From assembly GCF_964355755.1 (NCBI RefSeq), contig NC_092675.1, positions 439,001-503,000 on the forward strand: a stretch of 64,000 nucleotides of DNA, written 5' to 3'. The DNA comes from Antedon mediterranea (lineage: Eukaryota; Echinodermata; Crinoidea; Comatulida; Antedonidae). Under the pieces are notes generated by a model, which ran no database searches, was not told the DNA's origin, and saw only the letters and a program-made list of their open reading frames with translations. Every line of letters begins with the position of its first letter. Position 1 is the first letter of the stretch. A program made the translations under genes and the position numbers. Below, one piece after another: positions 1 through 64,000 of the stretch.

Positions 1-530
1 AAGAACATCACATAATACATGGAAGATGCAATAGGAGCATGAAGAAGAATGAAAGATAATAATTAATATATTTACGCAACATTTGTAAATAAAATCAACA
101 GTTAACATGTATTAAATGCACCGTAATATATTATACTAGGCCTAGGCCTATGTCTCAAACCAAAAATGACAATACATAAATAAAGTTGATGATTCCGAAC
201 CAAATGCCTTTAGGAAGGATCTAAATCTCCCTACTCCAATCCAGGAGTTCTTCTACGCATGTGTAGATATCTACTACGTCATCGTATATATATCGTATTT
301 TATTTGCGGTCCGGCCATGTAGTATATTACTCGCACATCGCTATTTTATACCGTATTACTTAAATATATATCGCTTTCTCATACCATCCCACAGCTATAT
401 AGGCTAAGTGTACCAAACATTTGCAGCAGTTGAAAAAGATAGTATAATCGGGTTATGTTTATGCTGTAGGAAAAAGGAGAATCATTGTAAACGAACTAAT
501 CATGCCTACTATTCCGGAATCCACTGTATA
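1..530. other. AT-rich sequence without a recognised gene
   Basis: No open reading frame of note and no recognisable domain on either strand. It contains scattered copies of the TAGGCCTA-type motif seen throughout the window. It probably lies downstream of, or within, the large minus-strand HYR gene. Confidence 0.5.
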
Positions 531-535
531 GCCGT

Positions 536-760
536 ACCTGCCCTGACGTATGACAAATAATAAATATATTATTTGTCATCCTTCAGGGCAGGTATACGGT
601 ACGTACAGTGGAATCATACAATACCTGCCCTGAAGGATGACAAATAATATATTTATTATTTGTCATACGTCAGGGCAGGTATACAACGGCTATGTAGCCT
701 ACAGTCAGTGGAATCATACAATCCTGCCCTGACGGATGACAAATAATATATTAATAATAA
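536..760. repeat. Pair of mutually inverted hairpin repeats plus a third partial copy
   Basis: Positions 536-600 read ACCTGCCCTGACGTATGACA and onward to an inverted end (TGTCATCCTTCAGGGCAGGT), so this block is itself a hairpin. Positions 623-683 are the same block in reverse complement. A third, truncated copy begins near 722. The AT-rich loop (AATAATAAATATATTATT) lies between CCTGCCC/GGGCAGG ends. This looks like a short MITE-like palindromic element inserted more than once. No target duplication was identified. Confidence 0.75.
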
Positions 761-852
761 AAATTAATGGTGAAAGATGATTTGTATTATCATGGGTAGT
801 ACCTACAAACAAAACAGCAAGTTGATAAAATGAAACAGCAATAGATGGAATC

Positions 853-1280
853 AGATGCATAACATAAGCAATGCTGTGGGTACAGTGTGGCTTGATCTCA
901 ATAGAGTAAAAAGATGCATAACAGATGCATAACATAAGCAATGCTGTGGGTTACAGTGTGGTTTGATCTCAATAGAGTAAAAAGATGCATAACAGATACA
1001 TAACATAAGCAATGCTGTGGGTTAGGGTGTGGCTTGATCTCAATAGAGTTAAAGGAAAGAAAAATAATAGATGGAATCAGATGCATAACATAAGCAATGC
1101 TGTGGGTTACGGTGTGGCTTGATCTCAATAGAGTTAAAGGTGGAATCAGATGCATAACATAAGCAATGCTGTGGGTTACGGTGTGGCTTGATCTCAATAG
1201 AGTAAAAAGATGCATAACAGATGCATAACATAAGCAATGCTGTGGGTTATGGTGTGGCTTGATCTCAATAGAGTAAAAAG
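853..1280. repeat. Minisatellite, six copies of a 68-86 bp unit
   Basis: The core beginning GATGCATAACATAAGCAATG and continuing through GGTGTGGCTTGATCTCAATAG recurs at about 853, 923, 994, 1080, 1148 and 1219. Spacing varies because short spacers (AAAAAGATGCATAACA, or AAAGGAAAGAAAAATAATAGATG) are present or absent. Open frames across it are artefacts of the repeat. Confidence 0.9.
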
Positions 1281-1454
1281 AAAGAAAAATAAAAAGCACA
1301 AATGTTAATCAAAACCATACTGGTGCAAAGAAACAGCAACAGAAAGAAATTCTGAAAATAATGAGTTGATAAATTTATTCCAAAACTTGGTTAGCAATGT
1401 TTCTCTGCTTCTTCTTCATTTTTTGGTTATTGTAAGATATTTAATGGATCAATT

Positions 1455-1515
1455 TTGTGTGTAAAGCGCTTTGAAACATTGTATAAGGCCTTATATAAGA
1501 CTATTATTATATTGT
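1455..1515 (+). mobile_element. SINE 3' tail fragment
   Basis: GTGTAAAGCGCTTTGAAAC followed by AAGGCCTTATATAAGA and a (TATTAT) run matches the layout of the 3' tail of the full SINE at 25745-26066 (AAAGCGCCTTTGAG ... GGCGCTATATAAAT ... ATTATTATT). The tRNA-like head is missing, so it is a 5'-truncated or decayed copy. Confidence 0.55.
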
Positions 1516-1519
1516 TTTA

Positions 1520-2779
1520 TTTAAATAATATTCAAGTTAGGTTAGCTGTGTTGTATATTTAAAAAATGAAGTACAAAAACAACACCTGCAATAAAAGACC
1601 AAAACTGGAAACATCACCAAAATGATGACAACAAGAACAATTAGTATTGCTATCAGGTAATCTGGTACTGCAGAATATCCTCCAAAATTAAGTAAAAAAG
1701 AATGAAATATTTATATTGTTTAAAAAAAGCACATTTTGTATTGAATTGGCAAAGTAGGAGAATCTAAAAAATGTAGAAATTTGATTTTCAACATTTATCT
1801 TTATTACTATCATGAAAATTCTCTATGAGGCAGATTTTCTAGATTATATCACCAAAAATTAATAAATAAATGCTATGAAAAATAGTTGTACCAATTATTA
1901 ATTGTATTGCGTTTGTATGGACAATTTTCTTTATGTTTTGAAATGTTGGATTTAAACTGAATCTAACCATCAAAATTTCCAACATTAATATTACTACAGC
2001 ATTAACAGTCTAAAACATCATAGTTTACTAACAAAACTAACAAGTTGTACATATAGACAGGTTCCATTTCTCAAAAAACGGCCTAGAAAACGAATCAAGA
2101 AGCATTTTTGGGTAGAAGCTGGGATCCACTTGATTTAGGATATTTCGACCTCGCTGATTACGAATATGGCGGATCCCAAGCGAAATTCGGCCATCTAAGC
2201 CCTTAATTTGCATAATTAAAAATGGCGGCCATTTTTTATAATTACCCTATATCTTGAGAACCACTAGTCACAGATAATTAATTTTGGTGTCAAAATGTTT
2301 TAAATATATGTTTTTATATTCACTTTAATGACACATTTTCTCAAAAATTGGATGCAAGTCTTATTTCTGACATTTTGACCTTTGACCTTGATTTATCGTA
2401 TCTCAGTAACCAATAATCGGAGAGACACGAAATAGGGCTCAAATTGTTCAGAAACTATACATTCATATTTATTATAATGAAATGTTTTTACAAAAAATGG
2501 CCGATTCTATAACTATTGACCTTTGAACTATTAATCAAATATAATAATATAATAATAATATAACTTTGAAAATTGTGGTCTTATGAATTTTTTTTTCGTT
2601 TTAAATTGTTTAAAACATGTGTGTTTCTATCCAGTCTAATGGCACATTTTGTACAAGAATGGCCGATAGTATGGTTATTGACCTTTAAACTACAGCATAG
2701 GCCTACTGTATACTAAATATAATATAATTGCATAACTATGAAATTATTTATACACAATAATAATTAGTAAAATTATAAA
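1520..2779. other. Gene-free AT-rich stretch
   Basis: No gene recognised. Between about 2200 and 2720 there are loosely repeated phrases (AAATGGCCGATxxTAT, TTGACCTTTGAAC) of the kind found in old transposon remnants, but no boundaries could be set. Confidence 0.5.
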
Positions 2780-3190
2780 ATTCACTGCCATCAAATATGA
2801 TGTATTATGATTATATAGATTTAAAAAAAAATTTGAACACGCAAGTTACATTTGTTGAAATTTGTAATTTGAAATTTGAAATTACCTGCCACCAATATGA
2901 TGGAGTATGATTATAGATTTTTTTAAATGTGAACATGTCAGCTACATTTGGAAATTACCTGCCATCAATATGATGGATTATGATTATAGATTTAAAAAAG
3001 AATTTGAACACGTAAGCTACATTCGAAAATTACCTGCCATCAATATGATGGATTATGATTATAGATTTAAAAAAGAATTTGAACACGTCAGCTACATTTG
3101 GAAATTTGGAAATCACCTGCCATCAATATGATGGATTATGATTGTATAGGTTTGAAAGAAAATGTGAACACGTAAGCTACATTTGGAATG
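2780..3190. repeat. Minisatellite of about 70-95 bp units, five copies
   Basis: CTGCCATCAATATGATGGAT followed by TATGATTATAGATTTAAAAA and GAACACGTAAGCTACATTTG recurs at about 2786, 2884, 2957, 3029 and 3115. The last copies are the most alike. The first is longer and diverged (ATTTGTAATTTGAAATTTG insert). The short open frame across it is a repeat artefact. Confidence 0.85.
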
Positions 3191-3205
3191 AACATGTTAA
3201 GGGCA

Positions 3206-3640
3206 TCAGTTTTGATCATTCATGCAAAGGTTTCCGTCATCTTTAGCGTTGTTACACCGGCATAAAGCTGTACAAGGTAGTTTTGACTTCTTGCACCTAC
3301 ATCTATTGGTTATGCATCGTGTCTTGCGTCCACAATAAATCATCTCTAACAAAGGAGTAGGAATAGCTTCATTTTTCAGAAGCACTGGTTGAAGTTTACC
3401 ATTAGATAGCTCCCAACCAAAATCTGTTGGTGATGCAAATGCTGGATTGGCGATACAGCTTTTTTCCATACGAGTGCTTGGAAGTGTGCTCTTTTTATAT
3501 GTTGGTGCACTGCATCGCTTGTTGGAGGTAATGCCTCTGACCAATACGTACATTGCAAGTACAGACTCATTGTAGAAACAACCATAGCGAACATTGCAAC
3601 AGACTCATTGTAGAAACAGCCATAGCGAACATTGCTTTGT
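3206..3640 (-). pseudogene. Frameshifted C-terminal piece of a cysteine-rich mobile-element-associated protein
   Basis: Read on the minus strand, one frame gives SEALPPTSDAVHQHIKR and, after a shift near 3455-3475, another gives TDFGWELSNGKLQPVL, then CGRKTRCITNRCRCKKS and LPCTALCRC before a stop. From memory, the order LPPTxDAxxQH - FGWxxxxGxxxPV - CxCKxxCxTxRCxCRKxxLxCTxxCxC is the shared C-terminal signature of a multicopy family of uncharacterised proteins in cnidarian, mollusc and echinoderm genomes. The function is unknown; the cysteine cluster may bind metal. The N-terminal part is absent and the piece is frameshifted, so it is a decayed copy. A 41-bp tandem duplication (ACAGACTCATTGTAGAAACA...) lies just upstream at 3558-3640. 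It is on the same strand as the HYR gene but does not splice in frame with it. Confidence 0.55.
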
Positions 3641-3875
3641 TTGTCATTTTTGTTTTGGTGTTATAAAAATGTGTCAGTGTCCGTTTTTATTATGTATATG
3701 TACAAAAACGTTGCTGGACTAATAAATCATGGTATTTGAGTAATCAACTAAAAGTCAACCTGCATGTGTTCATCTTGTGTAGTAGAAATACATTTTCAGC
3801 ATTGTATAATGAAAGTATTAGGACTGATCTGGTTCTGTTAATAATTAGATCCCAGCAAATCAAAATTCACTTTAC

Positions 3876-4112
3876 CATTGATAGTAACATTAAATCCACA
3901 GCTTCCTGTGTTACCAGTAGTATCCATAGCAGTACAAGTAACAACAGTTGAACCAGCATTAAATGATGAACCAGAAGGTGGAGTACAAGTAGCTGACAGA
4001 CCAGTATCAATATTGTCAGTGACTGAGGGGTCATTCCAGGTCATTGTAACTTGGTCTTTCTTTGTATCTTCTTCTTTGTTACTTGGGCAGGTAACAACAG
4101 GTACATCAATAT
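3876..4112 (-). CDS. HYR exon 7 (last one found)
   Basis: 79 codons, phase 1-1, ending in a GTAAAG donor, so at least one further exon must exist. Contains VPVVTCPSNKEED, MTWNDPSVTDNIDTGLSATC, TPPSGSSFNAGST and AMDTTGNTGSCGFNV. No following exon was recognised between 1 and 3875. Confidence 0.85.
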
Positions 4113-7100
4113 CTACATGGAATGTTTTACATCAATATCTACATGAAATGTTTTAAAAAGCAAAACTGTCTGTACATATCACTTTATCATACAGACAGTA
4201 CTTGGAGGCAATTTTTTTTTCAAGCTGTAAAGTTTAATTCACATTAAGTATTAAGTTGGATTATTGAATTAAAAATCAGTGATTATATCATTGTGATTGT
4301 ATCATTGTCATACTAACTAGTGCTACTACTACAAAAGTGATCTATTTGTAAGCTAATGTTATGTATTTTGGAGCAGGTGGTCCACTCAATGAATATTAAA
4401 AAATGGTTCTTTTCATGATGAAAGTGATTAAAAATTGGGTTAAGACTTATAGAAATAAGTTGATTAAGATGATAATATATTATGTTTCTTTAATAGCTAA
4501 TATATATATATTTATATCAATAGTCTCTAGATTATAAGTTAAAACCAAAATAACACTTTTGAAACATATTACAATGTACGGAAACATACCAATGACAAAA
4601 ACTGTAAATTGACAACTTCCTGTATTACTGTCAGTATCCATAGCAGTACAAGTAACATCAGTTGAACCAGCATTAAATGATGAACCAGAAGGTGGAGTAC
4701 AAGTAGCTGACAGATCAGTATCAGCATTGTCACTGACTGGCAAAGTTTCATTCCAAGTGACTGTAAGTTGGTCTAAAACTGTATATCCTTCAATGTCATC
4801 TGGGCAGTTTACTGTGGGGTCACCAGCATCTACAAAGTAAAATAATAGAATTGATTGTACAGTAGTAGAAATTTAAGATAATGAGAATGCATCAAAATTC
4901 ATGAAGTGAAAATCTTATTTAATTTGTAGGTATCCTGAACTCAAATGTCATGGTTCAATGGCATTTCTCTAAATCTATAGGGTATTTTTTTTTGTAAAGG
5001 TTAATTTCAGAATAAATGTACCTTGGTTTTTGTGACTTATAGGCTTATTCTCAATAATAAGTTTTTCCCCCTTCATAATCATAAAAAAATAAATCGTCAT
5101 GGTTAACTGTTATTTTGATACAACATTCCAACGGTCATTTGAAATTTGTCATGTTTATGCTACAAGAAATTGGGTTAAGTGTTACAAATGCTTTCAAAAT
5201 TTATCTAAAATTGCTCTTCTAATAAGGAAGATATAAAAATACATCTCCCTGATATACACACATCTAGACACTTTGGTTGAACTGTGCCCGGAATAAAACA
5301 GTTTGATTAATATTATTCCACAATTTAGGTAGAAATAGGGTGCAAAGGTTTTGGGCACTATGGCTACCATAATATAGATGAGATGTCTACAAAAACACTT
5401 ACCGTTGACACTAACATTAAATATACAGCTTCCTGTATTACCAGCAGTATCAGTAGCAAAGCAAGTAACATCAGTTAAACCAACATCAAATGATGAACCA
5501 GAAGGTGGGGTACAGGTAGCTGACAGACCAGTATCAACATTGTCAATGACTGAGGGGTCATCCCAGGTCACTGTAGTGTTTGCTGCATCTGTGTCTTTGT
5601 TAATATTAGCAGGGCAGGCAACAATGGGGTGATAAATATCTACATGAAATGTTTTACAAATTAATGTAGTAAACACTTTCTTTTCAAATTACTCAATAAC
5701 AGAGCGATGAAAAAAGATAAAAAAGAACAATGATTAAATGAATATGTATGTGCTTTGCCAACAGCTGATCCATTTCACTTTTGACAATTTGCGCTTTATT
5801 TATTTACTATTGTTCATACGATTTTCAATCTATTAAAAATGTTATCCTTGACTTATCATTTTATTTAGTTGTAATTGTTGTTTTACTTCTAATTCCAGTT
5901 CCTTTTATTGTACCATTTACTTACTGTAATTCAATTCAATTTAATTTTATTGGAGCACATAATTAACAATACAATAATGGACGGTTGTAATATAAACTTA
6001 AAAGTAAAAAACAAAGCTCAGGATTTCCTTCCTTACGGTTTATTTCCGTTGGGGTCCTATAACTAAAATTACCGGTACACTCCATAACATTTAAAATACA
6101 TTAAGACATGATGTATTAAATTAAACTACCTTAAATAAATACATAAATACTTTTAAAATTTAGTTAAATACACTATTACTATAAAACTAGAAATAGGCCT
6201 ATAATAAAATAGGCCTATAATAAAATAGGCCTATAATAAAATAGGCCTATAATAAAATAGGCCTATAATAAAATAGGCCTATATAATAAAATAGGCCTAT
6301 AATAAAATAGGCATATATAATAAAATAGGCCTATAATAAAATAGGCCTATAATAAAATAGGCCTATAATAAAATAGGCCTATAATAAAATAGGCCTATAA
6401 TAAAATAGGCCTATAAAAAAATAGGCCTATAATAAAATAGGCCTATAATAAAATAGGCCTATAATAAAATAGGCCTATATAATAAAATAGGCCTATAATA
6501 AAATAGGCATATATAATAAAATAGGCCTATAATAAAATAGGCCTATAATAAAATAGGCCTATAATAAAATAGGCCTATAATAAAATAGGCCTATAATAAA
6601 ATAGGCCTATATAATAAAATAGGCCTATAATAAAATAGGCATATATAATAAAATAGGCCTATAATAAAATAGGCCTATAATAAAATAGGCCTATTTTATT
6701 ATAGGCCTATAATAAAATCAATATAAAATCAACAGAAACATTAGAACATAAGATATTTTAAAAACTACTTTACAATTGAGTTATAAATATGTAAAAATAT
6801 GTACGGTAAAATATTAAAATACCGATCCAATTTAATTTACCCCAGTATGCAAACTGAATTTGGTCGCTAAAGTGTAATTTAACTTGATGTTTAAATCTAT
6901 GTAGACTAGTTGAAGACTTAAAGGTCAGGTACGGGCAAAAAATTTCTATTGATCATACATTCCAATAATTATCGATCTATAGTTTCCCCTATGTTTCACA
7001 ATTTTTGGGATTTTATTTGTGTTACACGAGCTTGTTGAAAATAAGCACTTTCTTATCAGTGGGGGGGGGGGGGGGATAGTTCAAATTACACAGTAAAATC

Positions 7101-10100
7101 TCTATTCTTTTGTACAGAAATTTTGTAAATAGAGAGGCTTTTAAAAAGCTATGAAAAATTAACAGTGTGGTAAAAAATGTTATCAGATGACTCAATATAG
7201 GTAATATTATAACTTGAATATTACATTTCTGGTATTTTTATTCAACTTCAGATTTTTATTTTAATGCTATAGCAAAAATTATCCACCGTATATCCACCAT
7301 TTTTTCACCTTCTAGGGAGTCATCAGACATGTTATTACATTAGGTTAACTACCTAACTACTGAAAAAAGTCTTCCTGGTTTTTATGAAAGAATTTAGCCA
7401 AATTTTGTATTTGACCATATTAAGGGAAATTCATGTTTTTTTGTCTTGATTTCTGTTACAAATATTTGATTTATGTACAATTAACCAAATATTATATTTA
7501 AAATTCATGCCTGTACCTGAGCTTTAATAGTATTTGGTAGTTTATTCCATTCTTGTATAGCAGTAACATAAAATGTATTACTATTTTGCCTGGTTACTCT
7601 TGTTTTAACATAATTCATTTCACTTTTTCTAGTATTGTAGTTATGTCTTTCAGAAATATTAATTAAATGCTGATTAAGATATTCTGGTCCAGTAGACTTT
7701 GATATTTTGTATACATGGTGAATAACACGATCTGCAACGTTCAACATACCAAGCTTGTCTAATTCATGCTGGCCAACATGACTGCGTGGTCCCTTATTGC
7801 TAATGAACCGAACTACTTTATTTTGCATAACCTGTAATTTATTTTTCATGTACATTGGAAGAGCTGAATACCATGATGAGCAAACGTAATCGTAGTGACA
7901 TTGGATTAATGCAGAGCAAAGTATTTTCTTTGAGTTTATATTTACAGCTTTTGCCTGTCTGTACATAAATCGTAGTCTATCTGCACTTTTCTTAACAATT
8001 GATTTTGCAATTAATTCTCCTGAAAGTTTTCTATCAAGTTCAACACCCAAGTATTTAACTGATTCTACATTTCTTATATGTTTTCCGTCAATTTGTTCTC
8101 TATAAGCCATTGATTACAAGATTGTAATTCATTACTTAAAATTGAGGAGATTGTATTCGGATCTTTTTCGTCTACAATTATAGCAGTATCATCAGCGTAC
8201 GTAAATGGTTTGGAACTTAAACTAATCGAAATATCATTTACATAGCAAATAAATAAAAGAGGACCTAGTATACTGCCCTGGGGCACACCGCATGGTAAAT
8301 GAAGAGGTGTTGACATTACTTTATTAATATTTACTACTTGCTGTCTATTACTTAAATATGATCGGAACCAGTTAACACTTCCCACCCCCATACCTTCTAA
8401 TTTACTACACATTATATCATGGTCCACTGTATTGAATGCTTTTTGTAAGTCTAGAGTAATCACAGCTACAAAAGAGCCATTTGATAATTTCGGTCTTATA
8501 TAATCAGTCATATGAATTAAGCTTGTATCTGTTGAATAGCCTTTACTGGTATTGATACAGTATATTATTTTCATTTAGATTATCCTTAAGTTGACAATAT
8601 AATGAACGCTCAAGTACCTTAGAAAAAACATTAAGAACACTTATTGGCCTATAGTTTGAAACATCTGACCTATCATTCTTTTTGAAAAGTGGTTGAACTT
8701 TCGCCTTCTTTAGTTCATCAGGTACAATACCAGTTGATGTAGATAATATTAATATATAATATTATATTATATATATATATTAATATTAATAATAAATGTA
8801 GCAGGAGCTCGAATCATATCGGCCCCATCTTTAAAAAATCTACCATACCATCCAATCCTGTGCCTTTAGAAGTATTAAGTTTGTTGAGCTCATTGTATAC
8901 AAATTCTTCAGTTACTTCCTTAAGTTTGAATGCACCATGTGCGATTCCCTTTTTACTGTAAAACTCCTTAAACGTATGTGATTCAATACCAAAACCTAGT
9001 ACAACTGATTTCAAGTTGCTAGCTAGTTTAGCAGCAACAGTAGTAAACAATATCCTATTACAAACAAAAAGTTCAATGGACTGTTTTGATAATAATTCAA
9101 TGATTATCTGACAGCGAATTATAGTAATATCATGCGACTCATAAATACCAGAAAGGCTTTGGGATTTGTCGTTAGACTCTTTTCCCAGACGTTTTTTGGA
9201 TTCAACAGGTGGTACCTATAAATTATAGTCGAGAATCATTTTTCGCAAAAATGTCAGTGTCTAGTACTATAACTGCTGCTTGTTTTATATCTGAATGATT
9301 TATCTCTTGTGACGTGGCGGGCTAGAGCAGCAGCGTGAAAATGTATTAAAACAGTTGGTAACACTTAATTTATCAAAGTATACAGTATTGTTTGTCTTAA
9401 GGAGAATTGTGGGAGATAGTTTTGACTTAATACCGTAACCTAATGATTTTAGATGCTTCCATATTTTTTTTGAGTTTCCTTTGTTTTCTGATGTAGGAGG
9501 TCACGATTTTTTATGTTTTATAAAATATTATTATTCATCCACAGTTCAGTTCTTGCTTTGATTCGTACTTCTTTAAGTGGAGCTACCTCGTTTATTACTT
9601 TAAGCAAGGTATATATCCTTAAAATTAGTCCAAGCAGTATTAACATCGTTTGAAGAAGTTACATTTGACCAATCAATGTCTAACAGTTTTGATTTGAATT
9701 CGTTTTTACATTGTAAATTTTTAATGATCTAATTTTAACCGTGTTATGCATATTTGAGGGCTCTCTGTTAATTTTCCGTGTACAAAATACAATATAATGG
9801 TCACTAAACCCTGTTTCTATTACACCGTGATCTGAGATGTTTGACATTTGGTTACATATAACATGATCGATTATAGTACTAGTTGTAGTAATTCGTGTTG
9901 GTTTATCTATAATTTTGTTTAAAATTAAACATTGATAAAACATTATTTAATTTTCTATACAGAGACGTTTTCTTGTTCTTAAAGTCCATATTTAAATCTC
10001 CCATTAAAATTATTTCAGAACTAATGTTAATCTTAGAAAGAGAAAACTCTAATTTTTCACAAAAATCCGATCCGATCGTATTGAAGATAAAGGATGATAG

Positions 10101-13100
10101 AGGAAATAGCCAGTCTATAGTTCCAGCAATAACTATAGACCTCCGATTAACCAATCAGATGCCATGAATTGTAAGGTGTCAAAACATAAATATATATATA
10201 TATATATATATATGCCTGCTAGCTTTATCATAATTATAGTACTCAGTGGCAGATCCATGAGGGTCTTAAAAATTGTAAATTGATATGCTAAAATTAAGAA
10301 GGCTCACAAGTTGCACTCCAACATCGCTTCTATACTCGATTAGTGTGATAGACAATTCTTCTTTTCATCTACTTATATATAAATAACCAAGACAATTGCA
10401 GTTTGAATTGCTTGAGAAAAAAATTAATTGATAGAGATGTGACTATGTTATGATAACTAGTGGTGATCAAGACAAATTTAGCACACTAGATACTGTATAT
10501 TGCAGAGCACATGCCACTTACCAATGACAAAAATAATAAAATTACAACTTCCTGTATTACCGGCCATATCCATAGTAGAACAAGTGACATCAGTTGAACC
10601 AATATTAAATGATGAACCAGAAGGTGGATCACAAGTAACTGACAGATCAGACGGGTCATCCCAGGTGACTGTAGTTTGATTTGAGACTGTAAATCTAATC
10701 TTGTCATCAACATCTCTATTGTCTAAAAAGATGCATTTGTTGAAACATGACAACTGTGAATCTTACAATACAAAAATGTACCAAAATGATATCTCATGCG
10801 ATAAATACTGAGTTACGTTTTCACATGCTAGTTTTTCTGGTGTAATGTAATGTGTAAAAATGCGTAGAAATGTGTGTCTGCAGGTACTGATGTTTCATCT
10901 TTACAGGCCTGTAAAGATTTAGCATCTTGTTCTGAGATTTTACATTGATGTAACATAAAAAGAAAAGAAAAAGATTTTTTTTACAATATGTTACATCTTT
11001 TTATTTAAATGGTGAAATTATTATAAGCCTAAATAGGTGAAGATTTATTCAAAACAATTATTTTTTAGGCAGAGTATGTACTCACAGAGAGCCTCTAGTC
11101 ATAAGTTTGGATCTACCCTGTGAGTTTGGAAAATATTTTCATTATTAAACTAACACAACATAGTGGACTTACCATTTACAGTAACTTTAAATCCACAAAT
11201 TCCTGTATTACCAGCAGTATCAGTTGCATTACAAGTTACATAAGTTGAACCAATATTGAATGATGAACCAGAAGGTGGAGTACAAGTAGCTGACAGACCA
11301 GGATCATTATGGTCACTCACCGAGGGGTCATTCCAAGTTACTGACGTTTGGCTTGTAGTTGTATTTTTCTTGATGTCAATTGGACAAATCACTGTGGGGC
11401 TAAAAATATCTGTAAAGCAAAATAGGGCTGTGTTTATACAACACCCTAAATTTGAACACAGTCTTTAATTTTTAGCGTGTTGCACGATCCGAGGTCAACC
11501 CCACAAAAACCTTGCAGTTATACATTAAATCGTAATACCGTGTTGTACCGTAGTTCATAATCCTAAGTTGTATACTCGCATGCATTATGAATTAATTTGA
11601 GTTTATTAAGGATTTTAATAAAGGATGATTTCATTTAAAATTTAGTTTATTCAGTTATTGATTTTTTAAATCTGCTTTTGAAATTAAAAAAAAAAATGTT
11701 TTAGAATTAGGATAAAACTATGCTACATTTTGCCAAATTATGCCAACATTTGATAAGCGTTAATGTTATAAGTGCTAAATCAGTTAAATAAAGAACAATT
11801 ATCTACTAGATTTGGTCAAAATTTTCACAGCACATACTTTTATTTAACGAGAGGTCAAAACAATACCCTGAGGACACTTCCAACACACCAACAGCAACCG
11901 GGAATTCACAAAATGTTAGGATTCAGCCAAGTAGCCTTTTTTGCAATTAAAATCTCATTACATGGAATCTCTTCAATGTTATACAACACGCTTCTCGTAG
12001 GTATGTTGAATATGCGTGTAATAGCGTGTTGTATAAACGCGCCCTTAGTCAACATTTTGTGGCTTTCTGTATCAAGAACTAGAGCTAGAAAGGCAGCGAT
12101 AATATCTGTGAAGTTGGTTACTAGTTCTTAGTTCCTTATTCAAATTCAATTAAAGGGACAGTCACACATTGATTTGAATACGTAATAACTGTCTAATTGA
12201 GTTGTTATTGCATCAACATGTTAGCCTTGACCTCCTCTACTTCTTCCGGTAAAAGTTCAATAACATTTTATGCATTTACGCCCTCTACGGCGAATAAGTA
12301 ACTAGCTTTTACAAACGTTATAACCAGTGGCGGACCCCCCCCCCCCCCCACCTCGAAAATAAAATAAAATACTGGCATAAATTACAATTCAATGATGGCT
12401 GGCTTAGGTAAAATGAAAAAATGCTGACTTACAAAACTAGCCTATTTTTACGTGGCCGACGTCGTAGAAGAAAACATTGATCGTGTGTACGTACATAAAC
12501 AAGCTTGTATACGGGAACCAGACCACATTACGTCCTCTAGTATAGCACAAGTACTATAGGCTTTCGATTTTATGTGCAAGAGTACCATTTGCGGCCATCT
12601 GGGGCGTGATTGGGGGCTACCCTCAGTAAATATGGTAATAAATAAATAAAAAATTTGTATTTAATAAATAAATAAAAAATAAATAAATTAACAAAGTTCG
12701 CTTTGACAGGTCCTGCATCGGCCCTGGACAAGCACCTTTTTCCGCGAAGCGCCCTGTTGTGACACTTTTACTCAAAATAGGCCTATATGGGGAAAATGTC
12801 ACCCTTTAATAGGCTAGTACCTCAGTTTTCATATTTAAAATATCAATTTTGAATACATTTATAATAACGTGAGAGTGCCATTTCCGACTATTTAGAGGCG
12901 TTATATTTTCAAAATCGCCTCAGCTCAGTCCCAACCATGGTGGGGCTGAGTTGGTGTGGGCTCTCTACATACAGGTGCGCCTCCCCCACCCCCATTCACA
13001 AAATCCTGGATCCGCCCCTGAGTACAGGTGTATTTTACCATGAATTTTACGTGCGAGAGTACCATTTCCGGCCATCTAGGGGTGTAATTCAACAAAATTC

Positions 13101-16100
13101 GGTTTAAATCCTGGATCCGCCCCTGATAACACTTGACCTACTTAATATTTTCAAAGTATTTTGGTATAGATCAATGACCCTTGACCTACTTTACCATTGG
13201 CCACCCCAGTTCCGCGAACTTTTTTGCATCTACGCTCTCTACGGTGAATAAGTAACTGGCTTTATGAACGTTATAACACTTGACCTACTAAATATCTACT
13301 AAATATTTTCAAAATATTTTGGTATGGATCGATAACCCTTGACCTACTTTACCATTTGCCACCCCAATTCCGCAAACTTTTTTGCATCTACGCCCTTTAC
13401 GGCAAATAAGTAACTGGCTTTACGATCGTTATAACACTTGACCTACTTAATATTTTCAAAATATTTTGGTATGGACTGATGACCTTTGACCTACTTTACC
13501 ATTTGCCACCCCAGTTCCGCGAACTTTTTTGCATCTACGCCCTCTACGGCGAATAAGTAACTAGCTTTTACAAACGTTATAATACTTGACCTACTTAATA
13601 TTTTCAAAATATTTTGGTATGGATTGATGACCCTTGACGTACTTTACCATTTTCCACACCAGTTCCGCAAATTTGTTTGCATCTACACCCTCTACGGCGA
13701 ATAAGTAAGTAACTGGCTTTACAATCGTTATAACACTTGACCTATTTAATTTTTTCAAAATATTTTGGTATGGATCAATCACCCTTGACCTACCTTACCA
13801 TTTCAGTTCCGCAAACTTTTTTGCATCTACGCCCTCTACGGGGAATAAGTAACTGGCTTTTACGATCATTATAACACTTGACCTACTTAATTTTTTCAAA
13901 ATATTTTGGTATGGATTGATCACCCTTGACCTACTTTACCATTTGCCACCCCAGTTCCGCAAATTTTTTTACATCTACGCCCTCTACGGCGAATAAGTAA
14001 CTGGCTTTACAATCGTTATGGAACACTTGACCTACTTAATTTTTTTAAAATATTTTGGTATGTTATAACGTTCGTAAAAGCCAGATACTTATTCGCCATA
14101 GAGGGCGTAAAAAAACAATTTGGGAAAGAGTTGGCAGAATTCTGTAGTGAAAATGATCTGATTTTATCTGATATTATCAGACTTCATGATAATAGTTTTA
14201 CCATTCTTAGTGACGCCCATGGTACAATGAGTTGGATTGACCATTTCATCTCATGGCGCCGATATGTGCATATCTGAAGTCAATGTTATTCTTAATTTCT
14301 TAACTGAAATGTGAGTGAATGGCCGAGCGGTTAAGACAGTGGAACCGTAATCACGTAGCCATAACTTCGGCAGGGGTTCGAGGCTCACTCACTCCATGGT
14401 TCTGGTGGTAGAACGAGTTTTCTCGGATAAGGACTATAAACCGTAGGTCCAGTGTACACAACTTGCTCGTGTGCACTTTAAAGAACCTAGTACATCTTTC
14501 GAGACGAGTAGGGGGTTACCCCGGTGTATTAGTACATCACAGCCACTGATCACCAACTGGGCCCTCTGGGAGATCAGTCTTTGACTGAAGAGGTCACCCA
14601 GTATAAAGATAAAACAAACAAACAAACAAACAAATTTTAAGTATGAGTTTAATGTCAAATAGTTATAAGATTGGGCATGATAAAGTGTATTCTAATAATA
14701 ACAATGTAGATTCACTGTTTGCTAAATTTGATTGGAGTAATGTTAAAGAACCAGAATTACATAATTATTGTAAACTTCCAGAAATGTTGTTAAAAAATAT
14801 ATATGTTGACTCCCACTATCATGCACCGGATGCAATGGGTGCTTGCATAGGAAAGGTATAGATGATTTATATAATGATATTATTTGTGCTTTATTTAGTG
14901 CCTCCAAAATGTGTTTTACAAATAAGACATTAAAAAATGTGACCCATATTCCAGGGTGGAATGAAAATGTCGCAGAATACCATAAAGTGGCCCTTTTATG
15001 GGTTAACAATGGCAAACCTAAATCTGGTTCATTATTTGAGGCGATGCGTGTGACAAGATCACAATATAAATGATTTTACGCAAGTGTAAATCAGAAGAAC
15101 ATCATAGAGCTAATTCTATGGCTTAATCTTTATCAAAAACTTACTATGCTGATTTCTAGAAAAGGGTTTGTAAGGCTAAATTATATATTCCTGTTCTTAC
15201 AGAATCTTTGGATAATATTAATATATGATTTGTGTAACCACCGGGCCGCTCATTTTGAGGAGCTGTTTAATTGTGTTCATAATGATAGTAAGGATTATGT
15301 TCAGAGTATACTCGTTAATTGTAATGATGATTGCAGTTGTGGGGTAAATGTCCAACAGCTAGCGGGCATTATTAAAGATTTATCTAGTGGTAAATCCCCG
15401 GGAAATGATATCTTGAGCTCCGAACAATAGACTAACAGTTCTACTGTCCTTATTTTTTATTTTAATGATTCGTCATGGTCATGTGTCTGATGAATTTTAA
15501 AATTTTTTTAAAGATTTTTAAAATCTAAATCAGGTGATATTACGAGTAAAAGCAATATTGGCCTATAGCTTTAACTAGAGTGGTATCTAAAGTACTAGAA
15601 TCTGTATTAATTCAATTTTCCGGAGATAGCCCTAAGTCATCTGACCATCAGTTTGCGTTCGGGTAAATCCACAGATGTATATTTGTCTTAAAACAAGTTG
15701 TTGAATATTATACTCGGCAAAATAGCCATGTATGCTGGGTGTGTAGAAAGCGACGACCTCGAATTGGACGACCCCAACGACCCGGGCGACCTCGAATTAG
15801 ACGACCTAGAATTGGACGACCCATAACACGAAACCGACGACCCCTATAATAGCCTAGCCTAGCCAGGCCTAAGTATGGTATAACATCCCGAAGCCGAACA
15901 TAACCAAAGATCTTTAAACCATACCTTATATAATACTCGCAAGCAAGCAATTGATTGAAAAAATACAGAAATATCGCCATTTGATACTGAATATGTCGAC
16001 ACGAACAAACGAACAGATATGGAACGCCAAGAATGCATCATTAAAACTGCATTCGACTCGATTAGCACACGAAATATCATAAACATGGCAAACCAGGCCC

Positions 16101-19100
16101 CTTTTTCAGCGGCAGGTAAGGTTTGACCATGGAGGTACTCCATGGTTTGACCAGCTCCATGGTTTGACCATGGAGGTATAAAAATATTTTTATACCTCCA
16201 TGGTTTGACCGTATAGGCCTACAATGCATGTGTGAAATGTAAAGCTTTCTTATGGCCCTCCCCATGCAGGATTAGGCCAAGTTGAGCCGCCGACAAGTTG
16301 AGGCGCCGCCAGAAAAACGTTATTTTCTATGAAACGCCAAATGCTTACTTTCGCCGGTGCTCGTTTCTATTTAATAGAAGTTCTATTTATATTAATTATT
16401 AGATATAACGATGTATATTCCAAAGTTTATATATCACGGTTTTTAGTATATATTATTAAATATTATAATTAAAGAGAAATAATTATGAATATCTGACTTG
16501 AAGATTCCAAAATATAAGGCCTAAAACATGACCGAAAATGACCGAAAAACATGTTGCCCCCTCAGGCGGCAGTTGAAGTAAAATAATTGCATAAAATCAC
16601 CGTTTTTTAGTAAAATGTTTTGTGTATTAACATTGTAAAATTCAATAAAATATGATATTAAAAGATAGTAAATAAAAAATAATAATTATTTAACCTCATT
16701 CGAAGAATATCAATACTCTATTAGTCCTGAGAGACAACGTGATTTTACGTGGTAGGCATACACGCGAGAAAAATATTATGGAGTGCACTGCATTTTTACC
16801 TTGAAAGATTAAAAACAATTAAATTATTAAATATGACTACTTTCCTTTGCTGTTTCAAACCAACAAAATTGTAGTATGTAATTATTATTTATTTTCATGA
16901 CACAATAAACCTAAAGACCATGAACTTATGTAGGGCCTACTAGGACACCACTCTATCACTACGCGAAATGTCGTAAAAGACGCACTGGCCGTTTCATAGA
17001 AATTACCGGCGGCTCAACTTGTCGGCGGCCCAACCGGTCATATCCCCCCGTGCACATGTTACGCTGCTTGGTAGGCCTATAGTGTTCGTTATAAGAAGAC
17101 GAGATGTAATTATACGTCCATGGTTTAACCATGTATTGTATAATATTTATTTCTTTTTAATTTATTTTTAATATGTCGAATGCAGTTTTAATGATGCACT
17201 TTTGGCGTTCCATATCTTTTCGTTTGTTCGTGTCGACACAATCAGTATCAAATGGCGATATTTCTGTATTTTTTCAATCAATTGCTTGCTTGCGAGTATT
17301 ATATAATAAGGTATAGTTTAAAGATCTTTGGCTATGTTCGGCTTCGGGATGTTATACCACACTTAGGCCTAGGCTAGGCTAGGCTATAGTATAGGGGTCG
17401 TCGGTTTCGTGTTATGGGTCGTTCAATTCGAGGTCGTTCAATTCGAGGTCGCCCGGGTCGTTGGGGTCGTCCAATTCGAGGTCGTCGCTTTCTACACACC
17501 CGTTGTGTGTACCGTGTTTTGGTGGTCTGTTAACCTCAGAGATATATACCCTACAGCCGGGTGAATAACTCAATGTAATTTGGTATACAATGATCGCAGT
17601 AATCGCCGTGTCTATAACACAAATAAAAAAACGCCAAATACGCCACATACTTTTTTCGGCCGTCCCGCCGTGTACATACAAGACATTTCATGTTTATTTT
17701 ATGCCTATAAAATAATAAAAGAACACCATGTTTCTCGTTTATTTTTATCGTTTATACTGCATACCATAATATTATACAAAAAACTTTCATGCGCGAGAAA
17801 AAAGTTCCCGATATTACACTCCACTCAGGGGTGTAAATATACCACGCTAACGCTTGTGCACACACGGACCACCAGGGCGGCGGAAATTAACTGCAATGGA
17901 AAATGGTGTATTTTGGAGAGTGATGATGTCAGCATTAAAACGAGGAGCGAGCTTGACAACGTGACGCTGGTAGTTTTAGGATAGTCTGGGCTCCAGACGG
18001 AGTTTTGTAAAAATATAAATATTTTTGCACATATGGCGTTTCATACGTGTATTACTTGAGTTTGGATACTCCGTCTGGGGAAACACGCATAAGTCACGTG
18101 GTTTGACACCAAGAATTCTTGGTGCATAAATTATCCAGTTGACTAGTTTCAGCCGCATGCCATTGGCTACTCACTCGTACGTCGTTTTAATATTCATATT
18201 TCAGAATTTCAAAGACTCAACGTCTAAGACGATGCGCATGCGCTATGTTACGTTTAGACAATGTGTACTTGGGGTACATTGATGAAAGTTTCTGAAGGCT
18301 AAAAATGATTTTATATGCCTAGTAGTGTGGTAAACATTTGATGAGATTTTTCCCAAGAACATGAAAACTCGTCATGATATGATAGGCTAGCTTCTCCGCC
18401 AAATCAAACATTGAATGGATCATTTATTATGCGGAGAAAATTTGATTTAATTCCCACCCAGATCCTGTCCTGTTCTGTGTGGTGGTGTAGCCCTGTTGTG
18501 TGCCGGTCGGTGGTGGTATGTACCTTATTGGCGTTTTATTTGGAAGTACGTACGAGTTGAGTAGCCCTACGAACCCGCCTACGATCGAAGGAGGCCTAGG
18601 CCAGAACAATTAATAAACAAAACAGCTTGGCAACACGATTTTATATTTCAACAGTTGTTCAGTCTCGATCGTACATTCAGCACACTGTACGTACGTACTC
18701 GATCTTTTTCATTTTGAAACAAAATGATCATTGGTTGATTCGAAATCCATATTTACATACCGCCCGCCCCATATAGCCAAATACGGTATGATAACCTACG
18801 TCATTCTTATCGGATGTTTGCGGTTTGCAAATCGATTTCTATACGTGTTTCACAAGTCTGTATTTCAGACAAAAATCGCGGTCGAAATAAAAACAAATAA
18901 ATAAAAAAAAGACAATAAATACAGACTTGGGGCAAGTCTAGTTTTAGGAGTGCGTGTGTTTTGAAAGTGGGTATTTTCCGAAGATTGTAAATCGTGTTTT
19001 CTTTTTAAACTCTTGAATTCATAATAGTAATTGAACTCTTAGCTCTTTCACTGTGTAGGCCTATTTACACACAACTATTAATGCTAACCCTAGCTCTAGT

Positions 19101-22100
19101 AGGGCCTAGCTAGGCCTACTCTTCTTAATTAAAAGATTAATCCACGTCTAGCGACGGTCAATCGCGATTAGGTTGCATCTTTTTTTTTTTTTTTTAGAAT
19201 TAAGTGGGGGGTGGCTAGCCACCCTATTCACCCCCCTAGATCCGCCACTGGGTAGAGAGGCTGAAAACTCAGGAGGAATTATTTGAATTCCCCCCTTTTC
19301 ACCAATACAAAAGTTGCATGAAATGAACGTAGAGATGCAAAAGTTTGAAAAAAGAAATTAGAATGATAGCATGGAGTGATATTATTGAATGAGAACCGTA
19401 AGGTTAGAGTATATATATAAACTTTATTTAGACATGAGACTGATGTGCCGTACAACTCGTTCAATCCATATTGATTGTTTTTACACAAGTTCGTGATACT
19501 GTATTACAAAAAAAAAAACAAACAAAACAACAACAAAAATTAACACCATATAAATACGACAGAAACGAAAAAATTGAAATTGAAAAGAAACAAAATTACA
19601 GCAGAATCCCCTTCATCTGACACCTCTATTTAGGGTACACCATACCGGTACTTCCCGTGTAAACGGAAACCCTTATCGAAGTGTATAATTTATGGGGATT
19701 CTACTGTAATACATAATAAATCTTTTTTATTTCATTTACCTTAAAATAATAGTGATAAAACACACATTTTACATAGTATTTATAGCCATTTTAAAGTTGG
19801 ATGTACACCATCATAGATTACCATACCATTATGTTTTACAATGCATTTTCCAGATACGTTTTAAACAACTTAACTGAATTTGGAAGGGTATCAACATTGA
19901 GACTATTCCATATAATTGCTCCACGATAAGACAGACTTCGTTTTTTAAAATCGGTTTTTGGCTTCGGGATGAACAGATGTGTATCACTGTGCCTTAGATT
20001 ATAATTTATATCATTGAATGTAAATACATTATTTAGGTAAGGTGGGGCATTATCTGTCAAAACCTTATATATAACTATACAACATTCATATCTATCTTGA
20101 TAAGATAAAGGTGACCAATTAATTTGTCTTAGTGCCTCACTACTATGTGTGTCCCATAGACCACATACGATTCGAGCTGTTCTGTTTTGGATAGTTTGAA
20201 CTCTTTTCATTAGAGTTTGACTACTATTTCCTCAAATTATGTTACAATAGCTCAAGTAAGGTATTACAATAGAGTTTGCAATATGTCTTAATATGTTTTG
20301 TGGAAAATAATAGCTACATCGTCTGAGCATACCCAATCCATTTAGAGCTTTACCTCGAATGTATTCAATCTGATTTTTCCATGATAAATGTTCATCTATT
20401 ATGATACCGAGATGTTTGCAATATCGAACGCATGGTACAACATCGTTATCTATATTAACTGATCTATTTTTTTCTTTGGTGGTTGCCAATCGGTTTGTCG
20501 CTCCGATCAACATGAATTCGGATTTAGAGACATTTAGACTCAATTTATTATTTTTTAGCCAATCGTCGATTTGTATAAGTTCTTCATTTATACTTTGGTA
20601 TATTTCATTTTCATTTTTTGAAGAACAATAAATTATAGTGTCGTCAGCATACATACTTATTTTACATTTGTTTGCAACTTTCGATAGGTCATTTATATAT
20701 AAGAGGAAAGCAAGTGGGCCCACGATTGACCCCTGAGGCACTCCACATTGGATGTGTGTATAGTCAGACAATGTATTATTTACATTTGTGAATTGCTTTC
20801 GCTCAGACAGATAGCTCTCGAACCATTTTAAAACATATTTACTTAAACCATAAAGTCTCAATTTGCTTAATAGTATGTTATGGTTTACCGTATCAAAGGC
20901 CTTTTTAAAATCTAGTAAACAGATTCCGACCAGCTTACCCTCGTCTATTGCACTATACCAGTCTTCCGTCACTTTTGTAAGTGCAGTAGATGTTGAGTAT
21001 GATGGTCGAAAACCTGATTGATTTATACATAACAGATTATTATTATTCAAAAAAGCATAAAGTTGATTAAAAACGACTCGTTCAATTATTTTTGAAAGTA
21101 TAGGTAGGACAGAAATGGGACGATAATTATTAGGGTTAGTTTTTTCACCATTCTTAAAAATTGGTGTGACCTTTGCTATTTTCCACGTATTTGGGAAATT
21201 TACATGTTGTGAAGGAGTGATTTATGATTCTTGTAATTGTTGGGGATATAATCGGGGCAGACAGTTTTAGAATGCCCGGTGGTAAGTTATCATTACCAGT
21301 GGCTTTGTTTTTTGAAAGATTACTTAAGTATTTATATACAAATTTACATGTGATGTGTTCGAATTCAAAATTATTTTCGGTGAAAGCATCGATTTCATCA
21401 TAATTTATATCATTTATCGGCTCATGTATTTGTGATACAAGATTTGAACCTATATTTGAGAAAAATGTATTAATTTCATTTGCGACGTCCTTAGCTTTAT
21501 AGAGGACATCGCCATTATCATTGCAAAATGTTTGAATAGTTTGAGTTTTCTTTTTTGACGATATAATATATCTTATGGTATCCCATGTTTTTTTTACATC
21601 ATTTTTATTTTCTTTTATACTTTCTTGAATAAAATTAGCTTTACTTTTACGTATTAATTTATTGCACATATTTCTATACTTTCTGTACCTTTTCCAGAGT
21701 GATTCATTTTTAGAATGTTTACATTCTCTTTTGAGTTTATCTCTTTCTCTCATATTTTCAATTACATCATCAGAGAGCCAAGAAGCTGTTTTTTTACGTA
21801 CCCTGTGTTTTTTCCAAGGAGCATGTTTATCTAAAATAGTACGGGTTATTATGTCTTCCAGCTTGATATTTGTGCCAAAATAGATTTTTTTAGCTAACTT
21901 TGTTATTCTTGAGATGCTGAATCCAAAAAAGTTAGGTGCCAATTTTTTCGACCACTCTTTCGGCCGCCATTTTGTATTTCAAAATGGCCGACGTTCCACA
22001 CTAAACTTGGTCATCCATGGCATCATTGGAAAGGGAATGTAATACTGATTATTTTATTCCATTACACCCATATCAATAAACGTATAGTTACATAGTTATA

Positions 22101-25100
22101 GCGAAATAAAACAAATCACGTGACCAATAAAGGTCAAAAGGTCAAATACAATTTCACCAAAATACTGTACTGTTTGGTATCGTTGGATAGATTTTTTAAT
22201 TCTGAATACAGTTTTACTAATATCTATTCTATTGTACTTTGTTTATTGTCATAATTTTCCAATTATGTAAATAAATTGTTTTTAAATGTTCCTTGTTGTT
22301 TTTTCATGCTAATTACTTTCTTATTTAAATACAATCTGTCCTATTGGTATATAAGTACTTTAGGCGTTGTTTTCTGTTCTTCTTCTGATGAGAATAGTTT
22401 CTCGAAACATGCAACTTTTTAAGGCAGTTTGCCTACTCATTAAATCGCTATACTCATTTTAACAATGACAAAAGTAGTCTCCTTCGTATTAAGATAAATA
22501 CGGTTTTTCTTATTGGTTTTACAATTCATTCAAATGTTTGTTTGATTTTCATTCTACTTTGTTATTGTCCATTAATATGTTTTATAGTATATTATATATT
22601 ATCTAATTAATACTAAATAAGTACCGTACGGTACTGGATTACACTTAACTTCAATGTCAAGTTTCCGAGTTATTTAATTTAAAATCAAAATAACTCTAGT
22701 CCGTGAACAAAGGTGAAATAAACTGTTGTCAAGTCACATCTTTGTTTTGTTTCGTTGGATAGAAATTCTGAATCTATTTTATTTTTAGTAGTTTACATTT
22801 CTGTTTTTCGTAAAAAGAAAAAAATGCTACGGGTCATGGTATCATTTGCGTAGCGTTCAAAATCATTTGTATTTTTGTCAAAGCGGGTACCACACAATAT
22901 AAAGCCATCTGTGCACAATGCCAATGTTAATCGGTATGCCTTTCCCTTTGAACCTCAGATGAAGTGCAGCAGCAAACAGAATGTTTTCATTTGATATTAT
23001 TTTATACAGAGAAAAAATCTTAAGAATAAAAAAAAAAATTAAGATCAATTAGTTTTCCTCAAATAAAGTTTACACGAAATAAAGAAAAGTCAGTGTCCTA
23101 CTGCTGCCTTCACTACCTTTACAAACTATCGATCGATATTGTAAAGAAACGAATTCAGTGTTTTTAACGTCTAAAGGTTCCCTTTGATTTTTACGTATGG
23201 TTTGTGATTATCGCAATATAAATCCTAACAATACGTTGTTATTATTAAAAGTCACATCGAATAATTAATCAAACTATACTTGTTTGTGGTAACTATAAGA
23301 ACTTATCGAAAATAAGGGAAACAAAATCCGCTTTCCAGCAATAATATTCAAATTAGTTTGAGAAAAACGAAATCTTTTAACTACAGACACTTTTTAAATA
23401 TATACCGTATGTAATGATTTCAGTTATTGAATTCCCTTTTATAAATTTGTATTTTAATTTTGTTACTTTTACTGCATTTCTCAGTTATAGTTATCAAAAA
23501 TGCAGTGGGTTTTTTTTAAAGAGTGAAGTGCGACCACACACCGGTAGGAGATGGAATTGGCCTTTCAGTCATCGGTGCGTTTTGAATTATTATTTTATTG
23601 TTCTTGCATAATATCCTATTATATCCGTTGTTGTTAGTATTTGTATTTGTATTCTTATATGAGTATTAGAATTTGCCACCGATTTAATTTATATTCAATA
23701 AAATTATGTTATCATCTGAAACGGTGGAAGATTATTCGACTACTTATACACAGTATAGATAAGCTGTTTTCTATCCTGCCTTTATGGTCACACAAATATC
23801 CAATATATATAGTATAAGAATGTGTACATAAATTAATTTAAATAAGCAACAACTTTTTTATCGATTTACCTTATATATATAGGCCTAGGCTTACAACATG
23901 CAACCAAGCTATTGGCAGAAAACCATGTTTGAAAAAAACAACATAGACGCCATGCTGCACTGGATATAGGCCTAGTTATAAATAAAACTACATTAACTAG
24001 CAGAATTAAGACAAATCTAAATTACTTTCCAAAGTTACGTTTCTGTTTCTGCTGTAGGCCTAGTAGTTGTATGAACTCGCTCAAATAAAAGGTACTAAAA
24101 TCAATTACTTTACATCATATCATGTTTGCGTCGCAACTAATTTACCTGCAAAGCAATGGTTGTTTGATCTTGTTTTGTACGTGCAATGCAAAAACCGGGC
24201 ATATCGAGGATCTTGATAGTAAAACTTATCTTATACTAAAGTAGTTTCACACACTGAAATTGTTATTATAACCAGATAAATGTTACCAACATTTGAATGA
24301 ATAAAACAAGAAATATTTCTTACAAAAAACGCTGCTCGCTTTATTTCAAATGTTTTTGAATGTGTCATTTTATTGTCACATGATAGTTGTTTTACCTGAA
24401 AAAATGTAATTTAAAGCAACAAATACTTAAATTGTCTGTCAGACAATGGTTTTTGGGTTTCTTTTCTTTTCTTATATGTGAATAAATATTATTTTTTTGT
24501 TACAGAAGTGAATACTCAATTTCTGTCACTTTAGTTAATTTTATTGCTAAGGTCAAATCTGGGGGTCACTTCATCACCCTAGATATTTCAATTGTGAAGT
24601 ATCCTATTACAAACACAAACTTTAATGGACTGTTTCGATAATAATTCACTGAATATCTGACAGTGAATATACCAGAAATGCTTAGGGATTTGTAATTTTA
24701 GCATGACATGTCCTAATAGACTCTTTCCCAGACGTTTTTTGGGTCTACTGTAGCAGCTGGAATCAATAAATCATAGTGAAGTTTCCATTTTCACAAAACT
24801 GTCTGTCCTTAGAACTATAACTGCTGCTTGCTTTAGCTTCTGATTGAGTAGTCCTAATGGGACGTAGCGGGCTAGAGCAGCAGCGTGAAAAAACGTATTT
24901 ATCTTTAATACGGATGAGACCTTTTTTATTGTACATTTAAAAATGTATTTACATAATTGGAAAATTATGACAATAAATAAAGGAAAATCGAATAGATATT
25001 AGTAAAACTGTATTCAGAATAAAAAAAAGCTATCCTACGATACCAAACAGTAAAGTATTTGAGAAAATTAAAATGTTGACCTTTTGACCTTTTTGGTCAC

Positions 25101-28100
25101 GTGACTTGTTTTATTGTTAAATAACTATGTAACTATGCATTTTTTGATATGGATGTAATGGGATAAAATGATCAGTATTATATTTCCTTTCCGATGATAC
25201 CATGGATGACAAAGTTCAGTGTGGAATGTCGGCCATTTTGAAATACAAAATGGCGGCTGAAGGAGTGGTCGAAAAAAATGGCACCTAACTTTTTTTAATT
25301 CAGCAACTCAAGAATAACAAAGTTAGCCAATAAAATCTATTTTGGCACTAATATCGAGCTGGAGCTAGTTTTCCTTACATATGTGACTGTACTAAAATGT
25401 TGGTTAGTGTAGTTTCGAGAAGTTTGGCACTCTGACTTACGTTGCCACTGGCGGTAATACCATTCCAATTTACCATTAATAAATCGTTTAAAAAACTGTC
25501 TTCATTAAATTTTTTAAAGTTTCGTGTCATTTTATAATTATGATCCTGTTTAATAATTTTATTTGTTTTATTGGAATCTTTATTATTTTTCGCCCCTTTC
25601 CCTATTATAGCGAATGGCATTGAGTGGTCACTTAAGCCGACGTGGATAACTCCAGACTTTAATATTTTAGAAACATTTGAGAAATACATAACATCTATTA
25701 ATGTAGAGGAATGTTTTTCTATACGTGTTGGTTCTTCAATGATCGAAGGGCGTGTGGCGCAGTGTGTTGGACGTTCGACTACCGATCGTCAGACCTAGGT
25801 TCGAATCCAACTCTCGCCGCATTGCTTGTATCCGTAGGCAAGATACTTTACTTACGTTGCCTCTCTCCACCCAGGTGTATAAATGGGTACCCAGTTAGAT
25901 CTAGACACAACTTTGCGCTGGTTACCGGCTGCATTATGGGAGTATGTTTCCATACGTGTTTGATCCCAAAAAAAATACGGGGGTAATAATGCTTGTAAAG
26001 CGCCTTTGAGCATGATTACTCATGAAAAGGGCGCTATATAAATGTGGTATTATTATTATTATTATTTTAGATTAAAATTTTCACTTAATTCAATTAGTTT
26101 CTTTGTGTAGCAATGTGGATTGTCAGACATAACGTCACAGTTTAAATCTCCCATCATCATAATATCTTTGTGTTCCAGTTCAATCTTTTGAAATATATTT
26201 TGTAAATATTCAAAAAGAACTGCTGTAGTATTTGGAGGTCTATACCACAATAGAACAATTAGATTTTTACATTTATCACGTACTATTTCAATAGATAGGA
26301 GTTCGAGTTCATTACACATTAGATCATTCCTAATTTTGTGGTTGGTTTTTAGGTTTATATAGAGTGCTACACTTCCACCTTTTTTAGTTTTACGTCTATC
26401 TAGTCTGTGTAATATATAATTGTCAACATGAAAATCTTCATCAATAAATGTATTATCTAGAAATGTTTCGCTTAAGCCAAAACATTGAAATTGTTGTTAT
26501 TTAGAATACGTTGCAATTCATCAAAATGCAAGTCTAGGCTACGTATATTTAAATGTGCAAATATAAAACCCTTTTGATTTAGTTCCTCAAATATATGAGG
26601 ATTTAGTTCCTCAAATATATGAGGATCTTTTTTACTATTTGGTTTATATCTGTTATTGTATTATTCCTATTATTTATTACATATGATGGGTTATCATTAA
26701 TTAATACATCATCTATAGCCTGGGAACATACAGTAGTATTGTTAGTCTCTTTTTCGGACTGTGACTTTAATGTACTTCTTAGACTCTTTGGTCAATTATT
26801 TCGTTCGTAATAATAATGATCATAATTATGTAAATTACCACAATATCTTGCTTTATGACCATTATTGATCACATGATTTACATGTTAACTGTTCTTGATA
26901 GTAGCATTCGTAAGCTTGATGGTTGTTTAGTCAAAATTTCCAGCATGGTTCATACATATAGTTTGACTCTTTGGGGCCATAACTAAAGTGTTGGTAACTG
27001 TCATTTCTTGATTGTTGATTATAATAACCATGTCTATTTCGTTTCCAGGGGCGTGTATTTTGATTTCTGTTTGTTTGACATTCTTGAGCATGCTGCCTGG
27101 ATGATGATTTCTCTGTATATTGAAATTGGAGATCATCAATATTTTCAGAGAATAGTTTAGCTAGTCGTATAGATCCTGTTAGGAATTCATCAACTGAGCC
27201 ACATTGGTACACACATTTTGATGAGATGTTTATGAAGCCAGTATCCAGCCGTGTACTCAGATCGCTAAGTGCTGTATTTACACTTTGAATATCATCCATA
27301 TGATTTCGGCGTGGAGGAATTGCTGATATATAAAGCTTCGATGTTGGTGACTTCACCATGACCATCGTGATTATTTTTTCCATTGATTCTTGGATTTCTG
27401 TTACCACCTTACCATTTGAGACATCATTTGTTCCTACTTGTATAATTATATTTGCATATGAATTTAAGTTTTTGGATTCTTGTAGTTTAGGGTATATATC
27501 TTCGGTAACCGCACCACGTTTCACTATGACATCAGTGTCCTTAAACCATGAGTTATCCATATCTCTGAGCATACTGTCCCCAATTATAAGGGTTTTGTGG
27601 ATTGGATTCGTGCTCTCTGGTCTAATAATATTATCTGAGGAGGTGTTTAATCGGCCGTATCGCTCAAGATCACCCTCAAGTTTGCTGACCTTTACGTTTA
27701 AGCTTGTCATTTGTTGCTTTAGTTTTTTGTTTTCATCTTCTAGACTTGCTTGCCGTTTCTTAACATGATCGTTTTCAGTAGAAATTTTGTTTACATTAGC
27801 CTGTTAGGACTCAACTTTTTCTTTCAGTTGTTTTACTATGAAACTTATATCCTTTTTGCAATTTTGACATGCCCATTTTGGATTTGGTCGCCTCTTTAGG
27901 TCAACACATGTCAGGTGATATGAGTTTCTGCAGTTCGAGCATTTTACCAGTGTTCCATTAGTTTTTTTACAGGTTTCCAAGCTACAATTTGTACTAGTAG
28001 CACTAGATTGCTCATCCAGTGTCCCTGTTTGTTGATCATTTAGCTTAGATTTGTCGTTTGTTTCGTCCGGCATATTTAGCAAATAAAATGTAGACCCTTA

Positions 28101-31100
28101 GTACAGTATGCCGTCGTCTATTTTTGCTATCGGCCTCAATTGTGTAGGTGAAACTTTCGTCAGAGATCAATCAGAGATCAAATCAAAGATCAAAACGAAG
28201 ATCAAATCAAAGATCAAATCAAAGATCAAAAAGATAGGCCCAGGTGTGTGTTTCGTAATCAGCTTGGATACCGGTAGCGTCCTTGGATACGGTTGATAGG
28301 TACGCTATCAAACGGTAACGTAGCGTTGTGAGGCCTAGTCAGACAAGTTTGTTGAAAAACACACCTTAACTTACGATTTGACTTATTTCAGGTGGTATGT
28401 TAGTAGCTTGAAAGTTCAAATCAAACAATATGCAGGGCTCAGTTTAGCAATAAGAGTCCATACACTGTGCAAGTCCAAGAAGCTATCTTGGCTCCGTGTG
28501 TATGTAAGAAGCTATCTTGGCTTTGTGTGTATGTGAGACGCTTCATACCCATCCGTATTATACGCTTTAAGCGTGGTTCCCACTAGAACGCAACGCAACA
28601 TAACGCAGCGACGTATCGACGCAAAATTCTGTATTGCGTAATCAGCTTTTGGCGACAGAATTCGCGAACGACATTCTCTGTATTCATTTTCATGTTAAAG
28701 TGTATGTTCATGAGGCACAATCCCGAAAGCCGCTCATAAGACATGTGATTTCGCAAACGGGTTTTCGTTCTCCGTAAAGTCGAAAAACTCCGCTCAGCTT
28801 CAGCAGACGTTACGGGCAGTACACATGCGATTAGAAGAGGTGCACGCACATTCGGGAGCACTTCATGATCCGCTAATTTTACAATAGCTTCCGTTAATGT
28901 AGCAGGAAGCTCTTGTTTTTGTTTTTTTTTTTAGTTTATGAAATTGCGAATTGACGATTCGTTCTGATGGACGATGAAATGTTTTTTTGTTTTTTTTCTG
29001 AAAAAAGGGGGGGTCAGGACCCCGTGACCCCCCTACTGGCTGCGCCCCTGAATGGCGTAACCTCCAACAGCAACGTAACCACCAACGACATAACCACCAA
29101 CAATAATGTACCCTCCAACAGCAACGTAACCACCAACAATGGCGTAACCTCAAACAGCAAGGTAACCACAAACAATGGCGTAACCTCCAACAGCAACGCA
29201 CACCAACAATAGCGTAACCTTCAGCAGCAACGTAACAACCAACAATGGCGTAACCTCCAACAGCAACGCACACCAACAATAGCGTAACCTTCAGCAGCAA
29301 CGTAACCACCAACAATGGCGTAACCTCCAACCAGCAACGTAACCACCAACAATGGCGTAACCTCCAACAGCAACGTAACCACCAACAATGGCGTAACCTC
29401 CAACAGCAACGTACACCACCAACAATGGCGTAATCTCCAACAGCAACGTAACCACCAACAATGGCGTAACCTTCAGCAGCAACGTAACCACCAACAATGG
29501 CGTAACCTCCAATAGCAACGTAACCGCCAACAATGGCGTAACCTCAAACAGCAAGATAACCACCAACAATGGCGTAACCTCCAACAGCAGCGTAACCACT
29601 AACAATGGCGTAACCTCCGGCTCACTATGTCTCAAATAGTAATACAACCAGTAGGTGCAACCTCCGGCTCATTATGTCTCAAATAGTAATACAACCGGTA
29701 GGCAGTACCCTCCGGCTAACTTTACTTACTGTGTCTTAACTCTCCTTTTATTATTCAACTCTAATTTTCTCTTTCTTTTCTCTAATCTTCTCTACACTTT
29801 GTTTTCCAATCTCTCTAATGTCTTATTTTACACGTCTTCTCCCTGGTTCTCCGCTTTTCCAACTCCAATCGCGCTCTCCTTTTAAACGCAGCTCGAGTTC
29901 ACCCTCCATTGCCTTCCTTCTCCAATCCCTCTCTGCCCTTTTTCTCACGTCCGTTCTCTGCTACTCTTCCTGCCTAACTCCGCCTCCATCTGCCGCCCTC
30001 TGTCTATCAAATCACTAGACCAATACAAAACAAAATACTGTACTTATGTGTCAATGATCCTTATTTGTATGTACTTAGTATATGCTTCGATTATTGTTCC
30101 AGTTTTAGTTCAAAATAAGGATATTTTAATACAACCCTTGACAGTTCATCAATCAATATTTGTAGCGACAAGTAGCGACATAGCGACCAGCACAAGACCA
30201 TGTTTGCAGACTCTCTTCCCCATTACTTCTACCATATGTTAATATGACTATCAGTTAATTTTAAAAATCCAGCAAGAATTCTTGATAATTCAATTGAGAC
30301 ATGTCCAACCAACAGTGCCTCTTCATGATTTCCTTTGTAGACACCTACGGCATTCTTGTCATACAATAGTGCTTGTCTCCATCATCTTTATGACATTGTA
30401 GCCATTCCCCTGTGATTGGTTCCAGACTTGTTTATACACATGGTGGCCCCTGATGTTACTCAAAAATGTAGATTTATACACATTTACACTACTACTAGCT
30501 TTCGCCATAATTTGTGTTTAACGTCGAAAATGTGTTTATGCCTAGGATACATGTGCATGGAAATTCTACGCTAGAAAATGTGTTTACTCGTACTGTTTTA
30601 TTTTTTTGCTGACCGGAAAAGTTTGGGGTGGGTTACTATTTTCAGGTACCTAATTTAAGATTAGTAATAGTGACCCACTACTCTTATAGTAACCGCGCCC
30701 TTCTAATAGTAACCCACCCTAAAAAACAATTAAAGAATAATAACCCAGGGTTTCTATTACAAGATTTACGGTATTTGAATGTTGGCGGCCATCTTGAATT
30801 TGGTCCTTTAAATGTCTTTAGAGAAAATGGCAACATATTTGTTTTCATTCCTTATATTATCAAGATATGAAATAAAATCAAAGTTTGCTTTTAATAAAAA
30901 ATATACACAACATTCATATAAACGACATACAAGCCTACACTATTAACTAAATGTTGGGACACGATTGCTATCACACCTCCGACTTTCAACCACTTTCAGT
31001 TGATAAACTATGCCTTTGGTCTTGGTGTAGAGCCACTTGTGACGTATAGACATCAATTTTCTTATTTTTAAAAATTAAATTCTTTTGATGGGTGTGGTCA

Positions 31101-34100
31101 GTGGAATTGCTGCCAATTTTTCTATATTATTAACTGACATGAGACATAATTAATCAATTAATTAATGTACTGTATATACATTTCATTTTAAGTCCTATAC
31201 ATTGTGAATTTAATATATTAATACCCTCGAACCCATGCCTATCACATGCTTTATGGTGTATATACAGTACCTGCCGCTATTTCTAGAGGGTCTCCTATTC
31301 AGAACGCAACGTTGCTTAACTTCGATTATCTGACGAGAACCGGTGTTTCAACGCAGTATGCCGTATATACATAGGCATATGTCACTTATTTTCCAGAAGC
31401 GTTGGCCATGATTCCGAGAACCATTCGGGTACACCCACTAGAAGGTGCGCAAGAATTTGAAAATGGTTGAAATTTAACTTTTTAAAATAATTTGGCTACA
31501 AAATCTAATAAAGCTTTTGTAAATAGGTGATTGTTTTTACTACCACCTAATTATTTTAGTTACCTATCAGAACTAACTATGCAGCATTATTGTCTACTTA
31601 CCAATGAAATAATACACTGTAAATCCACAGGTTCCTGTGTTTCCAGCAGTATCAGTAGCAGTACAATTAACAATAGTTGAATCATTATTAAATGATGAAC
31701 CAGAAGGTGGAGTACAAGTAGCTGACAGATCAGTATCAACATTGTCACTGACTGAGGGGTCATCCCAGGTCACTGTAGTAAACTCTAAGTATGCATATCT
31801 AGCACTGGGACAAACAACAGTTGGATTCTCATCATCTAGTATAATAAAACAATTATATTAAAATATATGTTGTATGACGTATTATAACTTGTATATGCTG
31901 TAGCTTTAAAAACTTATTTGATAGTGATATCAGTCAAAATAATTTTGGCTGCAATTACGGTGTCACACATTATAAGCTGACAATTGATTTATTGCTTGGA
32001 AAAAATAACTAACAAAATCAATCATAAATGGCAAAATTATTGTCCTGAGAAAATAATGTAAACAAATTTTTGTTTGTTGAATAGGCTATTTTAACATCAT
32101 ATAATAATTTATTTTGACCAAAAAATTGAATCAGAAAAAAAATGTATTTACCAAATAAGGTTTCTTGTCTTTTTTATAAGGAAAATTATTAATTTTGTTC
32201 ATATTTTGAAAAAGCGATATTCTAGAAATTCAACCAGATAAACTGACACAATTTAATTAAGACCTTTTAATTAGTACAGGAAATAAGTTCAAGCATACCT
32301 AATGCTATAAATTGTATGTTAAAAGTACAAAAAGCTGTAATGTCAGTGCTATCAGTTGCTGCACAAGTTACGGTAGTAGAATCAGCAGTAAAGGATGAAC
32401 CAGAAGGTGGATTACAGGTGACCTTCAGATCAGAATCTCTATCATCAGTTACTGTTGGTAGATCCCATGTCACTATTGAAGGTGAGGGGCCTACAACATC
32501 CCTATCAAGACAAGTCAATACCGGTGATAAAGGAGCTATAAGAAAGAATAACATCTATTATATTATCAATATAATATATATTATCACCATCATAATAATA
32601 TTGGAATCTACCAGTATAATCTGGTGACCCATTTCTGCTGTTCTTTTTGTTAACTAAATTATTGTAAATTAAATTTGTGTATTGATATACTACAGCTTTG
32701 TTTCTTTGAAGAATGTTATATACAACATTTGTTGCAATTTTGTCTATGTTTTTTTTAAATGGAATGCTACAGATGCGGTAGACGTGAAGTGCAGTGACTA
32801 CACAAGTATTGGAAGAGGAGTGAGACAGGGTTTGAGAGTATGTGGTAGAAATATAACAAACATCAGATATGCAGATGACACAGTTTTACTGGCAGACTCA
32901 GCTGAAGATCTCCAAAGGTTGCTGGACGTGGTTGTAGTAGAGCGTGAAAAGATGGGTCTGTCTATAAACTGTAGCAAGACAGAGTGTTTAGTATTGTCAA
33001 AAAAGGAGAGTCCAACATGTAACCTTAGAGCAGGAGACCAGATAATTCAGCAGGTGTCCTCTTTTAACTATCTTGGGAGCAAAATAACAGATGATGCCAG
33101 ATGTGTAACGGAGATAAAGAGAAGGATAGTCCTTGCAAAATCCGCATTTGGAGAAATGGAGAATATCTTGAAGAACTGTGCGATGAGTATGGAAAGCAGG
33201 TTGCGTGTATTAAACTGCTACATCCATCCTGTGCTGATGTATGGAAGTGAAGCCTGGTCAATAACAACTGACCTCAAAAAAAGATTGGAAAGCTGTGTGA
33301 TGTGGTTTCTAAGGAGAAAGTTGAGAATTCCATGGACAGATAGAGTTAGTAATGAAGATGTGTTGATAAGAGCTGGAATGTGCAGGAAACTACTGAAGGA
33401 TATTAGGATTAGACAGATAAAATTCACAAGACATGTGTTGAGAAAGTGAGGTCTGGAGAACTTGGCAAACACTGGAAAGATGAAGAAGGAGCAGGGGAAG
33501 AAAAAGAGTCACTTGGTTGGCCAGCATAGCTGAATGGATTCGGAATAGAGGTGAGAATACCAAAGAAGTGGAGTTGCTGAACATGGCAATAGACAGAGAA
33601 TTATGGCACAACATGATCGCCAAAGTCTCATGATACGGCACTTCGAGAGAGAGAGACAGATGCGGCCCAGAAATAATTTAAATCTAAAAATTAAGTCAAG
33701 AACAGTAGACTTATAATATTATTGATTTAGTGTATTAAATTGCTTTAATATGGATAAACTGATGAAATAGCTATTTTATACAAAATAGTTGAAATAATTT
33801 ACTTCCGTAGACATAGACTTCACAAACAACGATCTCATTACTTCTCCTTTGAAATAGAAAGACAAAGCGTCCAATTACATCTTGGTACCAACTGTGATAA
33901 TTATTAGTGCTTAAGGAATCAATGGATTCATATTGGTTACTGGCATCTAAAGGTGAATCTGTACTATTAACAACGTAGACATCCATGCCAAAGTTTGATA
34001 CTAAAAGAAAAATAAGACTTTCAAGCTAAATAAACTAGTGTAGTAATAATCAACAGGTCATGTTTAACATTTAAGATTAAAATTTAACCAAGAGAAAGTT

Positions 34101-37100
34101 AGATGATAATTTTTTATTGCATTTCACACTGGCCTCAGTTGGCAAACAATCGCTTTGACTGAAGATCCATGCTACAAAATGGGATAAAACACAACCATTA
34201 CAAACATTAAGATGTTGAGGAAAAGGCCTTCGTGATAAATACCTATTTGACATTGTCGTTTGCGACAGACGTCTTCTACACTCATAAACATGACCAACTA
34301 ACAAATTTTCTAGCCATTTTAAAATATTCGTAATGGGAAATATAACAAGAATACAATTTTCAACTCCACCTTAAAATTATCCACTCACAACTAATAAACA
34401 ATCAATTTTCTTGTTTTTAACTTCAAACAGGCACTAATATTCTGTGCTGTAAGTTTTTTTCAGAAAGAAACAATAATCAACAAATCAGAATACTTGAATA
34501 CTTTTTTGTACATTTTTCCAAACATATTTTCTTAAAGTCTCCAAAACAGGTTTTTTCTTTTTAATGTTATTTTTTTTCAAACCTAGTTTTTTTAGGAAAC
34601 CAGATATTTAGTGGCACATCAAAGTGTACATTTTTGAAACAGTTGACGGAAAAAGTTAAAATGTTAATGTTATACCTTCAAATCCATAAGCTGTATAAAT
34701 ACGAATATTGGTAATGCGATGCAGATCACTTAAATCAACATACCAATAAGGGTTCTGGTTTCCTGAAACTAAAGATAAACAATTCTCAATTCTTTGTGTG
34801 TTTAATTAATTAAAAGCAACATTTTCTAAAATCTGTTTAATTACTCTGACTCTGAACAACCATTTACATCGTTTTATGCCTGTGTAAACATAAACTTAGC
34901 ATAAATCTAAAATCCTTTAAGTAAATAGTAAAGGGATTCAATGTTTTTATATTATCTACAACCCCAATTAATGAAGATGAAAAATACTTAATAAAAAAGA
35001 GTTATTATTTGACTTTATAGAATTGAACTTTAATTTGAAGGAAAATACAAACAACCTAAAAGACTGATTAAAGAATATTAAGATTACAAAGAGTTTAACA
35101 TGTGCCCCAACAAAAACCAACAAGTCGTTTGACGCTACAAGACGCTACAAAAGAAGGCTAAAAAACATTTATTTTAGCGGCCCAAAAATGTTTGTAAAGC
35201 CCTGTCTACACTATCAAACTAGTTTGAAAAAAAAAGTGTGATGTGCCCAAATATGGTAGTGATATGCCCAAATATGGTAGTGATATGCCCAATGTGATAG
35301 TGATATGACATCATCGTGTCCATATATGGGCATGTCTGTCACATTTTGTTGTCACATAAAGTTTGATAGTGTAGACAGACCTTAACTGTAAATAATCAAA
35401 ATTTGGATTGACCTATACTCAGATTGCACTTACCAACTGTACGTGAACATGAACCATAGTTGAAATTCTTATTATTGTTACCATTAACAGCTAAACCAGC
35501 ATCATACAATATACCATCAGAGGAATAAGTTGTACTCTGGTATGCAGGCTTGCCAGTTGACACAACGCCTTTTACAAAATAAAAACACAATCTGACACTG
35601 CATACAATGTTAACAATTTACATTATAATTTTAAAGTATTGAAACATTATGTATTTAAAAAGAAAGATTATATATGAACAGACTAGGTCACTCGGTGAAT
35701 TAAAGGGCTTTACAATACTTTCAATATTGTACATTGTCTTAAAATGCCTAATTCTAAATTGTATAATATAAATATTTTTAAGAGAAACAACATAATTATC
35801 TGCTAGAGTGTGATGCAGATTTTAGGATAATGATGACTGTCCAAATCTTAAACAACATGTAAAAAACAAATTTGCACTGATTTATGCATGTTTTTATTCA
35901 TTTAGTTGTTGCAGTGATTTTTCTTGTTTAATAAATATCTTTCTTTTAATAATTATATCAATCACATTTTTTTAAATTTAATTCTATACAAATGCATTCT
36001 TCTAATATTTCTTCGTAATATTTTATATAAAATGAAATTCTTCAAAACAAATAAAGGCGCTAGTTCTGTTTCGCACCTGTTTTTATTTCGACTTCCTTTT
36101 GACTCCAAATTGTTAAGCAACTTATTGTGAATACCACACCTTAAAATTGGGCCTCATAAGTACTTTTATGAAGAAGAATCACATAAAAAGTAACAAATAA
36201 ATCCTTAAATTGATGATTTAACAGACATGTTTCTCGCATACCGTTCGTGAATTTAGCATACTCAAAGTTCAATATTTTCGTTTCTATGGAGCGCCAAAAG
36301 AGCAACAACAATAGATGGTTAAAAACTCAGTGGAATGCGTCTTCTTTTAATGCATTTATTATTGAAATACACGTTTAATTTGAATATATTTTGTCAATAA
36401 AAATGCTGTAACATTTTACTGCTAATAATTTGCCGTTTTCAAATAGCAACCAACCCTAGGCCTAACTAAGAGTAAGACTAAGACTAAGAGGAATATTATT
36501 TAGATCAGATATACCCCTACAGTACATGTAATATGATGATGAATTTGTCGATTTTCATTCCTAAAAGTTCCTGCAAAAACCATGTACAGTATCAACAGTA
36601 ATATTTTTGTTGCATTGACATTGACAAAATATGATAAAATTGAACGTAATTTTCACCAATAAATGCATTAAATATACGCAATTTACTGAGTTTTTAGCCC
36701 TCTATTATGATTGCTCTTTTGGCACTCCATATAAACAACAACATTGAACATGGAGTATGAGAAATTCACGAACCGATGTGCGAAAAACAATTCTGTAAAT
36801 TCATCAATTTAAAGGATTTATTTTTTACTTTTTGTGTGATCTCCTTCGTAAAAGTATTTTTGAGGCCTAATTCTAAGGTGTGGTACTCACGATAAAATTA
36901 CTTAACCAATTTTGAGTCGAAATAAACGACAGGTGCGAAACGGAACTAGCGCCCAAATAAATCCATCCATGATGGATTTGAACAGTAAGGCCTAGATAAG
37001 ATAAGATAAATTTATTGAACAAACGCTTTTGTATCAGCGGCACACGTTCATTTACAAGGCAATGTAAAAACAAAAAGAAAAGTATCAAAAATAACATTTT

Positions 37101-40100
37101 TTTCTTAACTAAGAAGCGAATTACACAAGTAAAATGAAATAGTAAAAACAAGGTAACCTATATGATGGAGTTAATGTTATTATCTATTTATTATCAGTAT
37201 TATTAATATTTTCAAGTTTAAAGCGAATATTATCATTATTATTATTAAAAAAATATATATATATAATTGCTAATTGATTTTATTATACTGTTATTATTAA
37301 AATAAATGCAACTGTTATATGATTATTTGTTCTTATTATATTTAATTTTAATAGTTATTTGTAATTCAATTAAACGTGATACTATTTTTATTATACTATT
37401 TAGTCTTATTATTAGTACTGTATTATTTATTATTTTATTTAGATTTAGGTTACATTATTATATAATTTTGAAGGAAGAAAACAAAATTTTAAAAAAATAT
37501 AAAAATATAATATATTATTGAATTAGATAAATGGTAAAATATGTTAGTAGATAATATGGTGGGCGGTAAATATATATTTATATATTATTATACAGATATT
37601 GACTGCTTAGAGGTTAAATATAAGATTTGACATCCCCTCGGGAATGATATTAAGTTCGAGGGAATATATATTTCCATATATTTCCCGAAGCGCCAGCTGA
37701 GGGAAATATATATTCCCCGAGAACTTAATATCATTCCCGAGGGGATGTCAAATCTTATATTTAACCGATATAAAAGGCAATATCTGTTATATTATATAGC
37801 CAAGAACAAGTCTGCTGGGTTGGGTGAAGCTAGGCTATAGGCCTCCTAGTATTTGTATTGTATTTAAAACAAGCCTGCCTAGACACCTTACCTTGCGAAG
37901 AATAATATACAGATAATTACTAATTAATGATTCCTTGGCAATAAAATATTCACTTAGGCCTAGGTCGTTTAAATTAACAGAAGAATTTCCATCAATAAGC
38001 CTATTAATAATAATATTATAATCAGGTAGGCCGAATAAACAATTCGTCTTCTTCTCGATCTTCGAGGAGCCGAATCACCGGATGTTCAGCGCGTACTAGT
38101 TACTAGGTTACTACCGTGAGTATTGACCAATCACAAACGGTGTTTCATCACATTTAGGGTGGACTTATAACAAATGAGGGCGCTATGTATGCATACTGTA
38201 GCTTAAATAGTTTAGAAGATTAATTTCTTCAAGCAAATTCCATGGCCCAGCGGATGAAACGTTGTCTTGCGATGGAGTGACAATTCCACCCGAGTTCAAG
38301 ATCGAGTAGATGACTTTTGTTTATTTATCGGCAAACTCGAGTGTTGCACACGAAAATTACACAGTCAATATCATCGTACTCGAGAATTTATATGATTAAT
38401 GACAGGGGACACGATTATTACGCGAAAATTACACAGTCAATATCATCGTTCTCGAGGATATATACGATTTACGATCCTCGCAGCGGTAGTCATGTGATGC
38501 AGTTTCAACCAATCACGTTCGCGTATTTACATAGGCTATGTAATATATATTAATATGCAGCAGTTAAGTATTGTTTACAGTGATAGTCTACAATTTCACC
38601 TATTCTCTCAAATGGAAATTCTAAATAAAGGTCATCAAGTAAAATATGATGTTGGTATTCGATTGTACCACTTCTAAAATTCTCCCAGAATGTATCATAA
38701 CCACAATACAATAAATCCATTTTTAGTAAGTTAAAATGTGTATCTCTTACATTTTTAAGGTTTGAACATTCAAGTAGAAAATGGTCTGTAGTTTCAATTA
38801 ATTGATTGTTGCATAGCTTGCAAAAACCAGTCTCATTTTCTGACCATGTATTTTTTCTACCTTCTAAATCAAGAGAGTAAGACCTCGCTTTTAACTTTAA
38901 ACTAATGGAATCAAAATTCACCATATCAAACATGTATGTCTCTGCTTTAGGTTCATGTTTATATTTCAAATATTCGGAGAGGGATGACTTTGTTTTTGCA
39001 CCTTCTAACCATTCCTTGATATTTTCTAGAGAGTTGGCATGTGTATTATGTAAATTTGATTTAGGAAATAAGTTTAATTTAAATCCGGAAAGTCAATGGT
39101 TTAAAAGTTGAAACCATAACCCATAATATCATTTTAGACCAACTTGAACACAATTACTGTATAATCATAATATGCACTCTTTGTAAATTAGTTGTTCAAA
39201 AAAAAAAAAATGTTTAAGTTATTGTATTGAGGTATAAAAGAACGCTACTATTAATACTAGAAGTTATCTGAATGATAAACAATAATTTCTCTACAGCAAT
39301 AGACTTAGCTAAAGAACGGGGGATGTAGTGAGCCCTCTATTGTATGACCTATGTTAATGAACGAGTCACTCGTGTCTGTCTTGTATGTGTCTGTACAGGG
39401 GTCATTCTTCAGTAAGTGTCTAAAATCGTGTCCCGATACTTTGGTGGGATAGAGACTGAAAATTCATCATTAAAAAATAAAAATTCTTGACTTAAATCAT
39501 AATCAACATTATTGTAAATATAATTAATTACATAAAACAAAGAAAATTACATTGATATTGTTAATTTTTATAAAAAATGTTTCAGGCAACCCCCTAAAAT
39601 CCTATGTCCCGATCGTACATCTTCAATTTTATGATCGCCGTATATATTTGATAACAGGACTTTTGTTATCGAAAATATTGTAAAAAGTTAGTTAATCATG
39701 ATTTCATGCGATTATATTCTTCGAAATACATCTCTACATACATTAAATCTCAAACTTTAAAGTTTTTGTTTGGAAAAAGCTTGTCCCGCAGTTTTGTGTC
39801 ATTTCCGTCACATAATTTAAATGTACCGTCTACAGTTTAATGAATGGCGGGGAAAAAAATTGACTGTGCGTTGTAAACATACGAAGATATTGAAATAAAA
39901 CTAGCCGCACATCATTTTCAATTAAAGAGGAAAAAAGCGTACCTTTATTGAATGTCATATCCGATCGGTATAGCGACTCATTAAATACTTATAATTTCTG
40001 GTTTTTTTCAACTGGAAGTACAAGTTATTCACGGTATCTAGAAGTATGCAATCCGTCTCCGCTGTCAGACATGCCTACGATGTGATCCTAGGCTGTCCAA

Positions 40101-41553
40101 TGCTAAATACATCATCTCCGTCACGGTCAGCTCCGTCACATTTCCCAATGTTTCGTTGTGACGGAGATGACGGCCCGTGACGGATATGACTTTTTGTTAT
40201 TGCCAGGGCCTTTTTTTGTTGTACATTTTGTTTTGTATATCTTTATTATGTTATTGCATTGTATATCTATGTGACTCTGGTCAATAAACATAATCAAATC
40301 ATATCTTAAAGTCATCTCCGTCACATGATTTTTTAAGTTCGTCATATCCGTCACGGTTTCATCTCCGTCACATGGATATTTTATCCTTTTAAATCCTAAT
40401 ATATTAAGTAATGAGCGCAATTATGTGGTATATTGAAATATAAACAATATTCTTCTACTATGTCAATGGATAGTAATATTAGTTCAACAGAATTTTGTAA
40501 AACATCAGTGACAGTCATACTATATTCTGAAAATTATTATTTTTTGGAATAGTAAATGGTTTTGAACGTATAACATCATACTTATAAATGTTAAAACAAT
40601 CATTTTTTTATTAATAGAGACAAAAATAATATATATAGTATCAAAGAATTAATAATGGAAATAATTTTATAATTCCTAAACTGTTATTTTTTCTATCTTT
40701 GTATATTCCATAAATGTGACGGAAATGACAGTAACATAGTTGTATTTATAAATACGAATAAAGTACGAAATATATAATAAAGATTGCGCCAAACATACGC
40801 TTGCCATGTAATACATGTTCATTTATCTGAACAAACTTTTAAAATTTAAAAAATGCAAATTTTAAAATCGATTTTTTATAAACCTGAAATTAGACACTTA
40901 CTGAAGAATGACCCACGTGTAAGTCAATATAGAGAAACACAACATAATGCATTATATGAAATCTTTTATTTTGTACTTGAAAATCATAAAACTAGTTTAT
41001 ATTATATGAATGAATGGGCTAGGCTAGTTCGCCGTGCATCGCTGTTAGCAAAGATAGTGTAGTATCTTTGCTGTTTAGTCTGTATATGTAGAGTACAGTA
41101 TAGAATCGCCGATTACCTCATGCGCAATAGCATGTCGGATTCCCTAACACTGAGCAGTTGAGTTCCGGTGCCGGAATCCTAACCACGGCGATAATAAATT
41201 TCTCAATCACATTTTTAAAATTTAATTCTATACAAATGCATTCTTCTAATATTTCTTCGTAATATTTTATATAAAATGAAATTCTTCAAAACAAATAAAT
41301 CCATCCATGATGAATTTGAACAGTAAGGCCTACCTAACCTTTTTTTACAACTAGTAGGTATACAGAATGAATAAGTCATGTACTCAGCCTAGCCTGTAAA
41401 AAGAGACTAAGCAAACAATTTTAGGGCAGGCCCTATTATTAATATCATGGTTACATCCCTTTAGTAGGCCTAGCCCTACTCACCTGAAGGCGTTCTCTGC
41501 GATGAACATATGAAGAAGCATTGTAGAAATACCAAAATCAGCGTTAACATCAT
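3876..41553 (-). CDS. Secreted fucolectin-domain / multi-HYR (hyalin-repeat) protein, 3' incomplete
   Basis: Proposed exons in transcription order: 41484-41553, 35434-35568, 34676-34768, 33803-34000, 32299-32535, 31602-31835, 11173-11409, 10522-10722, 5403-5639, 4590-4829, 3876-4112. Every exon has AG before it and GT after it, and every junction is phase 1, so the joined frame stays open for 2119 bp (about 706 residues). Order of parts: signal peptide (residues 1 to about 19), one fucolectin/F5-8C-type beta-sandwich (about 142 residues over three exons), then seven HYR domains of about 67-80 residues, one per exon. HYR domains are immunoglobulin-fold adhesion modules known from sea urchin hyalin; fucolectin domains bind fucose. 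An extracellular matrix or immune-lectin role is an inference. No stop or terminal exon was found, so the gene probably continues to the left. Assignment of the distant signal exon and continuity across the 20-kb intron rest on phase alone. Confidence 0.65.
4590..4829 (-). CDS. HYR exon 6
   Basis: 80 codons, phase 1-1. Contains DPTVNCPDDIEGYT, TVTWNETLPVSDNADTDLSA, TCTPPSGSSFNAGST and AMDTDSNTGSCQF. It carries NETLP where siblings have DPS. Confidence 0.85.
5403..5639 (-). CDS. HYR exon 5
   Basis: 79 codons, phase 1-1. Contains HPIVACPANINKDT, TVTWDDPSVIDNVDTGLSAT, CTPPSGSSFDVGLT and ATDTAGNTGSCIF. Confidence 0.85.
6193..6717. repeat. 16-bp satellite, (AGGCCTATAATAAAAT)n, about 30 copies
   Basis: Near-perfect tandem array of a 16-bp unit carrying the palindrome AGGCCT. 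Several units have an extra TA (ATATAATAAAATAGG), and two or three have AGGCAT. The order of these variants recurs inside the array, suggesting higher-order duplication. The right end at about 6688-6712 flips into an inverted copy (AGGCCTATTTTATTATAGGCCT). It lies in an intron of the HYR gene. Confidence 0.95.
7061..7075. repeat. Poly(G) run of 15
   Basis: Fifteen consecutive G on the plus strand, a possible G-quadruplex former and an assembly-error risk. A comparable poly(C) run is near 12335. Confidence 0.9.
7505..10167 (-). mobile_element. Degenerate CR1/Jockey-group LINE (endonuclease + reverse transcriptase)
   Basis: Minus-strand remnants run in the correct order. Endonuclease pieces (10154-9680) carry GDLNMD, IDHVICNQ and GFSDHYIVF. 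A linker (about 9700-9345) reads LLDIDWSNVTSSNDV. Another linker (9050-8814) reads FTTVAAKLASNL and GTGLDGM. The RT palm (8574-8074) has LQKAFNTVDHDI, GVPQGSILGPLLF and the catalytic YADD. The thumb and C-terminal part (8110-7505) has VKYLGVELD and ends WNKLPNTIKAQVQA. Several frameshifts and stops separate the pieces, so it is dead. A dispersed repeat (9051-9344) is inserted in the linker and an AT microsatellite near 8745-8790 breaks it again. It lies in the HYR gene intron, same strand. Confidence 0.85.
9051..9344. repeat. Dispersed ~295-bp repeat, copy 1, nested in a LINE
   Basis: Starts TATCCTATTACAAAC and ends GGGCTAGAGCAGCAGCGTGA, matching the copy at 24598-24893 along its length, including CCCAGACGTTTTTTGG and TATAACTGCTGCTTG. 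It splits the LINE linker: the reading resumes on both sides. No terminal inverted repeat or clear target duplication was found, so the class is unknown. Confidence 0.7.
10522..10722 (-). CDS. HYR exon 4, shortened domain
   Basis: 67 codons, phase 1-1, with intact splice sites. Contains VSNQTTVTWDDPSDLSVTC, DPPSGSSFNIGST and DMAGNTGSCNF. The first cysteine (the VxCP motif of every sibling) is missing, and the VSDNxDTG segment between DPS and DLS is deleted in frame. Either a degenerate domain tolerated by exon symmetry or an exon that may be skipped without a frame change. Confidence 0.75.
11173..11409 (-). CDS. HYR exon 3
   Basis: 79 codons, phase 1-1. Contains SPTVICPIDIKKNT, VTWNDPSVSDHNDPGLSATC, TPPSGSSFNIGST and ATDTAGNTGICGF. 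Separated from HYR exon 2 by roughly 20 kb of transposon-filled intron. Confidence 0.85.
12235..14112. repeat. ~149-bp satellite array with an inverted terminal unit
   Basis: The unit starting ACACTTGACCTACTTAATAT and passing through CATCTACGCCCTCTACGGCG, AATAAGTAACTGGCTTT and CGTTATA recurs at about 13132, 13278, 13435, 13583, 13732, 13873 and 14023 (period about 146-157 bp). A displaced unit end lies at 12235-12324. At 14063-14112 the CGCCCTCTACGG...GTTATA segment appears reversed, so the array is bracketed by an inverted copy, as if it were the interior of a foldback-type element. Confidence 0.85.
12325..13125. mobile_element. 801-bp MITE with hAT-like ends inserted in a satellite unit
   Basis: The left end CAGTGGCGGACCCCC is inverted at the right end (GGATCCGCCCCTG), resembling the CAGxGGCGGAxCC ends common in hAT-type MITEs. 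It is flanked by ATAAC on both sides (12320-12324 and 13126-13130). Dropping the element and one ATAAC recreates the satellite junction GTTATAACACTTGACC exactly. A second internal copy of the right end (AAATCCTGGATCCGCCCCTG) ends near 13020. The 5-bp duplication does not fit hAT (8 bp), so the superfamily is open. No coding capacity. Confidence 0.7.
14107..15737 (+). mobile_element. Truncated LINE remnant (endonuclease to early RT), plus strand
   Basis: Plus-strand pieces in LINE order. An endonuclease piece at about 14115-14280 reads LAEFCSENDLIL, HDNSFTILSDAHG and SWIDHFIS. After a SINE insertion comes FAKFDWSNV (14643-14861), then PGWNENVAEYHKVALLW and SGSLFEAMRVTRSQYK (14843-15073), then LSSGKSPGND (15146-15430), then an RT start near 15550 with PIALTRVVSKVLES and SDHQFAFG. 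The RT catalytic part is missing; the copy is cut off by the foldback element starting at 15738. Frameshifts and stops separate the pieces. Confidence 0.75.
14313..14640 (+). mobile_element. tRNA-derived SINE (Leu/Ser-type head) with (AAAC)n tail
   Basis: The head contains an A-box-like TGGCCGAGCGGTTAAG and a B-box-like GGGTTCGAGGC, a layout typical of Leu/Ser tRNAs. A central part (TCTCGGATAAGGACTATAAA, then CGTAGGTCCAGTG) recalls domains shared by invertebrate SINEs. The tail is an AAAC microsatellite at 14605-14640. It interrupts the endonuclease part of a LINE remnant. It is not a functional tRNA gene: the fold is incomplete and the body is about 320 bp long. Confidence 0.85.
16168..16203. 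repeat. Perfect 36-bp palindrome
   Basis: CCATGGAGGTATAAAAAT is followed directly by its exact reverse complement. Related fragments (CCATGGTTTGACC) are repeated around it at 16125-16210, and a diverged copy is near 17117. Confidence 0.95.
16277..17031. mobile_element. Nested 755-bp MITE-like element
   Basis: Ends GTTGAGCCGCCGACAAGTTG ... TTTCTATGAAAC (16277-16332) and GTTTCATAGAAATTACCGGC...CCGACAAG in reverse (16988-17031) form an inverted repeat of about 50 bp inside the larger foldback element. The internal sequence is AT-rich and non-coding. Confidence 0.65.
17504..19835. other. Intron sequence without a recognised gene
   Basis: No gene or complete element recognised. A lone hAT-MITE-type right end (CTAGATCCGCCACTG) is at about 19236-19250, next to a poly(T) run near 19180. 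The stretch 19500-19835 is probably 3' flank of the LINE that ends at 19836. Confidence 0.45.
21838..25391. mobile_element. 3.55-kb non-autonomous element with ~430-bp inverted arms, nested in the LINE
   Basis: The arms 21857-22285 and about 24935-25366 are reverse complements (for example GCCAAAATAGATTTT, AACTTTGTTATTCTTGAG, CATTTTGTATTTCAAAATGG, AATTTTCCAATTATGTAAAT). The element is flanked by CTAAAAT at 21831-21837 and 25392-25398. Removing it with one CTAAAAT joins the LINE codons so that TLTNIL runs straight into DKHAPW in the same frame, which fixes the insertion point. The interior has no long open frame. The outermost 20-25 bp of the two ends have diverged. Superfamily unknown. Confidence 0.8.
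24598..24893. repeat. Dispersed ~295-bp repeat, copy 2
   Basis: Same orientation and ends as the copy at 9051-9344 (TATCCTATTACAAAC ... GGGCTAGAGCAGCAGCGTGA). It lies inside the 3.55-kb inverted-repeat element, just before its right arm, so it is either part of that element or nested in it. Confidence 0.7.
25745..26066 (+). mobile_element. Full-length tRNA-derived SINE
   Basis: The head has an A-box-like TGGCGCAGTGTGTTGG and a consensus B-box GGTTCGAATCC, the body contains GGTGTATAAATGGGTACCCA, and the tail reads AAAGCGCCTTTGAG, GGGCGCTATATAAATGTGG and a (TAT)n microsatellite. It is inserted in the LINE endonuclease: the LINE protein resumes as IIEEPTRIEKHSS on the other side. The partial tail at 1455-1515 belongs to the same or a related family. 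Confidence 0.9.
26931..28082 (-). pseudogene. CR1-type LINE ORF1: PHD finger, coiled coil, SGNH esterase
   Basis: From the ATG at 28082, a PHD-type zinc finger (CSLETCKKTNGTLVKCSNC, YHLTC, WACQNC) is followed by a single in-frame TAA at about 27808. The same frame then continues through a Lys/Glu-rich coiled coil and an SGNH-hydrolase domain with LIIGDSMLRDM (block I, catalytic Ser) and IIIQVGTND (block III), ending in a basic Gln/Asn/Arg tail. In CR1-like LINEs this protein accompanies ORF2 and may bind RNA or membranes; the role of the esterase is not settled. Only the one stop prevents a complete product of about 380 residues. Confidence 0.85.
28159..28236. repeat. Short tandem repeat of AGATCAAATCAA
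   Basis: About six units of the 11-13 bp motif (TCAGAGATCAA, ATCAAAGATCAAA, AACGAAGATCAA) immediately upstream of the LINE ORF1 start, so possibly within its 5' region. Confidence 0.75.
28583..29050 (-). pseudogene. hAT transposase C-terminal (dimerisation) fragment with a terminal inverted-repeat end
   Basis: Minus-strand coding from about 28925 reads LPATLTEAIVKLADHEVLPN and then LPVTSAEAERSFSTLRRTKT, RLRNHMSYERLSGLCLMNIH. This is the hAT dimerisation motif (AERSFSxLRRxKTxLRxxMxxxRLxxLxLxxIH). The N-terminal RNase-H-like core is absent. On the minus strand the sequence at 29050 begins CAGGGGCGCAGCCAGTAGGG, a hAT-type terminal repeat, so this is the left terminus joined to the 3' end of the coding region by an internal deletion. 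The other terminus was not located. Confidence 0.8.
29051..29617. repeat. ~36-bp minisatellite abutting the hAT terminus
   Basis: The unit AATGGCGTAACCTCCAACAG + CAACGTAACCACCAAC repeats about 16 times with variants (TTCAGCAG, TCAAACAGCAAGG, GCACACCAACAATAG) and starts at the base after the hAT CAGGGGCG terminus. Leucine/valine-rich open frames on the minus strand are repeat translations. At 29611-29710 it passes into a 47-bp direct repeat (ACCTCCGGCTCACTATGTCT, 2.5 copies). Confidence 0.9.
29740..31600. other. HYR-gene intron without recognised features
   Basis: Begins with a pyrimidine-rich tract (29740-30010, CTCTTTCTTTTCTCTAATC and similar), followed by unremarkable AT-rich sequence. No splice-bounded HYR-like exon was found here. 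Confidence 0.5.
31602..31835 (-). CDS. HYR exon 2
   Basis: 78 codons, phase 1-1, AG acceptor at 31836-31837 and GTAAGT donor. Contains NPTVVCPS, TVTWDDPSVSDNVDTDLSAT, CTPPSGSSFNNDST and TDTAGNTGTCGF, the canonical hyalin-type HYR motifs. The plus-strand frame over it is a shadow. Confidence 0.85.
32299..32535 (-). CDS. HYR exon 1 (most N-terminal, most diverged)
   Basis: 79 codons, phase 1-1. Contains LTCLDRDV, VTWDLPTVTDDRDSDLKVTC, NPPSGSSF and TTVTCAATDSTDITAFC. It keeps the four cysteines and the PPSGSSF core but has ITAF where the other copies have GNTG. It is the first HYR after the fucolectin domain. Confidence 0.8.
32759..33660 (+). mobile_element. RT fragment of an RTE/craTA-like LINE with internal deletion
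   Basis: On the plus strand SIGRGVRQG is joined directly to LRVCGRNITNIRYADDTVLL, so the RT stretch that normally lies between the QG motif and the YADD motif is deleted. The rest follows family order: CSKTECLVLSKK, FNYLGSKITDD, HPVLMYGSEAWSI, RRKLRIPWTDRVSNEDVL. After a frameshift near 33450 comes EWIRNRG and RELWHNMIAKVS before a stop. It lies between the last fucolectin exon and the first HYR exon, antisense to the host gene. Not functional. Confidence 0.8.
33803..35568 (-). CDS. Fucolectin/F5-8C-like domain, three exons
   Basis: Exons 35434-35568, 34676-34768 and 33803-34000 join in phase 1. They give STGKPAYQSTTYSSDG, AGLAVNGNNN and GSCSRT (exon 1), then NPYWYVDLSDLHRITNIRIY (exon 2), then GRFVFLFQRRSN and VVCEVYVYG (exon 3). 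This follows the fucolectin (FTP) pattern: GKPAxQSSxY, AVDGN, GSCSxT, NPWWxVDLG, VTxIxIY, a GRYV strand and a closing CEVEVYG. The domain has the expected length of about 142 residues and directly precedes the HYR exons. Confidence 0.8.
35196..35384. mobile_element. MITE of the AAAGCTCTGTCTACAC family, enlarged copy
   Basis: Ends AAAGCCCTGTCTACACTATC and GATAGTGTAGACAGACCTT are inverted. The inside contains ATGTGCCCAAATATGG with the phrase GTAGTGATATGCCCAAATAT tandemly repeated, making it longer than its 138-141 bp relatives. It lies in an intron of the HYR gene. Confidence 0.85.
36056..36953. mobile_element. 898-bp foldback element with 8-bp target duplication
   Basis: Starts GGCGCTAGTTCTGTTTCGCA and ends with the near-exact inverse (AAACGGAACTAGCGCC). 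The arms extend about 370 bp each with a short centre. Direct CAAATAAA flanks occur at 36048-36055 and 36954-36961. The flanking sequence occurs uninterrupted at 41205-41330, giving the empty site. No coding capacity. An 8-bp duplication with very long arms is compatible with Mutator-, Merlin- or hAT-type mobilisation; the superfamily is undetermined. Confidence 0.85.
37593..37786. repeat. ~194-bp near-perfect palindromic element
   Basis: The left arm CAGATATTG..., GGTTAAATATAAGATTTGAC, ATCCCCTCGGGAATGATAT, AAGTTC is mirrored on the right with few mismatches around a centre (CCGAAGCGCCAGCTGAGGG). The short outer CAGATATTG/CAATATCTG ends suggest a MITE. Flanks are AT-rich, so the target duplication is ambiguous. 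Confidence 0.85.
38352..38475. repeat. Direct duplication of ~55 bp
   Basis: CGAAAATTACACAGTCAATA + TCATCGT(A/T)CTCGAG(A/G)AT occurs at about 38352 and again 70 bp later. No gene is associated. Confidence 0.75.
38550..39105 (-). mobile_element. LINE C-terminal fragment with zinc-knuckle motif
   Basis: The minus-strand open frame runs from about 39100 (FKLNLFPKSNLHNTHAN) through ENIKEWLEGAKTKSSLSEYL to TGFCKLCNNQLIETTDHFLL-EC and ends after KQYLTAAY. The CxxC-x-TxxHFLxEC motif is typical of the C-terminal zinc-binding domain that follows the RT in several LINE clades. The RT itself is missing (5' truncation). Inserted in the HYR gene's first intron. Confidence 0.65.
39398..40914. mobile_element. 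1.5-kb non-coding DNA element with 24-bp terminal inverted repeats
   Basis: GGGTCATTCTTCAGTAAGTG(TCTA) at 39398-39421 is exactly inverted at 40891-40914. Internally there are repeated TGTCCCG phrases in the left half and many (A/C)TCCGTCAC / GTGACGG(A)GATGAC phrases (39797, 40114, 40133, 40160, 40315-40375, 40715). Some of these form a second inverted pair (CATTTCCGTCAC at 39803, GTGACGGAAATG at 40718). The short minus-strand open frame here translates these repeats. No target duplication was identified. Confidence 0.7.
41205..41330. repeat. Paralogous empty site of the 36-kb foldback element
   Basis: Matches 35957-36055 plus 36962-36990 almost base for base (CATTCTTCTAATATTTCTTC, AAAACAAATAAATCCATCC, GAATTTGAACAGTAAGGCCT) with a single CAAATAAA at 41292-41299. 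The shared segment is itself a dispersed repeat of about 130 bp of unknown nature. Confidence 0.85.
41484..41553 (-). CDS. Signal-peptide first exon (likely of the HYR/fucolectin gene)
   Basis: Starts with two adjacent ATG codons and encodes MMLTLILVFLQCFFICSSQR before a GTGAGT donor, a typical hydrophobic secretion signal. It ends in phase 1, matching the phase-1 start of the fucolectin exon at 35568. It is the only signal-like exon seen between the fucolectin exons and the neighbouring DNase gene. It could instead belong to an undetected small gene. Confidence 0.6.
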
Positions 41554-41745
41554 CCTTCTTCTTTATTAAACAATGTTATTTAATAAAATTGTTATAAGGC
41601 TGTATGCTTAATTACTACCATTGAAAGTTATTTCCTTGTAGTGGTATACTTCCGCCCTCATAAGTTCAAGAAGTTTAAACATGTATCAATTCATGATTTA
41701 TCTACTACGTCACAACATAAATGATACCATAAATGGCTTTTATAA

Positions 41746-41985
41746 ATTGGGTAAATCGCGCGTTACTTCTAAAATGTTTACTCGATGGTATATAAAGTTG
41801 GTTCGTACTTTCGGTACTTATTTAACCACCTGATGTAACCCTGTTTACTAATTAAATTTAGTTAGATAATTAGTTATTGACAATTAAAGCGAATTTAGGT
41901 TCAAACGATTTGCACCCAAATAGAGTGTTTTCCGATCGTAGTATACACTGCCTAATGCATGTCAATCTTGAAAAATACCCGCGCA
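41746..41985. repeat. Dispersed ~240-bp repeat, copy upstream of the HYR gene
   Basis: GTAAATCGCGCGTTACTTCT, AATGTTTACTCGATGGTA, AGATAATTAGTTA and GAAAAATACCCGC occur in the same order at 53945-54157, same orientation. It lies in the interval between two minus-strand genes, upstream of the signal exon at 41553. Confidence 0.8.
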
Positions 41986-42703
41986 CAATTATACGAGGAT
42001 GCTTCGCATTTACCTATCTTATTCTACAATAATTGTTTTTTATAGCTGAAAACCGGTTGAACAGCTCGAGTACAGCATCATAATGTTGAAGACAGGCCGA
42101 TTTTCTTTACAAAAAATACTATTTTGATAGATTTAATATACGTTTATACAAATGTATTGATTTTCGATAAATGGAATATTCCAATATAATTATTTGCTTT
42201 AACGCGTACCTCTGTAGGTAAATTCATGGGCCCTTGGGGAATAAACCGAAAACTTTTGTACCCATCCTCTTCCCCATCCCTCAACCCTAATGTTATACAA
42301 AACACAAATTGAGTTAGGAGGTTTATATATTATTCTATTAACTCATTTATTATTATTAATCTATTTTTTTGTTAATGGTGAAATAAATATGTTGGCATAA
42401 ATATAATATCAACTTTATTACAATTACATAGTTTCTGTTTATTGTATAAAAAAAACATACGTTAGGTTTATTTATTATTCTATTAACCCATTTATTATTA
42501 TTATTATTATTCAATTTTTTCAAATGGTGAAATGAATATGTTGGCACAAAGTTTGCTTTGCGGTACCCTACACCGCGTATAAAATATCAACGTTTAGCAA
42601 AGCGTCTAAAATTTGAAGAACCCAAATGACAATGCATGCCGGCACTCCTTCATGTTTAAAATTCTAATAATTTTGCTTTTGAAATTTTCAGTCGTTGTTG
42701 ACA

Positions 42704-45700
42704 TCAGGGAAATTCATCGAGTAAATCCTCAAGAAATCGTGTTTCTGCTTCTTCAAGCAATCTAAAAATATGAAAAAGTAGAATAGATTGTTATCGTATA
42801 TCTAAATGTTCTTAATGATTGATAAACGCCTAATATTACGTCAATTAACCCCTCTTTTGAAAAAGATATTCATGTATTTATCCACAATAAGTGTGTGTCT
42901 GTAATATTTAATGCGTCTTATGTGTCAAAAACATGACTTGGTAGGACAAGTATACTATGAAGCGAATATGTTCGAATAGTCAGGTACTAAGAGAACATCA
43001 GCTTACCTATTGTTTACGATAATCGGTTTAAAAGTGTAATGTACTAAAAGAAGATTTTCTTTCAATAATAAGAGGATAATGAATAAATTTTACTTACTTG
43101 GTGTCCTCCAAAAGCTGGAATTCAATGGGAAAGTGGTCGCTAACATCCTTGGTCTGAAATGAGAATTATTTCAAAATGAGTAAAATGTATATTATAAATG
43201 AAGAATGGTCTAAAATGTGTTATCAAACGTCTATATATTGTAGGATAATCTCATTTTTTGTATTCCAAAAAGTGGACGCTGGTGATCCAAGTTTTACGGA
43301 TACGCGCCACCGGATTGAGTGCACATGATCATTAATTAAATGTTTTTTCCTGATGAATTTCCACCAGATCCCGCTTCCAACGTTAAGGTAAATTTTAATA
43401 TTGTCAGTATATTATATTTTGTTGGTCTCACTTGCCATCCAATAAGTATAGTATATTATTACTAAACACTTTAATAGGAAAAACATTTCCTTTCGATCGG
43501 TACCAGTTTTAAGGGTTCTTTTTCATTTCTAAATAAGAATCATTAAAGTGTATGCCTAAGAACATTGGTCTTTAGATGGAAAGATAATTCGAGAGAACTT
43601 ACCAAATCATATTCAAGAGCGTAAATAGCACTAAAATAGAAAATGGTAGCTGAACATGGTTTAATGCTTTTTGCGAGCAGTTCACCAGCTATAACAAATC
43701 TGAAAATAAACAGAAAACATTTAGAAAATACATGATAACGCACGATGACGTACAAGGCTTTGAATGTTTGTTTTTTCCTTTTTGTATTTTGTGAATCTCT
43801 GATAAATTATCACGTATTTTATTCGAATGACCGTACTCGAACCCTATGGTTAACATTGCTTGAACGCAACCCGCCAGCTTCGTAAAAGGTATGTATATTA
43901 AGTTTTATTGACTTTCTAAAATTTATAAAAAGTATTATCATTACTTTAATGTACCATATGATAGTATGTAAGTATTTATATATTTTGTATACATTGTATT
44001 TATTTATTTCTCTATTTATCTATTATAAAAAAATACATTAAGATTTACCTATCGTAAGCGCATTGAGAAGGTGAAACATTTGTATCTGCGTCATCGTCAA
44101 TAAGCCAAGTAAATCTTTTGTTCTTTAATCGATTGTCTTTCCAATCTCTGACATACGTACACCCCGCATTCAAGTCACCTGCTATTATAACATCCTATTT
44201 AATAATAATGATATTGACAATAATATTAGTTTGAAATGATACTTCATAATCAATTCCATAATGATAATATCCATTTATATGTTTTCCTCAGTAGGCCTAT
44301 TTACAATGTTCTAAGAAGTAGGCCTATACAATTTTATTGTGTACAATATTCTAACAAATAATTTTTTTCAGTGTGGACAATTGAGACCTGTATTTGGTGC
44401 AGTTTATATATAGATACTTTAAATAGATAATAGGCCTATATGTGGAAACAATTAAATATTAAGTCATCTTATAAGTTCATCTTGTATCGTTTTACAAAGC
44501 TTTTTATTTAAAGCCCAATAAACACATGTACGTGAACCGACCTCCTGCAAAGGTCTGAATTTATTTATTTTTCTTGATTCGACCCATGAATAAAGATCTT
44601 ACCTTTAGTCCCCACTTATTTGTTATATCGTCATAAACATCTGCCAAACTGTCAATTTCGTCAAATGCTTTAGTTGGTTTTGTGTGAACTCCAACCACAG
44701 CAAAGTCTTTTACAACTAAAAAGAACAAACTGATTTAATTATGCCAAGCAAGATTGTTTTAAACCATGATTATTGTTTTGTTTGCAGTGAGTACGATAAT
44801 AAACTAACTTTACGATAAGAACCAACGCGCGTTTGTGGATATTACGTCATGTCTGGTGACGTCATTTGATTGGATTTAAAAATTGTATTTTTATTAGAAA
44901 TAGCATAAATGATTATTCTAGTTCTAGATTGAAAAGTTTTCTTATTTCTTTTATATTAGAAAAATGTATTTTTATATAAGTTATCGTCGATCGTTATTGT
45001 CCTAAAAATAAATTTTAAATGTGGATTCTTACTTGTCCAAGGACATTTAAAACGAACTATAAACGGTTCGCGCTCAAATGTATCCACCTGAAGTTCTTCG
45101 TCACCGTCGTCGTATTCGTATGAATCAGTCACCTCAAAATAATAGGACCTGCAATTGATAAATAGAGAAAATGAAATTGGGTTTCTCATTTGACCATCTA
45201 GTGAAAAATCGGCTTTACTGATTATATGAATATTTACACAGTACCGATACAGTGTTGTATAGTAAACAGAAATAGCCTGCTTACTTATAGAAATATGCAT
45301 ATTGTTCTTTGGATGACGTCCTTCCAACTCTGCTGCTTATTATCATGCTGTATTCATCTGAAGAATAACTGCAGGTTGCAAAAAGATACATTTTAACAAA
45401 TAGAATATTTTTTATTATATATACTGTACATTAATAATCAATTAATTCAGTTTGTATACTCTCTTTGTAAGTAATGGTAAACCTGTCTGGCTACTTCAGT
45501 TACTTTGCTGCAAGCTACACATAGTAACTAGACATTAACTCGGATAGTATCTGAATCCATGTGATTGAAATGTAAAAAGGCACAGTAGATATTCTACAGT
45601 GGTCTTAATAAAGTCAAATGGTTGGAGAAAAACACTAGATTAGTCAAATTTGCTAATATAGTGTTTTTTTTAACATTTTAAATAAAAATGACATGATGAA

Positions 45701-46951
45701 AAAAGTTTCATTCATTTTTGTCCTTGATGATTTAAAAAAATAGTTCGCCATTGCTTCCTTAAGGTCCATTTATACTATGAAACGGGGATTGACGGTAACA
45801 GAAATGAATATGTATGTTTCTTTCAGAAAACAAAGAAATTAGAAAAGTTTTCATCATATGTAGAACTGTAGGACTTATATTATGCTGTCTTTGATGAAAA
45901 TAATATATCAACACGTCCAGTGACGATACAACGATGTTATTGTTCGTGTTGGTCATGACGTGTCGTCATTTGATTTGGATTTCAAACCATATTATTTTAT
46001 CAAAGATAACATAAATGGTTATAGGCCTAGTTCTAAAATACATTTTGTTTTATGTAAGAGAATGTATGTTTATCTAGTTATCGTCGATCGTTATCGTGCT
46101 AGTGTGTAGCAGCCTTGTTATACAGAAATGTATGGGAATAAAACAATACCTGTTTAATGATTGAATTAGTTCCACAATGGCTGTACCAGATTTGTCACGG
46201 ATTTCCTGAATTAGAACTAAGTCATAACGGTTTAGGATCTATAACATAAAATAATAATATACATTTTAAAAATGTATTATGAACCTAAACATTTTTCAAA
46301 AATACTATTTTATAAGTGTCCATCGTGATAAGATCAATAATAGGGCCTACAACTCAACATGGAAACATTTTATATAAAAACCTTAGTTTCGTTGTCAACA
46401 CATGGAATAACGGTTACTGTAGCATTTCAAGACTTCAAGATCTGAACGATGCTTATGTAAGGGGAAATCAGTATAATCCAGCATACTTTATATAGTATTC
46501 AGTGTGTGTATTATACCACATATACACTAGTCTTGATACTATGTACTATAAGCAAGGGCTTATTGTTAGATAATTTGGAATCGGTAGAAAAGTATATACA
46601 TTGTTGAATCTTATTTGCTTCCGTATATATTTCAACGCGATCTGAAATGGGTGTGCAAGCGTTTTCTTTGTTCTTTATTGGTATACATTATATTAACAGG
46701 GAACTACAAGTAACCATCATCATTCACGAAAAATAATGTTGTTAAAAGACAACTATAGCTGGTGAACTTAAACCATAATAAACGGGACTTACCTGTACAA
46801 GTTGTTCCACTACGTCTGGTTTGCCAATTTTTGCTTTTCCAAATAGCTTTATATTAAACGCTCCAATCCTTAGTGATTTAGCAAACGTAATTGTCGTATG
46901 GAAGGTAAATATTATACCAATCACAAGTAGTATTTTTGTTGACGTTACCAT
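42704..46951 (-). CDS. DNase I-family secreted endonuclease (DNase1/1L3-like)
   Basis: Nine coding exons: 46793-46951, 46150-46238, 45285-45368, 45033-45148, 44603-44715, 44049-44194, 43603-43699, 43098-43153, 42704-42761; all GT-AG with matching phases, giving 918 bp and 305 residues. Residues 1 to about 24 are a signal peptide, then SLRIGAFNIKLFG begins the nuclease. Catalytic elements: IQEIRD (E65), VGVHTKP (H160), GDLNAGC (D194, N196) and SDHFPIEF (D274, H275). C199 and the Cys of QCAYDR fit the conserved structural disulfide. The small second disulfide loop of pancreatic DNase I is absent (DDGDEELQVDTFEREPF has no Cys), as in DNase1-like proteins. The C-terminus is a short acidic tail rather than a basic one. 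Expected role: Ca/Mg-dependent cleavage of extracellular DNA. The acceptor at 45368 was chosen because it is the one that keeps the frame. Confidence 0.9.
44849..45006. repeat. Repeat in DNase gene intron 4
   Basis: GACGTCATTTGATTGGATTT, ATAGCATAAATG, CTAGTTCTAGA and TAAGTTATCGTCGATCGTTA also occur, in the same order and orientation, at 45955-46107 in intron 2. Unknown element or intragenic duplication. Confidence 0.7.
45955..46107. repeat. Repeat in DNase gene intron 2
   Basis: Partner of 44849-45006: GTCGTCATTTGATTTGGATT, ATAACATAAATGGTTATAGG, TCTAGTTATCGTCGATCGTT. Roughly 75 per cent alike by eye. Confidence 0.7.
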
Positions 46952-47818
46952 TGTGATAGGCCTAAATTTACTCCACTCGAACAGATACTTTCCACTGTAA
47001 GTCCTTCAATCATATACGCGCTACCTTTTTATAGACTAATTCCGGGCCAACCCAATGACAATGCATGAATAGATTGTTTTTACCAATGCGAAAGTAAGTA
47101 CTGGGAGTACAATCAAAAGAACCTTTATTATTCAAATGCTTTCACCCATCTCATTAACTTCCGATTTCTTGAAAGAATTTTTACTCTAAAGAATAGCCTA
47201 AAAAAATACAGTTATTGTTTAAATATTCATGGCGAAAACAATAATAGTGTGTGGATAGTTTAGTAAAAGTATACTTTCTTTTAATCAATGCTCATGGTTG
47301 ATAAATGGCTTATATACCTCCATGGTTGATCTCATTCTAGCCTTCCCTGATTACTGCAACCATACCATACCTCCATGCTGCAACAGGATTAGATTGTCAG
47401 TTGAAGCGATACCATGACCAAAGGAGTGCCACGAGCATAAAGGAACCCACTGTTTCAAAGCAATGATTATTTTTTCATCGTTATCGATATTGGATGTAAA
47501 TAAATATTTAAGTTCCAGAAGAAGGTGTTCCTTTAGAAACAACATGTTTAAGCACGTTTTTTTCTTTAAAAAAAAAAATGTTTAAGCACGTTTACACACT
47601 CCCTGGTTAAAGTAATATTTTATTTGGTGAGAACACATTCTTATAGTTATATTATTTCGGACACCTACATTTAGAACGGTCAAATAAGAAGAAAAAACAC
47701 AACATCAATAGTATAAACATTTAAAATTATATGTAGGCTACAGTATAAACAACATAAGAGTAAAACAGTAGCGGAAAAATCAGGGAAAAACTAAGTACCA
47801 TAATAGTGCACTATTAAA
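46952..47818. other. Interval between the DNase gene and the first SDR gene
   Basis: Holds the presumed DNase promoter/5' UTR (immediately above 46951) and the 3' flank of the first SDR gene. No gene, TATA box or terminator could be supported. Confidence 0.5.
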
Positions 47819-50171
47819 TCAATGCGCCTTAAGAAAGGCAGGAAGAGGTAACGCCTTCATTAATTGAATGAACTGACGATCACTTATCCACGATGGAAGC
47901 ACTCTCATACAATAAATGGGAAAATACGTCATGTACAAACCACCGACGAGGTAGCGATGACGTGGTGTTCTTGATGTTACACTATCAACCATACTATCCA
48001 CGACTGGTGTTGCATCTCCGTAGCAATATTCTCGGTCTTTCCTGTAGAAGTCGGATATTCCATCCTGATGTTCTTTTCCATAATCGTCCTTAACATCTTC
48101 TTGAACGTTTTTCCATAACTCTTCAGAAATGCGATCAACATAGTTAAGTCCTATATTAGTTGCCTTTCCGTACTGACCAGGTTCAATGAGACATACCTAA
48201 TAATATTTTGAATATTAGTTTTAATAGTTTTAGAATTAATCAATTTCAATATTCATTTCAATAATATAGCATTTATTGTTCGTACGTATTATACTTCCGT
48301 ACTTGATATATGATTATTTTGCTATCTGCTGCTAAATGTAAAGGATATACCGTATATGCCTACCTTTACGCCCCATGGACTCATCTCGTAGCGTAATGTA
48401 TCGTTAAAACATTCAATAGCGTACTTGGTCATACAGTAGGCACCGTTTCCTGGAATTGTAGACAATCCTGAGATACTTCCAACGTTAACAACACGACCTA
48501 CACGACCAATTATAAAGAAGAAAATATTCTTTAAAATGTCATTATTGTAAACAGGCTGTTTCCGAGAAAGGTATTATTAAACATCTTGAACAATATAACT
48601 TCATCTGTCGTCATCGCATTATTTATCAACCTCATTATCTTTAATTATGAGTATAGGCCTACCTTTGCATCGTCGTATCATTGGTAGAAATGCCTTAGTG
48701 ACTCTAATCGTTCCGTATACATTAACTTCAGCAATGCGTTTGATCGTCTCTATTTGTATTATTTCAATTTCTCCGTACGTCCATATACCGGCATTATTTA
48801 CGATGGCCCACAAACCTTGGATTAAACATTATCAGCAAACAATTACTCATGAATAACCATAAACACTTTCATAATGTTATAAAAACATTTCTTTAGATAT
48901 GATGCGTTAGCCAAACTCACATTTTTTCAAATGAAAAGAAAAAAGCTCACTGGATCACAGTATCTCCTGGTTTGCATACGTTTTGGCGAGAATAGCAGCA
49001 CTGTAGGAAGGGAACTTAGGGACGAAAAAAACATATTCCATCATTGGCTCTTGAGCCTAATGTTGACCAATAGTCGACATTATGTCTATTCGGTCACATA
49101 GGATAACAGCAACAACTCACCAATATCGTTACGAAATGAATAGGTTATGGAATGGATACGTAAGGAATGAATATGTTAAGAAATGAATATGCTAAGAAAT
49201 GAATATGCTAAGAAATGAATATGTTAAGAAATGAATATGCTAAGAAATGAATATGTTAAGAAATGAATATGTTAAGAAATGAATATGTTAAGAAATGAAT
49301 ATGCTAAGAAATGAATATGCTAAGAAATGAATATGTTAAGAAATGAATATGCTAAGAAATGAATATGTTAAGAAATGAATATGTTAAGAAATGAATATGC
49401 TAAGAAATGAATATGCTAAGAAATGAATATGCTAAGAAATGAATATGCTAAGAAATGAATATGAAATGAATATGAAAATGAATGTGTTAAGAAATGGATA
49501 TGATAGGAAATGAAAATGAATATATGTTTACGAAATGATTATTTTATGAAATGTTTTTATGAAATGAATATATATTAGTCATAATAAAAGAAAAAAAACT
49601 TACCAACATCTTGAGGAAGTGACTTCTGTATCGTTTCTTTAGCAGCCAATACAGATTCTTCAGATGTGATATCACATTCAACTATTGTCAGCCGACTCGT
49701 TGATGACGTTTTCAGTAATCTAGCGTGTTTATGCTCTATGCAATTGAATGTAGATTTATTTAGTAAAATATGATTCATGCATTTCAATGTAGCTATAAGA
49801 GCGTATTATATCCACTGTTGACACTGGGGGTGCAGTTGGCACATTGTAAAAGGCAGAAATCACTAAATGATTAACACGACCGATGCATGCTAGTTGTACT
49901 TACCCGGGAATAAGCAACCTGCATATACAAGGTAGCCAAGTTGATCTAATCTCAGAGCTAGACTGTGACCAAAGCCTGTATCACAACCCGTTATAAACAC
50001 TGCCTTGTTGCTAGGACTGAGCCTTCCTCTCGGTAATGCTTTGGATCCTATGTAAATGCCAATACTTATAAATGAAACTGCTACAATATATTCTGTTAAA
50101 ATAAAGCAACAGCATCCTAAAAGTAAGCAGAACACCATAAGTGAAATATAAGTTAAATTTCCAACAGCCAT
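47819..50171 (-). CDS. SDR9C-type membrane dehydrogenase, tandem copy A
   Basis: Five coding exons: 49904-50171, 49604-49735, 48663-48815, 48364-48497, 47819-48196 (1065 bp, 354 residues). A hydrophobic N-terminus (residues about 8-42, two membrane segments) precedes a Rossmann dehydrogenase. Motifs: TGCDTGFG cofactor loop (61-68), [13 protein letters not shown] (139-143), VNVGSISG with the likely catalytic Ser192, and YCMTK with Tyr205/Lys209. [19 protein letters not shown] and the TGCDxGFGxxLAxxLxxxGxxVxAGCL pattern place it in the family holding retinol dehydrogenases, 17-beta-HSD6 and 3-hydroxybutyrate dehydrogenase 1. The substrate cannot be told; NAD(H) or NADP(H) oxidoreduction of a steroid, retinoid or hydroxy-acid at a membrane is expected. 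Exon lengths match copies B and C. Exon 2 begins with its own sequence ([10 protein letters not shown]) where B and C share DRENA. Confidence 0.9.
49160..49470. repeat. 16-bp minisatellite in SDR copy A intron 2
   Basis: About 20 units of GAATATG(C/T)TAAGAAAT in tandem, with degenerate units on both sides (GGAATGGATACGTAAG; ATGAAATGAATATGAAAA). Confidence 0.95.
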
Positions 50172-50965
50172 TTGAATACAGAACTTCAGCCCGGTTCTAA
50201 AATAGACTTTATGTACATAAGTAGGTAAGCGGCCGTTGAGTACAAACGTGATTGATAAATATTAATAATATCATTTATTTTTGTCAATAGGTTGTGCTTA
50301 CATTTTGATAACATTGTATGTTGTGTTGGCCTCTATCAGTGCACACAGCAACAATGATTGAGATGCGGCTAGAACAAGACACAAAGGTGATTTGATATTT
50401 AAAAATTATCGCAATCCGTTGAAGGCAACAATTGATATCGATTATGTCCCTTTGTAGTTTCTAAACTAATTTATTTAGTGGGAATATTCCAGTAAAGCAA
50501 ATTTACGATGATTGAAGACTTTTTAAACAATTTTATTTCCTTTTTATTACTGATTGAAGCTGTAGCTGACTCAACAAGTTTTAACAAGAAATAGGCCTAT
50601 TTCTTACAAAAAACGCCTCTCGTCTTTTTGCCGTAACAATTTTAATTATTGTTCTCTCTTCATAAAATGATGCCTTTTTATTGATATTCTATTCAATAAT
50701 TTTAGAAATAATGAGTTATTATCAATTATTTTTGTTTAAAACAATCAGTAGTAAACATTTTAACATAAACATAAATATAGTCTTAAATGAGTCCTTAACT
50801 AAACTACTTGCCTAACGGCGCGGCGCGAAGAACTATAAAGCTTCCGAACGTGTGATGACATTACCGCACTCCTCGAACAATCCCTATGTCGTATGTCTAA
50901 TGTATCTTTTCTATTCTTTTAAAATTCTCGATAATTAATAAATTTCAATCAATAATATCAAAATG
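50172..50965. other. Spacer between SDR copies A and B
   Basis: Non-coding. Upstream region of copy A and 3' flank of copy B. No motif beyond scattered TAGGCCTA was recognised. Confidence 0.5.
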
Positions 50966-53595
50966 TTATTTATTGATGTAACGTTTGAGGTAGGCTGGTA
51001 GAGGTACCATATAATTCATTATTCCAATGTATTGATGATCACCTAACCACGATGGAATTAACTCCATCGCATATACTTGTAAATACGTCATGATCAAACC
51101 GCCGACGAGGTAGCGATGACGTGGTGTTCTTGATGTTATACTATCAACCATACTATTCACGACTGGTGTTGCAGCTCCATAGCAATATTCTCGGCCTTTC
51201 TTGTAGATGTTTGTAATTCCGTCTTGATGTTCTTTTCCATAATCTTCCTTAACATCTTCTGGAACGTTTTTCCATATCTCTTCAGATATATTCTCAATAT
51301 TGTTAATTCCTATATTAGTAGATTTTCCGTACTGACCAGGTTCAATGAGGCATACCTATTATTAATAAGTAAAAACAAAAACAAGTCACATTTCAATGAT
51401 TAGGCCTATAATTAGGTTTAACTTCATCACAGTAAGAGCTTGGTTGTGATGCGATATCTGTTCCAATTTTATTAATCTTTGTTCAAACCAGCATACGAAC
51501 CTTTAAGCTCTGTCTATACTATCAAACTAGTTTGACAAAAAGTGTGATGTGCCTAAATATGGTGATATGATGTCATTGTGTCCATATACGGGCACATCAC
51601 ATTTTGTTGTATTGTATTTAGTTTTTGTTTCGTGTTTTAGTTAAAGTTAAAGTTTTATTTAAATATATATATTTAATACCGTATCTTTGATAGCATTTTA
51701 ATGAATAAAGGAATGTTTGAAAACTTATAAGAATGTTACCTTTACGCCCCATGGACTCATTTCGTAGCGTAATGTATCGTTAAAACATTCAATCGCGTAC
51801 TTGGTCATACAGTAGGCACCGCCTCCTGGAATTGCAGATATCCGTCCCCCAAGACTCCCGACGTTGACAACACGACCTATAAAATTACATTCTTTTATAT
51901 TCAGAAATATCAGTACTGCATCTATATTATCTATTTATATATTTTTTACACTAAGAAAGAGAGTACTGTACATTTCCCTAATCTAACATAGAAAGATCGT
52001 ATAATTTCAAATGTGTACATATTATTTATTTTGTTCAAAATAGCAAACGTAGAGTACATTGTATACAAGTAGTAATACCTTTACATCGTCGTATTATCGG
52101 TAGAAATGCCTTAGTAACTCTAATCGTTCCGTATACATTAACTTCAGCAATGCGTTTGATCGTCTCCATCTGTGTTATCTCAATTTCTCCGTATGTCCAT
52201 ACACCGGCATTATTTACAATCGCCCACAAACCTTTAAAAAGTACAATTTGTTTGAAATTTGACTCTTAGATACATTGCAGTATGTTAATTAAGAATGAGA
52301 AAGAATGCAAAAGCCAAAGCTGCGTACCATCTAATTAATTAATTAATTTGAATAAAGATGCACGAACAACCTATCCACCATACGCATACACTCCTACCTT
52401 TAAAACAACCTATCCACCATACGCATACACTCCTACCTTTAAAACCAGTAAATTATCTATACTACTCAGGCGTATTCACATTATTGTTTTGCTTATTAAT
52501 ATTGGGAAATCTTTCTAACGTTAAATGATACTATTCGTTCAATGTCAGTGAAGGTGATGTTCTGTTCTTCTACTAGAGCATAAGGTTTTGCTTAATGACA
52601 ATGACAAACCAATAAGGTTCAAGAGAGCACTTACAGAAACCTTTAGGAAGTGACTTTTGTATCGTTTCTTTAGCAGACAACACAGATTCTTCAGATGTGA
52701 TATCACATGCAACTATTGTCAGACGATTAGTAGTTGATGACGTGCTCAGTAATCTTGCGTTTTCACGATCTAAACAAACCCAATAATCTGAGTACGGTAT
52801 GTTGAGCCGTGGAATGTGCAAAAAGTCACATTCGTGCAAACAACCATTGTGCAAACATGTTGAACTCAAATGTGCAAACAACCACATTTGTGCAAACATG
52901 TCACCTTCAAATGTGCAAATCTGCAGAAATGTATAATCCACTAATGTGCAAACATCACGCCATTAGATGTAAAAAGGATCATAATTTGACGTTAAAAATG
53001 TTCAAAAGAAATTCTACAAAATGTGCATTCAACAGAGTACTTAATGGATACTGTCGTATACTCATTTTAAAGTGCTGCATGCACATGATCTTAGACCTGT
53101 ATGCATGGTCTCTGTTAAATATTAAGAGTATATTGGGAAAAAATTGTTCAGTGCTTTAAAAATACTTTAAATACGCCATAAGCCTAGAAATTTGAATTTC
53201 TTTCCGGATCATGTCCTACTGATACAGTACAGTGCTCCATGCAATCCAGGCTCACGTACCCGTACCTGTTTACAGAATGCAAGGCATTGTCGTTTATGAA
53301 TAATATTGTATGTAGCATTGTACTTACCCGGGAATAAGCAACCTGCATATACAAGGTAGCCAAGTTGATCTAATCTCAGGGCTAGACTGTGACCAAAGCC
53401 TGTATCACACCCCGTTATAAACACTGCCTTGTTGCTAGGACTGAGCCTCCCTCTCGGTAATGCTTTGGATCCTACGTAAATACCAACAATCATCAAAACA
53501 ATTGCTACAATGTATTCTGTTACGATAAAGCAACAGTATCCTAAAATTAAGCAGAACATCATTAATGAAATGTAAGTTGAATTTCCGACAGCCAT
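50966..53595 (-). CDS. SDR9C-type membrane dehydrogenase, tandem copy B
   Basis: Five coding exons: 53328-53595, 52635-52769, 52079-52231, 51740-51876, 50966-51355 (1083 bp, 360 residues). Same plan as copy A: hydrophobic N-terminus, [18 protein letters not shown] and LIEPGQ. Differences: exon 4 is one codon longer ([20 protein letters not shown]), exon 2 ends KGFC instead of QDVG, and the C-terminus is longer, ending [11 protein letters not shown]. The first exon is almost identical to A and C from [15 protein letters not shown] onward, whereas the membrane segment varies ([18 protein letters not shown]). Same orientation as the neighbouring copies; function as for copy A. Confidence 0.9.
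51504..51612. mobile_element. MITE of the AAAGCTCTGTCTACAC family, 3'-truncated copy
   Basis: Begins TAAGCTCTGTCTATACTATC and contains AAACTAGTTTGAC, GTGATGTGCCTAAATATGG and GGGCACATCACATTTTG, but the second inverted end is missing. It lies in intron 4 of the second SDR gene. Confidence 0.8.
52366..52443. repeat. 39-bp tandem duplication
   Basis: ACAACCTATCCACCATACGC + ATACACTCCTACCTTTAAA occurs twice in a row in intron 2 of SDR copy B. Confidence 0.95.
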
Positions 53596-54767
53596 GATTG
53601 AATTTCCGACTTCAGCAAATATCCAGTAGACCCTTATCTACAGACTGTTGAATGTCGTAATACAATACAGCACTGTAAATAAAACATTGTATTGAGTATG
53701 CCCCAGAAACTACTGTATACGCAAAAAATCTTTGCTATTCACCACAATTAATCAACCTTAAATTGGTTTAAGGGCATTTAAAAACTGAACACCATTCAGT
53801 CTTAAATGCTCTTAAAACCACAATATTTTTACCATATAGTACCATCGTATACTCATCAATAATCATCTGCTTCAATTGTTAATCTGTATGGGTATGTTAT
53901 GGCATATCTATATACAGTATAAATTTACGTAAGGGTGTAAAATTCGGTAAATCGCGCGTTACTTCTAGAATGTTTACTCGATGGTAGGCCCAATATAAAG
54001 TTGATTCGCCTAAAGACCATGTTTACTAATTAAGTTGAATTAGATAATTAGTTAGACAATTAAAACGGATTTAGGCTCAAAGATTTTGCCCAAATAGGGG
54101 TGATTTCCGATCCGTGGTATACAATGTCTAATGGAAGTCGATGCTGAAAAATACCCGCAAGTGAGTTGACCAATCACAATTAGTGATAATCATCCAACCT
54201 GTTTCTTGTCGTAGGTGAACTTGTTTGCGTCTACGTGTTTGCGTTACGTCTTCAGTTGGTAGGCCTACAGTACCAAGCTTTTTAGGCGTGTTGTCTATTT
54301 AAATAGACGTCCCTAATTTCGTTGGAAAAAAATTGGAAATGTGTAACGCTTGGCATTTCGTGTCATTTCGTGTTGCGAAAATATGGAATGTTAGTTTTAT
54401 TTACTACGGTACTTTTTGTCTTTCGTTCGCTTGCATATTTTTAGTTAATATTCTCGTTTATAATTATTTTATTTAACGTTATTGACTGATATAAAATAAA
54501 TATAAATAAATAATAATTCTTATATCTCTAAATGTCTCAAAATATCTGGGACATTCTTAACTTACTTTACACGGACGCTATCTCTATCATTAATCCGAAG
54601 TGCCTTACTTATTTTATACGTTGTGCATATATGCAAAAACAATCCTTTATTAGATTTATGGAAATGAGATAACAACATTTATTACAGGCATATGGTGCAT
54701 ATTCTCATCTATACTGCAAATTAATAACAAATAATAAATGCTTATAGAAATAAATTTAAAATAATAT
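53596..54767. other. Spacer between SDR copies B and C
   Basis: Non-coding apart from the dispersed repeat at 53945-54157. Immediately upstream of copy B the phrase TGAATTTCCGACAGCCATGA overlaps a second ATTGAATTTCCGACTTCAGC, a short local duplication around the start codon. Confidence 0.55.
53945..54157. repeat. Dispersed ~215-bp repeat, copy between SDR genes
   Basis: Second copy of the 41746-41985 repeat, about 80 per cent alike by eye. It lies between the second and third SDR genes. No terminal inverted repeats were seen. Confidence 0.8.
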
Positions 54768-56608
54768 TTATTGTTGCGATTTGACGTAGGCAGGTAACGG
54801 CAACATCGAATTCATTACTGAAATAAATTGAAGATCTCCTAACCACGATGGAAGCATTTCCATCATGTACATCTGTACGTACGTTATGATCAAACCGCCG
54901 ACGAGGTAGCGATGACGTGGTGTTCTTGATGTTACACTATCAACCATACTATCCACGACTGGTGTTGCATCCCCATAGCAATATTCGCGGCCTTTCCTGT
55001 AGAAGTCGGACATTCCGTCTTGATGTTCTTTTCCATAATCGTCCTTAACATCTTCTGGAACGTTTTTCCATATCTCTTCAGATATATTCTCAATATTGTT
55101 AATTCCTATATTAGTAGCTTTTCCGTACTGACCTGGTTGAATGAGACATACCTGTAGTGAGAAATGACTACCATTATTACCATTTAAACTGTAAAAGTCA
55201 ACCGGTATTTTAACTTTAGATATTGAACCTAAACTATTACAGTTCTAATATACCAGGAGCGTTGTGTGGTGTGAAGATTAATAGACCTATACTGTAATTA
55301 TGTTGCTCTTGAAAAAAACAAAACTTTACAATATATTTACCGTTACGCCCCATGGACTCATCTCGTAGCGTAATGTATCGTTAAAACATTCAATCGCGTA
55401 CTTGGTCATACAGTAGGCACCGTTTCCTGGAATGGCACTTATTCCACCAATGCTTCCAACGTTGATAACACGACCTACATATTATTTGTAAAGATAAACA
55501 AGAAGAGAATATACCTTATGATTTTACATAAATTAGAGTGTGCATTTATGAATACATTTTATTTTCTGACTGCATCCTCATTTTTAAAGATTCCAGGAAG
55601 GTTTCCAGGATAACGTCACATATTACAACCGATAATTTAATATGTTGGTTAGCGTAAAAACATCTTTATCACTGTAGCATACCCGGTTTAATTTCACTAT
55701 ACCTTTACATCGTCGTATCATTGGTAGAAATGCCTTAGTAACTCTAATCGTTCCGTATACATTAACTTCAGCAATGCTTTTAAACGTCTCCATCTGTGTT
55801 ATCTCAATTTCTCCGTATGTCCATATACCGGCATTATTTACGATCGCCCACAAACCTACAAACGAATGTATAATAACTCTATATGACCATGCCTATAATG
55901 TGTATGTGCAATTGTTACCGTAAAAGTACAACGAAAAGTTGTATTTTCTTTCAAATATTGGAATAGGAAGAAAGGTATAGGTCATTGTTGTTCTATCAGC
56001 TTGACGTGCTTGAATGACATTAATATTGGATGGAAACAGTTACTTACAGAAACCTTTAGGAAGTGACTTCTGTGCCGTTTCTTTAGCAGCCAACACAGAT
56101 TCTTCAGATGTGATATCACATGCAACTATTGTCAGACGATTAGTAGTTGATGATGTGCTCAGTAATTTTGCGTTTTCACGATCTAACCAAAACCAACGAG
56201 AATTTTATTGATAATTAAACAAGAACAAATAACTAAAAAAAAAAAAGACAGGCTGCTGCTAATATGATTAACTTCTCCATTGCTGTGCCGCTAGCTTGCA
56301 CATCTGTAAAGCTGAGAAATTAGTACAAATTAGTACTTACCCGGGAATAAGCAACCTGCATATACAAGGTAGCCAAGTTGATCTAATCTCAGAGCTAGGC
56401 TGTGACCAAAGCCTGTATCACACCCCGTTATAAACACTGCTTTGTTGTTAGGACTGAGCCTCCCTCTCGGTACTGCTTTGGATCCTATGTAAATACCTAT
56501 ACTTATAAATAAAACTGCTACAATATATTCTGTTAAAATAAAGCAACAGCATCCTAAAAGTAAGCAAAACACCATCAATGAAATATAAGTTGAATTTCCG
56601 ACAGCCAT
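54768..56608 (-). CDS. SDR9C-type membrane dehydrogenase, tandem copy C
   Basis: Five coding exons: 56341-56608, 56048-56182, 55703-55855, 55341-55474, 54768-55151 (1074 bp, 357 residues). The motifs are conserved ([38 protein letters not shown]). Oddities: the exon 4/5 junction reads [11 protein letters not shown], so the usual Lys and the Glu of IEPG in copies A and B are replaced. Exon 3 has TFKSIAEVN where A and B have TIKRIAEVN. It is the most compact copy (short introns). Function as for copy A. Confidence 0.9.
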
Positions 56609-58219
56609 GTTTTTGGGGGATAGTTTACATAGCAGGGTCTAAAGTCTACATTACAGAACTTTATACCACAGAGTATTTATAGATCATACACACTTGTTCT
56701 TATTTTGTATTTAATGTAATAGTAATTAGAAAATATATAAAATAAAAAAATAGAAAAGACATATGCGGCTTGATTGTTGACATAAATGTGTTAATGTCAT
56801 CAATATATTGATGATAACACGATCATCATATACATTTCGATTCCTTTAACACTACATTAAAATACAGTTTTATCTCGGAAGGAAGCCCATACTACCTAAA
56901 CAAGGCCATATAGATGGCTGCAGTCGCGTGCTCTGAGTTAGTGTTTACCGACCGACCGACCGACCAACCGACCAACCGATCGACCGACCGAAATTGCTGA
57001 ACATGTTTAAAACAATTTATATTTTTTTAAATTTAGGCCAGATAACGTAATTTCGAGTTGAAAAGCGAATCAAATATGATATTATTTTTTAACAAGTTGT
57101 AAAACAGAAATCCGGCAAAAACAGTGCATATTAACATTTAACGCGCAATGCGCATGCAAAAATCTGCACACTCATGGCAATTTTTTAAATGCTTAAAATT
57201 GCCTGAAACGTACTCTTATTTCATCGAAAATAAATGTTGACAATTTTAAACATTTTTAAGCGCGCGTACGCATGCATTATATGAGCTACGCACGTAATTG
57301 TAGTGTCATATGATTTATGCCCTGAAATTTATGAGTACCACATTTTATTTAATTGTGATTCATGCTTGTGAAGATATGATTACAAACGTGATTTCGTTAA
57401 ATCGTGCGTAGACCGCGTAATTTTTGATTGCGCACCGTGAAAACATAACCACATCGATTCCTGGCCATAAGGAATATACTGTTAAAAATAAACATAGCTA
57501 GATGAAACTGATATCAAGACAAGGCGATATACAAGGTACTGTTGACCGACCGACCAACCGACCGACATAATGAACTGTAGTAGAGTCTTTGCACGCGACT
57601 AAAAATCCCAGTGGGCGAGGCTTAGTTCTTTGGCTTACTTTTCATCAATGTTGGTGGCGCAATTGAACATTTCTCATTCATTACGAAATTCTCTGTGTGT
57701 ATTCCATGTGATAGGGAGACTGATATGATATTGTAAATTGTTATTAAACTTAGTTATTTAATGTGATTCGATGTAAGTCATATTTTTAGTTGTTTTGGTG
57801 TTTATAATAAATAAATGAATCTAGGTACAATAAACAGGCATATAAGCGCAATGTAGTAGGCATTACTACTCTAGCTCTAGGCCACCTCTCAGCTGGTCTA
57901 TTTTTTTCGATCTGATTATCTGGCCCAATACCCACTTTGCCTCCCGAGGAGAGATGGTAGATTCTTGGCTTAGCTACTACTGTACTTTTTTTTTTACCCT
58001 TATCTAAAATGTATAAAAGAGTTATTTATTATACTGTATTGATAACTCTAAACAAAAATACATCAAATCTGTAGTTAGATAGGCTACCTAGTAGGGGTAG
58101 TAAAAAAATGTATGATTATTATTAAATCATTAAATAATGAATGTAGGCCTAGGCTATCTATGAATGATGTATGTTGAAATAATTGATTCAATTTAAATCA
58201 ATGTGAAATTATTTTTCAG
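56609..58219. other. Divergent intergenic region between SDR copy C and DNAJC21
   Basis: Copy C reads left and DNAJC21 reads right, so both promoters must lie here. The first DNAJC21 coding exon is preceded by a splice acceptor at 58218-58219 (TTATTTTTCAG), implying an upstream non-coding exon, perhaps near 57600-57800. An element with ACCG arrays occupies 56930-57605. Confidence 0.55.
56930..57605. mobile_element. ~675-bp MITE-like element with (ACCG)n arrays near both ends
   Basis: AGTCGCGTGC near 56934 is inverted as GCACGCGACT at 57592-57601. Just inside each end lies an array of ACCG/ACCA units (56951-56990 and 57543-57567), in the same orientation on the plus strand. The interior is AT-rich with CGCG-containing phrases (AGCGCGCGTACGCATGC). 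No coding capacity. The target duplication is not clear. Confidence 0.5.
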
Positions 58220-58224
58220 AAATC

Positions 58225-61200
58225 ATGAAATGCCATTATGAAGTACTAGGTGTTGAACAAAATGCCTCTGACAACAGTTTAAAAAAAGCATACAGAAAAT
58301 TAGCATTACAATGGCATCCAGGTACTGGCATTTTTTATGTAAAGAAAAATTACAAAAATATAAATATTAAATAAATTTATCCTAGAATGCAATTTAATTA
58401 CAATATAACTAATAAGAAACCTGATTAATACAGGAATGCCAAAATAAATTGGTCTTTTAAGATACGACATAAATATAAAAACCGTTTGTTTTTATAAATT
58501 TAACTTTTCAGACAAAAATCCAGACCGTATTGACGAATGCACTTCTTATTTTGCTGTCATACAGCAGGCTTATGATGTGTTAAGTGATCCACAGGAGCGA
58601 GCATGGTATGATAAACACAGAGAAGCCATCATTCGCGGAGGTCAGTGTTTGATTAAATTGGGTGGGGAATGGGATAGGGTTATAACTTACCCTCATTAAA
58701 TGCCATAGTTTGGACAGCATCACAACCAGACTGACACACAAATTGAGGTTTAAACTAATATATTAAGAAGAATGCTATAAACTAATATTTACTTTTGAAT
58801 AATATTTTAAATAACAATTTTTTGATCGCTTTCTTTCTTCTCTCCCCATGAAGAATATTGTCAAAGGAGGAATTGGAATGAAAAAAAAGGAAAAGTTTTT
58901 ATAGAGATAATAGCAATTGGGATTTAAATGTTTTTACTTTGTTTTAAGAATAAGTTTTAACTTTGTATATTTTAAAATGCAGTTGATTGTTAAAAGAGAA
59001 AATGATCGGCCTACCTGACGTACTGTAATTCTATGTTTTATTATGTAGCACAATGGCATTCACCACTAGTTTTAGGCTAGCTATATCAAGGATAGTTTGT
59101 TAAATAATTTTTTTCTTCTAGGATTTGGTGATGACTACAAGGATGACTTTATTGATTTGGTTCCGTACTTGTCACCGTCATGTTACTCAGGTTTCTCAGA
59201 TGATTCCAAGGTACACTAATTACTATAATTAGAAAGAAACCCTACTGTACTCTTTTAAAAACTGTACTCAAAGTACTTTACAAATAAATGATTTAGCACT
59301 GAGAGTATATTTTGCAAGACATAAAATGTACAAACTTTGTATTTAAAAAGCAATTTGTTTTTCATCTTTACATACGTATAATATATTCTTTGGAAAGGTT
59401 TCAGAAAGGCTTCATAAAAACTTGACCCTTTTATGTGTTTTTAGGGATTTTATTCTGTATATGGTGATGTGTTTCATAAAATAGCCGAAGAAGACAAAAG
59501 ATTTATGGACTCTGATGCTAGTGATTATGATATTCCCGCATTTGGGGATTCAAAAAGTAATTACGAAGAGGTTAGATTTTATATTAATTATGCTAAATTA
59601 AATAATTTTGCATCACACACTCAATCGAATATTAGGGACTTCAGCACTGAGTATTGTTTTTTGTTATAATTTTGAATACTGAGTATAGAGATATGTCAAA
59701 TAAAAATAATAAATACATTAATAAGGTTTATTTTAATATTAATTGACAGGTTGTTCATATATTTTACGCATATTGGCAAAGCTATAGCACTTCAAGGTCA
59801 TTTGTTTGGGTTGAGAAATATGACACAAGAGAAGCACCTAATCGACAAATTTCACGACTGATGGAAAAGGACAACAAGAAACTTAGAGACAAAGCAAAGA
59901 AAGCATGGAACGGCCATATCAGGGTAAAGCTCTGTCTACACTGTCAAACTTTATGTGATGTGCCCATATATGGACATGATGATGTCATATTAGTGCCATA
60001 TTTGAGTATATCACTACCATATATGGTATTTTTGTCAAATTAGTTTGATAGTGTAGACAAAGCTCTAGGGTAACTTTTCTTCATTTATATTTTGTTGGAG
60101 GTTATTATATTTTATTTTTAGTTATTTAACATATTTTTTTTTATATATTGTGTTATTCCCTGCTGTATGTTATGTTTGATTAACTAATTTTTTTAACCTT
60201 AAAATAATTTCATACATTTTAATTTCTTTCAGGAATTAGTAACAATGGTTAAGAAACGTGACAAACGAGTACAAGCAAGGAAGGTAATAAGTTTCACACT
60301 TTTATTTTTGTAATCAATTTAATTTAACAGAGAGTGAAAACAGATGAGTTATTTAACAGAATTTGTATCCCACCCACAAAGGAAACATTAACCATTTGAA
60401 TCAAAGACTGGCACTAGTCTTGCTGTACAAATGGGAATGTAATGTATTGATCCTGGACAAATGTATACAGTCAACTCTCCCAAAACTTTCCCAAAACCAG
60501 ACTTTCCTTTAAAGTTTTTGAGAAAGAGTAAGAGGAAGACCAATATTACTTTATTTAGATGTTTTAAGAATCTATTATGTGTAAAGTGGGACGTGCCCAC
60601 GAAAGACAAACAAATTTGAGGTCAAAAAGGTCTCAAATTTAATTTTACATATTAGGCCAGCCCAAAGGTGTCTGGTGTTGGAAGAGTTGATTGTACTTAT
60701 GAAACAAATGCATAATTACAATGATATTAAAGAACTAACAAAGTGAAATATTAGAAACTTAAATGAATGTCATTAACATTTGTTGTTTTGTTATATGAAA
60801 GGCACTGATGGAGGAAAGAGCAGCAGAAAGAAAGAAGTTGGAGGCAGAGAGAAAAGTAAAACAGCAGAAAGAAAGAGCCAAGTGAGTACAAAATACTTTT
60901 GATGATGGCTGTATACACACTCTGGTATAAATATGAGTCTAATATCAAATCAAATAATACTCTTTTGTCCTAAGTAAATTCAAGGATCGATATAGTGGAG
61001 AAAAAAATAAATACAGCAGTACTGTATATACAAATAATACACAAATTTGTTATAAAAATATGAAATTGTCATCTCTAGACGTCATGAAGAATATGCAATA
61101 GAGGGTATGAAAGCCAAGGCAGAAATGGAGGAAGATCTACAAGCTATGGAGGCTAAGCTGAATGAAGAGTTTGGTGTCAATTCATCAGTAAGCTTAGGTT

Positions 61201-63934
61201 AGTATCAATGATGTTGTATGACATTCCCTAATTGGCCAACCAACATATATGACTGACTACCTATTTTCTGAACTGCTAACTGTCCAATGAAGTTGTAGAA
61301 TGTTACTTATGTCCTTATAGCTTTAATCAAATTACTATGTCATTTAATATTGTCCTTAATGTTTTAGACGGCTCAGATGACTGTTCAGATCCAGATGAGA
61401 TGTTAAGTGATCTGTTTTGTATTGCATGTAATAAAGAATTCAAAAGTGATAAAGCGTAAGTAACCAAGCCTACATTAAGTACATATAAACAAATAGTAAT
61501 AACACTCCAATTGAACCTAAAGCTCTGTCTACACTATCAAACTTTATGTGGGAAAAAAATGTGATGTGCCCATATATGGACATGATGATATATCGATACC
61601 ACATTTTGGGACATCACACTTTTATCAAACTAGTTTGGTAGTGTAGACAAAGCTTTATAATAAACAGTTAAAGTTACTTTTTTTTCTGGTGACAGATTTG
61701 CAAATCATGAGAATTCGAAGAAACACAAAGAAAACATGACTTTTTTAAAACAGCAAATGGAAGATGAGGAGTCGGAATTTGTAGGAGAAGATGAGGAGGA
61801 AAATGTTGATAGTGAAGAAATTGACAATTTAAATGGATCAACAATAGACACAGATGATGAAACTAAATCTACCAATAATGTTGAAGAGGATGCAGAACAA
61901 TTTGTTCAATCTAAATCAAAGTTGGTGTTTTAAGCTGTTTGTTTTTAAAGGGGGGTTCCGGGTTTAAAATGAATAGTAAAAAATGTAAAATATATTTGTT
62001 TGTCTCTTGAACGGTAAAAGTTTCAATTTATATAAGCGCCCAGTGAAGCAGAACGAAGGCTGTGAAATGAGGCCAGATTACAAGTGCAGCTACGGCAAAA
62101 TCACACTGTGGTTACAGAATAGGAAATTCGTGAAATGGTCAATCTTCCGACGACTCGTTATCATTAACCATATCAATTACTTTTGTAAAATTATACTTAT
62201 CTGATGTAATTTTAGTCGGTCTTCCCATTTATAAAGTCAATTTTCTATGAAAATCCATCAAAACAGTGAAAAATTAGATAAGTTTGCACTTTACGTTTGC
62301 CGATTTTCGCACTGACTTAGGGAAAGCCTTCAAAATCAATGAAGCGTAACGTATACATTCCTGAGCGAGGAGAGCGAGACGACGATACACGTGCTCTCTC
62401 TGCCCATGCCTGGCATCGTCGCGTGATAAGCAGATACAGTATACAATACCAAACTGGTCGGGTCGAGTATACCCCGTCTATAATCACAACATGAACGATG
62501 TACAGTATTTGATTGAAGGTCGACTCAACCTACCGGAATGGTATAGATAATATAGCTCGAATGAGAGAGTTGGAATATTTGTAAACATAAGTACAGTATT
62601 GCTAATTTTAACAAGTGTAGCCTAGCGTAAGTAAAAGGCCTGGTAGTATCAATTCGCATAGGGTCTACTACACTAGCTAGCTCAATTTTTAACTGGGCCG
62701 GATCGGCTAGGCTAGGCTAGGTCTCCTTCCTACTACCGGTCTACTTGCTTGATGCAGTATCCGCTTTTTTGGAGAGTAAACTAGGCCTACTTATTAGACG
62801 ATCGGGACACCATACGTGCGGACGGTGATCGGACCTTGTTTTGCCTCAATATTTACAGCCGATTTTTGTAGAACGTTTTTAATAGGTTTAGATTGTTTAG
62901 GAGTTTGGTTGATAGGATGGGTTTGGAATCCACTGAGTTTTGTTATTTATGGGCCAATCGTTTAGTAATAGGCTAGCTAGGCCCATGAATGATGGCCCCA
63001 ATGTTTTAACGTAGCCATCGTGGCATGGAATCCCTAGTCAGAAATGGCTCTCACCCCGGCATGAATAAAATGATTTAGGCTAGGCCTAGCCTAGTACGTG
63101 AAGCCGATATACGATCTGTACTATAGGCCTATTATTATAAATTCGAGGTATAAAAATAGTATAATTTATGACTCCGTAATCTGTACTAAATTTTGTATTT
63201 CATTAAATGTCAAATAAATATATGCTACTACTGTTATTATTACACTTTAGGCCTAGCTTAGCAAATCTACAAAAAATGTATTTCACAATGATCGGGTGGT
63301 CGTCGTTTGACAGAGGAGAGAGAACACAACGTACAAGCTTGACGTCGCGAGTTTGGAATCCACTGATGACGTGATTTTGTGAATATCTCATGAATATTAA
63401 TGAGCTTCCCTAAGCTGCTGAAAAACAGATTTTCCATGAATTTACCCTAAAATGTATATGAAATTTAATTTTTTTAATTTCTCGTTATTACTTCTTCATT
63501 CTGACATGTCTATATTGTTATAATATTTTTTATTTAATAAATAAACGATATTTAAAAGCAATTTTAAACCCAGAATCCCCCTTTAAATACAGTAGAACCC
63601 CTATTACGGACCACTTTGGGACCCCAACAAAGTATAAAAGTTTCTCTTGTTTAGGAGCTGGCCATAGTGTAAAAATATGTATTTCCCTTTGTTTATTTCA
63701 CAGGAAAGTGTCAAGGAATGTCCCAAAGGAGGGGTTCATTTATCTAATTCATTTATGTATACTGTATTTAATACTTCAATTTAATTGATCATACAAAATA
63801 AAATATCTATCTATCTATTAGAGTAAGCTGATCAACTCATTGTTATTTTGATTTATTAGTTGCCAACAGTATTTACGCATTTTCTTGTTAGGTTATCAAA
63901 AAAACAAAAGAAGAGGCGGAGACAACAGAATAAA
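58225..63934 (+). CDS. DNAJC21: DnaJ homolog subfamily C member 21, 3' incomplete
   Basis: Eleven coding exons: 58225-58321, 58512-58640, 59122-59210, 59445-59570, 59750-59923, 60233-60283, 60802-60881, 61079-61197, 61368-61455, 61696-61920, 63892-63934; all phases agree (1221 bp, 407 codons). The J domain spans residues 1 to about 70 (YEVLGV, HPD at 31-33 split by intron 1, [15 protein letters not shown]). Then come the [17 protein letters not shown] region, [14 protein letters not shown], a Lys/Glu-rich coiled coil with [16 protein letters not shown], and a U1-like C2H2 finger (C306, C309, H322, H328: [20 protein letters not shown]). An acidic stretch follows and then [12 protein letters not shown], as in vertebrate DNAJC21. 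The protein acts in 60S ribosome biogenesis and stimulates Hsp70. The last exon ends in GTGAGT, so the second zinc finger lies beyond the window. Exon 10 would hit a stop if unspliced (KLVF then TAA). Confidence 0.93.
59926..60066. mobile_element. 141-bp MITE inserted at a DNAJC21 splice donor
   Basis: Inverted ends AAAGCTCTGTCTACACTGTC and GATAGTGTAGACAAAGCTCT. Flanked by AGGGT (up to AGGGTAA) at 59921 and again at 60067. The host exon ends AGG|GT, so the target duplication created two copies of the 5' splice site, one on each side of the element. Confidence 0.9.
61519..61656. mobile_element. 138-bp MITE of the AAAGCTCTGTCTACAC family
   Basis: Inverted ends AAAGCTCTGTCTACACTATC and GTAGTGTAGACAAAGCTTT, with the shared centre GATGTGCCCATATATGGACA. 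It lies in DNAJC21 intron 9, about 40 bp before the next exon. Confidence 0.9.
61921..63891. other. DNAJC21 intron 10
   Basis: About 2 kb without any recognised exon. A CpG-containing patch with several TAGGCCTA/GGCTAGGCTAGG phrases lies at 62600-63100. A lone (TATC)n run is near 63810. No complete element was delimited. Confidence 0.6.
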
Positions 63935-64000
63935 GTGAGTTTAAAACATTATAATTATACTTGTACATTATTGTTACAATAACTATCAAATATCATCAAT

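Follow-up and report, generated by a model that had tools for sequence, protein, structure and literature searches.

A MITE begins inside the donor splice site of a DNAJC21 intron

How can an exon keep its donor when a transposon lands directly on it? This question is raised by a locus near the end of the window, the whole 64,000-nt stretch of the Antedon mediterranea genome analyzed here (NC_092675.1, positions 439,001 to 503,000), where, in a DNAJC21 intron, a MITE begins after the first three bases of the donor. The sequence AGGGTAA is present twice, at 59921-59927 and 60067-60073, with the inverted-repeat element in between. A preliminary description regarded the locus as a rare, clear case of a donor preserved by the 5-bp target duplication (AGGGT) of the transposon itself. 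We found that the case is real, yet it is not rare, nor is it clearly due to a five-base duplication.

The DnaJ and C2H2_jaz domains flank the zuotin homology domain in the expected order, so we identified the gene as DNAJC21 with its reading intact. When the two exons on either side of the intron are joined, the peptide (..NGHIR/ELVTM..) matches Pfam ZUO1-like_ZHD (1.4e-19) and aligns with zuotin without a gap over the junction (E 7.8e-6). The reading is thus intact through the left junction, and the exon end at 59923 given in the preliminary description was confirmed. The element has 26-bp terminal inverted repeats (TIRs) that are 88% complementary, and is 86% identical to the family consensus. 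The features are listed in Table 1. No DNAJC21 site without the MITE, either as an empty paralogue or as a second haplotype, was found in the assembly.

Table 1. Features of the DNAJC21 locus (window coordinates) and MITE copies at donors of other genes
Feature	Position	Strand	Evidence or remark
DNAJC21 exon (zuotin homology domain), phase 0 end ..NGHIR	59750..59923	+	translation; Pfam ZUO1-like_ZHD; zuotin alignment
Present 5' splice site GTAAAG (GTA, host target; AAG, MITE end)	59924..59929	+	sequence; family boundary
Left TA, family target site duplication	59925..59926	+	TA conserved at both copy ends
Left terminal inverted repeat including TA	59925..59950	+	inverted-repeat comparison
MITE copy, 139 bp between TAs (143 bp including TAs, 59925-60067)	59927..60065	+	family alignment
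TAG in frame, reached if the right donor is used	60041..60043	+	translation
Right terminal inverted repeat including TA	60042..60067	+	inverted-repeat comparison
Right TA, target site duplication	60066..60067	+	TA conserved at both copy ends
Second AGGGTAA with competing donor AGG|GTAACT (GT 60070-60071)	60067..60073	+	sequence
3' splice site AG of the 309-bp intron (59924-60232)	60231..60232	+	sequence; ungapped joined peptide
Next DNAJC21 exon, begins ELVTM..	60233..60283	+	sequence; zuotin alignment; Pfam
L078 1502, AGO (PIWI domain)	G000:C1:5371573		MITE exactly on 5' splice site
L085, HIBCH-like (ECH_2)			exon end exactly G|GTAA
L092, SDHC-like (Sdh_cyt)			exon end exactly G|GTAA
L088, SPRY			exon end exactly G|GTAA
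L081, FAR1-type			exon end exactly G|GTAA
L082, L087, L089, three more exons			readable downstream exon; no Pfam match

The MITE family duplicates TA

The family numbers thousands of copies. Its 22-bp TIR core has 9,274 exact matches in 354 Mb, some of them inside tandem arrays, and exact TAA-type ends number 5,499 genome-wide. The family TIR string, AAGCTCTGTCTACACTATCAAAC, did not occur in the literature searched.

We aligned 40 copies, then 61. Nearly all of the 61 have TA on both sides, and the base adjoining the TA is variable, giving TAA or TTA. TAA on the left is combined with TTA on the right in 21 copies, which argues against a 3-bp TWA duplication. A PIF/Harbinger MITE, with identical TWA on both sides, was rejected on the same count. 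A shared flank longer than TA is not general among the 61 copies, its frequency not exceeding that of mismatched pairs; the two exceptions are the DNAJC21 copy (7 bp) and L039 (G000:C9:21155924-21156874), whose flanks carry a perfect repeat of 19 bp, CAAACAATGTTAAAGGTTA. Both repeats are placed after the right TA. Further, only one TA is present in what appears to be an unoccupied relative (76% identity) of the L026 insertion flank. Taken together, the TA at both ends, the lack of a longer general duplication and the single-TA relative indicate that the target duplication of this family is TA, not AGGGT. T59925 and A60067, which had been counted as target, then belong to the family-wide TA, and the element boundaries shift correspondingly.

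TA is the target listed for Tc1/Mariner MITEs and TWA that for PIF/Harbinger (Table 1 of PMC6593561). Like Tc1/mariner-type (Stowaway-like) MITEs, the present family is short and non-coding, with TIRs (26 bp here, on a 139-bp element), thousands of copies and TA at both ends; unlike them, the base beside the TA varies between TAA and TTA. It is the TA, and the TA alone, that suggests the Tc1/mariner superfamily.

The bases upstream of the TA were also compared. G precedes the target TA in 19.0% of the 5,499 TAA-type ends, the corresponding figure for all TA in the window being 18.3%. GG before TA is about 4-fold under-represented (43 of 1,046 G-flanked ends vs 408 of 2,416 in the window), a preference in target choice over and above TA.

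The element enters downstream of GTA and leaves a chimeric donor

We consider it quite probable that the MITE entered at the donor TA, that this TA was duplicated, and that the retained left GTA still serves as the splicing donor. A high-copy, TA-targeting MITE would have struck the TA inside the 5' splice site, most likely by ordinary cut-and-paste. Entry 3' of GTA would keep exon|GTA in place, with the MITE terminus taking over from +4 onward, and would yield the chimeric donor AGG|GTAAAG. Most likely, this donor splices the upstream exon to the next one (Table 1), and the MITE leaves with the intron. The insertion may be tolerated in that GTA stays beside the exon while the TIR end, AAAGCTC, offers a serviceable +4 to +6. 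Since its entry point lies 3' of GTA, the GTA of the left donor is retained whatever is duplicated; in either duplication model the left GTA is original host sequence, whereas AAG (+4 to +6) is MITE. Preservation of the donor, which the preliminary description ascribed to the target duplication, needs no 5-bp duplication.

On the TA model, the standard empty site would have been CAGG|GTA-GGGTAACT, with the donor AGG|GTAGGGTAAC (in longer context, CATATCAGG|GTAGGGTAACTTTT). The previously proposed pre-insertion donor, AGG|GTAACT, could hold only if five extra bases had been duplicated on insertion, and the family data do not establish it. The two models differ in the empty allele that they predict, namely ATCAGGGTAGGGTAACTTT for TA-only insertion and ATCAGGGTAACTTT for an added 5-bp duplication.

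Alternative readings of the repeat, the element and the donor

The second AGGGTAA may be either a pre-existing GGGTAGGGTA run or an extra short duplication made upon insertion. A 5-bp target duplication (AGGGT or GGGTA) of a pre-insertion donor AGG|GTAACT would explain it directly, and the 7-bp repeat is above chance, since only 0.4% of mismatched left/right flank pairs in the family match over at least 7 bp (p about 0.004). TA insertion alone requires GGGTAGGGTA to have been there beforehand, which, with this flank match, counts against our preferred explanation, as does the shortage of GG at insertion sites. From L039 it is clear that an insertion of this family can come with a longer flank repeat; a short tandem duplication may occasionally be added in the process, and GGGTAA at DNAJC21 is placed alike. 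Given the p value and the usual avoidance of GG, a local extra duplication still deserves weight as a rival. However, no 5-bp direct repeat is general among the 61 copies, T59925 and A60067 are family-conserved positions, and the donor is not repeated on the right in any other AGGTA-flanked copy with a readable right end. We therefore regard the 5-bp duplication as unlikely, and keep TA insertion as the preferred reading.

We wondered whether the MITE might be an introner, i.e., itself the spliced intron. The TIR ends with G flanks yield GTAAAG...CTTTAG, resembling GT...AG. However, element and intron do not coincide at DNAJC21, where 165 nt of non-MITE intron run from the right TA up to TTTCTTTCAG at 60232; the copies at the AGO and other donors are also followed by more intron, and L091, which looks like a candidate, has no domain support. 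An introner is thus very improbable here.

Which donor is used is a separate matter. 5' splice sites usually have G at +5, and the left GTAAAG lacks it. The predicted U1 pairing energies (kcal/mol) are −6.2 at the left donor, −5.9 at the right donor and −9.1 at the empty site of the TA model; left and right are about equal, so that the sequence alone cannot decide between them. Preservation of the reading frame speaks for the left. If splicing went partly or mainly through the right donor (60070), the transcript would gain 146 nt of MITE and meet the premature TAG that the preliminary description had pointed out, and DNAJC21 output would fall. In favour of this, besides the equal pairing and the missing +5 G, the predicted fold puts the left donor at the foot of the hairpin formed by the TIRs. 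On the other hand, the right donor is likewise predicted to be paired, DNAJC21 is otherwise intact, and at least eight other exons bear the same type of MITE-end donor. Appreciable use of the right donor seems doubtful to us, somewhat more so than the 5-bp duplication, and splicing from the left donor remains our reading. The effect at the DNAJC21 locus alone is probably neutral.

In sum, the preliminary description was right about the gene, the position of the exon end, a MITE inserted at the donor, the repeat and the in-frame TAG, whereas the element boundaries and the 5-bp duplication, with the pre-insertion donor derived from it, were not confirmed; nor was the rarity, as the other genes show.

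The same MITE lies on donors of other genes

Exact TIR ends preceded by AGGTA number only 19, and at least 8 of these lie exactly at the end of an apparent coding exon (Table 1), so that "rare" is wrong for this genome. The AGO copy is a cleaner example than DNAJC21. Its joined peptide aligns with human AGO3 without a gap, and removal of the MITE and one TA gives AAAG|GTAAGTCAG, a perfect consensus donor (AG|GTAAGT).

Enrichment of insertions at donors, first suggested by these exon ends, was not borne out by comparison with 187 matched AGGTA sites in the vicinity of other copies. The reading frame that ends at the site contains a Pfam domain in 3 of the 19, compared with 16-20 of the 187 (p 0.39-0.45; the 16-20 range spans four families beyond those listed). 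Selective depletion at donors was not borne out either, AGG accounting for 15 of 43 GG-flanked ends (35%) vs 30% in the window (p 0.49). The comparisons give no hint of donor targeting or of selective loss of such insertions, although the power of 19 sites is low. With a gene-rich genome, TA insertions in their thousands would suffice, and chance hits that leave donors usable fit these counts.

We tentatively propose, as a possibility rather than as the favoured outcome, that wherever the family lands on a donor TA, its terminus reconstitutes a functional donor (GTA + AAG), so that the donors of conserved genes (AGO, HIBCH, SDHC and DNAJC21) can be occupied at little cost; chimeric host-MITE donors would then form a systematic class in this genome. 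With DNAJC21 and 8 of the 19 AGGTA copies, a transposon end apparently contributes to a constitutive donor at no fewer than nine sites in one genome. These sites make insertion tolerance and the strength of the GTAAAG donor testable by ordinary RNA-seq.

Introners are DNA-transposon-like elements whose splice site comes partly from host target sequence (PMC9860276). The splice site of the DNAJC21 MITE is likewise partly host target sequence; unlike introners, the element struck an existing intron at its donor and created none. MITEs are found at alternative splice sites in mulberry (PMC6593561). Here too a MITE contributes splice-site sequence within genes, but it is a constitutive donor that is apparently retained, as host GTA plus MITE end, in several genes of one genome.

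Other copies and tandem arrays

Another copy of the family, at window positions 61518-61657, occupies most of a different DNAJC21 intron, which interrupts the C2H2 zinc finger (..SDKA|..). Other full or partial copies in the window lie at 35195-35383 and 51505-51602. Tandem arrays of the TIR were observed at G000:C1:410892-412383, C1:1406559-1410627 and C1:30457244-30457966, with hits spaced at multiples of roughly 42, 92 and 39 bp, as though the MITE end had seeded satellites.
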